DNA of 64,000 bases from Prauserella isguenensis (GTDB lineage: Bacteria; Actinomycetota; Actinomycetes; Mycobacteriales; Pseudonocardiaceae), in the NCBI RefSeq assembly GCF_014191605.1, contig NZ_JACHWU010000004.1, positions 372,001 through 436,000 of the forward strand, read 5' to 3'. This document shows positions 1 to 64,000 of the stretch, piece by piece. Below the pieces are notes generated by a model. It was not told where the DNA came from, did not search any database, and worked only from the letters and a program-made list of their open reading frames with translations. A program made the translations under genes and the position numbers. Position 1 is the stretch's first letter. Every line of letters begins with the position of its first letter.

Positions 1-1
1 G

Positions 2-952
2 TGGTTCCCGGACCGGCCGGGCATGGCCACCGGCATCGCGATCATGGGCTTCGGCGGCGGCGCGCTGATCGCGTCGCCGTGGTCGGCCCAGATGCTGGCG
101 TGGTTCGGCACCGGCAGCGGCGGTATCGCGACGACGATGCTCGTGCACGGTGTCGTCTACTTCGGATTCATGGGCCTCGGGGTGGTGCTGGTGCGCGTGC
201 CCGCACCGGACTGGACCCCGCCGGGAGCGCCGGTGCAGCAGGCCGGTGGCCGCACGGTCGCGGTGTCGGCCAACAACGCGCTGCGCACGCCCCAGTTCTG
301 GCTGCTGTGGCTGGTGCTGTGCCTCAACGTGACGGCGGGCATCGGCATCCTCGAGAAGGCCTCGCCGATGATCAGGGAGTTCTTCCGTCACACGGCGATG
401 CCCGTGAGCGTCGCAGCGGCCGCCGGCTTCGTCGGTGTGCTGTCGCTGACGAACATGCTGGGCAGGTTCGTGTGGTCGTCCACGTCGGACATCGTGGGCC
501 GCAAGAACATCTACCGGCTGTACCTCGGTGTGGGTGCGTTGCTGTACCTGACGATCGCACTGACGACGAACTCCTCGACGTTGCTGTTCGTGCTGTGCGC
601 GGCGCTCATCCTGTCGTTCTACGGCGGTGGGTTCGCCACCATCCCGGCGTACCTGAAGGACCTGTTCGGCACCTACGAGGTCGGCGCGATCCACGGGAGG
701 CTGCTCACCGCGTGGTCGACGGCCGGCGTGCTGGGCCCGCTGATCGTCAACGCGATCGCCGACAGTCAGGAGGCGGCGGGCAAACAAGGGCCGAGTCTGT
801 ACTCCATGTCGTTGCTGATCATGATGGGTCTGCTGATCGTCGGCTTCGTCGCGAACGAGTTCGTTCGGCCCGTGCATCCACGTTTCCACGAGCCCGGTGA
901 GGGTCAGTCCGACGATTCCGAGGCCGGCGACCCCGCGCGGGAGAGGCGATGA
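2..952 (+). CDS. OFA-family MFS transporter, 3' part (5' end outside window)
   Basis: C-terminal part of a major facilitator transporter of the oxalate/formate antiporter (OFA) type. The open frame already runs at base 2 and reads WFPDRPGMATG, a typical OFA segment after the first helix bundle, so the true start lies left of the window. Several hydrophobic helices follow, with an MFS-like loop (WSSTSDIVGRKNIYRLYLG) near residues 155-175. It ends in a polar tail. The next gene encodes a single-helix protein often found beside such carriers, which supports the assignment. The substrate cannot be read from the sequence; a monocarboxylate or dicarboxylate is the family expectation. Confidence 0.85.
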   Translation, partial: WFPDRPGMATGIAIMGFGGGALIASPWSAQMLAWFGTGSGGIATTMLVHGVVYFGFMGLGVVLVRVPAPDWTPPGAPVQQAGGRTVAVSANNALRTPQFWLLWLVLCLNVTAGIGILEKASPMIREFFRHTAMPVSVAAAAGFVGVLSLTNMLGRFVWSSTSDIVGRKNIYRLYLGVGALLYLTIALTTNSSTLLFVLCAALILSFYGGGFATIPAYLKDLFGTYEVGAIHGRLLTAWSTAGVLGPLIVNAIADSQEAAGKQGPSLYSMSLLIMMGLLIVGFVANEFVRPVHPRFHEPGEGQSDDSEAGDPARERR

Positions 953-998
953 CCCGGGCTGCAGAGGTGTGGACCGAAGCGGCGGAGAGGTGAATCGA

Positions 999-1154
999 AT
1001 GGCAGAGGGTACGAACGGAGCGACGGAGGGGGCGAACGGGACGGCACAGCGTCGCAGGGGCCTGCTGATCCTGGCGTGGCTGTGGGTCGGACTGCCGTTC
1101 GCCTACGGAGCGTTCGAACTGGCGCGGAAGATGGTGCAGCTCTTCGGCGGCTGA
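999..1154 (+). CDS. Small one-helix membrane protein, MFS transporter small subunit
   Basis: A 51-residue protein with a polar N-terminus rich in Gly, Asn and Thr (residues 1-16), a basic QRRR stretch, and one membrane helix (about residues 21-44, LLILAWLWVGLPFAYGAFEL). The start is chosen because GGAGAGG lies just upstream; an in-frame GTG three codons earlier is possible. It begins about 45 bases after the transporter stop, so the two are probably co-transcribed. Small proteins of this shape are annotated as MFS small subunits next to OFA carriers. An accessory role is inferred; no catalytic motif is present. Confidence 0.7.
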   Translation: MAEGTNGATEGANGTAQRRRGLLILAWLWVGLPFAYGAFELARKMVQLFGG

Positions 1155-1163
1155 CCGGTCGCG

Positions 1164-1198
1164 CCCGGCCGTCGGGGTGGGAGATTGCGGCGGCCGGG
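1164..1198 (+). terminator. Probable terminator after the MFS pair
   Basis: CCCGGCCG (1164-1171) pairs with CGGCCGGG (1191-1198), followed by GGTTTTA. The stem is 8 bp with a 19-nt loop, so it is only a moderate terminator. It sits 10 bases after the small-subunit stop. Confidence 0.45.
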
Positions 1199-1304
1199 TG
1201 GTTTTACGTCCGCGTTACCCGCAGAGTCTTGCGGCGGTCGTTAGCCGTGCGAAAGGCTGGGCGGCCGACCCCGACAGGGGCGCAGCTGCCGACCGGAGGT
1301 TCTC

Positions 1305-3839
1305 GTGGCCGTATCCCGCTCCGTCCGCCGTGGACTCGCCGCCCTCGCCGTCCTCGTGACGGTATCCGCGCTGACGACACCCGCCGGGGCGCAGGAGCCG
1401 CCCCCGGGCGGGACCGGAGATACGACTTACCGCGAATCCGGCCTTCCCGGTCGGAGCGCGGACGCGGCCACACCCGGGCGGGCCACGGCGGCGGGGGAGA
1501 ACCGGCCGGTCGGACAGCAGGCGGGCTATCCGCGACAGACCAGCCTGCGGGAGTTCCCCGAGAACCCCGACGACAAGGCGATCAAACTCGGACTGACGCC
1601 GTACCACGACATCGCGCCGCAGCTGAACGAGCTGCAGGAACGCAGCGACCGGGTCTCGGCGGAGGTCGTCGGGCAGAGCACGCAGGGCCGCGACCTGTAC
1701 CTGGTGACGCTCACCGCCCCGGAATCGCCCGCGGAAGCGGCACGGCAGGCGCGCTGGCGCGAGCTGATCGAGGACGACCCGACGGCTGCGGCCGACAACG
1801 AACGGCTGGCGCGGGAGTACAAGGCCCCGGTGTGGATCAACGCCAACATCCACGGCGACGAGTGGGAGGGCACCGACGGCGCGCTGGACGTCATCGAGCG
1901 CCTCGCCACCGGCGACGACCCGGCCGAGGCCGCGCTGCTCGAGTCCACTCGGATCTATCTGACCGTCACCAACAATCCCGACGGTCGCGTGGCCGGTACT
2001 CGGGCGAACGCCGCGGGTTTCGACGTCAACCGTGACCACCTCACCTCGAGTCAGCCGGAGTCGCGGGCCGTGCGGGACGTGCTGCTCGAGACGCAGCCGC
2101 TGGTGATGATCGACGAGCACGGCTACACGGGTACGACGCTCATCGAACCGGGCACGCCGCCGCACGGCAGGGACTACGAGTACGACCTGTACATCAAGCA
2201 CGCCTACGAGAACGCGCTCGGTATGGAACGCGCCATCGGCGAACTGGGTCACGAGGAGACCGCGCGGGCCGACATCCCGTTCCGCGACTTCGCACCGGGC
2301 GAGTGGGACGACTGGCCGCCCATCTTCACGCCGATGTACTCGATCTATCACGGCGCGGTGGGACACACCGTCGAGGTGCCGTTGCGGGTGAACCGTGCGG
2401 AGTACGAACAGCTGCCGGTCGAAGAACTGCGACGACGGTCGAGCGTCAACCGCGACGTGGCCGACGCGACGATCACGTCGGCCGTCGAGTACGCCGAGGA
2501 GCATCGCGGCGAGCTGCTCGCCGACCAGATCGAGACGTACCGCCGCGGTTGGGCGGGCGAGCCGCAGCGCGACATCCCGGACGAGTACGTCCCCGGGTTC
2601 GGCGAGGAGGACCGCTACTCGGCGGAGTTCCCGCGCGCCTACGTCATCCCGGCAGGCGAGGGCCAGCGGTCGGCACCCGCCGCGGCCCGGCTCGTCGACC
2701 ACCTCGTCGCGCACGATGTGCGCGTGTCCCGGGCACAGCACACCTTCCACCTCGACGGACAGCGCTACCGGAAGGGTTCGTACGTCGTCGACATGCACCA
2801 GCCCAAGCGCGGCCTCGCCAACGCCATGTTGTCGGCGGGCCAGGACATCTCCGGGGACGTCCCGCGGATGTACGACATCTCCGGCTGGAGCCTCGGCCTG
2901 CTGTGGGGCGCGACGGTCGACGTCGCCACCGACGAGGCGCCCGCGGTGCGCACGGCACCGGTCGCGGCGGCCGGGCCGACGGGTTCGCTCCCGCCGTCGC
3001 CGAACGCCGATCTGGCGCTGACCCTCACCGACGGTGCCGACGTGCAGGCCGCGACGTACCTGCTCGAGCGCGGGGTCGAGGTGACGCGCGGTGAGGACGG
3101 CACGCTCGTCGTCCCCGCGTCGGCGCGCAGCGAGGCGGCGACGGCGGCCGACCGGTTCGGTGTGTCCTTCACCCGGGCGGGCAAGGATTCGTCCGGGACA
3201 CCGGTGGCGGCGCCGGTGATCGCCGCCGCCGCGTCCGCCGACGAACTCGCCGTGCTGCGCGGACTCGGCTTCGACGTTCGCCCGGTGTCGACGGCGGTCC
3301 TCAACGACGGCTTCGACTTCGACGGCGTGAGCGCGCTGGTGGTCTCCACGGGGCTCGACCACGACGCGTTGACGGCGGACGCGAAGCGCAGGCTGCAGGC
3401 GTTCCTCGACGGGGGAGGCGGAGTCGTGGCCCGCGGTGCGGGCGGCGCGGCGTTCAACGAGGCCGCCGGCCTACTGCCCGTCACCGCGGTCGAAGGGCGG
3501 GGTGACGCCAACGGTGTCGTGTCGGTGACCGACGGTGAGGGTGGCGTGCTCGATCGAGCACCCGGGCATTCGTTCGTCTACGCGCCGCTGTGGTTCACCG
3601 GCCTGGGTGAGGCCGTGACTGCCGAGCAGCGCTACACCCGGGACCCGCTCGTCTCGGGACATTGGCGGCCGGGTGAGGACGTGGGTGGCCCCGCCGAGGC
3701 CGCGGGCGAGGCGTCCGTCGTCTCCGGCGTCACGGACGACGGCACGCGGGCGGTGTTGTTCGGTACTGAGCCGATGTTCCGCGACCATCCGAAGGGGTTG
3801 TACGCGCAGGTAGCCGATGCGGTGTTCTGGACTTCCTGA
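1305..3839 (+). CDS. Secreted M14-family zinc carboxypeptidase
   Basis: 844-residue exported metallopeptidase. The GTG start has GGAGGT four bases upstream and opens a signal peptide with a hydrophobic core (LAALAVLVTVSALTTPAGA). The M14 domain carries the zinc motif H-x-x-E at about residues 183-186 (NIHGDEWEG); DEHGYTGT around residue 270 is a candidate for further active-site residues. The C-terminal half (after about residue 560) is an extra domain with alternating Ala/Val/Gly strands, perhaps for substrate or wall binding. Expected action is removal of C-terminal residues from peptides outside the cell. It is flanked by short gaps and looks monocistronic. Confidence 0.85.
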   Translation: MAVSRSVRRGLAALAVLVTVSALTTPAGAQEPPPGGTGDTTYRESGLPGRSADAATPGRATAAGENRPVGQQAGYPRQTSLREFPENPDDKAIKLGLTPYHDIAPQLNELQERSDRVSAEVVGQSTQGRDLYLVTLTAPESPAEAARQARWRELIEDDPTAAADNERLAREYKAPVWINANIHGDEWEGTDGALDVIERLATGDDPAEAALLESTRIYLTVTNNPDGRVAGTRANAAGFDVNRDHLTSSQPESRAVRDVLLETQPLVMIDEHGYTGTTLIEPGTPPHGRDYEYDLYIKHAYENALGMERAIGELGHEETARADIPFRDFAPGEWDDWPPIFTPMYSIYHGAVGHTVEVPLRVNRAEYEQLPVEELRRRSSVNRDVADATITSAVEYAEEHRGELLADQIETYRRGWAGEPQRDIPDEYVPGFGEEDRYSAEFPRAYVIPAGEGQRSAPAAARLVDHLVAHDVRVSRAQHTFHLDGQRYRKGSYVVDMHQPKRGLANAMLSAGQDISGDVPRMYDISGWSLGLLWGATVDVATDEAPAVRTAPVAAAGPTGSLPPSPNADLALTLTDGADVQAATYLLERGVEVTRGEDGTLVVPASARSEAATAADRFGVSFTRAGKDSSGTPVAAPVIAAAASADELAVLRGLGFDVRPVSTAVLNDGFDFDGVSALVVSTGLDHDALTADAKRRLQAFLDGGGGVVARGAGGAAFNEAAGLLPVTAVEGRGDANGVVSVTDGEGGVLDRAPGHSFVYAPLWFTGLGEAVTAEQRYTRDPLVSGHWRPGEDVGGPAEAAGEASVVSGVTDDGTRAVLFGTEPMFRDHPKGLYAQVADAVFWTS

Positions 3840-3959
3840 GGCTCCGGCGGCCGTGCGCCGCGGATGCACCGTGGATGCGCCGCGGTGCACGGTGGCGTGC
3901 GCGGGGCGCCTCGCGGCGAATCGGTGGTGAGGGCCTGCCGCCGCGGCTAGGGTGCGGCC

Positions 3960-4631
3960 ATGCTCATCGCGGAGGACCTGCTGCTGTTGGCGTTCGACGA
4001 CACGGAGGGCACCCCGGTCTCGGGGGTCGAGAACCTCGACCACGCCGTGGCCGGGGCGCTCCTGCTCGAACTGACGCTGCTCGGCAAGGTCGACGTCACC
4101 GGCGAGGCCGACGAGGCCGGGGCAGGTCGCATCGTGCTGCGCGACACCGGCCCCGTGGGTGACGCCGAACTGGACGGGGCGCTGGCGGCACTCGCCGAGA
4201 AGGTGGGTGCGAAACCGAAGGACGCCGTCGCACGGCTCGCCAAGGACAGCCCGGTCGACCGGCTGTTGTCCGGCCTGGCCGATCGCGGCGTGCTGCGGCG
4301 GGAGAGCAGGAAGGTGCTCAAGCTGTTCCCCGTCACACGCTGGCCCGCGGTAGACGGCCGGCACGAGCAGCGGCTTCGTGCCGAGCTGCATCACGTGCTG
4401 GTGGAGGGCGGGGAGCCCGACGACCGTACCGCCGCGGTGATCGCACTGCTCGTCGCGACGAAGTCGGTCGGGCACGCGTTCCCGACCGACGACGCCGAGG
4501 CGACCAGGAAACGCGCCGAGCAGGTCGCCGAGGGCAACTGGGGCAGTGACGCCGTGCGGAAGGCGATCGACGAGGTGACGGCGGCCGTGATGGTCGCGGT
4601 GATGGCGGCCGTCGTGGTGACCACCTCGTAG
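3960..4631 (+). CDS. GPP34 (GOLPH3-like) family phosphoprotein
   Basis: 223 residues starting with the hallmark bacterial GPP34 N-terminus (MLIAEDLLLLAFDDTEG). A Leu-rich helical segment follows (AVAGALLLELTLLGKV, about residues 31-46), then a mostly helical body. Eukaryotic GOLPH3/VPS74 binds phosphatidylinositol-4-phosphate; the role of the many actinobacterial paralogs is unsettled. No membrane helix or signal peptide is visible, so it is probably cytosolic or peripheral. The last codons and the stop lie inside the first copy of a tandem duplication (4613-4660). The ribosome-binding site upstream is poor. Confidence 0.85.
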   Translation: MLIAEDLLLLAFDDTEGTPVSGVENLDHAVAGALLLELTLLGKVDVTGEADEAGAGRIVLRDTGPVGDAELDGALAALAEKVGAKPKDAVARLAKDSPVDRLLSGLADRGVLRRESRKVLKLFPVTRWPAVDGRHEQRLRAELHHVLVEGGEPDDRTAAVIALLVATKSVGHAFPTDDAEATRKRAEQVAEGNWGSDAVRKAIDEVTAAVMVAVMAAVVVTTS

Positions 4632-4660
4632 GCCGATCGTGGTGACCACCTCGTAGGCCG
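4613..4660. repeat. Two 23-bp direct repeats, 25-bp period, spanning the GPP34 stop codon
   Basis: The same 23 bases occur at 4613-4635 and 4638-4660 with no mismatch. Each copy includes the odd palindrome GTGGTGACCAC and the TAG stop. The second copy lies in the 90-bp gap before valS. It is either a simple tandem duplication or a pair of operator-like sites. Confidence 0.85.
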
Positions 4661-4720
4661 TCCGCGATCGAGGTACGCCGGTGACGAACCGCCGAGAGCG
4701 GGTTCGTAGACTTACCGGCT

Positions 4721-7402
4721 GTGACGGAGAACGCGAACCAGCAGCACACGGACCTTCCCACCGCCTGGAACCCGGCCGACGAAGAGGCCGTCCTGTACCA
4801 GCGCTGGGTAGATGCGGGCTACTTCACGGCCGACGCGTCGTCTGACAAGCCGCCGTTCTCCATCGTACTGCCGCCGCCGAACGTCACCGGCACGCTGCAC
4901 ATGGGCCACGCCCTGAACCACACGCTCATGGACGCGATGAGCCGGCGCCGCCGCATGCAGGGCTACGAGGTGCTGTGGCTGCCGGGAATGGACCACGCGG
5001 GTATCGCCACGCAGAACGTCGTCGAGCGTGAACTCGCGAAGGAAGGCGCCTCGCGCCACGACCTCGGCCGCGAGAATTTCGTCGAGCGTGTCTGGGAGTG
5101 GAAGAACGAGTACGGGGGCAAGATCCTCGGCCAGATGAAGCGGCTCGGCGAGAGCATCGACTGGTCCCGTGAGCGCTTCACGATGGACGAGGGCCTCTCG
5201 CGTGCCGTGCAGACCATGTTCAAGCGCCTCTACGACGAGGGGCTGATCTATCAGGCCGAGCGCATCATCAACTGGTGTCCGCGGTGCATGACAGCACTGT
5301 CGGACATCGAGGTCGACCACTCCGACGACGACGGCGAGCTGGTGTCGATCCGCTACGGCGAGGGTGACGCGTCGGTCGTCGTCGCCACGACGCGTGCGGA
5401 GACGATGCTCGGTGACACGGCCGTCGCGGTGCATCCGGAGGACGAGCGGTACCGGCACCTCGTCGGCACCGAGGTCGAGCTGCCGCTCACCGGACGGCGC
5501 ATCCCGATCGTGGCCGACGAGCACGTCGACCCCGAGTTCGGCACCGGCGCGGTGAAGGTGACACCGGCGCACGACCCGAACGACTTCGAGATCGGCAGGC
5601 GCCACGGCCTGCCGATGCCGTCGATCATGGACGAGCGGGCGGTGATCACCGCGTCCGGTCCGTTCGAGGGCATGGACCGGTTCGAGGCCCGTCCCGCGAT
5701 CGTGGCGGCCCTGCGGGAGGACGGCCGGATCGTCGCGGAGAAGCGGCCGTACGTGCACGCCGTCGGACACTGTTCGCGCTGCGACACGGTCGTCGAGCCG
5801 CGGCTGTCGCTGCAGTGGTGGGTCAAGGTCGGCCCGCTCGCCCAGGCCGCGGGTGACGCGGTGCGCGACGGCCGGGTGCAGATCCATCCGCCGGAGCTGG
5901 CGAAGCGCTACTTCGACTGGGTCGACAACATGCACGACTGGACGATCTCCCGCCAACTGTGGTGGGGGCACCGGATCCCGGTCTGGTACGGCCCGAACGG
6001 CGAGAAGGTCTGCGTCGGCCCGGACGACCAGCCGCCGTCGGGCGAGGGGTGGTATCAGGACTCCGACGTGCTCGACACGTGGTTCTCTTCGGGCCTGTGG
6101 CCGTTCTCCACGATGGGCTGGCCGGACGACACCGCGGACCTGGCGAAGTTCTATCCGACGACGGTGCTGTCCACCGGCTACGACATCCTGTTCTTCTGGG
6201 TCGTGCGGATGATGATGTTCGGCCTCCACGGGATGGGGCAGCGCGGCGCCGAACAGTCCGTGCCGTTCCAGCACATCTACCTGCACGGGCTGATCCGCGA
6301 TCAGCACGGCAAGAAGATGTCGAAGTCGAAGGGCAACGTCCTCGACCCGATCGACTGGATGGACAACTACGGCGCCGACGCCACGCGCTTCACTCTGGCG
6401 CGCGGTGCCAACCCGGGGACTGATCTGGCGCTGGCCGAGGACTGGGCCGCCGGGTCGCGCAACTTCTGCACGAAGCTGTGGAACGCGGCGCGGTTCGCGA
6501 TCATGAACGGCGCGACGACCGCGCGCCCGCTCCCGGCGGTCGAGGACATGACCGAGGCGGATCGCTGGATCCTGGGCCGCCTGTCCACGGTGCTGTCCGA
6601 AGTGGACGAGCTGCTGGAGGAGTTCCAGTTCGCCAAGGCCACGAACCTGCTCTACCACTTCACGTGGGGCGAGCTGTGCGACTGGTACATCGAGCTGGCC
6701 AAGGTGCAGCTGTCCGGGGAGAAGGCCGACGACACCCGGGCCGTCCTCGGACACGCGCTGGACACGGTGCTGCGGTTGCTGCACCCGTTCGTCCCGTTCG
6801 TGACCGAACGCCTGTGGACGACGTTGACCGGCAGTGGGGGTGCCCCCACCAATGAGGGCGTAGCCGGTGGGGGAGCTTCGCTGGTCGTGGCCGAGTGGCC
6901 GAAGGGCGACCTGCTGCCCGCCGCCGATCCGGCCGCGGAGGGCCGGATCGAGGATGTGCAGAAGCTTGTCACCGAGGTGCGCCGATTCCGTTCCGATCAG
7001 GGCCTCAAGCCGGGGCAGAAGGTCGCGACCCGACTGTCCGGGCCCGGTTTCGACGCTGTCGCGGCGCACGAGGAAGCGGTGCGGTCGCTGGCGAAGCTGA
7101 CCGAGCCCGGCGACGAGTTCACGGCCACGGCGTCGATCGAAGTCGTGCTCGCCGGTGGCACCGCGGTGGTCGAGGTCGACACGTCGGGCACCATCGACGT
7201 CGCGGCCGAGCGCAAGCGGCTCGAGAAAGACCTGGCGGCGGCCGAGAAGGAGCTCAAGCAGACCGAGGGCAAACTGGGCAACCAGTCGTTCCTCGACAAG
7301 GCGCCCGCCGACGTGGTCGACAAGATCCGCGTGCGCCGTGACACGGCAGCCGCCGACATCGAACGCATCACCGCGCGGCTGGAGTCGTTGCCCGCCTCCT
7401 GA
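4721..7402 (+). CDS. valS: Valyl-tRNA synthetase
   Basis: 893-residue class I aminoacyl-tRNA synthetase that charges tRNA-Val. The HIGH motif appears as HMGH at about residues 60-63 ([15 protein letters not shown]) and KMSKS at about 532-536. The N-terminus ([19 protein letters not shown]), a central editing domain and a C-terminal coiled-coil arm (about residues 825-890) are all present, and the length fits the family. It starts at GTG after a short gap. Odd feature: residues about 705-719 ([13 protein letters not shown]), in the anticodon-binding region, are encoded by a 43-bp element that recurs in the fadE26-like gene and looks like an in-frame insertion. Confidence 0.97.
6833..6875 (+). 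repeat. 43-bp dispersed element inside valS, in frame
   Basis: The element opens with the inverted repeat GTGGGGG-TG-CCCCCAC (6834-6849), continues CCAATGAGGGCGTAGCCGG and ends GTGGGGGAG. It is read as [14 protein letters not shown] homologous 43-bp unit, tandemly extended, lies at 37875-37980 in another coding gene, in the same frame and orientation relative to coding. Confidence 0.85.
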
Positions 7403-7422
7403 CCGCAGCCGCCGCATCCGCC

Positions 7423-7461
7423 GTGGCCCGCGGCTCCGCGTCCGGCGGAGCAGCGGGCCAC
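7423..7461. terminator. Strong bidirectional terminator between valS and the SGNH esterase
   Basis: GTGGCCCGC-G-GCTCCGC (7423-7439) pairs with GCGGAGC-A-GCGGGCCAC (7445-7461). The stem is 16 bp with one mismatch and a 5-base loop, placed between two convergent genes and followed by TGTTTG on the plus strand. Confidence 0.85.
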
Positions 7462-7504
7462 GGCTGTTTGCGGGGTGGCCGGGTGGAGTGCGGTGTTGCC
7501 GGGC

Positions 7505-8500
7505 TCAGCGTGTCGGTGCGCGTGCCGCGTTCAGGGTGCGGCGGATCTCGGTGGCGACGCCGTACATACCGGCGGCGTTCGGGTGATACGACATCGCGAC
7601 CAGGGGATTGCTGTGCTTGCCCTGGATCCACGCCTGCGGGCCGGCGCACGCGTCGTGACCGTAGGAAGCCGGATACATGTCTACAAAGGACGCACCGTGG
7701 TGCTCGGCCGCGGTGCGGAGCGCGTCGTTGAGCGACGATTCGATGTCGTCGGCCCAGGCGAGGTCCCCGTCGGCGAACGGCAGGACGTCCGGGCAGGTGA
7801 CGCCTGTGCCGGGCGCGGGCGTGATCCGCGGATACCCGACGACGAGCACCGTGGCGTGCGGTGAACGGGCCGCGATCTCGTCGAGCACCGCTCCGGCCCG
7901 CTTCCCGGTGCGGGCGACGGCCTCGGCGAGGGTGTCGGTGCCCGACTCGGTGAAGTGGTCCCGGCACGGGCTTCCCGACGGGTTCTGGGCGCGCAGGCCG
8001 GGACATGTGCCGATGATGTCGCCGAAGACGCCCTCGTCGTTGCCGCCGATGCCGAGCGTGACGAGGTCCGTGCCGGGCCGCAGGGCGTCGAGCTGGGGCG
8101 GGTTCGTGCCGAGCGGGGTGCGTTGCGGCTCGGTCATGTCGCCGGTGGTCGCCCCGCCGCAGCTGACGTCGCGGAACGATCCGAGGTGGAGCTGGGCGGC
8201 GAGCATCGTCGGGTAGTTCGCCGTGGACCGGGCACAACCGAGCGGCGCGGTGGGTTTCGGCAGCGGGATCAACGGTCCCGAGGTGTACGAGTCGCCGAGC
8301 GCGACGTAGTGGTCGAACCGCGGTTGCCCCGATGCCGACGCCGGCGGGGCGACCGCGAGCGTCGAGGTCAGGCACAGCAGCAGTGCGCCGAGCGTGGCCG
8401 ACAGCCGCCTCACCCGGCGCGCGCCTGAGCGGGCGTGCGGTGCGGTGAGGTCACGACGCGGTGCGTGGAGGTCGGTGTGGTCGGTTAGCGATGTCCGCAT
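7505..8500 (-). CDS. Secreted SGNH/GDSL esterase-lipase
   Basis: 331-residue exported hydrolase. A long Arg-rich N-terminus leads to a hydrophobic core ending PPASASG, consistent with signal peptidase cleavage near residue 57. Block I is GDSYTSGP with the nucleophile Ser; block III is GIGGNDEG with the oxyanion-hole Gly and Asn; block V has the catalytic His in YHPNAAG near the C-terminus. Several Cys (CARS, SCGG, CPGL, CRDH, CPDV, CAGP) could form the disulfides usual in secreted actinomycete GDSL lipases. Expected role is hydrolysis of acyl esters outside the cell; the substrate is unknown. It converges on valS. Confidence 0.9.
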   Translation of the reverse strand: MRTSLTDHTDLHAPRRDLTAPHARSGARRVRRLSATLGALLLCLTSTLAVAPPASASGQPRFDHYVALGDSYTSGPLIPLPKPTAPLGCARSTANYPTMLAAQLHLGSFRDVSCGGATTGDMTEPQRTPLGTNPPQLDALRPGTDLVTLGIGGNDEGVFGDIIGTCPGLRAQNPSGSPCRDHFTESGTDTLAEAVARTGKRAGAVLDEIAARSPHATVLVVGYPRITPAPGTGVTCPDVLPFADGDLAWADDIESSLNDALRTAAEHHGASFVDMYPASYGHDACAGPQAWIQGKHSNPLVAMSYHPNAAGMYGVATEIRRTLNAARAPTR

Positions 8501-8634
8501 GCGTCCCCGATCGCCGTCGGACAGGTCTGTTATGTCCTATCCGGTCTCGAACGGCGGTGGCCAGACGGCGAACGTGTGGACGCTGTCGCCCGACCTGAGG
8601 ACGCAGTGATCACCATCCGTGACCGACACCGCGG

Positions 8635-9498
8635 TCAGTAGCCGTCGTGGCCGGCCGGGTCGTGACACTCCGTGGTCGTGGAGTCCCATTCGGGTGCGGT
8701 GAGCCCGTGCCCGCCCGCGTAGGCGGCGACGTCCGGTTGCCGCCAGCCCGCCAGCAGCGCGGAGTCGACGGCGTACACCTCGACGCCGATCGGGTGGCAG
8801 ACGTCGATCGGGTCACGGGCGTCCGGGCCCCACAGCGGCACGGACAGGTCACCGCCCGGACACGTCGAGAGCGCGCACAACAGGTCCTGCTCGGCGAAGA
8901 ACTCGAAGTGGTCGCCGGGCCGGGCGGGGCAGGCCTTCATGAAGTAACGGTCGTCGGCGGTCAATCCGGTGCACTGGAAGACATTGAGCACGTCGTGCAC
9001 GTCGAACTCGGTGAGCCCGTACGGTGCGACGGCGCGGACGAGGTTCGAATGACAGTGGTAGTCGAAGTCCTCGCCGGTGAGCATGCGGTTGACGTACGGA
9101 TCGCACCGGGTGCCGAGCAGGTCGTGCACCCGACCGCCGTCCGAGTCGGGCCCGTGGTCGGCGAGCGTGTCGGAGGTGACGGTCAGCAGCGGCCGCAGGT
9201 AGGGCAGCGTCGACCACAACCGGTCGAACGTCGAGACGTGTGCTCGCTGCAGTTGCCGGGTTCGCGAGGCCCAGAGCCGTTCGCGGGGGTTGCGGCGGTT
9301 CCACACGTTGAGGTCGCCGACCTGCGGACCGTCGACCGTCACGAGCCGGCACACGTGCCCGGCAGGCACCTCCCACGCGCGGCCCGACCGGATCGGGATC
9401 TCGAAGTCGTCGACCTTCTCGCGCTCGCCACCGGCGATGCCCCGGTAGAACGCGCGGTCCACCTCCAGCGCCGTGCCCTGGTACGCCGCCTCCACCAT
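8635..9498 (-). CDS. Urea carboxylase-associated family protein (DUF1989)
   Basis: 287 residues with the DUF1989 pattern: an early IRSGRAWEVPAGHVCRLVTVDGPQVGDL-type segment (about residues 36-63), LLGTRCDPYVNRMLTG (about 129-144), and a Cys/His-containing middle with NVFQCTGL. DUF1989 proteins often accompany urea carboxylase or aminomethyltransferase-like genes, but none lies next to this one, so its substrate is open. The start has a GGAGG-type site upstream (GAGGAGGCGGAGCGAC). It is 134 bases from the esterase on the same strand and divergent from hflX. Confidence 0.8.
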   Translation of the reverse strand: MVEAAYQGTALEVDRAFYRGIAGGEREKVDDFEIPIRSGRAWEVPAGHVCRLVTVDGPQVGDLNVWNRRNPRERLWASRTRQLQRAHVSTFDRLWSTLPYLRPLLTVTSDTLADHGPDSDGGRVHDLLGTRCDPYVNRMLTGEDFDYHCHSNLVRAVAPYGLTEFDVHDVLNVFQCTGLTADDRYFMKACPARPGDHFEFFAEQDLLCALSTCPGGDLSVPLWGPDARDPIDVCHPIGVEVYAVDSALLAGWRQPDVAAYAGGHGLTAPEWDSTTTECHDPAGHDGY

Positions 9499-9883
9499 GT
9501 CGCGCTCCGCCTCCTCGTCGCCGCCGTCCGCGTTCGGCGGTCACGGTACGGGTTTCCCGACCGACCGCCGCGAGCTCGCCGCACGCCCTGGGCGGGTGTG
9601 ACCGGGAATAGGCCCGCTGATCGGCCCGTTGACCTCGATGAGGCGCCGACCGGCGGAGGGCACGGCCGGTAGGCGGCCGTTCGACACATTCCCATCCGCG
9701 GTGCGTCAGGCAGCCGCGAAGGCGGGATCCGACACCCGGACGGCTGAGACCGGGAGCCTGGCACGTCCGTCACGGGCCGTTTCCGTAGCCGAGCGGTTAA
9801 ACGGGTCGGCGAATCCGGCGGAACGTGGGACGATGGACGTGAAGGCGCCGCGAGCGCGGCGACGACATCCGACATGGAGGCTT
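9499..9883. other. Divergent intergenic region before hflX
   Basis: 385 bases between the DUF1989 gene and the chosen hflX start. No convincing gene, strong hairpin or operator is visible. A GTTGACC at about 9629 and a TAAACG at about 9799 are promoter-like words but not at usable spacing. An ATG at 9833, in frame with hflX, is an alternative start. Confidence 0.5.
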
Positions 9884-11374
9884 GTGAGTAACCGGAATCG
9901 CGGCGACGTGCTGACGTCGCAGGCGGACCTGCCCGCCGACACGCTGGACGAGGTGTTCGACGACGCACCGTCGACCGGCGAACTGGAGCTCGAGGACCGC
10001 GCGTCGCTGCGCAGGGTCGCCGGGCTGTCCACCGAACTGTCCGACATCACCGAGGTAGAGAACCGGCAGCTGCGGCTCGAACGCGTCGTGCTCGTCGGCG
10101 TGTGGACCGAAGGCACGGCCGCCCAGTCCGAAGCCTCCCTCGAGGAACTCGCCAGGCTTGCCGAAACGGCGGGCTCCACGGTGCTCGAAGGTCTGGTGCA
10201 GCGGCGCAACCGGCCGGACCCGGCGACGTACGTGGGCTCGGGGAAGGTCCGCGAACTCGCCGACGTCGTCGTCGCCACCGGTGCGGACACCGTCATCTGC
10301 GACGGTGAGCTCTCGCCCGGCCAGCTCCGTCAGCTCGAGGACAAGCTCAACATCAAGGTCGTCGACCGCACGGCCCTGATCCTCGACATCTTCGCCCAGC
10401 ACGCGCGGTCGAAGGAAGGAAAGGCGCAGGTCGAGCTCGCACAGCTGCAGTACCTCATCCCGCGGCTGCGTGGCTGGGGTGACACGTTGTCCCGGCAGGC
10501 CGGTGGTCGCGCGGGGAGCAACGGCGGCGTGGGCTTGCGCGGACCGGGTGAGACGAAGCTCGAGATCGACCGCAGGCGCATCAGCAAGCGCGTCGCCAAG
10601 CTGCGGCGTGAGATCTCGGCGATGGACACCATCCGCGAGACCAAACGCGGGCGCCGCATGGCGAACGACGTGCCGAGCGTGGCGATCGTCGGCTATACCA
10701 ACGCCGGCAAGTCCAGCCTGCTCAACGCGGTGACCGACGCCGGCGTGCTGGTCGAGGACGCCCTGTTCGCCACGCTCGACCCCACGACCCGTCGCTCCGT
10801 CACCCCCGACGGCAGGGCCTACACGCTGACCGACACCGTCGGGTTCGTCCGGCACCTGCCGCACCAACTCGTCGACGCGTTCCGTTCGACCCTCGACGAG
10901 GCCGCCGACGCCGACCTGCTGCTCCACGTCGTCGACGGTTCCGACCCGGCACCCGAGGAGCAGGTGCAGGCCGTCCGGACGGTGCTCGCCGAGATCGGCA
11001 GCAAACGGTCCGAATCGCTGCCGCCGGAGCTGATCGTCATCAACAAGGCGGACGCCGCCGACGCCGTGTCACTGGCACGCCTGCGGCACCTGCTGCCCGA
11101 CGCACACGTCGTGTCGGCCCGCACCCAGGAGGGTGTCGAAAAGCTGGTCGCCGCGATCGCGGACAGGCTGCCGCGGCCGGAGACGCTCGTCGACGTGCTC
11201 GTGCCCTACGCGCGAGGCGAACTCGTCGCACGGACGCACTCCGAAGGTGAGGTGCTGACCGAGGACCACACCGCCGACGGCACCCGCATGTGTGCGCGAG
11301 TGCACGCGGACTTGGCCGGCGCGCTCGAGCCCTACCGCACCGCGGCCGACAGCGCCGCCGAGCCGGCCTCCTGA
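9884..11374 (+). CDS. hflX: Ribosome-associated GTPase HflX
   Basis: About 496 residues from GTG 9884, which has GGAGG directly upstream; ATG 9833 would add 17. The N-terminal HflX domain contains RNRPDPATYVGSGKVREL, then a coiled-coil linker and a glycine-rich segment (LRGPGETKLEIDRRRI). The G domain shows G1 GYTNAGKSS, G3 DTVGF and G4 NKAD. HflX binds the large ribosomal subunit and rescues or splits stalled ribosomes. In many actinobacteria it lies near lexA, as here. Length and motifs are complete. Confidence 0.95.
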   Translation: MSNRNRGDVLTSQADLPADTLDEVFDDAPSTGELELEDRASLRRVAGLSTELSDITEVENRQLRLERVVLVGVWTEGTAAQSEASLEELARLAETAGSTVLEGLVQRRNRPDPATYVGSGKVRELADVVVATGADTVICDGELSPGQLRQLEDKLNIKVVDRTALILDIFAQHARSKEGKAQVELAQLQYLIPRLRGWGDTLSRQAGGRAGSNGGVGLRGPGETKLEIDRRRISKRVAKLRREISAMDTIRETKRGRRMANDVPSVAIVGYTNAGKSSLLNAVTDAGVLVEDALFATLDPTTRRSVTPDGRAYTLTDTVGFVRHLPHQLVDAFRSTLDEAADADLLLHVVDGSDPAPEEQVQAVRTVLAEIGSKRSESLPPELIVINKADAADAVSLARLRHLLPDAHVVSARTQEGVEKLVAAIADRLPRPETLVDVLVPYARGELVARTHSEGEVLTEDHTADGTRMCARVHADLAGALEPYRTAADSAAEPAS

Positions 11375-11396
11375 CGGCACCGCTCCCCGAGGGACA

Positions 11397-12689
11397 GTGC
11401 GTCTTCGTACACCGAACCGTCGACCGGAGCGTCGTCGGAGGGGCCGTCGGGGAGCGGCACGCCGTCGCGGCGTCGGCGGGGCAGCAGGTCGGGGTATCGG
11501 CGGGGGAGAACAGCGCCGCCGAACGGCGGAGTCTCGGGCGGGACGGCTCGTCGGCGCGATCGTGGTGGCCATCTCGGTCATCGCCCTGAGCGCCGCCGTC
11601 GGGCCGGCCGTCACGGACGCCGCGCCGGTGGCCCAAGCCAGGCACCCCGGCCGTACCCCGCCGGTTCCCGAACCGGTGTGTCGCCTCGACGACCCCACTC
11701 TTGCCGAGGCCTCGGGGCTCGTCGCCGACGACGACCGGTGGTACGTCGTCAACGACGGTGGGACGGAAGTGCGGGTCCATGTGGTCGACCGAAACTGCGC
11801 GGTGTCCGACGTGCTCACCGATCCGACCGACCCGTACGACGTCGAAGACTTAGGGCGGGCGGCCGACGGCACGTTCTGGCTGGCAGACGTCGGCGACAAC
11901 CGTGGCCAGCGGAACACCGTGGCGCTGCACGCACTGCGACCCGGACACGGGTCGACCCTGTACCGGTTGTCCTACCCCGACGGTGCGCGCGACGCCGAGG
12001 CTCTCATCCTCGACCGGGACGGCACCCCGCACATCGTCACGAAGAGCATGACCGGCATGTCGGCCGTGTACCGCCCGGCCGCGCGCTTGCGCAGCCCGGG
12101 GCCGACGCCGCTCGAGAAGGTCGGCACCGTGAGCGTCTCGCCGACCGCGACGCAGGGCGGCCCGGTCGGTGCCGCCGGATCCGTGCTCATCACCGGCGGC
12201 GCGACGAGCCACGACGGCCGGGTCATCGCGCTGCGCACCTACACGGACGCGTACCTCTATCCCGCGCCGGACGGCGACGTCGTCGCCGCGCTGGAGCGCG
12301 ACCCGGTGCGCGTGCCCTTGCCCGGCGAACCGCAGGGAGAGGCGATCGCGTTCGCGCCCGACGGAGCGCTCGTGTCCGTGAGCGAAGGCGTCGGCAATCC
12401 GGTGCGCGTCGTGCCGGGAGCGACCGGACTGGTCGGAGGACGCCCGGGTGTGGGCGGGCCGGGAGACGAAACGTCGAGCACGCCGGGGAACGGAACCGGT
12501 GCCGACTCGCAACACGGAGCGGGCCTGTCCGGGTCCACCGGCGCCGACCAGCAGGACCGGGAGGCTACGGCTGACACCCGACGGCAGGACGATTCCGCGG
12601 GCTTCCCTCTCATACCGGTCGGGGCAGGACTTGCCGCGGTCGCGCTGATGGCGGCGTCGGTCGTGGCCGTCCGCCGGCGTCGGCGGTGA
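11397..12689 (+). CDS. Secreted, C-terminally membrane-anchored protein, propeller-like
   Basis: About 430 residues if it starts at GTG 11397 (GAGGGA just upstream); the start is uncertain. A very Arg-rich N-terminus precedes a signal-type helix (LVGAIVVAISVIALSAAVGPA). The exported body reads like beta-propeller strands (SGLVADDDRWYVVNDGG, GTFWLADVGDN, GEAIAFAPDGALVSVSEG). A Ser/Thr/Gly linker (about residues 355-405) leads to a last helix (LIPVGAGLAAVALMAASVVA) and RRRRR, a typical wall or membrane anchor. No enzyme motif is seen. It begins 22 bases after hflX and may be co-transcribed. Confidence 0.7.
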   Translation: MRLRTPNRRPERRRRGRRGAARRRGVGGAAGRGIGGGEQRRRTAESRAGRLVGAIVVAISVIALSAAVGPAVTDAAPVAQARHPGRTPPVPEPVCRLDDPTLAEASGLVADDDRWYVVNDGGTEVRVHVVDRNCAVSDVLTDPTDPYDVEDLGRAADGTFWLADVGDNRGQRNTVALHALRPGHGSTLYRLSYPDGARDAEALILDRDGTPHIVTKSMTGMSAVYRPAARLRSPGPTPLEKVGTVSVSPTATQGGPVGAAGSVLITGGATSHDGRVIALRTYTDAYLYPAPDGDVVAALERDPVRVPLPGEPQGEAIAFAPDGALVSVSEGVGNPVRVVPGATGLVGGRPGVGGPGDETSSTPGNGTGADSQHGAGLSGSTGADQQDREATADTRRQDDSAGFPLIPVGAGLAAVALMAASVVAVRRRRR

Positions 12690-12708
12690 CATCGGCTCCG
12701 ACGTCGGG

Positions 12709-12748
12709 CCGGGGCGGGGATGACATGCGGCCGACGCCACCGCCCCGG
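12709..12748. terminator. Hairpin between convergent surface-protein gene and lexA
   Basis: CCGGGGCGG (12709-12717) pairs with CCGCCCCGG (12740-12748): 9 bp, 22-base loop. It is placed to end both genes. There is no T run, as is common in this GC-rich group. Confidence 0.5.
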
Positions 12749-12785
12749 TGACGCGGGGCCCGCCCACATGTCGGTGCCGCCGCTG

Positions 12786-13490
12786 TCACAGCCGGCGCAG
12801 GACCGCGACCACCTTGCCCAGGATCTGGGCGTCGTCACCGGGGATAGGCTCGTACGCCTCGTTGTGCGGGAGCAGCCAGATGTGGCCGTCCTTGCGCTTG
12901 AACGTCTTGACGGTCGCCTCGCCGTCGATCATGGCTGCGACGATCTCACCGTTCTCGGCGTCCTCCTGCTGACGGACGACGACCCAGTCCCCGTCGGTGA
13001 TGGCCGCGTCGACCATCGAATCACCGGTGACGCTGAGCAGGAACAGGTTTCCCTCGCCGACGAGGTCCTTGGGGAGGGGGAAGACGTCCTCGACGGCCTG
13101 CTCGGCCAGCACCGGGCCACCGGCCGCGATGCGGCCCAGGATCGGCACGAACGCAGGGGTGGGCCTGTCCTCGGACGGGTTCAGCTTCGAGATCGACTCG
13201 GTCGTCAGCATGCCCACCGCACGCGGGCGGTTCGGGTCTCGTCGCAGGTAGCCCTTGCGCTGCAGTGCTCCCAACTGATGGTGCACCGACGAGGTCGACG
13301 TCAGGCCGACGGCCTCGCCGATCTCGCGGACGCTCGGCGGGTAGCCGTAGCGGTCCACCCACCAGCGGATGACGGCCAGGACGCGCTGCTGTCGCGGGGT
13401 GAGGCCTTCTTCGGTGACCTCCGGCAGGTCGTGAACAGTGCTGCCGGGACCGCGCTTGCCGCCGGTCTCGTCGTGGGTCTTGCGTGCCAC
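12786..13490 (-). CDS. lexA: SOS repressor LexA
   Basis: 234 residues from a GTG preceded by GGGAGGCGACACG. The N-terminal winged helix-turn-helix (about residues 30-90) includes [13 protein letters not shown] and [15 protein letters not shown]. The self-cleavage site is Ala123-Gly124 (RIAAGGPVL); the catalytic dyad is Ser158 (GDSM) and Lys195 (ATVKTF). It represses DNA-damage genes and is inactivated by RecA-stimulated self-cleavage. A 16-bp SOS box about 200 bases upstream (13688-13703) implies autoregulation, and a second box serves the divergent LysM gene. Length and residues are complete. Confidence 0.97.
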
Positions 13491-13687
13491 CGTGTCGCCT
13501 CCCAGTCGCGGGCAGTGGATACGACTGCCCGGTGATCGCGGTGCCGCCCGGCACCGCGTCTCGTCGTGTGCTGTGTCGTCTGGTCGATGTCGTCGTGTGC
13601 TCGGTCGTGTCCGGCGAGCCGCGACAGGCCGTGATGACCGGGTGGCACGCCGTACATCTCCGACGCTAGCCTCCCCGCCCGCGAATC

Positions 13688-13703
13688 TCAAACATCTGTT
13701 CGA
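13688..13703. promoter_or_regulatory. LexA-binding site (SOS box) 1
   Basis: TCAAACATCTGTTCGA differs at one base from the actinobacterial SOS palindrome TCGAAC-N4-GTTCGA. It lies in the lexA/LysM divergent region, on the lexA side. Confidence 0.85.
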
Positions 13704-13767
13704 GGGACACGCCGTACAGGTATCGATTTTGTCGGACCCGGGTGGTACACATCGTACAGGCGTTCGA

Positions 13768-13783
13768 TCGATCGGATGTTCGA
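13768..13783. promoter_or_regulatory. LexA-binding site (SOS box) 2
   Basis: TCGATCGGATGTTCGA differs at one base from TCGAAC-N4-GTTCGA. It ends 10 bases before the LysM-protein start and abuts its ribosome-binding site, so LexA bound here could block transcription of that gene. Confidence 0.8.
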
Positions 13784-13793
13784 GGAGGTGACC

Positions 13794-14435
13794 ATGTCGA
13801 TCGTACTGCAGCGGGAGCGGCCGCTGGAGGGTGGGCATGCGAGGTATAGCAGGTCGGGGCGGCCTGGCGGGCGCTCCGGTTCGGCCCGCGTTCCCGCGAC
13901 CGGGGACGGCGGTCGCGGCCGACGGGGGTGGGAGCACGTCGCTCCCGAGCGTGTCGACGGCATGTCCGGACTGCGCCCGGTGCCGGCGTCGGTGAGGGGA
14001 GGCGTTCGCGATCGGCGAACGACCCGCTGGGTCCGGGTGGTGCCTGCCGAATCGCGCCGACCGCCGACGCGGAGTGGGCCGGTGCGGCCGCGTACCCGCG
14101 TCCCGGTGCGTGCGTGCTCGCGGACACGGATCACAACACAGGGGTGGCTCCTGACCGCCGTGGCGGCGGGCGTGTTCTCCTTCGCGGTGATGTGCGGGTT
14201 GCTGGCCAACGCACTCGCTGCGACCGGCGGCTCCGGTGGCACCGCAGACTCCGTGGTGCCGGCGGACACGGCGGTCGTGTCGATCGGTGCGGGGGAGTCG
14301 CTGTGGGACGTCGCGGCGTCTGCGGCACCCGAGGCGGACCCGGCCGCTGTCGTGTCGCGCATTCGGGAGCTCAACGATCTGGCGAGTGGTGCGGTGAGGG
14401 CGGGTACCCCGTTGGTGGTTCCCGTCGGGTCGTGA
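13794..14435 (+). CDS. SOS-linked LysM membrane protein (Rv2719c/ChiZ-like position)
   Basis: 213 residues from ATG 13794, which follows GAGGAGGTGACC. The first 115 residues are basic and disordered-looking. One membrane helix follows (about 118-143, [23 protein letters not shown]), then an external LysM domain (about 160-210, [17 protein letters not shown] ... GTPLVVPVG). The divergent position beside lexA, the SOS box and the TM-LysM layout match mycobacterial Rv2719c (ChiZ) and parallel YneA/DivS-type inhibitors that delay division after DNA damage. That role is inferred from context. The cytoplasmic region is longer and much more Arg-rich than the core needs. Confidence 0.8.
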
Positions 14436-14581
14436 CCGTGTCGGCCGTCCGGCAGGTCTCCTGCGGTTTTCCGTAGACGCTGCCCGGACCGGCTCCCCCG
14501 GGGTGGTGAGCTATGTCGGTGATCACTCGTCGGATGGCTGTGTCAGCTTGCGTGGCGGGTGGGTGCGCTCCTACAGTCAAC

Positions 14582-14629
14582 CCCCACATCTAGTAGTTAC
14601 ACGGCTGTAGTTGGTCCACAAATTGGGGT
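14582..14629. promoter_or_regulatory. Paired NrdR-box-like sites
   Basis: CCCCACATCTAGTAGT (14582-14597) and GTCCACAAATTGGGGT (14614-14629) start 32 bp apart, three helical turns, which is the usual geometry of twin NrdR boxes. The ACATCTAGT core of the first resembles actinobacterial NrdR boxes; the second is a weaker match. They flank the candidate -35/-10 region. Confidence 0.55.
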
Positions 14630-14643
14630 AAACTCGGACAGGG

Positions 14644-14684
14644 TTATCCACAGCTCGTCGGCCTTTGCCCACCGGGTATCCACA
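14644..14684. promoter_or_regulatory. Two DnaA-box matches upstream of nrdR
   Basis: TTATCCACA (14644-14652) is a perfect DnaA box and GTATCCACA (14676-14684) is one base off. Both are on the plus strand and 32 bp apart. They continue the spacing of the NrdR-like sites. Confidence 0.5.
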
Positions 14685-14688
14685 GATT

Positions 14689-14712
14689 GATCACCAGGAC
14701 GACCTGGTGATC
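14689..14712. other. Perfect hairpin in nrdR leader
   Basis: GATCACCAGG-ACGA-CCTGGTGATC: a 10-bp perfect stem with a 4-base loop, about 180 bases before the nrdR start. It has no T run, so it may be an operator, an RNA stabiliser or an attenuator. Confidence 0.6.
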
Positions 14713-14890
14713 GACAGTCCTCGCCGCACCGTCACGACCGGTCTCGTCACCGGTCCCCGGGATCGGCGGGGTGATCGAGAGTCGTCGACGGTGCGTCGGA
14801 ACGCACCCGTAGCCGGTGCCACGGGACGTGGTCCGGCGATGGCCGCGGCGCACAGTGCGCAGGCGCCGGAGAAGGGGAGGTGGTTCGGTC

Positions 14891-15352
14891 ATGCGATGCC
14901 CGTTCTGCAGGCATGCCGATTCCCGTGTCGTCGATTCTCGTGAGGTGGACGAAGGGCAGGCGATCCGGCGTCGGCGTTCGTGCTCGAAGTGCGGTCGCCG
15001 GTTCACGACCTCGGAGTCGATGGTGCTCGCCGTCGTCAAACGTTCCGGGGTCACGGAACAGTTCAGCAGGGACAAGGTCATCCGGGGCGTGCACCGGGCC
15101 TGTCAGGGCCGCCCGGTCGACGACGACGCGCTGCAACAGCTCGCGCAGCGCGTCGAGGAGTCGATCAGGGCAGCGGGCGTGGCGGAGATCCCGAGTCACG
15201 AGGTCGGACTGGCGATTCTCGGGCCCCTGCGGGAACTCGACGCTGTGGCGTATCTGCGGTTCGCGAGCGTTTACCGCGCGTTCTCCTCCATCGAGGACTT
15301 CGAGAAGGAGATCACGGACCTTCGTCAGGCGATTGCGGATTCAGTCGACTGA
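14891..15352 (+). CDS. nrdR: Transcriptional repressor NrdR
   Basis: 153 residues. The N-terminal zinc ribbon has Cys3, Cys6, Cys31 and Cys34 (MRCPFC ... CSKC), followed by the ATP-cone ([20 protein letters not shown] and onward). NrdR senses dATP/ATP and represses ribonucleotide reductase genes through twin NrdR boxes, and such boxes are seen upstream of this gene. ATG 14891 gives the standard N-terminus and has GGGGAGG upstream. It is followed after 79 bases by nrdJ, so the pair forms the classic actinobacterial nrdR-nrdJ operon with autoregulation. Confidence 0.96.
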
Positions 15353-15431
15353 GGTCCTCAGTCGGCAGTGGGAGTAGATGCGGACGACGCCACGGCGTCG
15401 CCGCTTGGTGCCAATCGCGGGAGTGGGAGTC

Positions 15432-18293
15432 ATGACAGAAACGGTCGGAGCCGGCGCCGAGGCCTCGAAGACGTCGAAGAAGCGGTCCGGTGGCGGCGGT
15501 GGCGCACGGAAGGGCCTGCGGGTCCAGCGTGTGTTCACGACCGAGGGGGTGCACCCGTACGACGAGGTCACGTGGGAGAAGCGTGACGTCGTCATGACCA
15601 ACTGGCGCGACGGGACGGTGAACTTCGAACAGCGCGGTGTCGAGTTCCCCGAGGCCTGGTCGATCAACGCCACGAACATCGTCACCAGCAAGTACTTCCG
15701 GGGTGCCGTCGGCAGCCCGGAGCGGGAGAGCAGCCTCAAGCAGCTGATCGACCGCGTCGTGAAGACCTACGTCACGTCGGGTACCGAGCACGGCTACTTC
15801 GCCTCGCCAGCCGACGCGGAGATCTTCGAGCACGAACTCACCTGGATGCTGCTCCACCAGGTGTTCAGCTTCAACTCGCCGGTCTGGTTCAACGTCGGCA
15901 CCACGTCGAAGCAGCAGGTCTCGGCGTGCTTCATCCTGTCGGTCGACGACACGATGGAGTCGATCCTCGACTGGTACAAGGAGGAAGGCCGCATCTTCAA
16001 GGGCGGTTCCGGTGCCGGTCTGAACCTCTCGCGGATCCGTTCCTCGAAGGAGCTTCTCTCCTCCGGTGGCACGGCGTCCGGTCCGGTGTCGTTCATGCGC
16101 GGCGCCGACGCCTCGGCGGGCACGATCAAGTCCGGCGGCGCGACGCGCCGCGCGGCGAAGATGGTCGTGCTCGATGTCGACCACCCCGACGTCGAAGAGT
16201 TCATCGAGACCAAGGCCAAGGAGGAGCACAAGATCCGGGTGCTCCGCGACGGCGGGTTCGACATGGACCTGGGCGGCAGCGACATCGCGTCGGTGCAGTA
16301 CCAGAACGCGAACAACTCGGTGCGTGTGTCCGACGAGTTCATGCGAGCGGTGGAGTCCGACGACAAGTTCGGCCTGCGTGCCCGCACCACCGGTGAGGTC
16401 GTCGACCAGACCGACGCGAAGCCGCTGTTTCGCAAGATGGCGCAGGCCGCGTGGGAGTGCGCCGACCCGGGCCTGCAGTACGACGACACCATCAACGACT
16501 GGCACACCTGCCCCGAGTCCGGCCGGATCACCGCGTCCAACCCCTGCTCGGAGTACATGCACCTCGACAACTCGAGCTGCAACCTGGCGTCGCTGAACCT
16601 GCTGAAGTTCCTGTCCGACGACGGCTCGTTCGACGCGCAGCTGTTCGCGAAGGCCGTCGAGCTGGTCATCACCGCGATGGACATCTCGATCTGCTTCGCC
16701 GACTTCCCGACCGAGGCGATCGGCGACACCACCCGGAAGTTCCGCCAGCTGGGCATCGGCTACGCCAACCTGGGCGCCCTGCTCATGGCGACCGGCCACG
16801 CCTACGACTCCGACGGCGGCCGTGCGCTCGCCGCGTCGATCACGTCGCTGATGACCGCGGTGTCGTACCGCCGTTCCGCCGAGATGGCCGGGGTCGTCGG
16901 GCCCTACGAGGGCTACGCCCGCAACGCCGAGGGGCACCAGCGGGTCATGCGCAAGCACGCCGCGGCGAACGAGCTCGTGCGGACGCTGCACAGCAACGAC
17001 GCGAACGTGCGGGCGCTCGCCACGGACGAGTGGAAGCGCGGCATCGAGGTCGGTGAGCGCTCCGGCTGGCGTAACGCGCAGGCCAGCGTGCTCGCGCCCA
17101 CGGGCACGATCGGCTTCATGATGGACTGCGACACCACCGGAATCGAGCCGGACTTCTCGCTGGTGAAGTTCAAGAAGCTCGTCGGCGGCGGGTCGATGCA
17201 GATCGTCAACAACGCGGTGCCGCGTGCGCTCCGTGCCCTGGGCTACCAGGAGGAGCAGGTCGAGGCGATCGTCGACTACATCGCACAGCACGGCCACGTC
17301 ATTGATGCGCCGGGGCTGCGGAGCGAACACTACGAGGTGTTCGACTGCGCGGTCGGCGAACGGTCCATCGCCCCAATGGGCCACGTGCGGATGATGGCGG
17401 CCGTACAGCCGTTCATTTCGGGCGCGATCTCGAAGACCGTCAACATGCCGGAGTCGGCGACCGTCGACGAGGTCGCCGAGATCTACTTCGAAGGCTGGAA
17501 GCTCGGCCTGAAGGCACTGGCGATCTACCGCGACAACTGCAAGGTCGGCCAGCCCCTGTCCACGGGCAAGCAGGAGAAGAGCGAGGCCGAGCCGGAGAAG
17601 GTGGTCGAGTACCGCCCGGTGCGCAAGCGCCTGCCGAAGAAGCGGCCGAGCCAGACCGTGTCGTTCACCGTCGCCGGCGCCGAGGGCTATCTGACGGCCG
17701 GTTCGTACCCGGACGACGGGCTCGGCGAGATCTTCGTCAAGCTCGGCAAGCAGGGTTCGACACTCGCCGGCGTGATGGACGCCTTCTCGATGTCGATCTC
17801 GGTGGGCCTGCAGTACGGCATTCCGCTCGAGTTCTACGTGCAGAAGTTCCAGAACCTGCGCTTCGAGCCCGCGGGCATGACCGACGACCCGGACGTGCGC
17901 ATGGCGACGAGCGTGCTCGACTACCTGTTCCGCAGGCTCGCGCTCGACTACTTGCCGTACGACAAGCGCGCCCAGCTCGGCATCTTCACCGCCGACGAGC
18001 GCGCGGCACAGGTCGAGGCCGACTACAACGGCGGCGGCTCCTCCGAGAGCGAGGGTGTCGACCTGGAGACGCTGCGCAGCACCGTGGACTTCGGCGGTAC
18101 CCAGGTGGCCGAGCAGTCGGCCGACGAGGGAACCGAGTCCGGGGATCATGCGCACACGACCACCGAGCTGGTGGAACTGCAGCTCGGCAAGGCCGCGGAC
18201 GCCCCGCTGTGCATGACCTGCGGGACGAAGATGCGCCCCGCCGGTTCCTGCTACGCCTGCGAAGGCTGCGGCGCCACATCGGGCTGCAGCTGA
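15432..18293 (+). CDS. nrdJ: Class II (adenosylcobalamin-dependent) ribonucleoside-diphosphate reductase
   Basis: 953 residues from ATG 15432 (GGGAGT upstream; an in-frame ATG at 15378 is less likely). It reduces ribonucleotides to deoxyribonucleotides using B12, so it needs no oxygen or iron cofactor. Early residues GVHPYDEVTWEKRDVVMTNW match actinomycete NrdJ. The active-site loop NPCSEYMHLDNSSCNLASL (about 366-384) carries catalytic Cys and Glu. The C-terminal tail holds CMTCG and CYACEGCG cysteines used for re-reduction. It ends at two strong tandem terminators. Length is normal and no intein or frameshift is seen. Confidence 0.96.
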   Translation: MTETVGAGAEASKTSKKRSGGGGGARKGLRVQRVFTTEGVHPYDEVTWEKRDVVMTNWRDGTVNFEQRGVEFPEAWSINATNIVTSKYFRGAVGSPERESSLKQLIDRVVKTYVTSGTEHGYFASPADAEIFEHELTWMLLHQVFSFNSPVWFNVGTTSKQQVSACFILSVDDTMESILDWYKEEGRIFKGGSGAGLNLSRIRSSKELLSSGGTASGPVSFMRGADASAGTIKSGGATRRAAKMVVLDVDHPDVEEFIETKAKEEHKIRVLRDGGFDMDLGGSDIASVQYQNANNSVRVSDEFMRAVESDDKFGLRARTTGEVVDQTDAKPLFRKMAQAAWECADPGLQYDDTINDWHTCPESGRITASNPCSEYMHLDNSSCNLASLNLLKFLSDDGSFDAQLFAKAVELVITAMDISICFADFPTEAIGDTTRKFRQLGIGYANLGALLMATGHAYDSDGGRALAASITSLMTAVSYRRSAEMAGVVGPYEGYARNAEGHQRVMRKHAAANELVRTLHSNDANVRALATDEWKRGIEVGERSGWRNAQASVLAPTGTIGFMMDCDTTGIEPDFSLVKFKKLVGGGSMQIVNNAVPRALRALGYQEEQVEAIVDYIAQHGHVIDAPGLRSEHYEVFDCAVGERSIAPMGHVRMMAAVQPFISGAISKTVNMPESATVDEVAEIYFEGWKLGLKALAIYRDNCKVGQPLSTGKQEKSEAEPEKVVEYRPVRKRLPKKRPSQTVSFTVAGAEGYLTAGSYPDDGLGEIFVKLGKQGSTLAGVMDAFSMSISVGLQYGIPLEFYVQKFQNLRFEPAGMTDDPDVRMATSVLDYLFRRLALDYLPYDKRAQLGIFTADERAAQVEADYNGGGSSESEGVDLETLRSTVDFGGTQVAEQSADEGTESGDHAHTTTELVELQLGKAADAPLCMTCGTKMRPAGSCYACEGCGATSGCS

Positions 18294-18306
18294 CCCGAGG
18301 GTCGGG

Positions 18307-18337
18307 ACCGGCCTCCGGAGACCCTCCGGAGGCCGGT
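18307..18337 (+). terminator. First terminator after nrdJ
   Basis: ACCGGCCTCCGGA (18307-18319) pairs perfectly with 18325-18337 across a 5-base loop: a 13-bp stem starting 14 bases after the nrdJ stop. Confidence 0.85.
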
Positions 18338-18351
18338 TCACACCGGTGATC

Positions 18352-18388
18352 ACGAGGGCCGGGGATCACGCCGATCCCCGGCCCTCGT
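18352..18388 (+). terminator. Second, tandem terminator after nrdJ
   Basis: ACGAGGGCCGGGGATC (18352-18367) pairs perfectly with 18373-18388: a 16-bp stem with a 5-base loop. It acts as back-up to the first hairpin. The remaining 250 bases before the next gene hold no gene I can support. Confidence 0.85.
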
Positions 18389-18639
18389 CCGTGCGCGCCG
18401 GGGCCCCATGTCGTCGTCACCCGACTGTGCGGTGTCCGAAATGGCACGACGTGCGATATTTGCGCCTGTCCGGTTCACTGCGTAAGGAACTTTCGGCCGT
18501 AGGTGTCTACCTGTGGGTGCTTCTAACGTGAACGCGGTCGTCGCATCGGCGAGCCGACTCCGAGGAGTGGTCGCCCGGTGCACGACCGGAGCACGTCACT
18601 TCACCTGCTCGTAGGACGACCACCTATGGAAGGGACGGC

Positions 18640-19218
18640 ATGACCACCTTGAGGACAGGAATGCTGACCGGCCTCGCCGTGTCGGCGCTGACACTGGGAA
18701 TCGCGGCACCTGCAGCGGCGGACGAGGGCTACGACGCGCTGCTGCGGCCGGGCGGACACATTCCGGCAGCCGAGGCTCCCGTGCAGATCAACTGCGAGGT
18801 GCCCGCGGAAGCCGACGACGACGTTCTGGTGATCATCGAGAACGTCCTCGACGACCAGGACGCCAGTGAGAAGGTGCGGCTGGCCACCTACGAGGCCGCG
18901 TGGGTCGAGTCGCACGCCAACGATCTCGACTGCGGGCACGCCTCGTCCATCGGCGTGTTCCAACAGCGGCCGGACTTCGGCTGGGTCAACGCCGGGGACC
19001 CGGAGCTCGCGACGTACGATTTCCTGCACGGCAACCCGTCGGACGGCACGGCGGGGGCGATCGAGATCGACGCGGCGAATCCCGACTTCACCGCGGGCCA
19101 GGTCGCCCAATCCGTGCAGCGGTCGGCCTACCCCGACCGGTACGACGAGGCCGAACCCATCGCGCTCGAGCTGCAGGACCGTGCCCAGGAACTGGACCCG
19201 GACTCCGCAGGCGCCTGA
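18640..19218 (+). CDS. Small secreted lysozyme-like protein
   Basis: 192 residues with a clean signal peptide (MTTLRTGMLTGLAVSALTL ... AAPAAADEG). The core has a short lysozyme/transglycosylase-like pattern: a candidate catalytic Glu in AAWVESHANDL (about residues 88-98) followed by ASSIGVFQQRPDFGW (about 105-119), which matches the GLFQQRP-GWG signature of actinomycete SLT-like domains. Cys48 (INCEV) and Cys99 (LDCGH) may form a disulfide. GGAAGGGA precedes the ATG. Peptidoglycan binding or cutting is inferred; the domain is compact and its activity is not assured. It is likely a single transcription unit. Confidence 0.65.
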   Translation: MTTLRTGMLTGLAVSALTLGIAAPAAADEGYDALLRPGGHIPAAEAPVQINCEVPAEADDDVLVIIENVLDDQDASEKVRLATYEAAWVESHANDLDCGHASSIGVFQQRPDFGWVNAGDPELATYDFLHGNPSDGTAGAIEIDAANPDFTAGQVAQSVQRSAYPDRYDEAEPIALELQDRAQELDPDSAGA

Positions 19219-19280
19219 CACGCGCAACGACGTGGCGGGGTCGCCGATCGCACCGGAAGAACCGGTCGTGACCATCGCGG

Positions 19281-19317
19281 CGACGGGCCGGAGACCAACG
19301 ACGTCTCCGGCCCGTCG
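19281..19317. terminator. Bidirectional terminator
   Basis: CGACGGGCCGGAGAC (19281-19295) pairs perfectly with GTCTCCGGCCCGTCG (19303-19317): a 15-bp stem with a 7-base loop followed by TTCTG, between two convergent genes. Confidence 0.9.
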
Positions 19318-19364
19318 TTCTGCGGAACGGCTCGCCGCGGGCCCGCGTGTGTCCCGCCTCGGCG

Positions 19365-21401
19365 TCACCCGCCGAGCTGCTCCCAGAGGAACTCGTAGGC
19401 CAGTGCGGTCTTGAACGCCAACTGTGCGTTGTCGGCCGCACCGCCGTGGCCGCCTTCGATGTTCTCGTAGTACCGCACGCTGTCCGGCGCGTAGCCGGAT
19501 TCGAGCAGCCGTGCCACCATCTTGCGCGCGTGGCCGGGGTGGACGCGGTCGTCGCGGGTCGACGTGAGCATCAGCAGCGGCGGATAGGGCTGTCCACTCC
19601 GGACGTTCTGGTACGGCGAGTAGGCCCCGATGTGGACCCACTGCTCGGGGTCGTCGGGGTCGCCGTACTCGGCCATCCAGGAGGCGCCCGCCAGCAACAG
19701 GTGGTAACGCCGCATGTCGAGCAGCGGCACCTGGCACACGATCGCGCCGAACAGTTCCGGATACCGCGTGAGCATCACGCCCATGAGGAGCCCGCCGTTG
19801 CTGCCGCCCTGGATGCCGAGCCGGTCGCGGGTGGCGATGCCGCGCTCGGTCAGATCCCGTGCCACAGCGGCGAAATCCTCGTAGACGCGGTGTCGGTGCT
19901 GCTTGATCGCCTGGTTGTGCCAATCCGGCCCGTACTCGCCGCCGCCGCGGATGTTGGCGAGTACGTACGTGCCGCCGCGCGCGAGCCAGCCCCGGCCGAC
20001 GACACCGCTGTAGTACGGCGTCTGCGAGACCTCGAACCCGCCGTAACCGCCGAGCAGCGTGGGTCCGGGTTCGGCACCCGCCTTGCGGACCACGAAGTAC
20101 GGGATTCTCGTGCCGTCGTCGGACGTGGCGAAGAACTGCTCGGTCGTCAGTCCGGTCGCGTCGAACCGTGCCGGTGCCTGTTTGAGCGTCTCGTACCGCC
20201 CGTCGCCGACGACGCCGTGGAGAAGTGACGACGGCTGGGTGAATCCGGTGACCTCCACCAGGATCTCGTCGTCGACGTCCGGTTCGGTGTCGACCAGGTC
20301 GACACTGCCGATGTCCGGCACGCCGGCGAGAGGCTCGTCGTGCCAGCCGTTCTCGGTGGGGGTGAGCACACGCAACCGTGTGCTCACGTCGCTCAGGGTT
20401 CCGACGACGAGATGGTGGCGCGTCCAGGCGTAGTAGTCGAGGGAGGTGTGGGCGTCCGGGGTGAACAGGGCCGTCATCGTGGTGTCCCCGCCGAGGAAGT
20501 CGTCGAGGCGGGCCGCCAGGAGCGCGCCCGCGGGGTGTTCGCCCCACGGGCTGCGCGTGCGCACCAGCAGCCACTCCCGATGCAGCGAGGCCACGGCGTC
20601 GTCGGGGACGTCGATGCGCACGAGGCCGTCGGCGGTGCGCAGGTGCAGTTCGCTGCGGTAGAACTCGATGCTCCGCCGGACGAGGTCGCGTTCCCAGCCT
20701 TCCGTCGGGTCGTGGACACCGCGGACCGCGACGTCGTCGGGCTTGCCTTCGAAGACGGTCTCGGCGTCGTCGAGAGAGGTGCCACGGCGCCAGCGTTTCA
20801 CCACCCGCGGGTAGCCCGACGTGGTGAGCGACCCTTCGCCGAAATCGGTACCCACGTAGACGGTGTCGGCGTCGATCCAGCTGACGGAACTCTTCGCCTC
20901 GGGCAGGTGGAAGCCGTCGGCGACGAACTCGCGGCGCTCCAGGTCGAACTCGCGCACGACCGCGGCGTCCGCCCCGCCACGCGAGAACTCCACGAGGCAG
21001 CGGTCCAGCGACGGCCGCAGCACGGTCGCGCCCTGCCACACCCAGTTCTCGTCTTCGGCCTCGGCCAGCGCGTCGACGTCGATGAGCACATCCCAGTCCG
21101 GATCGGGCGTGCGGTACTCGTCGAGGGTCGTGCGGCGCCACAACCCCCGCGGGTGCCGGGCGTCGCGCCAGAAGTTGTAGAGGAACTCGCCCCGGCGCAC
21201 GACGTACGGGATCCGGTCGTCGGCGTCGAGAACCTCCCGCAGCTCCTGCTGAAGGGTCGCGAACCGGGCACGGTCCGTGTACGCGGCGGTCGTCTCGTCG
21301 TTACGGGCGCGGACCCAGTCGAGGGCGCGCCGGCCGGTCACGTCCTCGAGCCAGAGGTACGGATCGTCGGTGGGCGTGGCGGGGTCGGGCACGTCGGTCA
21401 T
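19365..21401 (-). CDS. Prolyl oligopeptidase family serine peptidase (S9A)
   Basis: 678 residues without a signal peptide, so cytosolic. The N-terminal start (DDPYLWLEDVTGRRALDWVRARN) and a seven-bladed propeller region precede a C-terminal alpha/beta hydrolase. Catalytic Ser lies in GGSNGGLLMG, Asp in STRDDRVHPGHARKM and His in EGGHGGAADN. The enzyme cleaves short peptides after proline. It lies 28 bases downstream of the beta-lactamase-fold gene on the same strand, so the two are probably co-transcribed. Length is typical of S9A. Confidence 0.93.
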   Translation of the reverse strand: MTDVPDPATPTDDPYLWLEDVTGRRALDWVRARNDETTAAYTDRARFATLQQELREVLDADDRIPYVVRRGEFLYNFWRDARHPRGLWRRTTLDEYRTPDPDWDVLIDVDALAEAEDENWVWQGATVLRPSLDRCLVEFSRGGADAAVVREFDLERREFVADGFHLPEAKSSVSWIDADTVYVGTDFGEGSLTTSGYPRVVKRWRRGTSLDDAETVFEGKPDDVAVRGVHDPTEGWERDLVRRSIEFYRSELHLRTADGLVRIDVPDDAVASLHREWLLVRTRSPWGEHPAGALLAARLDDFLGGDTTMTALFTPDAHTSLDYYAWTRHHLVVGTLSDVSTRLRVLTPTENGWHDEPLAGVPDIGSVDLVDTEPDVDDEILVEVTGFTQPSSLLHGVVGDGRYETLKQAPARFDATGLTTEQFFATSDDGTRIPYFVVRKAGAEPGPTLLGGYGGFEVSQTPYYSGVVGRGWLARGGTYVLANIRGGGEYGPDWHNQAIKQHRHRVYEDFAAVARDLTERGIATRDRLGIQGGSNGGLLMGVMLTRYPELFGAIVCQVPLLDMRRYHLLLAGASWMAEYGDPDDPEQWVHIGAYSPYQNVRSGQPYPPLLMLTSTRDDRVHPGHARKMVARLLESGYAPDSVRYYENIEGGHGGAADNAQLAFKTALAYEFLWEQLGG

Positions 21402-21429
21402 GAGCCCAGTCTGCCAGCAGGTGCGGAGG

Positions 21430-22356
21430 TCAACCGCCGCCGAGGGCGCGGGCCAGGGCGCGTGCGCCCGCCGTCACCGCGTCCCGTGCCGTCGCGAAAT
21501 CGGTGTCGCCCGGCATGACGACGGGCAGCGCGATGACGAAGCGGCCACCGTCGCCGACGACGCCGGTCGTGTTGAGCACGACGTCGTCACCGACCGGCAT
21601 CCAGCCCTGCTTGACCGCGACGGTGCGGTCGCCGAACGCGGCGGGCAGCCCGAACCGCTGGTCGAAGCCGTCGGCGGCGGTCGCGTCGAAGTCGCCGAGG
21701 CTGCCGAGCACCGCTTCGCGCGCAGGCCGCGGCAGGTCGTGGTGCAGGTACGTGTAGGTGCGCACGATGTCACGGGGGCTCATGCGGGTGAGTTCCCACT
21801 CATCGGCCTCGGTGGGCGGGGTCGTGGCGTCGAGGCCGATGAGCCGGACGGTGCGCTCGACGACGGCGGTGCCGCCGAACTCGTCCCACAGCCTCGTCGC
21901 GGCGCCGTCGTCGCTGGCCGACAGCATCGCCGTCAGGTCGGATCCCGTGGTGCCGCCGGGTGGACGCCAGTCGTGGCCCCGAAGGACGTCGATCGCGATC
22001 AGCAGTTTGACGACGGACGCCGTGTAGAAGGGCTCGTCGGCGCGGGCGCCGACGACCGCGGCCCCGGTCCGCCGGTCGTGGACCACGAGTCCGGCGGTCG
22101 AACCCGGTACGACACGGTCGACGGCGTGGACGACCGCCGTGGCCGCCCGCTCGCGGTCACGGGGCGTGGCCGGCGGTTCGAGTGCGCTGCCGTTCCCGTC
22201 GCGTCCGGGGGCGGCTGCGGTCAGGCTGCCGCGGGTGTCTCCGGGAGTGGGCCCGTTCGACGCCCCGCCCGTGCCGAGGGCGCCGGAGGTGAGCGTGATT
22301 CCGGCGGCCAGCACCGCCCCGGCGACGACACCCGCTGCGACGGCGCGATGTCCCAT
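21430..22356 (-). CDS. Secreted class A beta-lactamase-fold serine hydrolase
   Basis: 308 residues with an N-terminal signal helix (AVAAGVVAGAVLAAGITLT). The active-site motifs are partly canonical: S-x-x-K in TASVVKLL (about residues 113-120), SDD in SASDDGAAT in place of SDN, and KQGW replacing the usual KTG near residue 245. No obvious Glu166-loop match is visible. The changed KTG box argues for a peptidoglycan- or ester-acting hydrolase rather than a true antibiotic-degrading enzyme. It is the upstream partner of the prolyl oligopeptidase gene. Confidence 0.8.
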   Translation of the reverse strand: MGHRAVAAGVVAGAVLAAGITLTSGALGTGGASNGPTPGDTRGSLTAAAPGRDGNGSALEPPATPRDRERAATAVVHAVDRVVPGSTAGLVVHDRRTGAAVVGARADEPFYTASVVKLLIAIDVLRGHDWRPPGGTTGSDLTAMLSASDDGAATRLWDEFGGTAVVERTVRLIGLDATTPPTEADEWELTRMSPRDIVRTYTYLHHDLPRPAREAVLGSLGDFDATAADGFDQRFGLPAAFGDRTVAVKQGWMPVGDDVVLNTTGVVGDGGRFVIALPVVMPGDTDFATARDAVTAGARALARALGGG

Positions 22357-22562
22357 GGCTCCATCCGACCACGTCCCGGCCGGTTTCGCCGCGTTGCGTC
22401 TCCGAGTGGGACGACCGGCCCACCGTCGGTGATTTCCCAGCCGGAAGCCGATTCCGCACGATCTTGACAGTCCGGCGGATCGGCGGAAAAGTCAGGCCGC
22501 TCGTGTGCGCGGCACCGAGTGCACCCCCGTCCCTGTTCCCACGAACCGATCGAGGTGTTTCC

Positions 22563-24332
22563 GTGTCGAGAGCCACGTGGAGATCCGCACGGCTGTTCGC
22601 CCCGTTGCTGACAGCCGTCGTCGCGTTGCCGTTGTTCGCGCCCGCGGCGGCCGCCGATTCGGCGGGATCCCTCCAACGTCCCGTTTTCACGGGCGGGGAG
22701 GCGCAGCCGGTATTCGATCCCGACGAGGCCGTACGGGAGGACCTGTGGGTTCGCGCGCCGGTGGACAGCGACCGGGACGGCGCCGACGACGAGGTGCACG
22801 TCCGGGTCGTGCGTCCGGCGGAAACCGAACAGGGGCTGCGTGTGCCGGTGGTCTACACCGCCAGCCCGTACTTCTCGGGCGGCAACGACGTGCAGAACCA
22901 CGACGTCGACGTCGAACTGTACGTACCGCGCGCGGAGATGACGTCCCGGTACGAGGACTACCTGCTGTCGCGAGGATTCGCGGTGGTGTACGCCGAATCG
23001 CTCGGGACCGGCGCATCGACCGGCTGTCCGACGACGGGCGGCGAGAACGAGACGATCGGCGCCAAGTCGGTGGTGGACTGGCTCAACGGCCGTACACCGG
23101 CGCGCACCGGTGACGGCGAGGCGGTGCAGGCGGACTGGACCACCGGCAAGACGGCGATGATGGGCGTGTCCTACAACGGAACGCTGCCGAACGCCGTGGC
23201 GAGTACCGGCGTCGAAGGACTCGAAACGATCGTGCCGATCGCGGCGATCTCCGAGTGGTACGACTACTACCGCGAGAACGGTGCGGTCGTCGCACCCGGC
23301 GGGTATCAGGGAGAGGACGCCGACGTGCTCGCCGAGTACGTCTACACCCGGCAGGACAGCGAGATCTGCCGTCCCGTGATCGACGAACTTGCCAGGAGTC
23401 AGGACCGGATCACCGGCGACGACAGCGAATTCTGGCAGCAACGGTCCTACCTGGACGATGCGGAGAACGTGCATGCCTCCGTACTCGCGGTGCACGGCCT
23501 GTCCGATTGGAACGTGACGCTGAGCCAGACCGCCCGTTGGTACGAGGCGCTCGCCGATCACGGCGTCGAGCGGAAGATCTGGCTGCACCAGTTCGCGCAC
23601 ACGGATCCCTACGGGGTGCGCAAGGACGAGTGGCTGCGCACCTTGAACCGCTGGTTCTCCCACTATCTCTACGACGTCGACAACGGCGTCGAGACGGAAC
23701 CGCGCGCGACGATCCAGCGCGAGGACGAGTCGTGGCACGACGAGGCGGACTGGCCCGCGGCCGGTGCCGACGACGCGGAACTGCACCTGCGGCCCGGGGG
23801 TGACGGCATCGGCGGGCTGTCACAGGACGGTGCGGCGCGTGGCAGGCCGGTGACGGAGAAGCTGACCGACGACGCGTCGAAGACCGTGGAACAGCTCGTC
23901 GATGCCGATACTTCGCCGCACCGGCTGCGGTACACCACGGAGGCCGTCACGGAGCCGCTGCGAGTGAGTGGAACCCCGTCGGTCGATCTGCGCATGCGGT
24001 TCGACCGACCCGCGGCGAACGTGACCGGCGTACTCGTCGATCGTGCTCCCGACGGCACCTCCCACGTCGTCACGCGTGGCTGGGCCGATCCGCAGAACCG
24101 GCACGACCGCGCGTCGACACGGCCGGTACGGCCGGGGCAGCCGTACCGGTTGTCGTTCGACCTGCAGCCGCAGGACTACGTGGTGGACGAGGGGCACCGG
24201 CTCGAGTTCGTCGTGCTTTCGAGCGATCACGACTTCACGTTGCGGCCACGGCCCGGTACCGGTGTCGCGGTGGACGTGAAGCACTCGTCGGTCACCGTGC
24301 CGGTCGTCGGTGGAGACGGTGCGATGCGGTAG
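22563..24332 (+). CDS. Secreted CocE/NonD hydrolase, Xaa-Pro dipeptidyl-peptidase-like (S15)
   Basis: 589 residues from GTG 22563 (GAGGT upstream), giving a signal peptide SARLFAPLLTAVVALPLF ending AAAADS. The alpha/beta hydrolase core has the nucleophile in GVSYNGTLPNA (about residues 202-212) and a catalytic Asp/His region (HGLSDWNVTL ... HQFAHTDPYG). The C-terminal jelly-roll domain (SVDLRMRFDRPAANVTGVL ...) is the PepX_C type. It probably removes Xaa-Pro dipeptides from extracellular peptides; esterase or acylase activity is the alternative. It is divergent from the serine hydrolase and ends at a strong hairpin. Confidence 0.88.
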   Translation: MSRATWRSARLFAPLLTAVVALPLFAPAAAADSAGSLQRPVFTGGEAQPVFDPDEAVREDLWVRAPVDSDRDGADDEVHVRVVRPAETEQGLRVPVVYTASPYFSGGNDVQNHDVDVELYVPRAEMTSRYEDYLLSRGFAVVYAESLGTGASTGCPTTGGENETIGAKSVVDWLNGRTPARTGDGEAVQADWTTGKTAMMGVSYNGTLPNAVASTGVEGLETIVPIAAISEWYDYYRENGAVVAPGGYQGEDADVLAEYVYTRQDSEICRPVIDELARSQDRITGDDSEFWQQRSYLDDAENVHASVLAVHGLSDWNVTLSQTARWYEALADHGVERKIWLHQFAHTDPYGVRKDEWLRTLNRWFSHYLYDVDNGVETEPRATIQREDESWHDEADWPAAGADDAELHLRPGGDGIGGLSQDGAARGRPVTEKLTDDASKTVEQLVDADTSPHRLRYTTEAVTEPLRVSGTPSVDLRMRFDRPAANVTGVLVDRAPDGTSHVVTRGWADPQNRHDRASTRPVRPGQPYRLSFDLQPQDYVVDEGHRLEFVVLSSDHDFTLRPRPGTGVAVDVKHSSVTVPVVGGDGAMR

Positions 24333-24404
24333 GTGACGGCTCGCCGCCCGGCGTCCGGGTCGTTCGCCGCTCCGCCCGGAGTGCAGGCGGTGAGGCACGG
24401 ACGC

Positions 24405-24439
24405 CGGTGGCGGGCGCGGCAGGATAGCGCCCGCCACCG
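24405..24439 (+). terminator. Terminator after the S15 hydrolase
   Basis: CGGTGGCGGGCGC (24405-24417) pairs perfectly with GCGCCCGCCACCG (24427-24439) across a 9-base loop. Confidence 0.8.
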
Positions 24440-24474
24440 ACGGTTCCGCTCCTCCTGCCCGCGCGGGCGGCGAG

Positions 24475-24502
24475 TTGTCCACATCGGACGAGCGTGTCCA
24501 CA
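24475..24502. promoter_or_regulatory. Two DnaA-box matches before the DUF4192 gene
   Basis: TTGTCCACA (24475-24483) is the actinomycete DnaA-box consensus and GTGTCCACA (24494-24502) is one base off, 19 bp apart on the plus strand, 50-80 bases before the start codon. Confidence 0.5.
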
Positions 24503-24552
24503 GATTTCGCGCAGTGCCGCCGCAGGCCCTCGCCCGGCCGCATCGTGGAGGC

Positions 24553-25683
24553 ATGACCACTTCATCGACGACCCCTCCAGACCTCGGTAACCAGGTGGAC
24601 CTGCGCAGACCGGAACGGCTCATCGCGTCCGTCCCCTATCTCCTGGGCTTCACGCCCGCGGATTCGCTCGTGCTGCTCGTGCACGCACCCGACGGCCCCG
24701 ACGCTCACACCGTCGGCCACGTCATGCGCGTCGACCTCCCGGACGCGAGGTCGGTCCCCGAACTGGTGCCGTTGCTGCGCGCTCCGCTGTCGGGCGCCGC
24801 CGCCGTGACCGTGGTGCTCGTCGGCGGTGACCCGACCGGTGACGGACCCGCACACCGCGACGTGATGGCCGCGCTGGCCACCGTCCTGACCGACATCGAG
24901 GTGCCGATCAACCACGCCCTGTGGACACCGGAGATCCGGTTCGGCGCCCGCTGGGGGTGCTACGGAGACGAGGGGTGCGGTGGCGAGCTGCCGGATCCGG
25001 CGGCCTCGACCATGGCGGCGGTGACGACCCACGCCGGGCAGCTGACCTATCCGAGCCGCGAGGCGATGGAACGTGCACTCGACCCGGACACCGACGAGGC
25101 GCTGGCCCGCCGCGCGGCGTTACTGGAACTGGCCGCTTCCCGTGACGAGTCGAGGCGGGTCGGCCGGGACGAGGAGATCGAACACGCCTGCGCGCTCGTG
25201 CACGACACGGTGACGAGGTTCCGCAGCGGTCAGAGCGCCGGAACGTCACCGGCACTGTCCGACCGCGAGATCGTCGAGCTGGCTCGTGCGCTGTCCCACC
25301 ACGAGGTGCGGGACCTGGCGTTCGGCGCATGCTGGCCGCCGCGAACCGATCTCGCCGCGGCGGCCGAACAGCTGTGGACCGTTCTGGTGCGCGGTGTTCC
25401 CGCCCCGGAACGGGCGGAACCGGCGTCGCTGCTCGCCTACACGGCCTACCTGCGGGGCGACGGCCCACTGGCCGGTGTCGCCGTGACGAAGGCACTCGAG
25501 GCCCAACCGGGGCACACCCTGGCGAAGCTCCTCGACCAGGCGCTGGCGCACGCTGTGCCGCCCGAGACGATGGCCCGCCTCGCGCAGGATCGCACCGGCG
25601 CGTTCTCGACCGTCGCCGACCGGGCCGACCCCGCCACCGGCCGAACGGTCAGCGGCGAGTCGTGGAACGACCGCCCCGGGTGA
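24553..25683 (+). CDS. DUF4192 family protein
   Basis: 376 residues from ATG 24553; GGAGG is only one base from this ATG, so an upstream TTG (24475) cannot be excluded. The N-terminus [25 protein letters not shown] is the DUF4192 hallmark. [10 protein letters not shown] segment lies near residue 135, and the C-terminal half is helical and Ala-rich, with TPR-like pairs ([34 protein letters not shown]). The family is actinobacterial and of unknown function. Its 3' end overlaps the convergent galE by 35 bases, so neither gene can have a terminator between them. Confidence 0.85.
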
Positions 25684-26668
25684 GCCGCTCCTGGGTGAAC
25701 CGCCACGCGTCGGCGACGATGCCGTGCAGGTCGGTGTGCACCGGCTTCCAGCCCAGTTCCGCACGAGCCTTCTCGGCCGAGGCCACCAGCACGGCCGGAT
25801 CGCCGTCGCGCCGCGGTGCCACGGCTGCCGGGATCTCGTGCCCGGTGACCTGGCGGCAGGTGTCGATCACCTCGCGTACGGAGAACCCGGTGCCGTTGCC
25901 CAGGTTGTAGATCCCGTGCCGGCCTTCGCGGGCGTGCTCGAGGGCGAGCAGGTGCGCGTCCGCGAGGTCGGTGACGTGGATGTAGTCGCGGACCGCGGTG
26001 CCGTCGGCGGTGGGGTAGTCCTCGCCGAAGATCTGCACCTGGTCGCGGTCGCCGGTGGCGACCTGCAGCACGATCGGGATCAGGTGCGTCTCGGTGGCGT
26101 GGCGCTCCCCGAACTCCCCGTGGGCACCGGCGACGTTGAAGTACCGCAGGCTCGTCGCCGCGAGGCCGTGCGCGCGGGCGTAGCTGGTGATCGCGTAGTC
26201 GATGGCCAGCTTGGTGGCGCCGTAGGTGTTCGTCGGCCCGGTGGGAGCCGTCTCCGGGATCGGGCTGACGTCCGGCTCGCCGTAGGTCGCGGCCGTCGAC
26301 GAGAACACCAGCCGCGGTGTGCCGTGCGTGCGCATGGCATCGAGCAACCGCAGGGAGGTGAGGACATTGCCCCGCCAGTAGTGGCCCGGATCCTGCATGG
26401 ATTCGCCGACCAGCGATTTCGCCGCGAAGTGCAGCACACCGTCGAAACCCTGGCTGAGCAGGGTCTGCGCGACGTCGGCTGCGTCGCCCTGGATGAAACG
26501 GACTCCGTCCGGAACCGCGTCGGCGTGGCCCGTGGACAGGTCGTCGACGACCGTGACGTCGTGCCCGGCCTCCACGAGCCGGGCGGCACACACGCTGCCG
26601 ACGTAGCCGGCGCCGCCGGTGACGACCAGTTTCATCGGACTGCGGGTCGGGGCCGGGTCGGTGGGCAT
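25649..26668 (-). CDS. galE: UDP-glucose 4-epimerase
   Basis: 339 residues from ATG 26668, which has AGGAAGG upstream; an internal ATG at 26635 gives the standard [14 protein letters not shown] start. The NAD-binding G-x-x-G-x-x-G is in TGGAGYVGS, the active site has Ser in FSSTAATYG and the YxxxK in YGATK, and YFNVAGAH is typical of GalE. It interconverts UDP-glucose and UDP-galactose (Leloir pathway, wall galactan supply). It is last in the ideR-galK-galE unit, 82 bases after galK. Confidence 0.93.
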
Positions 26669-26750
26669 GTTCCGGGCCTTCCTGATCGGGGGAGCGCGGT
26701 GGGGCGGTGACAGTGTGCCGCAGTCCTCGCGTGACCCTGCGGCGAGGTGG

Positions 26751-28004
26751 TCACCGGTCCCGGCCCGCCCCGGCGGAGGGAACGGCGACGAACATGCGCG
26801 GCCTGCGGTACCCGGCGGCGTCGAACGCCGTGGTCACGGCGGCCTCCACCGCGTGCCGATCGTTCTCGCGGACCAACGCGATGGCCGAGCCGCCGAAGCC
26901 GCCGCCCGTCATGCGGGAGCCGAGGGCGCCCGCGGTGCGGGCCGTGTCGACGGCGAGGTCGAGCTCGGGACACGAGATGCGGTAGTCGTCGCGCATGCTC
27001 ACGTGCGAGGCGTCCAGCACGGGACCGATGTCGGCGATCCGGCCGTCCCGCAGGTACCGGGACGCTTCGAGGACCCGCGCGTTCTCCGTGACGATGTGCC
27101 GGACGAGCGGAACGAGGTCAGCAGGCAGCCGGTCGAGGGCGTCGGCCAGCGTGTCCGGAGTGACGTCGCGCAGCGCGGGCAGGCCCAGCAGGCGCGCCGC
27201 CTTCTCCGTGCCCTCCCGTCGGTCGCCGTACTCGGATCCGCCCAGCGAGTGCTTGACCTGCGTGTCGATCACCAGCACCGACAGGCCCGCGCCCGTGGCG
27301 TTGAACGGCACCTGCTCGGTCTCCCCGGACCGGCAGTCCAGGAACAGGACGTGGCCGTCGACGCAGCACATCGACGCCGTCTGGTCGAGCGAACCGGTCG
27401 GGACGCCGACGAACTCGTTCTCGGCGCGCTGAGCCCATCGTGCGATCTCGGCGCGCCGGGAGGCGTCCTGGTCGTGCTCGCCCGCGAGGCCGAGCAGCGC
27501 CATCGCCGTGGCGCACTCGATGGCGGCCGACGACGACAGGCCGGCACCGGTCGGCACGTCGCCCGCGATCACGAGGTCGGCTCCCCGGTCGACGCTCCAT
27601 CCCCCCGCGTCGGCCGTGCCGCCGTCGCCGGTCGTGCCGTGGCCGCGGACACCGGCCTGGCGCAGCACCCAGGCGACGCCCGCCGGGTAGCCGGACCACC
27701 CGTCCGGTGTACCGGGCTGCAGGTCGGCCACCGCCACGGGTGTCTCGGCATGGACCCGGCCGTCCGAGCCGACGGTGGCGAAGGTCAGCTTGCCGTCCTC
27801 ACGGGGTGCGGCCGCGGCGGCGAGACGGTGGGGGAGCGCGAACGGCAGCACGAACCCGTCGTTGTAGTCGGTGTGCTCCCCGATGAGGTTCACCCTGCCC
27901 GGGGCCGACCACACGCCCGCGGGCGCACGACCGTGGACGGAACGGAACGCGTCGTCGGCGGTGTCGGCGGGGTTCGCCGTCGTCGCCTGGTCCGCGGCCG
28001 TCAC
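26751..28004 (-). CDS. galK: Galactokinase
   Basis: 417 residues from GTG 28004, whose GTGA overlaps the ideR stop. GHMP kinase motifs are complete: substrate signature [19 protein letters not shown] (about residues 36-54), phosphate loop [13 protein letters not shown], and the C-terminal [13 protein letters not shown]. It phosphorylates galactose at C1 with ATP in the Leloir pathway. Sitting between ideR and galE, it is translationally coupled to an iron regulator, so galactose use may be transcribed with iron homeostasis control. Confidence 0.94.
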
Positions 28005-28693
28005 CGGGTCTGAGCCAGGACGGCGTGCAGCACGGTCGTGTTCACCGTGCCCGAGGCCGCGTCGTCGGACACCTCCACGGAGGTGCCCGCGTTCTTGCCG
28101 ACGTGGACCGTCCGGCCCGGCACGATGCCGACAGCCTTGAGCTGCGCCATGAGCTTCTCGTCGCTCTGCACGTGCTCGGCGATGCGGCGGATCTCCACCT
28201 TGCCGCCGCCCGAACGTGCCACGTCGTCGAGCCGCACCAGGTCGGACTCGGCGGGCGGGGCGGGTTCGCCGCCGTCGCCGAGCTTGTCCAGGCCCGGGAT
28301 CGGGTTGCCGTACGGCGAGGTGGTCGGCTGGTTCAGCAGTGTGACGAGCTTGCGCTCCACGGCCTCGCTCATCACGTGCTCCCAGCGGCACGCCTCGCTG
28401 TGGACGTGTTCCCACTCCAGGCCGATGACGTCGACCAGCAGCCGCTCGGCCAGCCGGTGCTTGCGCATCACGGCGATGGCGAGCTCACGCCCGTGCTCCG
28501 TCAGCTGCAGGTGCCGGTCGTCCGCGACGACGACCAGGCCGTCCCGTTCCATGCGCGCCACCGTCTGGCTCACCGTCGGACCGCTCTGCTCCAGCCGCTC
28601 CGCGATCCGCGCGCGCAGCGGGGTGACACCTTCCTCTTCGAGCTCGAAGATGGTGCGCAAGTACATCTCTGTGGTGTCGATGAGATCGTTCAC
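28001..28693 (-). CDS. ideR: Iron-dependent DtxR-family repressor IdeR
   Basis: 230 residues nearly collinear with mycobacterial IdeR/Dtx[23 protein letters not shown], the helix-turn-helix [26 protein letters not shown] (about residues 28-53), the metal-site region [13 protein letters not shown] with Cys102 and neighbouring Glu/His (about 101-113), the [12 protein letters not shown] loop, and a C-terminal SH3-like domain. With Fe(II) bound it represses siderophore genes and can activate storage genes. No iron box (TTAGGTTAGGCTAACC-type) was noticed nearby. It is first in the operon with galK and galE, and divergent from the rhodanese. Confidence 0.95.
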
Positions 28694-28812
28694 GCCTGTC
28701 CCCTTTGTTCGCCGAACTCATGGTAGTCCTCGCCCCCGACGTCGCGGTCGGCCGTCACGTGCCGTCATCGGGCACCGGTGGTGTGGTAATCACCGACCGA
28801 CGACCGACGAGG

Positions 28813-28838
28813 AGCCCGTCCGCCGCGGCGGACGGGCT
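28813..28838. other. 26-bp perfect palindrome upstream of the rhodanese gene
   Basis: The sequence reads AGCCCGTCCGCCG followed by its exact complement. It lies in the 198-bp ideR/rhodanese divergent gap, 54 bases before the rhodanese start. As RNA it forms an 11-bp stem with a CGCG loop. It may be a leader hairpin or an operator. Confidence 0.7.
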
Positions 28839-28891
28839 TGCATCCGGCCAGCCGGACTCCGGCACCGCTCTCGAGGTAAGGAACGCCACTG

Positions 28892-29830
28892 ATGCCCGAA
28901 ACCATCCCCGAAACGCAGCCAGGTGCACAGCCCGCGCCGTTCGGACCGGTGGTGACCACCGCTGACCTCGCGGACGCGCTCGCCGGGCCGATCGACCGGC
29001 GGCCGGTCGTGCTCGACGTGCGGTGGCGGCTCCTGGGCCCGCCCGGCGTGGAGTCGTACCGCGACGGGCACCTGCCCGGAGCCGTGTTCCTCGACATCGA
29101 CACCGACCTCGCCGGTGCTCCGGGGCCCGCGGGCAGGCACCCCCTGCCGGACCCCGCCGACCTGCAGCGCGTGCTGCGCGCCGCCGGGGTGCGTGCCGAC
29201 CGCCCGGTCGTCACGTACGACGACGCCGATTCCTCCGTCGCGGCGCGTGCGTGGTGGCTGCTGCGCTGGGCGGGCCACGACCGGGTGGCGGTGCTCGACG
29301 GCGGGTTCGAGGCCTGGCGGGCCGAGGGCAGGCCCGTGACGGCGGAGGTCCCCGACCCGCAGCCGGGCGAGTTCACCGTCGAGCCCGGCCACCTGCCCGT
29401 TCTCGACGCCGACGGGGCGGCGGCGCTGGCCCGGGACGGCGTGCTCCTCGACGCGCGTGCCCACGAGCGCTACACCGGCGATCACGAGCCGGTCGACCCG
29501 CGGGGCGGCCACGTCCCCGGTGCCCGCAACGCACCGTTCGCGGCGCACGTCGAGCCCGACGGGCACTGGCGCTCCCCGGAGCAGCTGCGGGAGCACTTCG
29601 CGCGCGTCGGCGTCGACGTCCCCCGGCATGGATCCGGGCACGGGCCCGGCACCCCTGCGCGAGACACGGGGGTGGGCGTGTACTGCGGTTCGGGCGTCAC
29701 CGCCAGTTCCGTGGTGCTCGCCCTCGAACGCGCGGGCCGCGACACCCCGGCCGCGCTGTACGCGGGCTCGTGGTCCAACTGGTCGGCGGACCCGGACCGG
29801 CCCGCGGCGACGGGTGACGATCCGGGTTGA
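28892..29830 (+). CDS. Sulfurtransferase (tandem rhodanese)
   Basis: 312 residues with two rhodanese domains. The first (about 25-140) is inactive-type, with VVLDVRWRLLGPPGVESYRDGHLPGAVFLDID. The second (about 170-300) carries the catalytic Cys near residue 265 in YCGSGVTAS. It moves sulfane sulfur from thiosulfate or 3-mercaptopyruvate to cyanide or thiols; CGSGVTA resembles 3-mercaptopyruvate sulfurtransferases more than CRKGVTA enzymes. A Gly/Pro/His-rich insertion (HGSGHGPGTPAR) precedes the active-site loop and is unusual. Confidence 0.88.
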   Translation: MPETIPETQPGAQPAPFGPVVTTADLADALAGPIDRRPVVLDVRWRLLGPPGVESYRDGHLPGAVFLDIDTDLAGAPGPAGRHPLPDPADLQRVLRAAGVRADRPVVTYDDADSSVAARAWWLLRWAGHDRVAVLDGGFEAWRAEGRPVTAEVPDPQPGEFTVEPGHLPVLDADGAAALARDGVLLDARAHERYTGDHEPVDPRGGHVPGARNAPFAAHVEPDGHWRSPEQLREHFARVGVDVPRHGSGHGPGTPARDTGVGVYCGSGVTASSVVLALERAGRDTPAALYAGSWSNWSADPDRPAATGDDPG

Positions 29831-29873
29831 TCGTCACCCTGGACTCGGCGGCGCTGGCAGCTACGCTCTGGGC

Positions 29874-31046
29874 ATGTCTCCCTCCGCCGTCGTCTGGGAC
29901 TCCGCGCTGCTGGCCTACGACATGGGTGACCAGCATCCGTTCAACCCGGTGCGGCTGCACCTGACGATGCGGCTCGCGACGGCGCTCGGCGTGCTCGACG
30001 ACGTGCCGTTGCTGTCTCCCGAGCCCGCGGGGGTCAAGGATCTGTACCGCGCGCATTCGGCGGAGTACCTCGAGGCGGTGCAGCAGGCGCCGATGGCCGG
30101 CTGGGACGTCGGCCACGGTCTCGGGAGCGACGACAACCCGGTCTTCACCGACATGCACGATGCGGCCTCCCTCGTCGTCGGGTCGACCCTGCTGGGCGCC
30201 CGGTGCATCTCCGAGGGCAGGACGCAGCGGGCGGTGAGCATCGCCGGCGGTCACCACCACGCCATGCAGGACCGCGCCTCCGGGTTCTGCGTCTACAACG
30301 ACTGTTCCGTCGCGATCTCGTGGTTGCTGGAGCAGGGCTACGACCGCATCGCGTACGTGGACACGGACGTGCACCACGGTGACGGGGTGCAGGCGGCGTT
30401 CCTCGGAGATCCGCGGGTGCTGACGATCTCGCTGCACCAGCATCCGTTCACGCTGTTCCCGGGCACCGGCTATTCGGGTGAGATCGGGGTCGAGGACGCG
30501 GAGGGCCGGGCCGTCAACGTGCCGCTGCCGCCGAACACCGGCGACGCAGGATGGCTGCGCGCGTTCCACGCCGTGGTGCCGTCCCTGCTCGAGACGTTCC
30601 GCCCGCAGATCCTGGTCACGCAGTGCGGGGTCGATTCGCACGGTGAGGACCCGCTCGCGGATCTGTCGCTCACCGTCGACGGGCACCGGACGATCTACCG
30701 CGAGTTGCGCCGCCTTGCCGACGGGTACGCCGAGGGCCGGTGGCTCGCCGTCGGCGGCGGGGGATACCAGCTGTTGCGGGTGGTTCCCCGGTCGTGGACG
30801 CATCTGATCGCGACGGTGCTCGACCACGACGTCGCCCCGGACACCCCGCTGCCCGCGGAGTGGACCGACATGGTCCGCGGCGTGGCGCCGTCGGCGGAGC
30901 TGCCGCCGACCATGTCCGACGGTGCAGACGGGGGATTCTCCGCGTGGGGTGACGGCTTCGACGACGCCGTGGACGCGGCGATCCGCGACACCCGCCGTGC
31001 CGTGTTCCCGTTGCACGGACTGGACCCGGACGATCCGAGGGACTGA
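29874..31046 (+). CDS. acuC: AcuC-type histone-deacetylase-family protein
   Basis: 390 residues of the class I/II HDAC fold. It shows the early YDMGDQHPFNPVRLHLTMRL, the active-site HH pair in AGGHHHAM, zinc and catalytic residues in DTDVHHGDGVQAAF, and LAVGGGGYQLLRV at the C-terminus. AcuC removes acyl groups from lysines, classically reactivating acetyl-CoA synthetase. The gene lies seven bases upstream of a protein acetyltransferase-like gene, making a probable writer/eraser pair in one operon. ATG 29874 is the family start. Confidence 0.92.
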   Translation: MSPSAVVWDSALLAYDMGDQHPFNPVRLHLTMRLATALGVLDDVPLLSPEPAGVKDLYRAHSAEYLEAVQQAPMAGWDVGHGLGSDDNPVFTDMHDAASLVVGSTLLGARCISEGRTQRAVSIAGGHHHAMQDRASGFCVYNDCSVAISWLLEQGYDRIAYVDTDVHHGDGVQAAFLGDPRVLTISLHQHPFTLFPGTGYSGEIGVEDAEGRAVNVPLPPNTGDAGWLRAFHAVVPSLLETFRPQILVTQCGVDSHGEDPLADLSLTVDGHRTIYRELRRLADGYAEGRWLAVGGGGYQLLRVVPRSWTHLIATVLDHDVAPDTPLPAEWTDMVRGVAPSAELPPTMSDGADGGFSAWGDGFDDAVDAAIRDTRRAVFPLHGLDPDDPRD

Positions 31047-31052
31047 ACCGCC

Positions 31053-33941
31053 ATGACCGAGCAACAGCATTCCTCCGGTACGGACGAGACGCCGGGCCCG
31101 GACGGACCGGACGCGGAGGCCGCCGCCACCGAAGGCACGGGCACCGGTGGCAGCGGCGATGCGGCGGCCGCGAACGGCGGCGCGGGGGAGAGCGGGGAAC
31201 CGGAGCCGGATCCGTTCGCCTACCCGCATGAATGGGAGGCCGACGTCGTCCTGTCCGACGGCGGCACGGTGCACATGCGCCCCATCGTGCCGAGCGATGC
31301 CGACCGGGTCGTGGCGTTGCACAGCAGGCTCTCGGAGCGCACCCGGTACATGCGCTACTTCGGCGCCTACCCGCGGATCCCGGCGCGGGACCTCAGGCGC
31401 TTCACGACCGTGGATCATCGCAGCCGGGTGGCGTTCATCGCCTTGCTGGGTGACGACGCCGTGGCGGTCGGGCGGTACGAGGGGCTCGACAGCGAGTCGG
31501 CCGAGGTGGCGTTCGTCGTCGATGACGCGCACCAGGGCCGGGGACTGGGGTCGATCCTGCTCGAACACCTCGCTGCCGCGGCGCGGGAGTCGGGGCTGCG
31601 CCGGTTCGTGGCGGAGGTCCTGGCCGAGAACTCGGCGATGGTGCGCGTGTTCCGCGACGCCGGTTACCAGGTCAGCCGCTCCTTCGAGGAAGGCGTCGTG
31701 CACCTCGAGTTCGACATCGATCCGACGGAGGACTCGCTCGAGGTGGCGCGCGCCCGGGAACAGGCCGCCGAGGCGCGCAGCGTGCACAACCTGCTGCATC
31801 CGCGCTCGGTGGCCGTGATCGGCGCGTCGACCGACCCGACGAAGATCGGGTACGCGGTCCTGACCAATCTGCTGGGCGCCGACTTCTCCGGGCCGGTCTT
31901 CCCGGTCAACGCCGAGCACGCGTCGGTGCGCGGGGTCCGGGCATACAAGTCGGTGCTGGACATCCCGGACCCCGTGGACCTCGCGGTCGTGGCCGTGCCC
32001 GCCGACCAGGTCGAGGCGGTGCTCGACGGGGCGCTGGCCAAGGGCGTCAAGACGTTGGTCATCGTCTCCGCCGGGTTCGCGGAGGCGGGCCCGCACGGTC
32101 TGCACTCCGAGCTGCAGCTCGTCGGGGAGGCGCGGGCCCACGGGATGCGGGTCGTCGGACCGAACGCGCTCGGCGTGCTCAACACCGACCGGCGGGTGCG
32201 GCTCAACGCGACGCTCGCTCCGCAGCTGCCGAAGCCGGGTCGTACCGGGTTCTTCTGCCAGTCGGGTTCGCTGGGCACGGCGATTCTGGCCGACGCGGGG
32301 TCGCGCGGGCTCGGGTTGTCGACATTCGTCTCGGCGGGGAACCGCGCCGACGTCTCCGGCAACGACCTGTTGCAGTACTGGGAGACCGACCCGAACACCG
32401 ACGTCGTGTTGCTGTATCTCGAGTCGTTCGGCAACCCGCGCAAGTTCGCCCGCCTGGCCAGGCGACTGGCGCGCACGAAACCGATCGTGGTGGTGAAGTC
32501 GGGCAGGCACGCGGTCCGGCCGCAGCTCGCGGCGACGTCGACGGACATCGACGAGGCGAGCGTGCAGGCGCTGTTCGAGCAGGCCGGCGTGGTGCGAGTG
32601 GATTCGCTGGCGCAGCTGTTCGACACGGCGCTCGTGTTCGCCCATCAGCCGCTGCCCGCCGGGGCGCGGGTGGGGATCGTGGGCAACTCGAGTGCGATCG
32701 GCCTGCTCGCGGCGGACACGGCGCGGGCGAACGGGCTCGAACTCGGCATCGAGGCGGTCGACATCGGACCGCAGGCCTCGCCGGAGGAGTTCGCCGCGGC
32801 GGTCGGCGATGCGCTGGACTCCCCGCACGTCGACGCGCTGGTCGCCGTGTTCGCTCCACCTGTGGCGACCCCCGGCACGCGGTACGCGCGGGCGCTGCGG
32901 GAGACGGTGCAGGCGCGGGACGCGGTCGACAAGCCGATCGTGTCGACGTTCCTCGCCGTCGAGGGGGTTCCCGCCGAGCTGGCGACGCTCGGCGACCACG
33001 GCCAGCCGGTGGTCGGCTCGATCCCGAGTTACCCCAGTCCGGAACGCGCGGTGAACGCGCTTGCGAGGGTCATCCGGTACGCCGAGTGGCGCGCGCGGCC
33101 CCAGGGAGCCGTCGTGCGGCCCGAGGGGTTGCATCCGGAGCGGGCGCAGGGACTCGTCCGGGAGGCCCTGCCCGCCGACGTGCGGCACGCGGCCGACGAC
33201 GGGCATCCCGTGAGCGGCCATCCCGCGGGCCGACGCTCCGGCGACCGTGACGTCCGGCTGGCCGACGCGGAGCTGGTGCGCCTGCTCGAGTGCTACGGCA
33301 TCGACGTGGTGCCGTTCCGGGTGGTCTCGAGTGAGGACGAGGCCGCGGCCGTCGCGGCCGAGCTCGGTTACGCGGTGACGCTGAAGGCCTACGACGACAC
33401 GCTGCGGGGCAGGCCGGACCTGGCCGGGGTGCGCCTGGATCTCGCCTCCGACCACGCGGTGCGCACGAGCTACCGCGACCTGAGCGAGGCGTCCGGCATG
33501 GCCGAGATCTACGTGCAGCGGATGGCGCCAAAGGGGATCTCGTGCGTCATCGGGCTGCAGGACGACCCGTCGTTCGGCACGCTCGTCTCGTTCGGACTGT
33601 CGGGTGTGGTCAGTACGCTGCTCGGCGATCGCGCGTTCCGGGCGGTTCCGCTGACCGATGTGGACGCCGCGACCCTGGTGCGGGAACCGCGGACGGCGCC
33701 GTTGCTCACCGGGTACCGCGGCGACGAGCCCGCCGACCTCGACGCGTTGCAGGACCTCATGTTGCGGGTCGCGGCGCTGGGCGAGGACAACCCGGAGGTG
33801 CGGTCGCTGATGCTCGACCCGGTGCTCGCCTCCCCGGAGGGCGCGTTCGTCACCAACGCGCGGATCGTGCTCGGTTCGCCGCCGTCCCGACCCGACACCG
33901 GGCCACGGAGGCTGCGCCAGCTCAACGCTCCGGCGGGCTGA
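31053..33941 (+). CDS. GNAT acetyltransferase fused to NDP-forming acyl-CoA synthetase (Pat-like)
   Basis: 962 residues. After a disordered acidic N-terminus (1-50) comes a GNAT domain (about 60-220) with acetyl-CoA loop HQGRGLGSILLEHL. Next is a CoA-binding Rossmann domain (LLHPRSVAVIGASTDPTKIGYAVL), a succinyl-CoA-synthetase-like part and an ATP-grasp part (VRLADAELVRLLECYGIDVVPFRVV). Such Pat proteins acetylate a lysine of AMP-forming acyl-CoA synthetases and shut them down. Here the GNAT is N-terminal, the actinobacterial order, opposite to enterobacterial Pat. Adjacent AcuC supports this role; a nearby target could be the FadD at 33952-35598. Confidence 0.88.
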   Translation: MTEQQHSSGTDETPGPDGPDAEAAATEGTGTGGSGDAAAANGGAGESGEPEPDPFAYPHEWEADVVLSDGGTVHMRPIVPSDADRVVALHSRLSERTRYMRYFGAYPRIPARDLRRFTTVDHRSRVAFIALLGDDAVAVGRYEGLDSESAEVAFVVDDAHQGRGLGSILLEHLAAAARESGLRRFVAEVLAENSAMVRVFRDAGYQVSRSFEEGVVHLEFDIDPTEDSLEVARAREQAAEARSVHNLLHPRSVAVIGASTDPTKIGYAVLTNLLGADFSGPVFPVNAEHASVRGVRAYKSVLDIPDPVDLAVVAVPADQVEAVLDGALAKGVKTLVIVSAGFAEAGPHGLHSELQLVGEARAHGMRVVGPNALGVLNTDRRVRLNATLAPQLPKPGRTGFFCQSGSLGTAILADAGSRGLGLSTFVSAGNRADVSGNDLLQYWETDPNTDVVLLYLESFGNPRKFARLARRLARTKPIVVVKSGRHAVRPQLAATSTDIDEASVQALFEQAGVVRVDSLAQLFDTALVFAHQPLPAGARVGIVGNSSAIGLLAADTARANGLELGIEAVDIGPQASPEEFAAAVGDALDSPHVDALVAVFAPPVATPGTRYARALRETVQARDAVDKPIVSTFLAVEGVPAELATLGDHGQPVVGSIPSYPSPERAVNALARVIRYAEWRARPQGAVVRPEGLHPERAQGLVREALPADVRHAADDGHPVSGHPAGRRSGDRDVRLADAELVRLLECYGIDVVPFRVVSSEDEAAAVAAELGYAVTLKAYDDTLRGRPDLAGVRLDLASDHAVRTSYRDLSEASGMAEIYVQRMAPKGISCVIGLQDDPSFGTLVSFGLSGVVSTLLGDRAFRAVPLTDVDAATLVREPRTAPLLTGYRGDEPADLDALQDLMLRVAALGEDNPEVRSLMLDPVLASPEGAFVTNARIVLGSPPSRPDTGPRRLRQLNAPAG

Positions 33942-33951
33942 GCGTGTCCCG

Positions 33952-35598
33952 TCAGGGGTGGCCGACGGGTCGGTAGCCGTCGCCGTGGCGCTCCCACACC
34001 GGATCGGCGCACGCCGTGCCGTCCGTGGCGAGGCGCCGCTTGAGCACCTTGAACGTCGCCGTTCTCGGCAGTTCGGCCGTCACACGCACGTACCGGGGAC
34101 GTTGTTTCGGGCCGAGGTCGGCCTGTTCGCCGAGGAACTCCGCGAACTCGCCGGGATCGGGAGCGGCGCCGTCGGCGGGCACGATCGCGGCCATGACCTC
34201 GTCGCCGATGTGACCGGGAACGCCGTACACCGCGGCCTCGGCGATCGCGTCGTGGCGTAGGAGGATCCGCTCGATCGGTGCCGTGCCGAGGTTCTCGCCG
34301 TCGACGCGTACCCAGTCGGCCGTGCGTCCGGCGAAGTAGACGAACCCGTCGGCGTCGGCATAGGCCAGGTCGCCGGTGTGGTACCGGCCGTCGCGCAGTC
34401 GGTCGGCATCCGCGTCCGGGTCGTTGTAGTAACCCGCGAACCAGCCCGGTCCCGCCAGGTTGACGAGCTCGCCCACGGCGGTGTCGGCGTTGCGGAGCCG
34501 CCCGTCCGGGCCGAACTCGGCGGGCGGGCACGGCTCACCGGTGTCGGGATCGAGGATGCGCACCCCGTCGGTGAGCCTGCCCAGTGACCCCGGTGGGGTG
34601 TCGGGGGTTCTGGCGAAGCCGATCCCGCCTTCGGTGGACCCGTACGCGTCGACCACGTGACAGCCGAAGCGCTCGGCGAACGCGGCCAGGTCCGCCTCGT
34701 CGCCCTCGTTGCCGTAGACGACGCGAAGCGGGTTGTCGGCGTCGTCGGGCCGTGGTGGTGTGGCGAGCACGTACGACAGGGGAGTGCCGACGTAGTCGGC
34801 GTAGGTCGCCCCGAACCGGCGCACGTCGGGGAGGAACCCGCTCGCGGAGAATCGCTCGCGCAGCGCGATCGCTGCGCCCGCGGCGACTCCGACGGCCCAG
34901 CCGGCCATGATCGCGTTCGAGTGAAACATCGGCATCGCGACGTACGCGGTGTCGGAGCGCGAGAGGCCGAACCGTTCGGCGAGCATGCGTCCCGGAAACG
35001 CGATCTTCCCGTGGGTGCAGCGGACCGGCTTCGGGTCGCCGCTGGTTCCGGAGGTGAAGATGAGCATCAGCAGGTCGTCGGCGGTCACGGGTACCGGGTC
35101 GATGGGCGCCGGGCCGGCGGGTGGCGCGGTGTGCCGCGTGACCAGATCGGTCCACTCCGGACCTCCGAGTTCGAGCACGGGAACGCCGACGTCGTCGCCG
35201 AGCAGCGGCCGGTACGAGGACTGGGCGAGTACGGCGCGGCAGTCCGACACCCGCACGTCCCGGGTCAGTGCCGGGCCGCGGCGCGTCGGGTTCAGGCCGA
35301 CGAGCACCGAGCCGGACAGGGCGCAGCCGCCGAGCAGGAACGCGAACTCGGGGACGTTGTCGGCCAGGATGCCGACGTGGGGCGGGCCGTCCCCGGGATC
35401 GGGGTTCGCCAGGTCACCGCTCCGCGGGTCACGTTGCCGTGGGGCACTGCTCAGCAGCTTCCGGAGGGCCGCGCCGCGTGCGGCCGAGGCGGCGAGGACC
35501 TCGCTCCACGTCCAGGTCCCGTCGTGGGTCTTCAGCCCCGGTTCCGTGCGGCCTGCCTGGGCCAGCAGCAGCTCGGCGACCGTCGGCGCCGCGGTCAT
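33952..35598 (-). CDS. Fatty-acyl/steroid side-chain CoA ligase, FadD17-like
   Basis: 548-residue AMP-forming acyl-CoA synthetase. The P-loop is LIFTSGTSGDPKPVRCTHGK (about residues 186-205), with VDAYGSTEGG as the A5 motif and YHTGDLAYADADGFVYFAGR as A8; the final Lys is in TATFKVLKRRL. Its order after fadE26- and fadE27-like genes mirrors M. tuberculosis Rv3504-Rv3506 (fadE26-fadE27-fadD17), so it probably activates a steroid side-chain or branched acid. Its start overlaps fadE27 by 4 bases. A Pro/Asp-rich insertion near residues 55-75 is unusual. Confidence 0.88.
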   Translation of the reverse strand: MTAAPTVAELLLAQAGRTEPGLKTHDGTWTWSEVLAASAARGAALRKLLSSAPRQRDPRSGDLANPDPGDGPPHVGILADNVPEFAFLLGGCALSGSVLVGLNPTRRGPALTRDVRVSDCRAVLAQSSYRPLLGDDVGVPVLELGGPEWTDLVTRHTAPPAGPAPIDPVPVTADDLLMLIFTSGTSGDPKPVRCTHGKIAFPGRMLAERFGLSRSDTAYVAMPMFHSNAIMAGWAVGVAAGAAIALRERFSASGFLPDVRRFGATYADYVGTPLSYVLATPPRPDDADNPLRVVYGNEGDEADLAAFAERFGCHVVDAYGSTEGGIGFARTPDTPPGSLGRLTDGVRILDPDTGEPCPPAEFGPDGRLRNADTAVGELVNLAGPGWFAGYYNDPDADADRLRDGRYHTGDLAYADADGFVYFAGRTADWVRVDGENLGTAPIERILLRHDAIAEAAVYGVPGHIGDEVMAAIVPADGAAPDPGEFAEFLGEQADLGPKQRPRYVRVTAELPRTATFKVLKRRLATDGTACADPVWERHGDGYRPVGHP

Positions 35599-36737
35599 GC
35601 CAGCAGCTCCCCGAGGCGGTGCAGCTGAGCCGTGGCACCGCCGCCCGCGAACTCACCGCGTTTCGCGGCCACGAAATACCGGTGCACGTCGTGGTCGACG
35701 TCGATGCCGACACCCCCGTGGACGTGCACGGCCGTGTGCGCCACCCGGTGACCGGCCTCGGCGGCCCAGTACTTCGCCGTGGCGATCGCGACATCGACGT
35801 CGGCGTCGGGGTCCGGTCCCTGGCCGCGGTCGCCGTCCGGTGCTCCGCCGCCCGTGCGCGCCGGGGCCGAATGGTCGTGCTGCGGATCCTCCGAGGTGGC
35901 CGAGAGACGCCACGCCGCCTGCCAGAGCGAGAGCCGGACGGCGTCGACGTCGATGTAGCCGTCGGCCAGTCGGTGCCGCACCGCCTGGAATCCGCCGATC
36001 GGTGTGCCGAACTGGTGCCGCTCACCGGCGTAGGCAGCCGTGAGTTCCAGCGCACGCTCCACGACACCGAGTTGCCGCGCACACGCGCCGAGCGTGAGCC
36101 GCCTGCGGAGGAACGGCACCGCCTTCGCAGGCAGCACCGCCCGTGGCCGGACCGCTGCGGCGCGGACGAGCGCGGCGTCAGCGTGGTCGACCACGCGCTG
36201 CGGGGCGAGCTCCAGACCGGGATCGTCCGCGCCCACCAGCGCGAGGACGTCGCCGTCGGCCGTGGCCGCCTGGATCAGCAGTCCGTCGGCGAACGCGCCG
36301 TAGGGCGCGGTCTGCGCCTCTCCGGTCAGCCCGCCGTCCGGAGCCAGTGCGAACTCGGTGGGAGCCCCGTCGTCGGGCACGGCGGCGGTGAGCACCGCGG
36401 CGGCCCGCACCACGGGGACGAGCCAGCGTTCCAGCAGTTCGCCGTCGCCGAACTCGGCGAGCACCGCGGCCGCGGGGGAAATCGCGGGCACATACGGCAC
36501 GGGCGCGGCGGCGCGGCCCAGCTCGTGCAGAATCGCGCACTGTTCCAGCACGCCGAACCCGCCGCCGCCGACGTTCGACGGTAGGGCGGCGTCCAGCACG
36601 CCCGCCGAGGCGAGCGCCCGCCACAGGTCGCGGTCGAACCCGCCGGTCCCGTGCGGCGCCGTCGGCGGGTGGTCGGCGGCGATCCTGCGGGTCAGTTCGG
36701 CGAGGTCGTGTTGCGCCTCGGTGTAGGTGAAATCCAT
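35595..36737 (-). CDS. Acyl-CoA dehydrogenase subunit, FadE27-like
   Basis: 380 residues of the acyl-CoA dehydrogenase fold (MDFTYTEAQHDLAELTRRIA ... LGACARQLGVVERALELTAAYAGERHQFGTPIGGFQAVRHRLAD-type segments). With the neighbouring FadE26-like protein it probably forms the alpha2beta2 dehydrogenase (ChsE4-ChsE5 type in mycobacteria) acting on the steroid side-chain CoA ester. The C-terminal part carries an inserted Gly/Asp/Pro-rich stretch (HSAPARTGGGAPDGDRGQG, about residues 292-312) that the family does not need. The downstream fadD gene overlaps by 4 bases. Confidence 0.87.
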   Translation of the reverse strand: MDFTYTEAQHDLAELTRRIAADHPPTAPHGTGGFDRDLWRALASAGVLDAALPSNVGGGGFGVLEQCAILHELGRAAAPVPYVPAISPAAAVLAEFGDGELLERWLVPVVRAAAVLTAAVPDDGAPTEFALAPDGGLTGEAQTAPYGAFADGLLIQAATADGDVLALVGADDPGLELAPQRVVDHADAALVRAAAVRPRAVLPAKAVPFLRRRLTLGACARQLGVVERALELTAAYAGERHQFGTPIGGFQAVRHRLADGYIDVDAVRLSLWQAAWRLSATSEDPQHDHSAPARTGGGAPDGDRGQGPDPDADVDVAIATAKYWAAEAGHRVAHTAVHVHGGVGIDVDHDVHRYFVAAKRGEFAGGGATAQLHRLGELLA

Positions 36738-36804
36738 CGACGTCTCCTCGGTCGGCAGAATGCGTGACGGTCCGATGTGGATGGCGCTCGGGCGGCGGCG
36801 CTCG

Positions 36805-38094
36805 TCAGCGGGTGACGGGCAGGCCGAGTGCGGTCGAACCGATGATGTCGCGCTGGATCTCGTTGGTGCCGCCGCCGAAAGTGAGGATCAGTGCCGACCG
36901 GTGTGCCCGTTCGATGCGTCCCTGCAGCAGCGCACCCGGTGAGCCCTCGCGGACGAGCCCACCCGCACCGAGGACCTCGAGCAGCAGCCGATAGGCGTCC
37001 GTGGCCAGCTCCGTGCCGAACACCTTGGTCGCCGAGGCGTCCGCGGGCGCGACCGCGCCGGTGTCGGCAGTGGAGGCGATCTTCCAGTTGCGGAGCTTGA
37101 GATAGTCGGCGTGGGCGTGCACCCGCGCCAGGTGCGTGCGCACCCAGGCCTGGTCGATGACGCGGCTGCCGTCGGCGCGCTTGCTCTCGCGCGCCCACGT
37201 CAGCACCTCGGACAGTGCCGCCAGCAGCGGCGCCGCGGAGGTGAGCGCGACCCGTTCGTGGTTGAGCTGGTTGGTGATCAGCGGCCAGCCCGCGTTCTCC
37301 TCGGCGATCCGCGCGGAGACGGGCACCCTCACGTCCGAGTAGTAGGTCGCGCTCGTGCCCGGGCCCGCGACGGTGTGGACCTTCGTCCACGAGAACCCCT
37401 CCGCCGAGGTCGGCACCGTGAACACGCTGATCCCCTTGTGGCGTTTCGCATCCGGATCGGTTCGCGCGGCCAGCCACACGTAGTCGGCGTACTCGATGAG
37501 ACTGGTCCACATCTTCTGGCCGTTGACGACGTACTCGTCACCGTCCCGGACCGCCCGCGTGCGCAGCGCGGCCAGGTCGGTGCCCGCGTCGGGCTCGGAA
37601 TAGCCGATGGCGAAGTGGAGCCGACCGCCCGCGATCCGCGGCAGGAAGTACTCCTTCTGCTCGGGCGTGCCGAACCGCATGATGGTCGGGCCGATGGTGT
37701 TGATCGTCAGGAACGGCACCGGCACACCCGCCCTCGCGGCCTCGTCGGTGAAGATCAGCTGGTCCAGCATCGACCGGGCCTGCCCGCCGTACTCCTCCGG
37801 CCAGCCGAGCGCCAGCCAGCCGTCCTCGCCGAGCCTGCGCACGATCTCCTTGTACGCGCCGCCGTCGCCGTACTCTCCCCCGCCGGCTACGCCCCCACTG
37901 GCGGGGGGACCCCCATTCCCGCCGGCTACGCCCCCACTGGCGGGGGGACCCCCATTCCCGCCGGCTACGCCCTCATTGGCGGCGTCACGGTCGGTGCGGA
38001 GCCCGTCACGCAGCTCCGGCGTCATCAGCGTGGCGAAGTACGCGCGCAGCTCCTCGCGGAGCCGTTCGTGCTCCGGTGCGTACGCGATCCGCAT
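36805..38094 (-). CDS. Acyl-CoA dehydrogenase, FadE26-like, with in-frame repeat insertion
   Basis: 429 residues aligning from memory with mycobacterial FadE26: MRIAYAPEHERLREELRAYF, GWLALGWPEEYGGQARSMLD, YSEPDAGTDLAALRTRA, NHERVALTS and FGGGTNEIQRDIIG. It is the FAD-binding partner of the FadE27-like protein and desaturates side-chain acyl-CoAs. Unusual: residues about 37-75, between LRTDRD and GEYGDG, are a repeat (ANEGVAGGN, GGPPASGGVAGG twice) encoded by the same dispersed element found in valS; FadE26 runs straight across this point. It is first gene of the fadE26-fadE27-fadD17 unit, behind a perfect KstR-type box at 38213-38226. Confidence 0.92.
   Translation of the reverse strand: MRIAYAPEHERLREELRAYFATLMTPELRDGLRTDRDAANEGVAGGNGGPPASGGVAGGNGGPPASGGVAGGGEYGDGGAYKEIVRRLGEDGWLALGWPEEYGGQARSMLDQLIFTDEAARAGVPVPFLTINTIGPTIMRFGTPEQKEYFLPRIAGGRLHFAIGYSEPDAGTDLAALRTRAVRDGDEYVVNGQKMWTSLIEYADYVWLAARTDPDAKRHKGISVFTVPTSAEGFSWTKVHTVAGPGTSATYYSDVRVPVSARIAEENAGWPLITNQLNHERVALTSAAPLLAALSEVLTWARESKRADGSRVIDQAWVRTHLARVHAHADYLKLRNWKIASTADTGAVAPADASATKVFGTELATDAYRLLLEVLGAGGLVREGSPGALLQGRIERAHRSALILTFGGGTNEIQRDIIGSTALGLPVTR
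37875..37980 (-). repeat. Dispersed element, tandemly extended, inside the fadE26-like gene
   Basis: A 43-bp unit (37875-37917) homologous to that in valS is followed by a 39-bp copy (37918-37956) and a 24-bp partial copy (37957-37980). The 39-bp period equals 13 residues and keeps the frame. On the coding strand CCAATGAGGGCGTAGCCGG is identical to valS 6849-6867. Confidence 0.9.
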
Positions 38095-38212
38095 CCGATC
38101 CTCCTGTGGGCCGTTGGACGTAGTGAGGACCCGGTCGCCCCACCGGCCCGCGCGGTCGGGTCTTCGCCGACCCGGGCCCGGTCCCAGCGCCGATCCCTGT
38201 CGGCATCGAGTG

Positions 38213-38226
38213 TAGAACAGGTTCTA
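38213..38226. promoter_or_regulatory. KstR-type operator 1
   Basis: TAGAACAGGTTCTA is a full match to the published KstR motif TNNAACNNGTTNNA, with both TAGAAC/GTTCTA half-sites perfect. It lies 119 bases before the fadE26-like start. Confidence 0.8.
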
Positions 38227-38347
38227 TTTGCGCGAACAGTCCCGACCCGGACGGACCTCAGGACTGTCGACGTTGTTCCCGCTCAGCGGTTCGACATGAC
38301 GGCCGTGAGCCGCGCAGGCACCCGGGACGGTGACCCTTGCGGAGAAT

Positions 38348-38361
38348 GAGAACAAATTCTA
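38348..38361. promoter_or_regulatory. KstR-type operator 2 (degenerate)
   Basis: GAGAACAAATTCTA matches one AGAAC and one TTCTA half-site but breaks the GTT core by one base. It lies about 90 bases before the alcohol dehydrogenase start, facing the long mce operon. Confidence 0.55.
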
Positions 38362-38449
38362 TTGTCGGGTCCCGATGTGAGCCGTGGTGAGCCAGCACAC
38401 ACCCCCGGCCGCGTCGCACACCGAGCAGGCTTCAACGAGGAGGCAGTAC

Positions 38450-39538
38450 GTGAGAGCGGCCGTTCTGCACGAGATCGGGACCGACAAGCTCGACCTGCGC
38501 GACGACGTCACGGTCGTCGGCCCGGGCCCCGGCGAGGTGCGCGTACGCGTGCGTGCCTCGGGTATCTGCCACAGCGACCTGTCCGCGATGACCGGAACGC
38601 TGCCCGCGATGGCGCCTGGCGTCGTCGGGCACGAGGGGGCGGGCGAGGTCGTGGCTGTCGGCGACGGCGTGGAGCACCTGCAGCCCGGCGACCACGTCAC
38701 GATGTCGTTCGTACCGCCGTGCGGGCACTGCCCGGACTGCGTGCGCGGCGAACTGAACCTGTGCGCCGTGCACGTCGTCGAGGCGTTCACCACCGCCCGG
38801 TTCCGCATCGGCGAACAGCAGCTGTTCGGCTTCTCCGGCCTCGGAACGTTCGCCGAGGAACTCGTCGTTCCCGCGCCCGCCGCGGTGAAAGTCGACCCCG
38901 ACGTGCCGTTCGAGACCGCCGCGCTGATCGCGTGTGGCGTGCTGACCGGGGTCGGCGCGGTGCTCAACACCGCGAAGGTCGAACCCGGGTCGACGGCGAT
39001 CGTGTACGGCTGCGGCGGTGTCGGCATCTCGGTCATCCAGGGGCTGCGGATCGCGGGTGCCACCACGATCGTCGCCGTCGACCCGGTCACGGCCAAGCAC
39101 GACGTCGCCAAGCGGTTCGGTGCGACCCACGCCGTGACGCCGGACCAGGTGGAGGAGACCAAACACGCGCTGACGGCCTCGCAGGGGTTCGACCACGCCT
39201 TCGACGTCGTCGGCGCGCCGGCGACGATCCGCTCCGGTTGGGACCACGCGCGCCGCGGCGGGTCCGTCGTCGTGGTCGGCGCGGGCAAGGCCGATGCGAT
39301 GGTCGAGTTCAGCGCGCAGGAGTTGTTCCTGCACGACAAGAAGATCCTCGGCTCGCTCTACGGCTCCGCGCACGTCGAACGGGACACGGCGGCGATGCTC
39401 CGCTTCTGGCGCGCGGGGATGCTCGACCTCGACGGCATGATCAGCCGCCGTATCGGATTCGACGACCTCAACACCGGACTCGACACATTGCGGGCCGGCA
39501 GCGGCGACGTGATCCGCCAGGTGGTGACCTTCGGGTGA
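38450..39538 (+). CDS. Zinc-dependent alcohol dehydrogenase
   Basis: 362 residues from GTG 38450 (GAGGAGG six bases upstream). It is a medium-chain dehydrogenase with catalytic-zinc Cys in GICHSDLSAM and His/Glu in GHEGAGEVV (about residues 60-68), structural-zinc Cys in CGHCPDCVRGELNLC (about 86-100), and the NAD site YGCGGVGISVIQG. It oxidises an alcohol to an aldehyde. First gene of the operon that continues to the Mce genes, it may oxidise a side-chain alcohol of a sterol, passing product to the aldehyde dehydrogenase two genes on. Confidence 0.9.
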   Translation: MRAAVLHEIGTDKLDLRDDVTVVGPGPGEVRVRVRASGICHSDLSAMTGTLPAMAPGVVGHEGAGEVVAVGDGVEHLQPGDHVTMSFVPPCGHCPDCVRGELNLCAVHVVEAFTTARFRIGEQQLFGFSGLGTFAEELVVPAPAAVKVDPDVPFETAALIACGVLTGVGAVLNTAKVEPGSTAIVYGCGGVGISVIQGLRIAGATTIVAVDPVTAKHDVAKRFGATHAVTPDQVEETKHALTASQGFDHAFDVVGAPATIRSGWDHARRGGSVVVVGAGKADAMVEFSAQELFLHDKKILGSLYGSAHVERDTAAMLRFWRAGMLDLDGMISRRIGFDDLNTGLDTLRAGSGDVIRQVVTFG

Positions 39539-40476
39539 GTGTTCCGGCAGGCGAACCGGCCGACGCGGTGCTCGACGGCCGGGTCGCGATCGTCACCGGC
39601 GCGGGTGCGGGACTGGGCCGCGCCGAAGCGCTCGAACTCGCCGAGCAGGGCGCCGCCGTCGTCGTCAACGACCTCACCGACGCCGCCGCCCGTGCCACGG
39701 CCGCCGCCGTCGAGGAGGTCGGCGGCAAGGCGCTGGCCGTGGCCGGAGACGTCGGCGAGCGTGCCACGGCCGACGCGCTGCTCGCCGCGGCGTCCGACCA
39801 CTTCGGCCGCCTCGACGTCGTGGTCAACAACGCGGGCCTGGTGCGCGACAAGATGCTGTTCAACCTCACCGACGACGACTGGGACACCGTGGTCCGGGTG
39901 CACCTGCGAGGGCATTTCCTGCTGTGCCGCGGCGCGTTGCAGTACTGGCGGTCGGTGTCCAAGGCCGGCGGCGGCCCGGCGTACGGCCGGATCGTCAACA
40001 CCGCCTCCGAGGCCTTCCTGTCGGGTCCGGCCGGGCAGGGGAACTACGGTGCCGCGAAGGCGGGCATCACGGCGCTGACGGTGTCGACCGCGCGGGCCGG
40101 TGCCGGCTACGGCGTCCGCGCCAACGCGATCTGCCCGCGCGCCCGGACGGCCATGACGGCAGGCACGTTCGGTGCCGAGGCACCGGACGGCGACGACCCG
40201 CTGTCGACCGGTCACGTCGCCCCGTTCGTGGCCTACCTCGGATCACCGGGAGCCGACCGCATCAACGGCCAGGTGTTCGTCGTGCACGGGGGGCACGTGG
40301 CACTGCTGGCCCCGCCGTCGATCGAACAGGACTTCGTCACCGCAGGCGAGGCCTGGACGGTTGGTGAACTCGCCGGCCGCATCGGCGGCCACTTCGACGA
40401 CCGCGACCCCGCACGCATGTTCTCCGCGACCGACGTGCTGGAACTGGGACAACCGGGACAGGAGACGCGCCCATGA
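39535..40476 (+). CDS. Short-chain dehydrogenase, Hsd4A-like
   Basis: 313 residues from GTG 39535, overlapping the previous stop as GTGA. Cofactor loop TGAGAGLG, NNAG, catalytic Ser in TASEAFLSG and YxxxK in NYGAAK are present, with a C-terminal extension (FVVHGGHVALLAPPSIEQDF ...) typical of the 17-beta-hydroxysteroid dehydrogenase/3-hydroxyacyl-CoA dehydrogenase type. Mycobacterial Rv3502c (hsd4A, 317 residues) sits directly before yrbE4A, so length and position fit. It probably oxidises a 3-hydroxyacyl-CoA in side-chain removal or a 17-hydroxysteroid. Confidence 0.85.
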   Translation: MSVPAGEPADAVLDGRVAIVTGAGAGLGRAEALELAEQGAAVVVNDLTDAAARATAAAVEEVGGKALAVAGDVGERATADALLAAASDHFGRLDVVVNNAGLVRDKMLFNLTDDDWDTVVRVHLRGHFLLCRGALQYWRSVSKAGGGPAYGRIVNTASEAFLSGPAGQGNYGAAKAGITALTVSTARAGAGYGVRANAICPRARTAMTAGTFGAEAPDGDDPLSTGHVAPFVAYLGSPGADRINGQVFVVHGGHVALLAPPSIEQDFVTAGEAWTVGELAGRIGGHFDDRDPARMFSATDVLELGQPGQETRP

Positions 40477-41987
40477 CGCTGACCATGCAACCGCACCGCG
40501 AGACGGTGGGACTCAAACCGGGCCTGCTCTACATCGACGGCGAATGGGGAGGTGCCACCGACGGCGCCACCTGGACGCACCGGCACCCCGCCACCGGTGA
40601 GGACATCGGTGAACTCGCCGTCGCCTCGGCGTCCGATGTGGACGCCGCAGTCGCCGCGGCACGCAGGCGGTTCGACTCCGGCGAGTGGTCGAACACCCGC
40701 GCGCAGGAACGCATCGGTGTGCTGCGCCGGTGCGGGGCGCTGCTGCGTGAGCACGCCGAGGAGCTCCGCGGACTGCAGGCCTTGGACAACTCCGTACCCG
40801 TCGGCTTCGGCGCGGGCGTCTACGCCGTGTCGGTCGAGGTCGCCGCAGACGTGTTCGACCACCACGCCGGCTGGGTCGACAAGCTCGGCGGCGAGACACT
40901 CACGCCGTATCAGGGCGGTGACCACCTGGCGATGACGTTCCGCGAGCCGATCGGTGTCGTCGCGGCGATTCTTCCGTGGAACGCCCCGTTCCTCTTGTTC
41001 GCGCAGAAGGTGGCGCCCGCGCTCGCGACCGGCTGCACCGTGGTGCTCAAACCGTCCGAGTACTGCACGTTCACGGTGCTGCGGATGGTGGAGCTGCTCG
41101 AGCAGGCCGGTGTGCCCGCCGGGGTGCTCAACGTCGTGACCGGCCCCGGCGACCCGACCGGCGAGCGGCTCATCACCCACCCCGACGTCGACAAGGTCAG
41201 CTTCACCGGCTCGCGCGGCGTGGGTGGCCGGATCGTCGAGGCGTCCGCGGCGACGATGAAACGCGTCTCGCTCGAACTCGGCGGAAAGAGCCCGGCGATC
41301 GTCTTCGACGACGCCGCGGACGTCGGCCTCGCGGCGGCGACGACGATCGGCGCCGTGACCCTCGGCCTGTCCGGCCAGGCGTGTGTCGCGAACACCCGTG
41401 CGCTGGTGCACCGCGACGTCTACGACGAATTCATCGCCGCGGCCGAGGGCATGGCGGGCATGGTCAGCTACGGCGACCCGTTCGACCCCGGCGTGATGTC
41501 GGCGCCGCTGATCAACGGCACGCAGCTCGACCGCGTGCTCGGCTACATCGAGCGGGGCAAGGCGGACGGAGCTCGGCTCGTGACCGGTGGGGAGCGGCTC
41601 GACGGCGACTACGCGAACGGCAACTTCGTCGCACCGACGATCTTCGCCGACGTCGACAACGCGTCCACGCTCGCGCAGGAGGAGGTCTTCGGCCCCGTCC
41701 TGGCGGTGATCCCGTTCGACGACGAGGACGAGGCAGTCGCGATGGCCAACGACACCGAGTACGGCCTGGGTGCGAGCGTGTTCAGTGCGAACGCCCAGCG
41801 CACGTTCCGCGTGGCCCGCAAGGTGCGCGCGGGAACCGTGTGCGTCAACGGGTTCCAGATCGAACCGCACCTGCCGTTCGGCGGCTTCAAGCAGTCCGGC
41901 CTGGGCAGGGAGGGTGGCAAGTCCGCCATCGAGTCGTTCACCGAGCTCAAGACCGTGCTGATGCCCCTCGGCGACGAGATGATGTGA
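40473..41987 (+). CDS. Aldehyde dehydrogenase
   Basis: 504-residue NAD(P)-dependent aldehyde dehydrogenase. It shows PWNAPFLLFAQKVAPAL, KPSEYCTFTVLR, the glutamate motif LELGGKSPAIV (about residues 268-278), the catalytic Cys in LSGQACVANTR (about 302) and GFQIEPHLPFGGFKQSGLG. It overlaps the SDR before it (ATGA) and the SDR after it (GTGA). Beside an alcohol dehydrogenase it plausibly converts a sterol side-chain aldehyde to the acid that a FadD ligase activates; the substrate is inferred. Confidence 0.92.
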   Translation: MTLTMQPHRETVGLKPGLLYIDGEWGGATDGATWTHRHPATGEDIGELAVASASDVDAAVAAARRRFDSGEWSNTRAQERIGVLRRCGALLREHAEELRGLQALDNSVPVGFGAGVYAVSVEVAADVFDHHAGWVDKLGGETLTPYQGGDHLAMTFREPIGVVAAILPWNAPFLLFAQKVAPALATGCTVVLKPSEYCTFTVLRMVELLEQAGVPAGVLNVVTGPGDPTGERLITHPDVDKVSFTGSRGVGGRIVEASAATMKRVSLELGGKSPAIVFDDAADVGLAAATTIGAVTLGLSGQACVANTRALVHRDVYDEFIAAAEGMAGMVSYGDPFDPGVMSAPLINGTQLDRVLGYIERGKADGARLVTGGERLDGDYANGNFVAPTIFADVDNASTLAQEEVFGPVLAVIPFDDEDEAVAMANDTEYGLGASVFSANAQRTFRVARKVRAGTVCVNGFQIEPHLPFGGFKQSGLGREGGKSAIESFTELKTVLMPLGDEMM

Positions 41988-42796
41988 GCGCGCCGATGAC
42001 GACGACTCCCGACATGCTCAGCGGTGGTGCGCGACTCGCCGGCAAGGTCGCGCTGGTCACGGGTGCGGCGGGCGGCCAGGGCGCGGCGTTCGCGCGCAGG
42101 CTCGTCGCCGAGGGCGCGCGAGTGCTGGTCACCGACGTCGAAGACGCCGACGGCAAGGAGGTCGCGGCCGGTCTGTGCGCCGAACGCGACGGTACGGCCG
42201 CCTACCAGCGGCTCGACGTGTCGTCCGAAGAGGACTGGACCTCCGCGGTCGAACGCGTCACCGAGGAGTTCGGCCCGCCGACCGTGCTGGTCAACAACGC
42301 CGGCCTGCTGCACTTCTCGGAGCTGGAACACACCGCGTTGGCCGACTACGAGCGGATCCTGCGGGTGAACCAGATCGGTACGTTCCTCGGCATGCGCGCG
42401 GTCGTGGCACCCATGACGGCGGCCGGCGGTGGTTCGATCATCAACCTGTCGTCCGTCGAAGGGCTCGCAGGCATGCCGTACGTCGCGGCCTACACGGCCA
42501 CGAAGTTCGCCATCCGCGGCATGACGAAGGTGGCGGCCCTGGAACTCGGCGCCAAAGGCATTCGTGTCAACTCCGTGCACCCGGGCATGATCGACACTGC
42601 CATGATCCGCAGGTTCACGGGCGCGGACACCGACCTGTCCCCGGTGGGCGCGAAGGTCGCGCTCGGCCGGGTCGGCAGACCCGAGGAGATCGCAGGCCTC
42701 GTCGCATTCCTGGCCAGCGACGACAGCTCGTACAGCACCGGGGCCGAGTTCGTCGCCGACGGCGGTGCGACCGCGACCCACGCGCTGAAGGTGTGA
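41984..42796 (+). CDS. Short-chain dehydrogenase, 3-alpha/20-beta-hydroxysteroid dehydrogenase-like
   Basis: 270 residues from GTG 41984, which overlaps the aldehyde dehydrogenase stop; ATG 41996 is the alternative. Classical SDR signatures: TGAAGGQG, VNNAGLLHFSEL, INLSSVEGLAG and YTATKFAIRG (YxxxK), ending GAEFVADGGATATH. The best-known relatives in this context are FabG3-type 3-alpha(20-beta)-hydroxysteroid dehydrogenases. Two SDRs, an alcohol and an aldehyde dehydrogenase in one operon suggest stepwise oxidation of an imported sterol or terpenoid. Confidence 0.87.
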   Translation: MSAPMTTTPDMLSGGARLAGKVALVTGAAGGQGAAFARRLVAEGARVLVTDVEDADGKEVAAGLCAERDGTAAYQRLDVSSEEDWTSAVERVTEEFGPPTVLVNNAGLLHFSELEHTALADYERILRVNQIGTFLGMRAVVAPMTAAGGGSIINLSSVEGLAGMPYVAAYTATKFAIRGMTKVAALELGAKGIRVNSVHPGMIDTAMIRRFTGADTDLSPVGAKVALGRVGRPEEIAGLVAFLASDDSSYSTGAEFVADGGATATHALKV

Positions 42797-42838
42797 CGAC
42801 CGGGCCGGACCGGCCGGCAGGCGAACGCAGGAGGTGTG

Positions 42839-43627
42839 ATGACCGCACGGACGGGTTCCATCCCGGGCACCGCCGCGTTCGCCCAGGTCGGCCGGCTCAC
42901 GACGCTGTCGTGGCAGGTGCTCGTCGCGACCCCGCGGCGGCCGTTCCAGTGGCGCGAGTGGATCCAGCAGTGCTGGTTCTTCGCCAGCGTCACGATCCTG
43001 CCGACCGCGCTGGTCGCGATCCCGTTCGGTGCGGTCATCGCGTTGCAGCTGGGATCGCTCACGCAGCAGATCGGCGCGCAGTCGTTCACCGGTGCGGCCA
43101 GCGCGCTGGCGATCGTGCAACAGGCCAGTCCGCTGATCACGGCGCTGCTCGTCGCGGGTGCGGGCGGCAGCGCCGTGTGCGCCGACATCGGCGCCCGCAA
43201 GATCCGCGAGGAGATCGATGCGATGGAGGTGCTCGGGGTCGACCCGATCCAGCGCCTCATCGTGCCGCGGGTGCTCGCGGCGATCGTGGTGTCCGTCCTG
43301 CTCAACGGCCTGGTCAGCGTCGTCGGCGTGCTCGGCGGTTACTTCTTCAACGTCGTCATGCAGGGCGGCACCCCGGGCGCGTACTTGGCCAGCTTCAACG
43401 CCCTCGCGCAGTTGCCGGACCTGTGGATCAGCGAGATCAAGGCCGTGATCTACGGGTTCTTCGCGGGCGTGGTCGCCGCGTTCCGGGGACTCAACCCGGC
43501 CGGTGGGCCGAAGGGTGTCGGTGACGCGGTGAACCAGGCGGTCGTGATCACATTCCTGCTGTTGTTCCTCATCAACGTGGTGCTCACCGCCGTGTACCTG
43601 CAGATCGTTCCGCCGAAGGCGTTGTGA
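42839..43627 (+). CDS. yrbE4A: Mce4 permease YrbE4A
   Basis: 262 residues, ATG 42839 behind AGGAGG. MlaE-type permease with about five to six membrane helices and the coupling motif EEIDAMEVLGVDPIQRLIVPR (about residues 120-140). With YrbE4B it forms the inner-membrane channel of the Mce importer driven by the MceG/Mkl ATPase, which is encoded elsewhere. Order and neighbours match the Mce4 sterol importer. Confidence 0.95.
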   Translation: MTARTGSIPGTAAFAQVGRLTTLSWQVLVATPRRPFQWREWIQQCWFFASVTILPTALVAIPFGAVIALQLGSLTQQIGAQSFTGAASALAIVQQASPLITALLVAGAGGSAVCADIGARKIREEIDAMEVLGVDPIQRLIVPRVLAAIVVSVLLNGLVSVVGVLGGYFFNVVMQGGTPGAYLASFNALAQLPDLWISEIKAVIYGFFAGVVAAFRGLNPAGGPKGVGDAVNQAVVITFLLLFLINVVLTAVYLQIVPPKAL

Positions 43628-43631
43628 CGCC

Positions 43632-44531
43632 ATGACCGCGACCCAGGACCGAGACGCCGCGTCCGCGCCACGACCGGAGCCGCCGCGACGCGACCCCCGC
43701 GCCGACGAACGGGTACTGGAGGCCATCGCGCGGCCGGGCGCCATGTTCGAGGGTCTCGGCGAACAGCTGCTGTTCTACCTCAAGGTGCTGGCCTGGGTGC
43801 CGCGCACGGTCCGCCGGTACAGCAAGGAGACGCTGCGGCTGCTCACGGAGGTGTGTTTCGGCACCGGCGGACTCGCCGTCATCGGCGGCACCCTCGGCGT
43901 GATGGTCGGCATGACGCTGTTCACCGGTCTCATCGTCGGCATCCAGGGTTACGCGGCGCTCGAACAGCTCGGCACCGCGGCGCTGACGGGCTTCATCTCG
44001 GCCTACTTCAACACCCGCGAGGTGGCGCCGCTCGCCGCCGGTCTGGCCCTGTCGTCCACCGTCGGCTGCGGCTTCACCGCCCAACTCGGCGCAATGCGGA
44101 TCTCCGAGGAGATCGACGCCATGGAGGTCATGGGCATCCCGAGCCTGCCGTACCTGGTCACGACCCGGGTCATCGCCGGTGTCCTGGCGGTGATCCCGCT
44201 GTACGCGGTGGGGCTGTTGTCGTCCTATCTGGCCTCCCGTCAGGTGACGATCTGGATGTACGGCCAGTCAGCGGGAACGTACGACCACTACTTCCACCTG
44301 TTCCTCCCGCCGGAGGACGTGCTGTGGTCGTTCCTCAAGGTGATCATCTTCAGCACCATCGTGATCATGTCGCACTGCTTCTACGGCTACTACGCGCGCG
44401 GCGGCCCTGCGGGCGTGGGAGTGGCCGTGGGCCGGGCGGTGCGGACGTCGATCGTGCTGGTCGCGGTGCTGGACTTCTTCCTCAGCCTCGCGATCTGGGG
44501 TGCGACGACGACGGTGAGGTTGTCCGGATGA
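43632..44531 (+). CDS. yrbE4B: Mce4 permease YrbE4B
   Basis: 299 residues with a cytosolic N-terminal extension (about 60 residues, Pro/Arg-rich) and an MlaE permease domain. The coupling motif is EEIDAMEVMGIPSLPYLVTTR (about residues 158-178). It pairs with YrbE4A, four bases upstream. The stop overlaps the mce4A start (ATGA), so translation is coupled. Confidence 0.95.
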   Translation: MTATQDRDAASAPRPEPPRRDPRADERVLEAIARPGAMFEGLGEQLLFYLKVLAWVPRTVRRYSKETLRLLTEVCFGTGGLAVIGGTLGVMVGMTLFTGLIVGIQGYAALEQLGTAALTGFISAYFNTREVAPLAAGLALSSTVGCGFTAQLGAMRISEEIDAMEVMGIPSLPYLVTTRVIAGVLAVIPLYAVGLLSSYLASRQVTIWMYGQSAGTYDHYFHLFLPPEDVLWSFLKVIIFSTIVIMSHCFYGYYARGGPAGVGVAVGRAVRTSIVLVAVLDFFLSLAIWGATTTVRLSG

Positions 44532-45952
44532 GTACACGCAGGGCGGTGGTGCGCAGGCTCGGGCTGCAGGTGCTCGGGCTGGTCTTCCTCGTCGTCGCCG
44601 CGCTGTTCATCGCCACGACGATCGCGATCTACAACAAGGCGTTCTCCGACGCTGTCTCCGTGCGCCTCGAGACCTCCACCGCGGGTAACCAGCTGCGCAA
44701 GGGCGCCGACGTCAAGATCCGCGGGATGCGTGTCGGCGAGGTGCGGTCGGTGTCGACCGACGGTGAGAAGGCGATCCTCGAACTGGCCATCGAGCGCGAC
44801 CGGATCGGGGCCGTTCCCTCCGGAGTGTCGGCGCGACTGCTGCCGAAGACGTTGTTCGGCGAACGCTACGTGGCACTCCAGCCGCCCGACCGGTCCGAAC
44901 GCGACGGTGAGGTCACGCCGTTGGCGGCGGGCGACGTCATCACGCAGGACCGCAGTCGCTCTGCGGTCGAACTGGAGCAGGTCCTGTCCAATGTGCTCCC
45001 GCTGCTCCAGTCGGTGCAGCCGCAGAAGCTGTCCGGCACGCTCTCGTCGGTCTCCGACGCGCTCGAGGGGCGCGGCGAGCAGCTGGGGGACACGCTCGTG
45101 GGGCTGTCGAAGTACCTCAAGGACTTCAACCCGTCGCTGCCGGACCTCTCGCACGACATCACGGCGGCGGCCGACGTGGCCGACATCTACCGCGAGGCGG
45201 CTCCCGATTTCCTCGCCGCGATGCGGGATCTGACCACGACGACGCGCACGATCGTCGAGAAACGCGAGGGACTCGCCGGGGTGTACGAGAGCGTCTCCGG
45301 CGCGTCCGGCGACCTGACGCGGTTCCTCGCCGCCAACGAGCGCAACATCATCCGGCTCACGACGACGTCCCAGTCGACCCTCGACGTGCTCGCCAAGTAC
45401 GCGCCGCAGTACCCGTGCATGTTCCGGCAGTTCGCCGAGGCGGTGCCGAACGCCAAGGCCGCGTTCGGCCACGGCGACGACGAGATGAACCACGTCGTGA
45501 TCCGGATGCTGGCCGACAACCGCGGCAAGTACAAACCGGGCGTCGACGAACCGCGCTACGACGACAAGCGTGGCCCCCGGTGTTATCCGCAGATGGTTCC
45601 GCCGGAACGGTTCCCGCAGTACCCGCCGGAAGGGCCGCTCGAGGACGGGTCGACGCATCCGGCGCCGTCGAAGAACTCCGGCGGGCTGCCCGGCCCGGTG
45701 CTGGGCTACGACGTGCCGTTCCCCGCCGACGGCGACGACAAGGCCGCGCTGCAGGGGAACGAGAACCAGGCCTCGGGCGGCGGCGGGACGTCGCAGGGCC
45801 GGGTCTCCTCGCCCGCCAACTCGGCGGCCGAGCACCGGCTGATCGGGGTCTTGCAGTCGCCGCACACCGGGATCGCGCCGGACGAGCTCCCGGGCTGGGG
45901 CGGCGTGCTGCTCGGCCCGCTGTACCGCGGCGCGACCGTGGAGCTGCGATGA
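44528..45952 (+). CDS. mce4A: Mce family protein Mce4A
   Basis: 474 residues: an N-terminal signal-anchor helix (LGLQVLGLVFLVVAALFIATTIAIY), the MCE/MlaD domain (about residues 38-120, LRKGADVKIRGMRVGEVRSV), a helical coiled segment, and a long Pro/Gly-rich tail. MCE proteins assemble a periplasmic tube carrying lipids or sterols to the permease. It is first of six mce genes in canonical order. Its last codons form the first copy of a 17-bp tandem triplication. Confidence 0.93.
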   Translation: MSTRRAVVRRLGLQVLGLVFLVVAALFIATTIAIYNKAFSDAVSVRLETSTAGNQLRKGADVKIRGMRVGEVRSVSTDGEKAILELAIERDRIGAVPSGVSARLLPKTLFGERYVALQPPDRSERDGEVTPLAAGDVITQDRSRSAVELEQVLSNVLPLLQSVQPQKLSGTLSSVSDALEGRGEQLGDTLVGLSKYLKDFNPSLPDLSHDITAAADVADIYREAAPDFLAAMRDLTTTTRTIVEKREGLAGVYESVSGASGDLTRFLAANERNIIRLTTTSQSTLDVLAKYAPQYPCMFRQFAEAVPNAKAAFGHGDDEMNHVVIRMLADNRGKYKPGVDEPRYDDKRGPRCYPQMVPPERFPQYPPEGPLEDGSTHPAPSKNSGGLPGPVLGYDVPFPADGDDKAALQGNENQASGGGGTSQGRVSSPANSAAEHRLIGVLQSPHTGIAPDELPGWGGVLLGPLYRGATVELR

Positions 45953-45984
45953 CGGTGGAGCTGCGATGACGGTGGAGCCGCGAT
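45934..45984 (+). repeat. 17-bp tandem triplication at the mce4A-mce4B junction
   Basis: Three copies of GACGGTGGAGCTGCGAT (45934-45950, 45951-45967, 45968-45984) with one mismatch each in copies 1 and 3. Each carries a GGTGGAG ribosome-binding-like site and an ATG at its right end. Seventeen is not a multiple of three, so the ATGs fall in three different frames; only the last opens mce4B. Confidence 0.95.
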
Positions 45985-47017
45985 GAGGAGTTTCGTACCC
46001 GCCCTGCTGAAGATCTCGGTGTTCGCCGCCGTGACGGTGCTGCTGACCGGCATCCTGGCCGCGACGATCGCCAACACGAACTTCGCCGACGCGTCGGGCT
46101 ACACCGCACGGTTCGTCGACGTGTCCGGGCTGTCCGAGGGCGACGACGTCCGGATCGCAGGCGTGAAGGTCGGCCAGGTGAAGGAGATCGCCCTCGGCGA
46201 CGGCGACCACGCCGATGTCCGGTTCGACGTCGACGGCGAGCGCAGGCTCCCCGGCCTCGTGACGGCCACGGTGAAGTACCGCAACCTCATCGGCCAGCGA
46301 TACCTGGCGCTCGGTACCGACGTTCCCGAGCGCGGCCACCTCGCACCGAACGGCGTGATCCCGCCCGAACGAACGAGCCCGGCGCTCAACCTGACCGTGC
46401 TGTTCAACGGCTTCCAGCCGCTGTTCCGCGCGCTCGATCCGAAGGAGATCAACCAGCTCTCGTACGAGATCATCCGCGTGTTCCAGGGGGAGGGCGGCAC
46501 GGTGCGCAGCCTGCTGTCGCACACCGCGTCGCTGACCTCGACCCTCGCGTCGAAGGACCGGATCATCGGGCAGACCATCGACAACCTCAACCGCGTGCTC
46601 GGCACCGTCAACTCGCGTACGCCCCAGGTGAAAAGCCTCGTGTCGACGACGCAGCAGCTGGTGAGCGGGCTGGCGAAACAGCGGAAACCGATCGGCGAGG
46701 CCGTGTCCGGACTCGCCGAACTGACCACGGCGACCGGCGGGCTGCTCGAGGACGCGCGGGAGCCGCTGCGCAAGGACGTGACGGCACTGCGCAAACTCGC
46801 CGGTGGCCTCGCCGGCTCGCGTGAGCTGATCGACGAGGTGCTCACGACGCTGCCGGGACACCTCAACAAGTTCACGCGCGCGGTCAGTTACGGCAGCTGG
46901 TTCAACTACTTCCTGTGTGACCTGAGCGGGACGGTCGGCATCAAGGCCCTCAACGTCGAGGTGCCGATCCTGCCGCTGCCCGCGACGCAGCAGCCGGAGA
47001 GGTGTCAGACAGAGTGA
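45983..47017 (+). CDS. mce4B: Mce family protein Mce4B
   Basis: 344 residues: signal anchor LLKISVFAAVTVLLTGILAATI, MCE domain (about residues 38-115, VSGLSEGDDVRIAGVKVGQV), then long helices. Part of the importer's periplasmic hexamer/tube. Its start sits in the third copy of the junction repeat; its end overlaps mce4C. Confidence 0.93.
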   Translation: MRSFVPALLKISVFAAVTVLLTGILAATIANTNFADASGYTARFVDVSGLSEGDDVRIAGVKVGQVKEIALGDGDHADVRFDVDGERRLPGLVTATVKYRNLIGQRYLALGTDVPERGHLAPNGVIPPERTSPALNLTVLFNGFQPLFRALDPKEINQLSYEIIRVFQGEGGTVRSLLSHTASLTSTLASKDRIIGQTIDNLNRVLGTVNSRTPQVKSLVSTTQQLVSGLAKQRKPIGEAVSGLAELTTATGGLLEDAREPLRKDVTALRKLAGGLAGSRELIDEVLTTLPGHLNKFTRAVSYGSWFNYFLCDLSGTVGIKALNVEVPILPLPATQQPERCQTE

Positions 47018-48060
47018 AACCGCTGAAGGAACGCAACCAGGCCGCGGTGGGACTCGTGGCACTCGTGCTGGTGTCGCTCGCGATCGTCACGGCCTACCGG
47101 GCCGACGAGATCCCGCTCCTCAACGATCGGACGAGTTACGCCGCGCACTTCGCCGAGTCGGCGGGACTGGCCGAGGGCAACGACGTGCAGCTGGCGGGCG
47201 TGAAGGTCGGAGAGGTCGACGAGGTCGTGCTCGACGGCACGCACGTGCGCGCGACGTTCTCGCTCGACGGGGTCGACACCTCCAGGATCGGCGACCGGAC
47301 GAGGGCGTCGATCGAGATCAAGACGTTGCTGGGGGAGAAGTACCTCGCGCTCCGCCCCGAGGGCGAGTCCGCGCAGGACCCGGCCGAGCCGATCCCGGTG
47401 GACCGCACGGACACGCCGTTCGAACTGCAGGACGCGTTCGACCGGCTGTCCGGCACGGTCGAGGACATCGACACCGACCGGCTCGCGAAGAGTTTCGACG
47501 TGGTGGCGGACACCTTCGCCGACACGCCGAAACCGATGACCGAGGCGTTGCAGGGACTCTCGGCGCTGTCGGAGACCGTGTCGTCGCGGGATGCGCAGCT
47601 CGGCAAGCTGCTGTCGAACACCAACAAGATCACCGGCACGCTGCGCAGCAGGAACCAGCAGCTGCGCAAGGTGATCGGCGACGGCAACTCGCTGCTGACC
47701 GAACTGCAGAACCGGCGGCAGGACATCAACCAGCTGCTGGTCGGGACCCGGCAGGTCTCGCGGCAGCTGTCCGGGGTCGTCGACGACAACCGCGAGCAGC
47801 TCCGGCCCGCGCTGCAGGAGCTGAGCAAGGTCACGACCGTGCTGCAACGGAACCAGAACAACCTGGACCGGAGCCTGGAACTGCTCGCGCCGTTCACCCG
47901 GCTCGGCACCAACGTGACCGGCAACGGCCGGTGGTTCGAAGGGTACATCTGCGGGATGCTGCCGCCCACGATCAACACCGGCACCGGCTACGAATACAAC
48001 TCGGAGGGCTGCATCGGCGACATGGCCGCACCGGACCAGGGCGTCGGAGGTGGCCGATGA
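47014..48060 (+). CDS. mce4C: Mce family protein Mce4C
   Basis: 348 residues from GTG 47014, overlapping the mce4B stop (GTGA) with GGAGAGG 11 bases upstream; GTG 47002 is possible. The N-terminal anchor is AAVGLVALVLVSLAIVTAY, then an MCE domain (about 30-110, GLAEGNDVQLAGVKVGEV), then coiled helices ending in a Cys-containing segment (GYICGMLPP). Same importer role. Confidence 0.92.
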   Translation: MKPLKERNQAAVGLVALVLVSLAIVTAYRADEIPLLNDRTSYAAHFAESAGLAEGNDVQLAGVKVGEVDEVVLDGTHVRATFSLDGVDTSRIGDRTRASIEIKTLLGEKYLALRPEGESAQDPAEPIPVDRTDTPFELQDAFDRLSGTVEDIDTDRLAKSFDVVADTFADTPKPMTEALQGLSALSETVSSRDAQLGKLLSNTNKITGTLRSRNQQLRKVIGDGNSLLTELQNRRQDINQLLVGTRQVSRQLSGVVDDNREQLRPALQELSKVTTVLQRNQNNLDRSLELLAPFTRLGTNVTGNGRWFEGYICGMLPPTINTGTGYEYNSEGCIGDMAAPDQGVGGGR

Positions 48061-49238
48061 CGATGGACACACGCGCGGGCAGGAGCGTCTACCGCTGGCT
48101 GGCGACGGCCTGCGTCGCCGCACTGCTGCTGACCGGCGGCGTCTGGTGGCTGCTCCGCGAGGAGGCGGGCACCCGGCTGACGGCTCACTTCGACCGTGCG
48201 GTCGGGCTGTACGCCGGTTCGACGGTGCGGGTGCTCGGCATCGAGGTCGGCGAGATCACGAGGGTGCAGCCGCAGGGCGAGCGGGTCGTGGTGTCCATGC
48301 GGGTCGACAGCGGGGTGCAGGTACCGCGGGGTGCCGACGCGGTCGTCGTCGCGCCCAGCCTGGTCAGCGATCGCTACGTGCAGCTGACCCCGGTGTACGA
48401 CGGCGGCCCGATCATGACGTCCGGCACCGTCATCCCGCGCGAGCGCACCGCGACGCCGATGGAGATCGACGACCTGTACGCGAGTCTGGACGAGCTGTCG
48501 ACCGCGCTGGGGCCCGACGGGGCCAACTCCGACGGGGCACTGTCGCGGGTGCTCGACACGACCGCCGCCAACCTCGAGGGCAACGGCCGGAACCTGAACA
48601 CCACGGTCACGAAACTGTCCGAACTGGCCACGACGCTCGATGATTCTTCCGAGGACCTGTTCGGCACGGTGCGGAACCTGCAGAAGTTCACCGAACTGCT
48701 CGCCACCAGCGATGCGCAGCTGAACCGGTTCTACGAGCGGCTGGCCGAGGTGAGCGGGTTCCTCTCCGAGGACTCCGACGACGTCGGCAGGGCGCTGTCG
48801 TCGCTGGGCGGGGCACTGGGCAAGGTGAAGGGTTTCGTCGGGGAGAACCGCAAGGCACTCTCGGACAACATCGGCAAGCTCGAAGGCGTCACCCAGGTGC
48901 TGGTCGACCAGCGCGCCGCGGTCGCCGAGATCGCCGACGTCGCGCCGCTCGGCCTGTCGAACTTCATCAACTCTTACGACGCCGCGTCCGGGTCGATCGC
49001 GATCCGCTACAACTTCAACGAGGTCACCAATCCGCTGATGACGACGGCGTGCAAGTTGACGAAGTCGTTGGCCGACCACCAGCTGCCCGGCTCGCTCGAC
49101 AAGCTGTGCGAGATCCTCGGCCCGGTCGTGGACGGGAAGGCCAACCTGCCGTCGGTCTCCCAGCTGCTGGCCTCGATCCAGAGCGGGGAACTGCCACCGC
49201 TGCCGTTGCCGTCGATCATCGCACCGGGAGGCCGGTGA
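48057..49238 (+). CDS. mce4D: Mce family protein Mce4D
   Basis: 393 residues: anchor LATACVAALLLTGGVWWLL, MCE domain (about 35-115, GLYAGSTVRVLGIEVGEITRV), then helical repeats and a Pro-rich end (PPLPLPSI). ATG 48057 overlaps the mce4C stop. Confidence 0.92.
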   Translation: MTMDTRAGRSVYRWLATACVAALLLTGGVWWLLREEAGTRLTAHFDRAVGLYAGSTVRVLGIEVGEITRVQPQGERVVVSMRVDSGVQVPRGADAVVVAPSLVSDRYVQLTPVYDGGPIMTSGTVIPRERTATPMEIDDLYASLDELSTALGPDGANSDGALSRVLDTTAANLEGNGRNLNTTVTKLSELATTLDDSSEDLFGTVRNLQKFTELLATSDAQLNRFYERLAEVSGFLSEDSDDVGRALSSLGGALGKVKGFVGENRKALSDNIGKLEGVTQVLVDQRAAVAEIADVAPLGLSNFINSYDAASGSIAIRYNFNEVTNPLMTTACKLTKSLADHQLPGSLDKLCEILGPVVDGKANLPSVSQLLASIQSGELPPLPLPSIIAPGGR

Positions 49239-50500
49239 TGACGACGACGGCGAGGGTGAGGGAGCGGACGCCGGCCCGTGGGCGCCCCGGCCGGCTGCGC
49301 CGGGCCGTGCACGTGACGCTGGTGTCCCTGCTGTTGCTGGTGGCGGGGTGCGGCGACGGCGGGTTCTCGGGTCTGTACAACGCGCCGCTGCCCGGCGGGG
49401 CCGACCTCGGCGACCGGCCGTATCGCGTCACGGTGCGGTTCCAGGACGTGCTGGACCTCGTACCACAGGCGGCGGTGAAGGTCAGCGACGTCGCGGTCGG
49501 GCGGGTGGAACGGGTGCGTCTCGCCGACGACGGCAAGACCGCGCTCGCCGACCTCGCCGTGAACGGTGACATCGCGCTGCCCGCGAACGCGGAGGCGGAG
49601 CTGCGCCAGTCGAGCCTGATGGGGGAGAAGTTCGTCGAGCTGCGGCCGCCCGGCGACGGGGGAGGCCGCGGGTCGCTCGGCGACGGCGACGTGATCCCGC
49701 TCGACCGGACGAACCGCAACCCCCAGGTCGAGGAGGTGCTCGGTGCGCTGTCGTTGCTGCTCAACGGGGGCGGCGTGGAGCAGCTCCGCGACATCGTCGG
49801 CGAGCTCAACAATGCCTTGGCGGGCAACGAACCGGAACTCAAGGCACTGCTCACGCGCGTGGACGAACTGGCGACCACATTGGACAGCCAGCGCGGCGAG
49901 ATCGTGCGGGCGATCGAGGGCGTGCACCGGTTGTCCGGCACGCTGTCGAAGCAGCGGGGGCAGCTGGCGACGGCGCTCGATCACCTGGAACCCGGGTTGA
50001 AGGTCGTCTCCGGTCAGCGCGAGCAGCTGGTGGGAATGCTGACCTCGCTGCGGAAACTGTCGAGCACCGGCACGCGGGTGGTCAACGCCAGCAAGCAGAG
50101 CCTCGTCGCGAACCTGGAGGCGCTGACACCGACGCTGGAGAAGCTCGCCGAGACCGGTGCCGACCTGCCGAAGGCGATGCAGCTGCTGCCCAGCTATCCG
50201 ATCCCGGTGTTCGGGGAGTCGATCGTGCACGGTGACTACGCGAACGTGAGCGTACGGCTGGACCTGCAGCTCGACGCGATCCTGGAGAACGTCCTCAACG
50301 CGCGCAGGCCGCCGGTGCAGCTGCCGCACGACGACGGTACGGGCGCCGAGGGTGCGATCCCGTTCAACGACGGGAACGCCCCGCCACCGTTGCCGCTGCC
50401 GGACGCCTCGCGACCGCTGACCGCGCCGCAGGGAAGCGGCGAGCAGAGTGGTGACGGCGGTGTCGGCGGCCTGGTCGGCGGACTCCTGGGAGGTGGCTGA
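49238..50500 (+). CDS. mce4E: Mce family lipoprotein Mce4E
   Basis: 420 residues with a lipoprotein signal: LVSLLLLVAGCGDGG, lipobox Cys at about residue 36. The MCE domain (about 60-140) and helical region follow, with a Gly/Pro-rich tail. The E-position member of mce operons is usually the lipoprotein (LprN in mycobacteria), which supports the order. GGGAGG precedes ATG 49238, which shares one base with the mce4D stop. Confidence 0.93.
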   Translation: MTTTARVRERTPARGRPGRLRRAVHVTLVSLLLLVAGCGDGGFSGLYNAPLPGGADLGDRPYRVTVRFQDVLDLVPQAAVKVSDVAVGRVERVRLADDGKTALADLAVNGDIALPANAEAELRQSSLMGEKFVELRPPGDGGGRGSLGDGDVIPLDRTNRNPQVEEVLGALSLLLNGGGVEQLRDIVGELNNALAGNEPELKALLTRVDELATTLDSQRGEIVRAIEGVHRLSGTLSKQRGQLATALDHLEPGLKVVSGQREQLVGMLTSLRKLSSTGTRVVNASKQSLVANLEALTPTLEKLAETGADLPKAMQLLPSYPIPVFGESIVHGDYANVSVRLDLQLDAILENVLNARRPPVQLPHDDGTGAEGAIPFNDGNAPPPLPLPDASRPLTAPQGSGEQSGDGGVGGLVGGLLGGG

Positions 50501-51828
50501 TGCGGCTGGAACGCAAGAACCGGGTGCAGCTGGTCGTGTTCGGCCTCATCTCGCTGCTGGCGGTCGGCTACGCGGGCGGCACGTACGCCGGACTGGACCG
50601 GTTGTTCGGCAACCGCGGGTACATCGTCCACGTGCAGCTCGGCGAGTCGGGCGGGATCTTCGAGAACGCCGAGGTCGCCTACCGCGGGGTGACGGTCGGC
50701 CGGGTGGCGGCGCTCCGTCTCGAAGGCGACGGCGTGACCGTCGACCTGGACATCGAGGACGGCTCCCCGGACATCCCCGCCGACTCCGAGGCCGTCGTCG
50801 CCAACCGGTCGGCGGTCGGTGAGCAATATGTCGACTTGCGGCCCCGTTCCGGGGACGGGCCGTATCTCGAGCACGGTTCGACCATCGACAGCGAACGGAC
50901 CGGAACCCCGGTCCCACCCGGTCAGCTGTTGCGGAACCTGAACCGGCTCGTGTCCAGTGTGGATCCCGAGTCGCTGCGGACGGTCGTCGACGAACTCGAC
51001 ACCGCGTTCACCGGGGTGGGTCCGGACCTGGGCCGGCTGCTGGACTCGGCGGGGTCACTGACGGCAGGGGCTCGCGAGCACCTGCCGCAGACGGCGACAC
51101 TGCTGCGGCAGAGCCGGACGGTCCTCGACACCCAGCGACGGAACTCTACGCAGCTGCGCTCGATCGCGGGCGGATTCCGCGACATCGCGGCGCAGTTGAA
51201 GAAGTCCGACTCCGACCTGCGGACCGTCATCGACCGCGCCCCGGCCGCGAGCCGGGAGATCTCGGCACTGCTCGACGAGTCGGGGTCGAGCCTGTCGGTA
51301 CTCATCGGGAACCTGCTGACGACGTCGCAGGTGCTCGAACCGCGGACCGACGCGCTCGAACACATGATGGTGGCGCTGCCGATGGTGTCCGGCTTCTCGC
51401 GGTCGGTCGTGTCGAACGGCGAAGGACATCTCGGCTTCGTGCCCACCTTCTTCGACCCGCACAGCTGCACCAAGGGGTACGAGGACACGGAGCGGCGTCC
51501 CGCGAACGACACGCGGAACACCCCGCCGAACACCGACGCCTACTGCGCCGAACCGCCCGGCAGTCCCAGCAACGTCCGCGGTGCGCAGAACGCGCCGGTG
51601 GCGGGCGACCCGGTGCAGGTCCCGGGCGGTGAGCAGGACCCGGCCGGTGGCGCAGGCGAGGGCCCGGACCGCGGAGCGGCGCGCGGTGAAGGACGCGAGA
51701 ACGGCGAGGGCGGACTGCCGGGGCTGCTCGACTTCTCGGCGGGGGCCGGGGAGTCGGGGCGCGGCGCGAACGCGGAGGCCGGGTCGTCCGGCGGCGGGCT
51801 GGGCGGCCTGCTGGGGGTGTCGGAATGA
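50500..51828 (+). CDS. mce4F: Mce family protein Mce4F
   Basis: 442 residues: anchor VQLVVFGLISLLAVGYAGG, MCE domain (about 38-118, GIFENAEVAYRGVTVGRVAAL), helices, then a low-complexity Gly/Glu/Ala tail (about 370-442). Last core component of the Mce4 tube. ATG 50500 shares one base with the mce4E stop. Confidence 0.93.
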   Translation: MRLERKNRVQLVVFGLISLLAVGYAGGTYAGLDRLFGNRGYIVHVQLGESGGIFENAEVAYRGVTVGRVAALRLEGDGVTVDLDIEDGSPDIPADSEAVVANRSAVGEQYVDLRPRSGDGPYLEHGSTIDSERTGTPVPPGQLLRNLNRLVSSVDPESLRTVVDELDTAFTGVGPDLGRLLDSAGSLTAGAREHLPQTATLLRQSRTVLDTQRRNSTQLRSIAGGFRDIAAQLKKSDSDLRTVIDRAPAASREISALLDESGSSLSVLIGNLLTTSQVLEPRTDALEHMMVALPMVSGFSRSVVSNGEGHLGFVPTFFDPHSCTKGYEDTERRPANDTRNTPPNTDAYCAEPPGSPSNVRGAQNAPVAGDPVQVPGGEQDPAGGAGEGPDRGAARGEGRENGEGGLPGLLDFSAGAGESGRGANAEAGSSGGGLGGLLGVSE

Positions 51829-52337
51829 GGCCGGTTCCGCTGCTCCGGGGCGTGGTCCGGGACCGCGCGGTGGCCGTGCTGCTGGCCGTCGCCGTGATCG
51901 GGGCCTTGGCGTGCGCCGGCCTGGGCTGGCGCTGGTGGGCCGTGGCCCACAGTGAACCGGCGACCACCGCGGCGGCCCGGGACGCCGCCGTGGCCGAGGG
52001 AACCCGTGCGCTCGACGTGCTCCACACGATCGACCACCGCACCGCCGCTGCGGATCTCGACGCGTGGGCCCGCGCCACATCGGGACCGCTGCACGGCAGG
52101 CTGACCGGCGACCGGAAACGGCACATCGAGCGCGCGCGTGCCGGCGAGACCGTCGCCAGCGCCACGGTGACCCGGGCTGCACTGTCCGAACTGGACGTCG
52201 CCGAGGGGACGGCGCGGATGCTCGCCGTCGTGGACACCGATGTCGGCGACGAGCGGCGGCGCAGCACGCTGATCGCGTCGCTGACGCGGAAGGACGGCCG
52301 GTGGACCGTGTCGAACGTGCAGGCGGTGGGATCGTGA
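51825..52337 (+). CDS. Mce-associated membrane protein (Mam4A-like)
   Basis: 170 residues with one N-terminal membrane helix (VAVLLAVAVIGALACAGLGW, about 17-36) and an exported NTF2-like-sized domain (about 45-168, TLIASLTRKDGRWTVSNVQAV at the end). Two such genes follow mce4F in mycobacteria (mam4A, mam4B) and help stability of the importer. It overlaps mce4F by 4 bases (ATGA). Confidence 0.85.
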   Translation: MRPVPLLRGVVRDRAVAVLLAVAVIGALACAGLGWRWWAVAHSEPATTAAARDAAVAEGTRALDVLHTIDHRTAAADLDAWARATSGPLHGRLTGDRKRHIERARAGETVASATVTRAALSELDVAEGTARMLAVVDTDVGDERRRSTLIASLTRKDGRWTVSNVQAVGS

Positions 52338-53140
52338 CCCGGCGGAGCGTGTTCGGCACGGCTCCCGGTGTGAAGCCGTCCGGGAAGTGCGCCGAGGTCG
52401 ACGAGGGGGCCGACGGCACGGTGGACGAGGACCCCGTGCACGGGGACAACGTGCACGGGGACAACGTGCACGGGGACAACGTGCACGAGGACAGCGTGCA
52501 CGAGGACACGGCGGCCGGCGGCCTGGACGACGCAGGCGATCCGGACGACCCGGTCGACACCGACGACCCGAGTGGCACCGGCGCCCCGGGTGGCACTGCC
52601 GACCCGGGAGACGATGCGACCCCGGACCGGCGGCGCAGATCGGGGAGCCGGAGGGCGACGGTGCTCGCGGTGCTGGCCGCACTGTGCGTCGTGGCCGTGG
52701 CCGGCGCGATCTGGCTGGGTGTGCAGGCGGGGGGAGCGGTATCGGACGACGTGGCTCACGTCGACGGGACGCGGACGCGGCAGGTGACCGAACAGATCGG
52801 GTCAGCCGTCACGGCCGTGTTCTCGTACGATCGCGGCGACCTGGCGCGTACCGAGCGGGCGGCCGACCGGATGCTGACCGGAGCGGCGCGCCGGGAGTAC
52901 GACGCCACGTTCGCCAGGCTCCGTGAGCAGGCGGACGGATCCGGCGCGGTGCAGTCGACGACGGTCCGGTCGGTCGGCGTGCGCAGCCTGGAGGGCGACC
53001 GTGCGGAGCTGCTCGTGCTGGCCGATCGCCGTGTTCTCGACCAGGACATGCGCTCGCGCGGTTCGCACGCGGTGTGGATCGACGTCGTGGCGGTGCACAC
53101 CGACGGAGGCTGGCGGATCGCCGAGATGTCCCCGATGTGA
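52334..53140 (+). CDS. Mce-associated membrane protein (Mam4B-like) with repeat N-terminus
   Basis: 268 residues from GTG 52334 (GTGA overlap). A cytosolic acidic N-terminus contains five VHxD(N/S/T) pentads (about residues 35-59), then a Pro/Asp/Gly-rich stretch, an RRRRSGSRR patch, one membrane helix (VLAVLAALCVVAVAGAIWLG, about 113-132) and an exported domain ending GGWRIAEMSPM. The helix plus domain layout matches Mam proteins. The pentad repeat is unusual. Confidence 0.82.
   Translation: MTRRSVFGTAPGVKPSGKCAEVDEGADGTVDEDPVHGDNVHGDNVHGDNVHEDSVHEDTAAGGLDDAGDPDDPVDTDDPSGTGAPGGTADPGDDATPDRRRRSGSRRATVLAVLAALCVVAVAGAIWLGVQAGGAVSDDVAHVDGTRTRQVTEQIGSAVTAVFSYDRGDLARTERAADRMLTGAARREYDATFARLREQADGSGAVQSTTVRSVGVRSLEGDRAELLVLADRRVLDQDMRSRGSHAVWIDVVAVHTDGGWRIAEMSPM
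52436..52510 (+). repeat. 15-bp coding repeat, five copies
   Basis: GTGCACGGGGACAAC occurs three times followed by two variants (GTGCACGAGGACAGC, GTGCACGAGGACACG), encoding VHGDN x3, VHEDS and VHEDT in the Mce-associated protein. Confidence 0.9.
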
Positions 53141-53240
53141 GTTCGTCTGGCGTGCGAGGTCCGCGTTCGTGTGCTGATCATGGAGGGGGCCGGTCACCTC
53201 CGGCACCGGGTCCGGCCGCTGCGTTGACCGGACACGACGG

Positions 53241-53271
53241 GAACCGGCAGGGAGGGAACCGGGCAGGGAGG
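53241..53271. repeat. Short imperfect tandem repeat in the gap after the mce operon
   Basis: GAACCGGCAGGGAGG and GAACCGGGCAGGGAGG lie head to tail, followed by a decayed third copy (GAATCGGAGACGG). No function is evident; it lies upstream of the glycosyltransferase promoter. Confidence 0.6.
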
Positions 53272-53313
53272 GAATCGGAGACGGACGGAATCGGACACAG
53301 CCGGGAGTTGACG

Positions 53314-53342
53314 TTGCCAGAAACTGAAACACGTTCTAGTCT
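53314..53342 (+). promoter_or_regulatory. Promoter with embedded KstR-type operator 3
   Basis: TTGCCA (53314-53319) and TAGTCT (53337-53342) are 17 bases apart. Between and over them lies TGAAACACGTTCTA (53325-53338), matching TNNAACNNGTTNNA. A repressor here would block the glycosyltransferase operon. Confidence 0.65.
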
Positions 53343-53385
53343 TGCTCGATGATCATGGCGGTCGTCCGGCGGGTGAGGTGATCGG

Positions 53386-54615
53386 ATGCGCATCGCGTTG
53401 TTGTCCTACCGGAGCAAGCCGCATTGCGGTGGGCAGGGCGTGTACGTGCGGCACCTCAGCCGTGGGCTCGCCGAGCTCGGCCACGACGTCGAGGTGCTGT
53501 CCGGGCAGCCGTATCCGGAGCTCGACGACCCGGTCCGGCTCACCGGGGTGCCGAGCCTCGACCTGTACCGCGAGCCCGACCCGTTCCGCACCCCGGGGCT
53601 CGGGGAGTACCGCGACGCGATCGACCTGCTCGAGACCGCCGCCATGTGGACGGCCGGATTCCCGGAGCCGCTGACGTTCAGCATGCGTGCCGCGCGGTTG
53701 CTGCGACGGCGAGCGGCCGAGTTCGACGTCGTGCACGACAACCAGTGCCTCGGCTACGGCCTACTCGGCCTGCAGCGCGCGGGCATGCCGCTGCTGGCCA
53801 CGGTGCACCACCCCATCACCCGGGACCGGGTCGCCGACCTGGCCGCCGCGCCCTGGCGGCGCAAGCTCGCGGTGCGCCGCTGGTACGGCTTTGTGACGAT
53901 GCAGGCCCGGGTCGCGCGGCGGCTGCCGCGGCTGATCACCGTGTCGCAGGCGTCGGCGGGCGACATCGCCGAGGACTTCCGGGTGAGGCCGGACCGGCTC
54001 ACCACGATCCCGCTCGGCGTCGACACCGAGCTGTTCCGTCCCGCCCGGGAGCGGGTGCCGGGCCGCGTCGTCGCCGTGGCCAGTGCCGACGTGCCGCTGA
54101 AAGGCGTCCGTCACCTGCTCGAGGCGGTGGCGAAACTGCGCGTCGAACGCGACGTGGAACTGGTGCTGGTCAGCAAGCTCGCCGAGGACGGGCCGACGAG
54201 GCGGCTCATCGACGAGCTGGCGATCGGCGACGTCGTCCGCGCTGTGCACGGGCTGGCCGACGGCGAGCTGGCCGATCTCCTGGCGTCGGCGGAGGTGGCG
54301 TGCGTGCCGTCCCTGTACGAGGGTTTCTCGCTGCCGACGGTCGAAGCGATGGCGTGCGGCACGCCCCTCGTGGTCACCCGCGCGGGCGCGCTGCCGGAGG
54401 TGGTGGGCGACTGCGCGCGGCTCGTGCCACCCGGTGACACCGAGGCGCTGACGCGGGAGCTGGCGGCGGTGCTCGACGACCGGGAGGCGCGGGGACGGCT
54501 CGGCGAGGCGGGCAGGGCGCGGGCCCTGGAGCGGTACAGCTGGCGATCCGTCGCCGCGTCCACAGTGGACGTATATCGCGAGGCGATCGACCGGACACGG
54601 CGAAAGGCGGAGTAG
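53386..54615 (+). CDS. GT4-family glycosyltransferase
   Basis: 409 residues, GT-B fold retaining glycosyltransferase. N-terminal glycine loop KPHCGGQGVYVRHLSRGLAE-type segment (about residues 12-30), acceptor-side domain with VHHPITRD, and the donor-binding region with EGFSLPTVEAMACGTPLV (E-x7-E, about 306-323). No membrane helix, so cytosolic or peripheral. It starts a four-gene block with two methyltransferases and a toroid protein, behind a KstR-type box. Sugar donor and acceptor are unknown; a lipid or sterol acceptor is only a suggestion from the setting. Confidence 0.85.
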   Translation: MRIALLSYRSKPHCGGQGVYVRHLSRGLAELGHDVEVLSGQPYPELDDPVRLTGVPSLDLYREPDPFRTPGLGEYRDAIDLLETAAMWTAGFPEPLTFSMRAARLLRRRAAEFDVVHDNQCLGYGLLGLQRAGMPLLATVHHPITRDRVADLAAAPWRRKLAVRRWYGFVTMQARVARRLPRLITVSQASAGDIAEDFRVRPDRLTTIPLGVDTELFRPARERVPGRVVAVASADVPLKGVRHLLEAVAKLRVERDVELVLVSKLAEDGPTRRLIDELAIGDVVRAVHGLADGELADLLASAEVACVPSLYEGFSLPTVEAMACGTPLVVTRAGALPEVVGDCARLVPPGDTEALTRELAAVLDDREARGRLGEAGRARALERYSWRSVAASTVDVYREAIDRTRRKAE

Positions 54616-55372
54616 ATGCTGACGGTGGATTTCGACCGCATCGGGGTCGGACCGGGCACGACGGTGATCGACGTCGGCTGCGGCGCGGGCAGGCACGCGT
54701 TCGAGGCGTACCGCCGCGGCGCCGACGTGGTGGCGTTCGACCAGGACAAGTCCGCGCTCGGCGACGTCGAGACGATGTTCGCCGCGATGTCGGCCGAGGG
54801 GCAGGTGCCGGACGGCGCCGCAGCCACCACGGTGGCGGGCGACGCGCTGCGGCTGCCGTTCCCGGACGGCGCGTTCGACTGCGTGATCGCCTCGGAGATC
54901 CTGGAGCACGTCCCCGAGGACGAGCGGGCCATCGCCGAGCTGGTTCGGGTGGCACGGCCCGGCGGGTCCGTCGTCGTCACCGTGCCGCGGTGGCTGCCGG
55001 AACGCGTGTGCTGGCTGCTCTCCGACGCCTACCACGAGGTCGAGGGCGGACATGTGCGCATCTACCGGGGTGACCAGCTGCGCGGCAAGCTGCGTGCCGC
55101 CGGGTTGCGACCCGTCGCCGGGGACCACGCCCACGCGTTGCACTCGCCGTACTGGTGGCTCAAGTGCGCCGTCGGGCCCGACAACGGCGACAATCCACTG
55201 GTCAAGGCCTACCACCGGCTGCTGGTGTGGGACATGTTGCGCGCCCCCTGGCCGACGCGCACCGCCGAGCGGCTGCTCGACCCCGTGCTCGGCAAAAGCC
55301 TCGCGGTCTACAGCGTCAAGGACGCCGACGCCGTCGAGGACACGGGCGGCGACGGCGGGCAGGGGGTGACCG

Positions 55373-55386
<14 letters not shown>
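54616..55386 (+). CDS. Class I SAM-dependent methyltransferase
   Basis: 256 residues beginning directly after the glycosyltransferase stop. Motif I is VIDVGCGAGRHAFEAYRRG (about 15-33), motif II region VVAFDQDKS, post-I DALRLPFPDGAFDCVIASEILEHV, a Methyltransf_11 type. The C-terminal part (HALHSPYWWLKCAVG ... NPLVKAYHRLLVWDM) is unusual, with aromatic and basic residues that may touch a membrane or glycolipid. It probably methylates the product of the neighbouring glycosyltransferase; the substrate is unknown. Confidence 0.85.
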
Positions 55387-57282
<1,896 letters not shown>

Positions 57283-57321
57283 TCATGTGGAGCACGACCT
57301 CCCCGCAGGAAGGAGTCTGCG

Positions 57322-58926
57322 ATGCCGCACCGGGAATGGGACGCCGAAGCCGACGTCGTGATCGTCGGGTTCGGGGGTGCGGGGGCGTGCGCCGCCGTCG
57401 ACGCCTGTGATCACGGCGCCGACGTGCTCGTGCTCGACCGGTTCCACGGCGGTGGTGCGACCGCCATCAGCGGCGGCGTCGTCTACGCGGGAGGTGGAAC
57501 CCCGCACCAGCGGGCCGCGGGGTTCGACGACAGTACCGAGTCGATGCTCGAGTACCTCCGGCTCGAGACCGACGGGGTCGTCTCGGACGAGACGCTGTCG
57601 CGGTTCTGCGCGCAGAGTCTCGACAACCTGCGCTGGCTCGAGCAGCACGGCGCGGTCTTCGAAGGCAGCATGGCGCCGCGCAAGACGTCGTATCCGACCA
57701 ATGAGCACTACCTGTACTACTCCGGTAACGAGCTCGCCCCGCCGTTCTCCGACGCCGCGGCCCCCGCGCCGCGCGGACACCGTGCCAAGGGCAAGGGCGT
57801 GTCGGGCAAGCCGCTGTTCGCGGCGCTGCGCAAGGCGGTGGCGCGCAGGCCGATCGCGGTGCGCACGCAGACCAGGGCCACCGGGCTCGTCACCGACGGC
57901 GACCGCGTCGTCGGCGTGGAGGCGACCGAGCTCCGCAAGTCCTTTCCGCGCTGGCTGCACCGCGCGCTGTCGGCGGCCAACCGCAAGCTGAACATCTACT
58001 ACCGCCCACTGGGCCGGATGCTCGACGGGCCCATCGCCAACCTGGAACGCGGGTACGGAGAGGTGCGCCGGTTCCGCGCTCGCCGCGGCGTCGTGCTCGC
58101 CGCGGGCGGATTCGTGTTCAACCGGCCGCTCCTGGCCGAGCACGCGCCCGCCTACCGGCGCGGATCCTCGCTCGGCACGATCGGGGACGACGGCAGCGGC
58201 ATCGCCCTCGGCGAATCGGCGGGCGGCCGGGCCGACCGGATGCACCGGGTGTCGGCGTGGCGGTTCTTCAACCCGCCGCTCGCGATGATCGACGGGGTGC
58301 TCGTGAACAACCGCGGCGAGCGCATCTGCAACGAGGCGTACTACGGCGCGCGCATCGGCGACCACGTCGCGCGGCAGCCCGACGCGGAGGCGTACCTGAT
58401 CATCGACGCCCGCACCCGCGCCGAGGCGCTCCGGCAGGTCCCGTCGCAGACGCTGTGGTTCCAGCGGCTGCAGGCCGAGTACGTCCTGCGGCTGGGCAAC
58501 GTCTCCGGGGGTGACCTGCCGACACTGGCCCGCAAGCGGGGTATCGACCCGGACGGGTTGGCCCGCACGATCGCGGAGTACAACGCCGGCGCCGCAGCCG
58601 GTCGCGACCGGATGGGGAAGGACCCCGCGCACGTGCGGGCGCTGTCGGCCGGCCCGTTTCACGCGATCGACTGCTCCATCCGTACGCAGCCCGCGTTCCC
58701 GATCCCGATGATCACGCTCGGCGGGCTGGCCGTCGACGAGGCCACCGGCGCCGTCACCCGCGGCGACGGCTCGGCCGTGCCGGGGCTGTACGCCGCGGGC
58801 CGCAACGCCGTCGGCGTGTGCTCGGAGTCCTACGTCAGCGGTCTGTCCATTGCGGACTGCGTGTTCTCCGGGCGCCGCGTGGCGGCCGCACTGACCGAGA
58901 AGCGATTTCAGGAGGAACAGGCATGA
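57322..58926 (+). CDS. FAD-dependent dehydrogenase (fumarate reductase/ketosteroid dehydrogenase family)
   Basis: 534 residues from ATG 57322, preceded by AGGAAGGAG. The FAD site is VVIVGFGGAGACAAVDA (about residues 12-28), with FHGGGATAISGGVVYAGGG next, RGVVLAAGGFVFNRPLL near 274-290, and the C-terminal FAD motif VPGLYAAGRNAVGVCSES. It belongs to the FAD_binding_2 family of steroid dehydrogenases and fumarate reductases, but lacks the full KstD signature seen in the gene two places on. Ferredoxin overlaps its end by 4 bases, so electron transfer to that protein is plausible. Confidence 0.82.
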   Translation: MPHREWDAEADVVIVGFGGAGACAAVDACDHGADVLVLDRFHGGGATAISGGVVYAGGGTPHQRAAGFDDSTESMLEYLRLETDGVVSDETLSRFCAQSLDNLRWLEQHGAVFEGSMAPRKTSYPTNEHYLYYSGNELAPPFSDAAAPAPRGHRAKGKGVSGKPLFAALRKAVARRPIAVRTQTRATGLVTDGDRVVGVEATELRKSFPRWLHRALSAANRKLNIYYRPLGRMLDGPIANLERGYGEVRRFRARRGVVLAAGGFVFNRPLLAEHAPAYRRGSSLGTIGDDGSGIALGESAGGRADRMHRVSAWRFFNPPLAMIDGVLVNNRGERICNEAYYGARIGDHVARQPDAEAYLIIDARTRAEALRQVPSQTLWFQRLQAEYVLRLGNVSGGDLPTLARKRGIDPDGLARTIAEYNAGAAAGRDRMGKDPAHVRALSAGPFHAIDCSIRTQPAFPIPMITLGGLAVDEATGAVTRGDGSAVPGLYAAGRNAVGVCSESYVSGLSIADCVFSGRRVAAALTEKRFQEEQA

Positions 58927-59117
58927 GGATCGTCGTCGACTGGGACCTGTGCGAGTCCAACGGGATCTGTGAAGCCGTCGCCCCCGATGTGTTCGAACTG
59001 GACGAGGACGAGAACCTGGTCCTCAAGGCCGACCCGGACGCCGAGAACCGCGGCCGCATCCTGCAGGCCGTGGAGTCGTGCCCGAAGGCCGCGCTGTCGC
59101 TGGACGAGTCCGAGTGA
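58923..59117 (+). CDS. 3Fe-4S type ferredoxin (FdxD-like)
   Basis: 64 residues. Three cluster cysteines appear as DLCESNGIC (Cys10, Cys16) and ESCPKAAL (Cys54), the pattern of single 3Fe-4S ferredoxins serving actinobacterial P450s and oxygenases. It is acidic, as usual. Mycobacterial Rv3503c (fdxD) is also embedded in the mce4/fadE26 locus. It lies between two FAD dehydrogenases with 4-base overlaps on both sides, so it is made with them and may carry electrons for them or for a steroid P450 elsewhere. Confidence 0.9.
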   Translation: MRIVVDWDLCESNGICEAVAPDVFELDEDENLVLKADPDAENRGRILQAVESCPKAALSLDESE

Positions 59118-61012
59118 CGGGCGGGCAGGCGGGTGCACCGGGGTCGCGCGGCGGCGCCGCGGTGGAGGAGTTCGACGTCGTCGTGGTCGGCAGCGGCGCC
59201 GCCGGGCTGACCGCGGCGTTGCGGGCCGCGCACCTCGGGCTGTCGACCGTGGTGCTCGAGAAGGCCGCCGCGTTCGGCGGCTCCACGGCCCGTTCCGGTG
59301 GCGGCGTGTGGGTTCCCGGCAACGACGCGCTCCGGCGAGCCGGTGTGCCGGACACGCCGGAGACCGCGCGCGAGTACCTGCACGCCATCGTGGGCGATGC
59401 GGCCGAACCGGAACGGATCGACGCCTACCTGGAACACGGCCCGGACGTGTTGTCGTTCGTGGAGCGGACCACGCCGCTGCGGCTGCGCTGGGTGCGCGGC
59501 TACTCCGACTACTACCCCGAGGCCCCCGGCGGCAAGGCGGTCGGCCGCTCCGCCGAGCCGAAACCCGTCGACGCCCGGCTGCTGGGAGAGGACCGCGACA
59601 GGCTCGAACCTCCGTACAGCGCGCCGCCGCTCGGCGTACCGCTCGGGCAGGCGGACTACCGGTGGCTGAGCCTGATCGCGCGTCACCCGCGGGGGCTGCT
59701 GACGTTGCTGAGCCTCGGTCTGCGCTGGCTGGGAGGGCTACTGCTGGGCAAACGGCAGCTCGTCATGGGCCAGGCGATCGCCGCGGCGTTGCAGGTCGGC
59801 GTCCGCCGGGCCGGCGTCGAGGTGCGGCTGAACAGTCCGCTGCTGCGTCTCGAGAGCGACGGGGCCCGGGTCACCGGCGTCGTGGTGGGCCGGGACGGCG
59901 ACGAGGCGGTGGTGCGCGCCCGCCACGGCGTGGTGCTGGCCGCGGGCGGATTCGAACACAACGCCGCGATGCGGGAACGTCACCAGCGCGCGCCGATCGG
60001 TACGGAATGGACGGTCGGTGCGAAGGCCAACACCGGCGACGCCATCGCCGCGGCGACGGCGGTGGGCGCCGCGGTCGACCTGATGGACGACGCCTGGTGG
60101 GGTCCGTCGATCCCGCTGCCGGGCGGACCGTGGTTCGCGCTGGCGGAACGGTCCCGGCCGGGCAGTATCATGGTGAACGAGCGCGGCGAACGGTTCGTCA
60201 ACGAGTCGGCCCCCTATGTCGACGCCGTGCACGCGATGTACGGCGGGGATCAGGGCCGCGGCGACGGGCCCGGCGAAAACATCCCGACCTGGCTGGTGTT
60301 CGACCAGCGGTACCGCAACCGGTACATGTTCACCGGGCTCGGGCCCCGCCAGCCCCTGCCGGGGCGCTGGTACAAGCACGGCATCGTGGTGCAGGCGCCG
60401 TCGGTCGGCGAACTGGCCGAGAAGATGGGCGTACCGGCCGCGGCGCTGGAGTCCACAGTGGAACGCTTCAACGGGTACGCCAGGGCGGGCGAGGACGCCG
60501 AGTTCGGCCGTGGCCGCAGCCGCTACGACCACTACTACGGCGACCCGCGGAACCGGCCCAATCCGAGCCTCGGCGAGCTGAACCGCGCCCCGTTCTACGC
60601 CGTGAAGATGGTGCCCGGGGACCTCGGCACGAAGGGCGGCGTGCGCACGGACACGCGGGCGCGGGTGCTGCGCGAGGACGAATCGGTGATCGACGGGCTC
60701 TACGCGGCGGGCAACACCAGCGCCGCCGTCATGGGCCGCACCTACGCGGGACCCGGCGCGACGATCGGCCCGGCGATGGTCTTCGGGTATCTGGCCGCCG
60801 AGGACCTGGCCGCGGCCGGTACCGCTGTGTCCGGCACCGTGGGCGGCTCGGACGTGGTGGACGAATCGGGCGGCGCAACTGAAACGGGCGGCGTAAGTGA
60901 TGCGGGCGGCGTAAACGAATCGGGCGGCCTGAGTGAATCGGGCGCTGTGGTCGAATCCGGCACGTCGGGCGGCGGTGGTTCGCACGACGCGAGCGCCGAG
61001 GGCGCGGCGTAA
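59114..61012 (+). CDS. 3-ketosteroid Delta1-dehydrogenase-like flavoprotein
   Basis: 632 residues from GTG 59114 (GTGA overlap). KstD signatures are strong: GSGAAGLTAALRAAHLGLST, FGGSTARSGGGVWVPGND, GYSDYYPEAPGGKAVGRS (first active-site Tyr region), GERFVNESAPYVD (second Tyr), and TYAGPGATIGPAMVFGYLAA (third Tyr and oxyanion Gly). The enzyme introduces the C1-C2 double bond in ring A of 3-ketosteroids, a key step of ring opening. It carries an added C-terminal tail of 6-residue repeats (about 584-616). The context with mce4, Hsd4A and FadE26/27 supports steroid breakdown. Confidence 0.88.
   Translation: MTGGQAGAPGSRGGAAVEEFDVVVVGSGAAGLTAALRAAHLGLSTVVLEKAAAFGGSTARSGGGVWVPGNDALRRAGVPDTPETAREYLHAIVGDAAEPERIDAYLEHGPDVLSFVERTTPLRLRWVRGYSDYYPEAPGGKAVGRSAEPKPVDARLLGEDRDRLEPPYSAPPLGVPLGQADYRWLSLIARHPRGLLTLLSLGLRWLGGLLLGKRQLVMGQAIAAALQVGVRRAGVEVRLNSPLLRLESDGARVTGVVVGRDGDEAVVRARHGVVLAAGGFEHNAAMRERHQRAPIGTEWTVGAKANTGDAIAAATAVGAAVDLMDDAWWGPSIPLPGGPWFALAERSRPGSIMVNERGERFVNESAPYVDAVHAMYGGDQGRGDGPGENIPTWLVFDQRYRNRYMFTGLGPRQPLPGRWYKHGIVVQAPSVGELAEKMGVPAAALESTVERFNGYARAGEDAEFGRGRSRYDHYYGDPRNRPNPSLGELNRAPFYAVKMVPGDLGTKGGVRTDTRARVLREDESVIDGLYAAGNTSAAVMGRTYAGPGATIGPAMVFGYLAAEDLAAAGTAVSGTVGGSDVVDESGGATETGGVSDAGGVNESGGLSESGAVVESGTSGGGGSHDASAEGAA
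60863..60961 (+). repeat. 18-bp coding repeat in the tail of the KstD-like gene
   Basis: Five and a half 18-bp units encode ESGGAT, ETGGVS, DAGGVN, ESGGLS, ESGAVV, ESG. Codons such as GAA, ACT, GTA and AAC make the stretch less GC-rich than its surroundings. Confidence 0.9.
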
Positions 61013-61047
61013 CCGGCTCTCGCCGGGCCGTCGCCTCGTCGCCGCGA

Positions 61048-61101
61048 CGCCCGACTCCGGTCCCGGTGTGCCGGGGCCGGCCTCGGCCCCGGAGCCGGGC
61101 G
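61048..61101 (+). terminator. Terminator after the KstD-like operon
   Basis: CCGGGGCCG (61071-61079) pairs with CGGCCCCGG (61084-61092) around a 4-base loop. An outer CGCCCG (61048-61053) can pair with CGGGCG (61096-61101). It lies in the 134-bp gap before murE. Confidence 0.65.
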
Positions 61102-61146
61102 GCGACCGCTGAGCGGTGCGACTGCGGACGTGGGTAACCTTCCCGC

Positions 61147-62736
61147 GTGTCTGTCAACAAGCACGAGCGCGATGTCGGCGAGCGCGGTGTCCCTGCGTCC
61201 GGTCGTTCCGGACCGCCGCGGCCCGCGTACACCGAACCGGTTCCCGTGACGACGCTCGTGGCGCGCTCCGACTCCCGGCTCCTCGCCGACCCGACCGCAC
61301 CCGAGGTGGCGGTGACGGGGGCGACGCTGCGGGGGCAGGACGTCCGGCCCGGCGACCTGTTCGCCGCGCTTCCCGGCGCGCGCGTGCACGGCGCGGACTT
61401 CGCCGCCGACGCCATCGCCGCGGGCGCCGCCGCGATCCTCACCGACGAGGCCGGTGCCGAACGTCCCGCCATCGCCGAGACCGAGCTGCCCGTCCTCGTG
61501 CACACCGCGCCGCGCGCGGCGCTCGGCGAGATCGCCGCCTGGATCTACGGGGAGCCGTCGCTGACGCTCAACGTCCTCGGAATCACGGGTACCTCGGGCA
61601 AGACGACCACCACCTACCTCGTCGAAGCGGGACTGCGCGCGGCCGGTCACACCACGGGCCTCATCGGCACGGTCGAGACCCGGGTCGCGGGCGAACGACT
61701 CGCCAGCGCGTTCACCACCCCGGAGGCGCCGGACCTGCAGGCGCTGTTCGCGCTGATGGTCGAACAGGGCGTGACGCACGTGCCGATGGAGGTCTCCAGC
61801 CACGCGCTGAGCCTCGGCCGGGTGAACGGCACCCGGTGCACCGTCGGCGCGTTCACCAACCTGTCGCAGGATCACCTCGACTTCCACCGCGACATGGACG
61901 AGTACTTCGCCGCGAAGGCCCTGCTGTTCGACGGCCGGTCGACGAGCGAGGTCGTGGTCGTTGACGCCGACTGGGGCCGCAGGCTCGTCACCCCGCAGAC
62001 GATCACGGTCGGCTCCGGCCCCGACGTCGACGCCGCGTGGTGGGCGAGCGACATCGCCGTGACGCCGACCGGGGAACAGGGCTTCACCCTCCACGCGCCG
62101 GACGGGCGCAGCGCCCGCGCGAGCATCCCGCTGCCGGGTGAGTTCAACGTCGCCAACGCGACCCTCGCCGCGGCGATCCTCGACACGGCGGGTGTACCTC
62201 TCGACACGATCGTCACCGGACTGTCGTCCGTCGAGGTGCCGGGCCGGATGGAGCGCGTCGTGCTGGGCCAGCCGTTCGCCGCCGTCGTCGACTACGCGCA
62301 CAAGCCCGCGGCCGTCACGGAGGCGCTGCGGGCGCTGCGGGCGCGCACCCGAGGGCGCATCATCACGGTGCTCGGATGCGGCGGCGATCGCGACACCGCG
62401 AAGCGGCCCGTCATGGGTGAGGCGGCGGTACGCGGCAGCGAGCTGGTGATCGTCACCGACGACAATCCGCGCAGCGAGGACCCGGCGGCCATCCGGGCCG
62501 AGATGCTGCAGGGCGCCCGGGCCGTGCCCGCGGCCGAGGCGGGTGAGATCCGCGAGATCGGTGACCGTAGGGAGGCCATCGTCGCGGCGGTCGCCGCGGC
62601 CGGCCCCGGCGACGTCGTGCTCGTGGCGGGCAAAGGACATGAGAGCGGACAGAACATCGCGGGCGTGGTGCATCCCTTCTCCGATCGGGATGAACTCGCG
62701 GCCGCCATCCGCGACGGACTCGAGGTGAGCGTGTGA
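61147..62736 (+). CDS. murE: UDP-N-acetylmuramoyl-tripeptide synthetase (meso-DAP ligase)
   Basis: 529 residues from GTG 61147. The ATP loop is GITGTSGKTTTTYLVEAGL (about residues 142-160), with the nucleotide-region VPMEVSSHAL and the DNPRSEDP motif (about 439-446) that selects meso-diaminopimelate. It adds the third residue to UDP-MurNAc-dipeptide in peptidoglycan synthesis. The first 35 residues are extra compared with short MurE forms. murF follows with a 4-base overlap (GTGA). Upstream there is no ftsI, the usual neighbour in the dcw cluster. Confidence 0.96.
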   Translation: MSVNKHERDVGERGVPASGRSGPPRPAYTEPVPVTTLVARSDSRLLADPTAPEVAVTGATLRGQDVRPGDLFAALPGARVHGADFAADAIAAGAAAILTDEAGAERPAIAETELPVLVHTAPRAALGEIAAWIYGEPSLTLNVLGITGTSGKTTTTYLVEAGLRAAGHTTGLIGTVETRVAGERLASAFTTPEAPDLQALFALMVEQGVTHVPMEVSSHALSLGRVNGTRCTVGAFTNLSQDHLDFHRDMDEYFAAKALLFDGRSTSEVVVVDADWGRRLVTPQTITVGSGPDVDAAWWASDIAVTPTGEQGFTLHAPDGRSARASIPLPGEFNVANATLAAAILDTAGVPLDTIVTGLSSVEVPGRMERVVLGQPFAAVVDYAHKPAAVTEALRALRARTRGRIITVLGCGGDRDTAKRPVMGEAAVRGSELVIVTDDNPRSEDPAAIRAEMLQGARAVPAAEAGEIREIGDRREAIVAAVAAAGPGDVVLVAGKGHESGQNIAGVVHPFSDRDELAAAIRDGLEVSV

Positions 62737-64000
62737 TCGAGATGAGCATGGCCGAGATCGCCGAGGTGACCGGCGGCCGGCTGCACCGTGCCGACGGCAC
62801 CGAGCGCGTGACGGCGTCGGTCGAATTCGACTCGCGCAAGCTCACCGGCGGCGGACTGTTCGTGGCGCTGCCCGGCGAACGGGTCGACGGGCACGCGTTC
62901 GCGGCGAAGGCCGTCGCCGACGGTGCCGCGGGCGTGCTCGCGGGCCGCGAGGTGGACGCGCCGTCGGTGATCGCACCGCCGGTCGAGGCGGCCCACGCGA
63001 ACGCGATGGCGCTGGCCGGCGACAGCGACGGGGCCGGCGCGGCGGTGCTCGCCGCCCTCGGCAGACTCGCCCGGCACGTCGTCACGCGGCTGACCGAGGG
63101 CGGCATGACGGTCGTCGGCGTGACCGGTTCGTCCGGCAAGACCTCCACCAAGGACCTCATCGCCCAGCTGCTCGAACCGCTCGGCTCGACGATCGCCCCG
63201 CCCGGCTCGTTCAACAACGAGCTCGGCCACCCCTGGACCGCGCTGCGGGCGGACGCCTCGACGCGCAACCTCGTGCTCGAGCTGTCGGCGCGAGGGCCGG
63301 GACACATCGCCGAGCTGGCGCAGATCGCGCCCCCGACGATCGGTGCCGTGCTCAACGTGGGCACCGCCCACGTCGGCGAGTTCGGCTCCCGCGAGGGCAT
63401 CGCGCAGACGAAGGGGGAGTTGGTCGAGGCGCTGCCCGCCGACGGAGTGGCCGTGCTCAACGCCGACGATCCGCTGGTCGCCGCAATGGCGTCCCGTACC
63501 GCGGCGCGGGTCGTGTTCGTCGGCGAGAGCGCCGAGGCGACCGTCCGGGCCGAGGACGTCCGCCTCGACGACCAGGCGCGTGCGTCGTTCCGGCTCGTCG
63601 CCCCCCAGGGCACCGCCGACGTGACGTTGTCCCTGCACGGCGAGCACCACGTCGGCAACGCCCTCACCGCCGCGGCCATCGCCCTCGAGCTGGGCACGCC
63701 CGTCGCCGAGGTGGCCGAGCGGCTCTCCGGCGCCGAACGCCGGTCCTCGCGTCGCATGGAGGTCACCACGCGCGACGACGGCGTCACGGTGCTCAACGAC
63801 TCCTACAACGCCAACCCCGAGTCGATGAAGGCGGCGCTCAAGACCCTGGCTTCGATGACCCGGTCCAGCGGCCGACGATCGTGGGCGGTCCTGTCGGAGA
63901 TGGGTGAACTGGGTACCGATAGCGTGTCCGCGCACGACGAGATCGGCAGGCTCGCGGTGCGCCTGAACATCAGCAGGCTCGTGGTGGTCGGAGACGCGGC
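62733..64000 (+). CDS. murF: UDP-MurNAc-pentapeptide synthetase, 5' part (runs off the window)
   Basis: The first 422 residues are present and the frame is still open at the right edge. GTG 62733 overlaps the murE stop. Start VIEMSMAEIAEVTGGRL, ATP loop VGVTGSSGKTSTKDLIAQL (about residues 128-146), PGSFNNELGHPWTALRA, LNVGTAHVGEFGS and DSYNANPESMKAAL are all MurF signatures. It adds D-Ala-D-Ala to the UDP-MurNAc-tripeptide. It continues the cell-wall cluster; mraY would be expected next. Confidence 0.95.
   Translation, partial: MIEMSMAEIAEVTGGRLHRADGTERVTASVEFDSRKLTGGGLFVALPGERVDGHAFAAKAVADGAAGVLAGREVDAPSVIAPPVEAAHANAMALAGDSDGAGAAVLAALGRLARHVVTRLTEGGMTVVGVTGSSGKTSTKDLIAQLLEPLGSTIAPPGSFNNELGHPWTALRADASTRNLVLELSARGPGHIAELAQIAPPTIGAVLNVGTAHVGEFGSREGIAQTKGELVEALPADGVAVLNADDPLVAAMASRTAARVVFVGESAEATVRAEDVRLDDQARASFRLVAPQGTADVTLSLHGEHHVGNALTAAAIALELGTPVAEVAERLSGAERRSSRRMEVTTRDDGVTVLNDSYNANPESMKAALKTLASMTRSSGRRSWAVLSEMGELGTDSVSAHDEIGRLAVRLNISRLVVVGDA

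Follow-up and report, generated by a model that had tools for sequence, protein, structure and literature searches.

A palindromic unit of 39 bp, found in two genes of Prauserella isguenensis and in many copies in other genomes, is probably a non-autonomous mobile element that survives within genes as an open frame for a flexible, glycine-rich loop. The stretch analysed here (the window) comprises 64,000 nucleotides. In the searchable literature, palindromes that are read as protein are known from Rickettsia and Wolbachia as well as from an archaeon and other bacteria. The present unit is short; named, cultured species offer clean filled and clean empty sites for it, and it occupies one turn in many paralogous enzymes. 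Both the way in which such units move and their neutrality thus become directly open to test. It also shows a route by which essential enzymes may gain ready-made flexible loops.

The element and its copies in the window

The valS gene (4721..7402, plus strand) encodes a valyl-tRNA synthetase (ValS) of 893 amino acids, recognised by Pfam profiles and by an NCBIfam model above its cut-off. The element lies within it at 6833..6874 (plus strand) as a 42-mer of 14 codons, AGT GGG GGT GCC CCC ACC AAT GAG GGC GTA GCC GGT GGG GGA, with a net gain of 39 bp relative to empty orthologues. An initial sequence-only reading had proposed an in-frame unit of 43 bp at 6833-6875; both unit and frame stand, with the length corrected to 42 bp. 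The valS gene appears to be single copy in its own genome, the runner-up match scoring 63 bits, and the product carrying the insert should therefore be functional.

The element consensus is approximately ARTGGGGGYRCCCCCRCCARTGRGGGCGTAGCCGGYGGGGGA, in which two palindromes overlap. The opening inverted repeat noticed in the sequence-only reading, GTGGGGG-TG-CCCCCAC, is present (GTGGGGGTGCCCCCAC, 6834..6849, plus strand) and conserved, and shows no covariation. It is the second palindrome (CCCCCACC...GGTGGGGG) that covaries: in valS it forms a 3′ hairpin at 6843..6873 (plus strand), with a stem pairing 6843-6850 with 6866-6873, an inner stem pairing 6857-6859 with 6863-6865, and the triplet GTA in the apical loop. 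A GTGGGGG direct repeat at 6834..6840 (plus strand) has its partner at 6867-6873.

The second locus is an acyl-CoA dehydrogenase gene (36805..38094, minus strand) with a product of 429 amino acids, again recognised by Pfam profiles. Here the units form a tandem array of three with a 39-bp period, spanning 37876-37997 on the minus strand: copy 1 at 37953..37997, with a good right part and an unrecognisable left arm, copy 2 at 37915..37956, and copy 3, an intact 42-mer, at 37876..37917 (all minus strand). The 19-bp core described earlier as common to both genes is exact at 6849-6867 (plus) and 37961-37979 (minus); two further tandem copies in the dehydrogenase had been missed, and their cores, with 2 mismatches each, follow in 39-bp steps at 37922-37940 and 37883-37901 on the minus strand. 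Among 100 shuffles, 0.00 occurrences of the core at up to 3 mismatches were expected in the window by chance. All units of the window share one reading frame, and strand and frame relative to coding are the same in both genes, as had been observed. The window also holds two other tandem repeats, a 15-bp CGTGCACGGGGACAA x 4.9 and an 18-bp GAATCGGGCGGCGTAAAT x 4.6, at 52421-52508 and 60863-60961.

Own-genome search, ValS alignment and a genic count had all been proposed at the outset. Within the own genome, 4.95 Mb in 15 contigs, the valS and dehydrogenase loci hold the only intact copies found; three other pattern hits (L005-L007, with 3 mismatches) do not rise above the reversed control, which gave 2+3 hits. 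A covariance model, with 150 of 6236 first-look candidates scored, added three weaker places, which are decayed copies (L067, L068, L069) at positions hit elsewhere; two of them, at 1500-1545 of L068 and of L069 (C2:804053-804097 and C5:219196-219240), have E-values of 0.07 and 0.99. The genes concerned are an oxidase of GMC type, a second AMP-ligase, hit at the turn that precedes GWMWTGD, and a gene resembling a mutase, the site of which a Pseudonocardiales MAG has filled (L080). Apart from ValS and the window dehydrogenase, genes are named here from motifs and not from profile searches. Decayed copies that score weakly at recurrent turns suggest that the family probably has many unrecognised remnants.

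Filled and empty sites at shared turns

ValS was matched in 41/41 genomes and 30 ValS loci were read. The insert is intact at four (own genome, G003, G006 and G001), degraded at one (G002) and missing from 25, 15 of which were compared codon by codon. In three additional MAGs, all of the Haloechinothrix clade, the insert occupies that same codon; H. halophila lacks it, though it adjoins a carrier MAG in the ValS tree. In that tree the two carrier clades stay apart, with the insert at one codon.

Filled and empty pairs from relatives follow a common pattern, in which 14 codons replace one codon of an X-Gly turn (D-G, N-G or G-G), mostly with a net gain of 39 bp. This gain is seen in ValS, EF-Ts, GMC oxidase, AMP ligase and three acyl-CoA dehydrogenases; off-size pairs are L203 (+36) and the ValS of P. 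alba (+42). In EF-Ts, for example, GAC GGC GGC ACG becomes GAC [42] GGC ACC, and in the AMP ligase CGG AAC GGC TGG becomes CGC [42] GGC TGG. No clean target-site duplication was seen in these pairs, and a parental insertion sequence was looked for as Y1 only. When aligned to solved structures, the ValS insert falls at a gap against 1gax (T. thermophilus ValRS), and the dehydrogenase insert at a 13-residue gap against 3oib and 3r7k. Compared across orthologues, these genes show the element to be inserted and not ancestral: it is dispersed, in frame and lacking from many of them. Its patchy presence could partly reflect loss plus recombination, and movement is read from the sequences.

The same turns are hit repeatedly. 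Clustering by flanks sorted 69 sense sites into 32 clusters, 22 of them with one site. Eleven sites fall at one turn of acyl-CoA dehydrogenases (R-D-G^D-Y-V-x-N-G-x-K), in eight groups (three pairs of 78-91% identity and five singles) with 29-52% identity between groups. Seven lie in ValS and six in AMP ligases at E-V/T-F^G-W-F/L-x-T-G-D, with two more ligases in a mixed cluster, and one ABC-type ATPase accounts for four C-terminal sites. In the nearest relatives with an empty site, the codons there are mostly GAC, GAT, AAC or GGC, then GGN; exceptions include ValS in G007 and G013, GMC oxidase at L217 and L219, and PGK at L239 and L244. Unrelated low-complexity inserts occupy the same turns in other Prauserella (L283, L229 and L241, for example TDATDTTDSTDVTD, and TDATDT... 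in L283), which favours tolerance of the turn.

Distribution and conservation as nucleic acid

Of the two outcomes that would have told against the sequence-only reading, neither was seen: most ValS loci lack the inserted residues, and beyond these two loci many other copies exist in other genomes. A scan of 84,980 species genomes with a 25-base pattern found 52 stretches, all in Actinomycetota as judged by record titles, the carriers being Prauserella, Saccharomonospora, Haloechinothrix, Amycolatopsis and Streptomyces, together with MAGs of Actinophytocola, Pseudonocardiales, Jatrophihabitans and Thermoleophilia. In a survey of Pseudonocardiaceae, 25/249 genomes, the own genome included, matched at up to 3 mismatches; the reversed control gave one hit each in 8 genomes, so some single weak hits in the family are chance. 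Six weak hits without a left arm (L122-L124, L131, L132 and L145) were set aside as probable chance matches. Among Streptomyces, 16/246 genomes matched at up to 2 mismatches (control, 2), and at that threshold none of 295 genomes of the class other than the own genome did. Positive genomes hold 1 to 10 matches in the family survey, and Streptomyces sp. CNH099 (G273) holds 24.

Shorter forms and arrays of the element exist as well. Tandem arrays with internal slippage units of 39, 18 and 15 bp were seen at L186, L081, L107 and L085, in Streptomyces CNH099, S. phytophilus and MP131-18. A sub-family (L178, L181, L200 and L312) has a flipped stem pair (CCCCCGGC...GCCGGGGG) and encodes peptides such as PPGNEGVAAGGG. 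No Rfam family matched the window at gathering scores. An exact scan of viral contigs gave 0 stretches, phage records held no match to the element, and plasmid records held a single 20-base match (E 1); no vehicle for the element was thus found.

Across 89 distinct 42-mers, 97.5% of the cells in stem columns 11-18/34-41 and 25-27/31-33 are paired. The rows were chosen by a pattern that contains the stem, which biases pairing itself, so the informative part is the double changes, found at two pairs only. Pair 16-36 is GC in 57 units, GU in 26 and AU in 6, with no A-C, and pair 17-35 flips from CG to GC in 5 of 89. The 5′ GGGGG/CCCCC palindrome was rejected as the covarying structure, there being no covariation in it. 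Hairpin stability was likewise not accepted as proof of structure: the hairpin does not clearly surpass dinucleotide-shuffled versions of itself, with z-scores of -1.58, +0.53 and -0.68. Several codons of the element are rare in window genes (GTA, 2.7% of Val; AAT, 5.7% of Asn; AGT, 4.4% of Ser), and the loop part GGGCGTAGCC, which includes the rare GTA, is near-invariant in the 89 pattern-picked copies, drawn from several families. The rare codons, together with the covariation at two stem pairs, show that the element is conserved at the level of nucleic acid.

Genic bias, likely mechanism and rival explanations

One hundred distinct sites were assembled, and their flanks classed by a codon score trained on 29 window ORFs; the 80 sites with up to 2 mismatches were counted, including the weak hit L122, and the 20 with 3 mismatches excluded. 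In 61 the element is read on the sense strand and in the expected frame (by both flanks in 48, by the downstream flank only in 7, and in 6 by the upstream flank, with the downstream flank in another frame or none), 11 are antisense on both flanks, and 8 are otherwise (2 A/N, 1 N/N, 3 S2/N and 2 S1/S0). Mixed flank classes were seen at L196, L186 and L091. Intergenic copies are few: only 1/80 is non-coding on both flanks, and even loose counting reaches no more than 6/80. Among 20 new sites in a second set, 15 are sense, 5 are wholly or partly antisense, and 0 are intergenic. Two copies in the draft genome of Saccharomonospora sp. CUA-673 (L015, inside the 80-site count, and L020, outside it) lack one base within a run of C and have lost the frame, which may reflect sequencing errors or a real frameshift.

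The excess of sense over antisense sites, 61:11, has P about 1.5e-9 against an even split. Of the 89 distinct units, 50 have one open frame on the sense strand, 33 have two and 6 have three, whereas the antisense strand is open in all three frames in 85/89. Stop codons alone should therefore favour antisense copies, yet sense dominates. Against an assumed intergenic share of 12%, 3/80 gives P 0.01, and 6/80, with the S2/N sites counted, P 0.14. A stronger point than these P values is that purifying selection should leave an intergenic excess, and none is seen.

Among known systems, the palindromic elements of Rickettsia (RPE) are closest in description, as the sequence-only reading had suggested. 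RPE are dispersed palindromes lying in frame in unrelated conserved genes, and have been seen as selfish and near-neutral (PMC10969869, PMC2229807, PMC3733652). With them, and with similar Wolbachia elements, the present unit shares being dispersed, multi-copy and palindromic, and in frame in unrelated conserved genes, most of whose orthologues lack it. RPE are about 150 bp long with nearly half inside ORFs (PMC10969869), and intergenic copies are common; the present unit, compared by description, is 39 bp, GC-rich, found in Actinomycetota only, overwhelmingly genic and recurrent at homologous turns. The likeness thus holds as one of analogy, and we claim membership of neither RPE nor REP. Coding palindromes of Rickettsia, Wolbachia and M. 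jannaschii, PARCELs, intragenic REPs and ORF-fused MITEs have all been described (PMC10969869, PMC2996958, PMC3733652, PMC2229807). PARCELs are also palindromic coding repeats spread horizontally (PMC2996958), but form amphipathic repeat domains of membrane-targeted proteins, whereas the present unit encodes a short loop in housekeeping enzymes. The MITEs of enterobacteria, Yersinia and Neisseria are likewise small non-autonomous units fused in frame to ORFs, but measure 107-168 bp (PMC2229807); for the present unit neither a parental insertion sequence (sought as Y1 only) nor a clear duplication was found. No earlier report of the element was found in the searchable, non-subscription literature; a search on its letters brought up papers that, going by their titles, seem to concern other matters. 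The nearest actinobacterial case there, in the accessible text, is a single PARCEL gene in Arthrobacter chlorophenolicus (PMC2996958); PMC3733652 and PMC10969869 contain zero mentions of Streptomyces or Actinobacteria.

We saw no agreed mover for Rickettsia-type palindromes in the searchable literature. For the present element, a hairpin of single-stranded DNA or RNA would be copied into new sites by an enzyme acting in trans. Insertions that break the frame or hit structured protein would be purged, leaving copies at tolerant turns, and survival in enzymes is apparently due to translation as a harmless glycine-rich loop. The scarcity of intergenic copies is not predicted by neutral random insertion and counts against this best explanation, as do the failure to find a transposase or a clear target-site duplication, the unexceptional stability of the hairpin, and the out-of-frame and mixed-flank sites. 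A candidate for the enzyme is a RAYT (Y1) transposase, the element then being a GTAG-type REP; these are hairpins of 20-40 bp that contain GTAG and occur in tandem arrays, and intragenic REPs have been described (PMC3733652). Size and hairpin fit, but REPs are mainly extragenic and the present copies genic, and in the monomer GTAG is part of the apical loop instead of the hairpin foot, a foot position being possible in tandem copies only. Y1_Tnp was found in 5/18 carriers against 4/14 others, some of them drafts that may miss genes, and not in the 24-copy genome G273. We rejected Y1 as a resident mover, as it was not found in 13/18 carriers, and regard mobilisation of this kind as very unlikely.

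For the recurrent sites, the main rival to transposition is recombination between homologous genes, in which the insert and short flanks would move between species by horizontal transfer and between paralogues by ectopic gene conversion. It would explain the repeated hits on homologous turns, the recurrence within dehydrogenases, ValS and AMP ligases, and the filling of ValS at the same codon in two clades. As an overall account it seems unlikely to us, given that ValS rows lie in their own clades, that the codons adjoining the inserts differ by eye between dehydrogenases, that the eight dehydrogenase groups are so divergent, and that most clusters hold one site. That the insert is selected, as a regulatory mRNA hairpin or as a loop from which the enzyme benefits (under salt, for instance), would fit the predominance of genic, sense copies and the several carriers that we take, from their names, to be halophiles. 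Its presence is nevertheless patchy among sister species, with decay and losses, the host enzymes are unrelated, and there are Streptomyces carriers, which are not known to be halophiles; this reading has little in its favour overall and we give it slightly less credence than the REP one. Convergent slippage of low-complexity Gly/Pro/Ala sequence in tolerant loops, with no mobile unit, is highly improbable: unrelated repeats at the same turns (L283, L229) and the visible internal slippage would agree with it, but the near-invariant loop part and the lack of matches across the rest of the class would not.

A bolder possibility is that the unit is directed into coding DNA, on the sense strand and at X-Gly turn codons, by transcription- or RNA-linked copying, and carries a built-in excision that leaves a two-glycine scar. 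Exceptions to the target rule, and an intergenic deficit that weakens if mixed sites are counted, led us to lower our estimate, and we now think it quite unlikely; if true, translated sequence would define the target of a mobile element.

Under the preferred reading of a mobile unit tolerated at turns, loss would occur by deletion between the GTGGGGG direct repeats, the proposed slippage ends, leaving a Gly-Gly scar. The junction GGG GGA occurs at 11/63 empty orthologous sites against 3/165 Gly-Gly pairs in window genes (Fisher P 6e-5, from a hand count uncorrected for kinship among the 63, some of which are not Gly-Gly); the same excess could arise from a GGGGGA target present beforehand. A candidate scar is seen in PGK (L277), which is filled in P. 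salsuginis, whereas P. alba reads AGTGGGGGA, TCC AGT GGG GGA GTC, an exact fusion of the two GTGGGGG arms.
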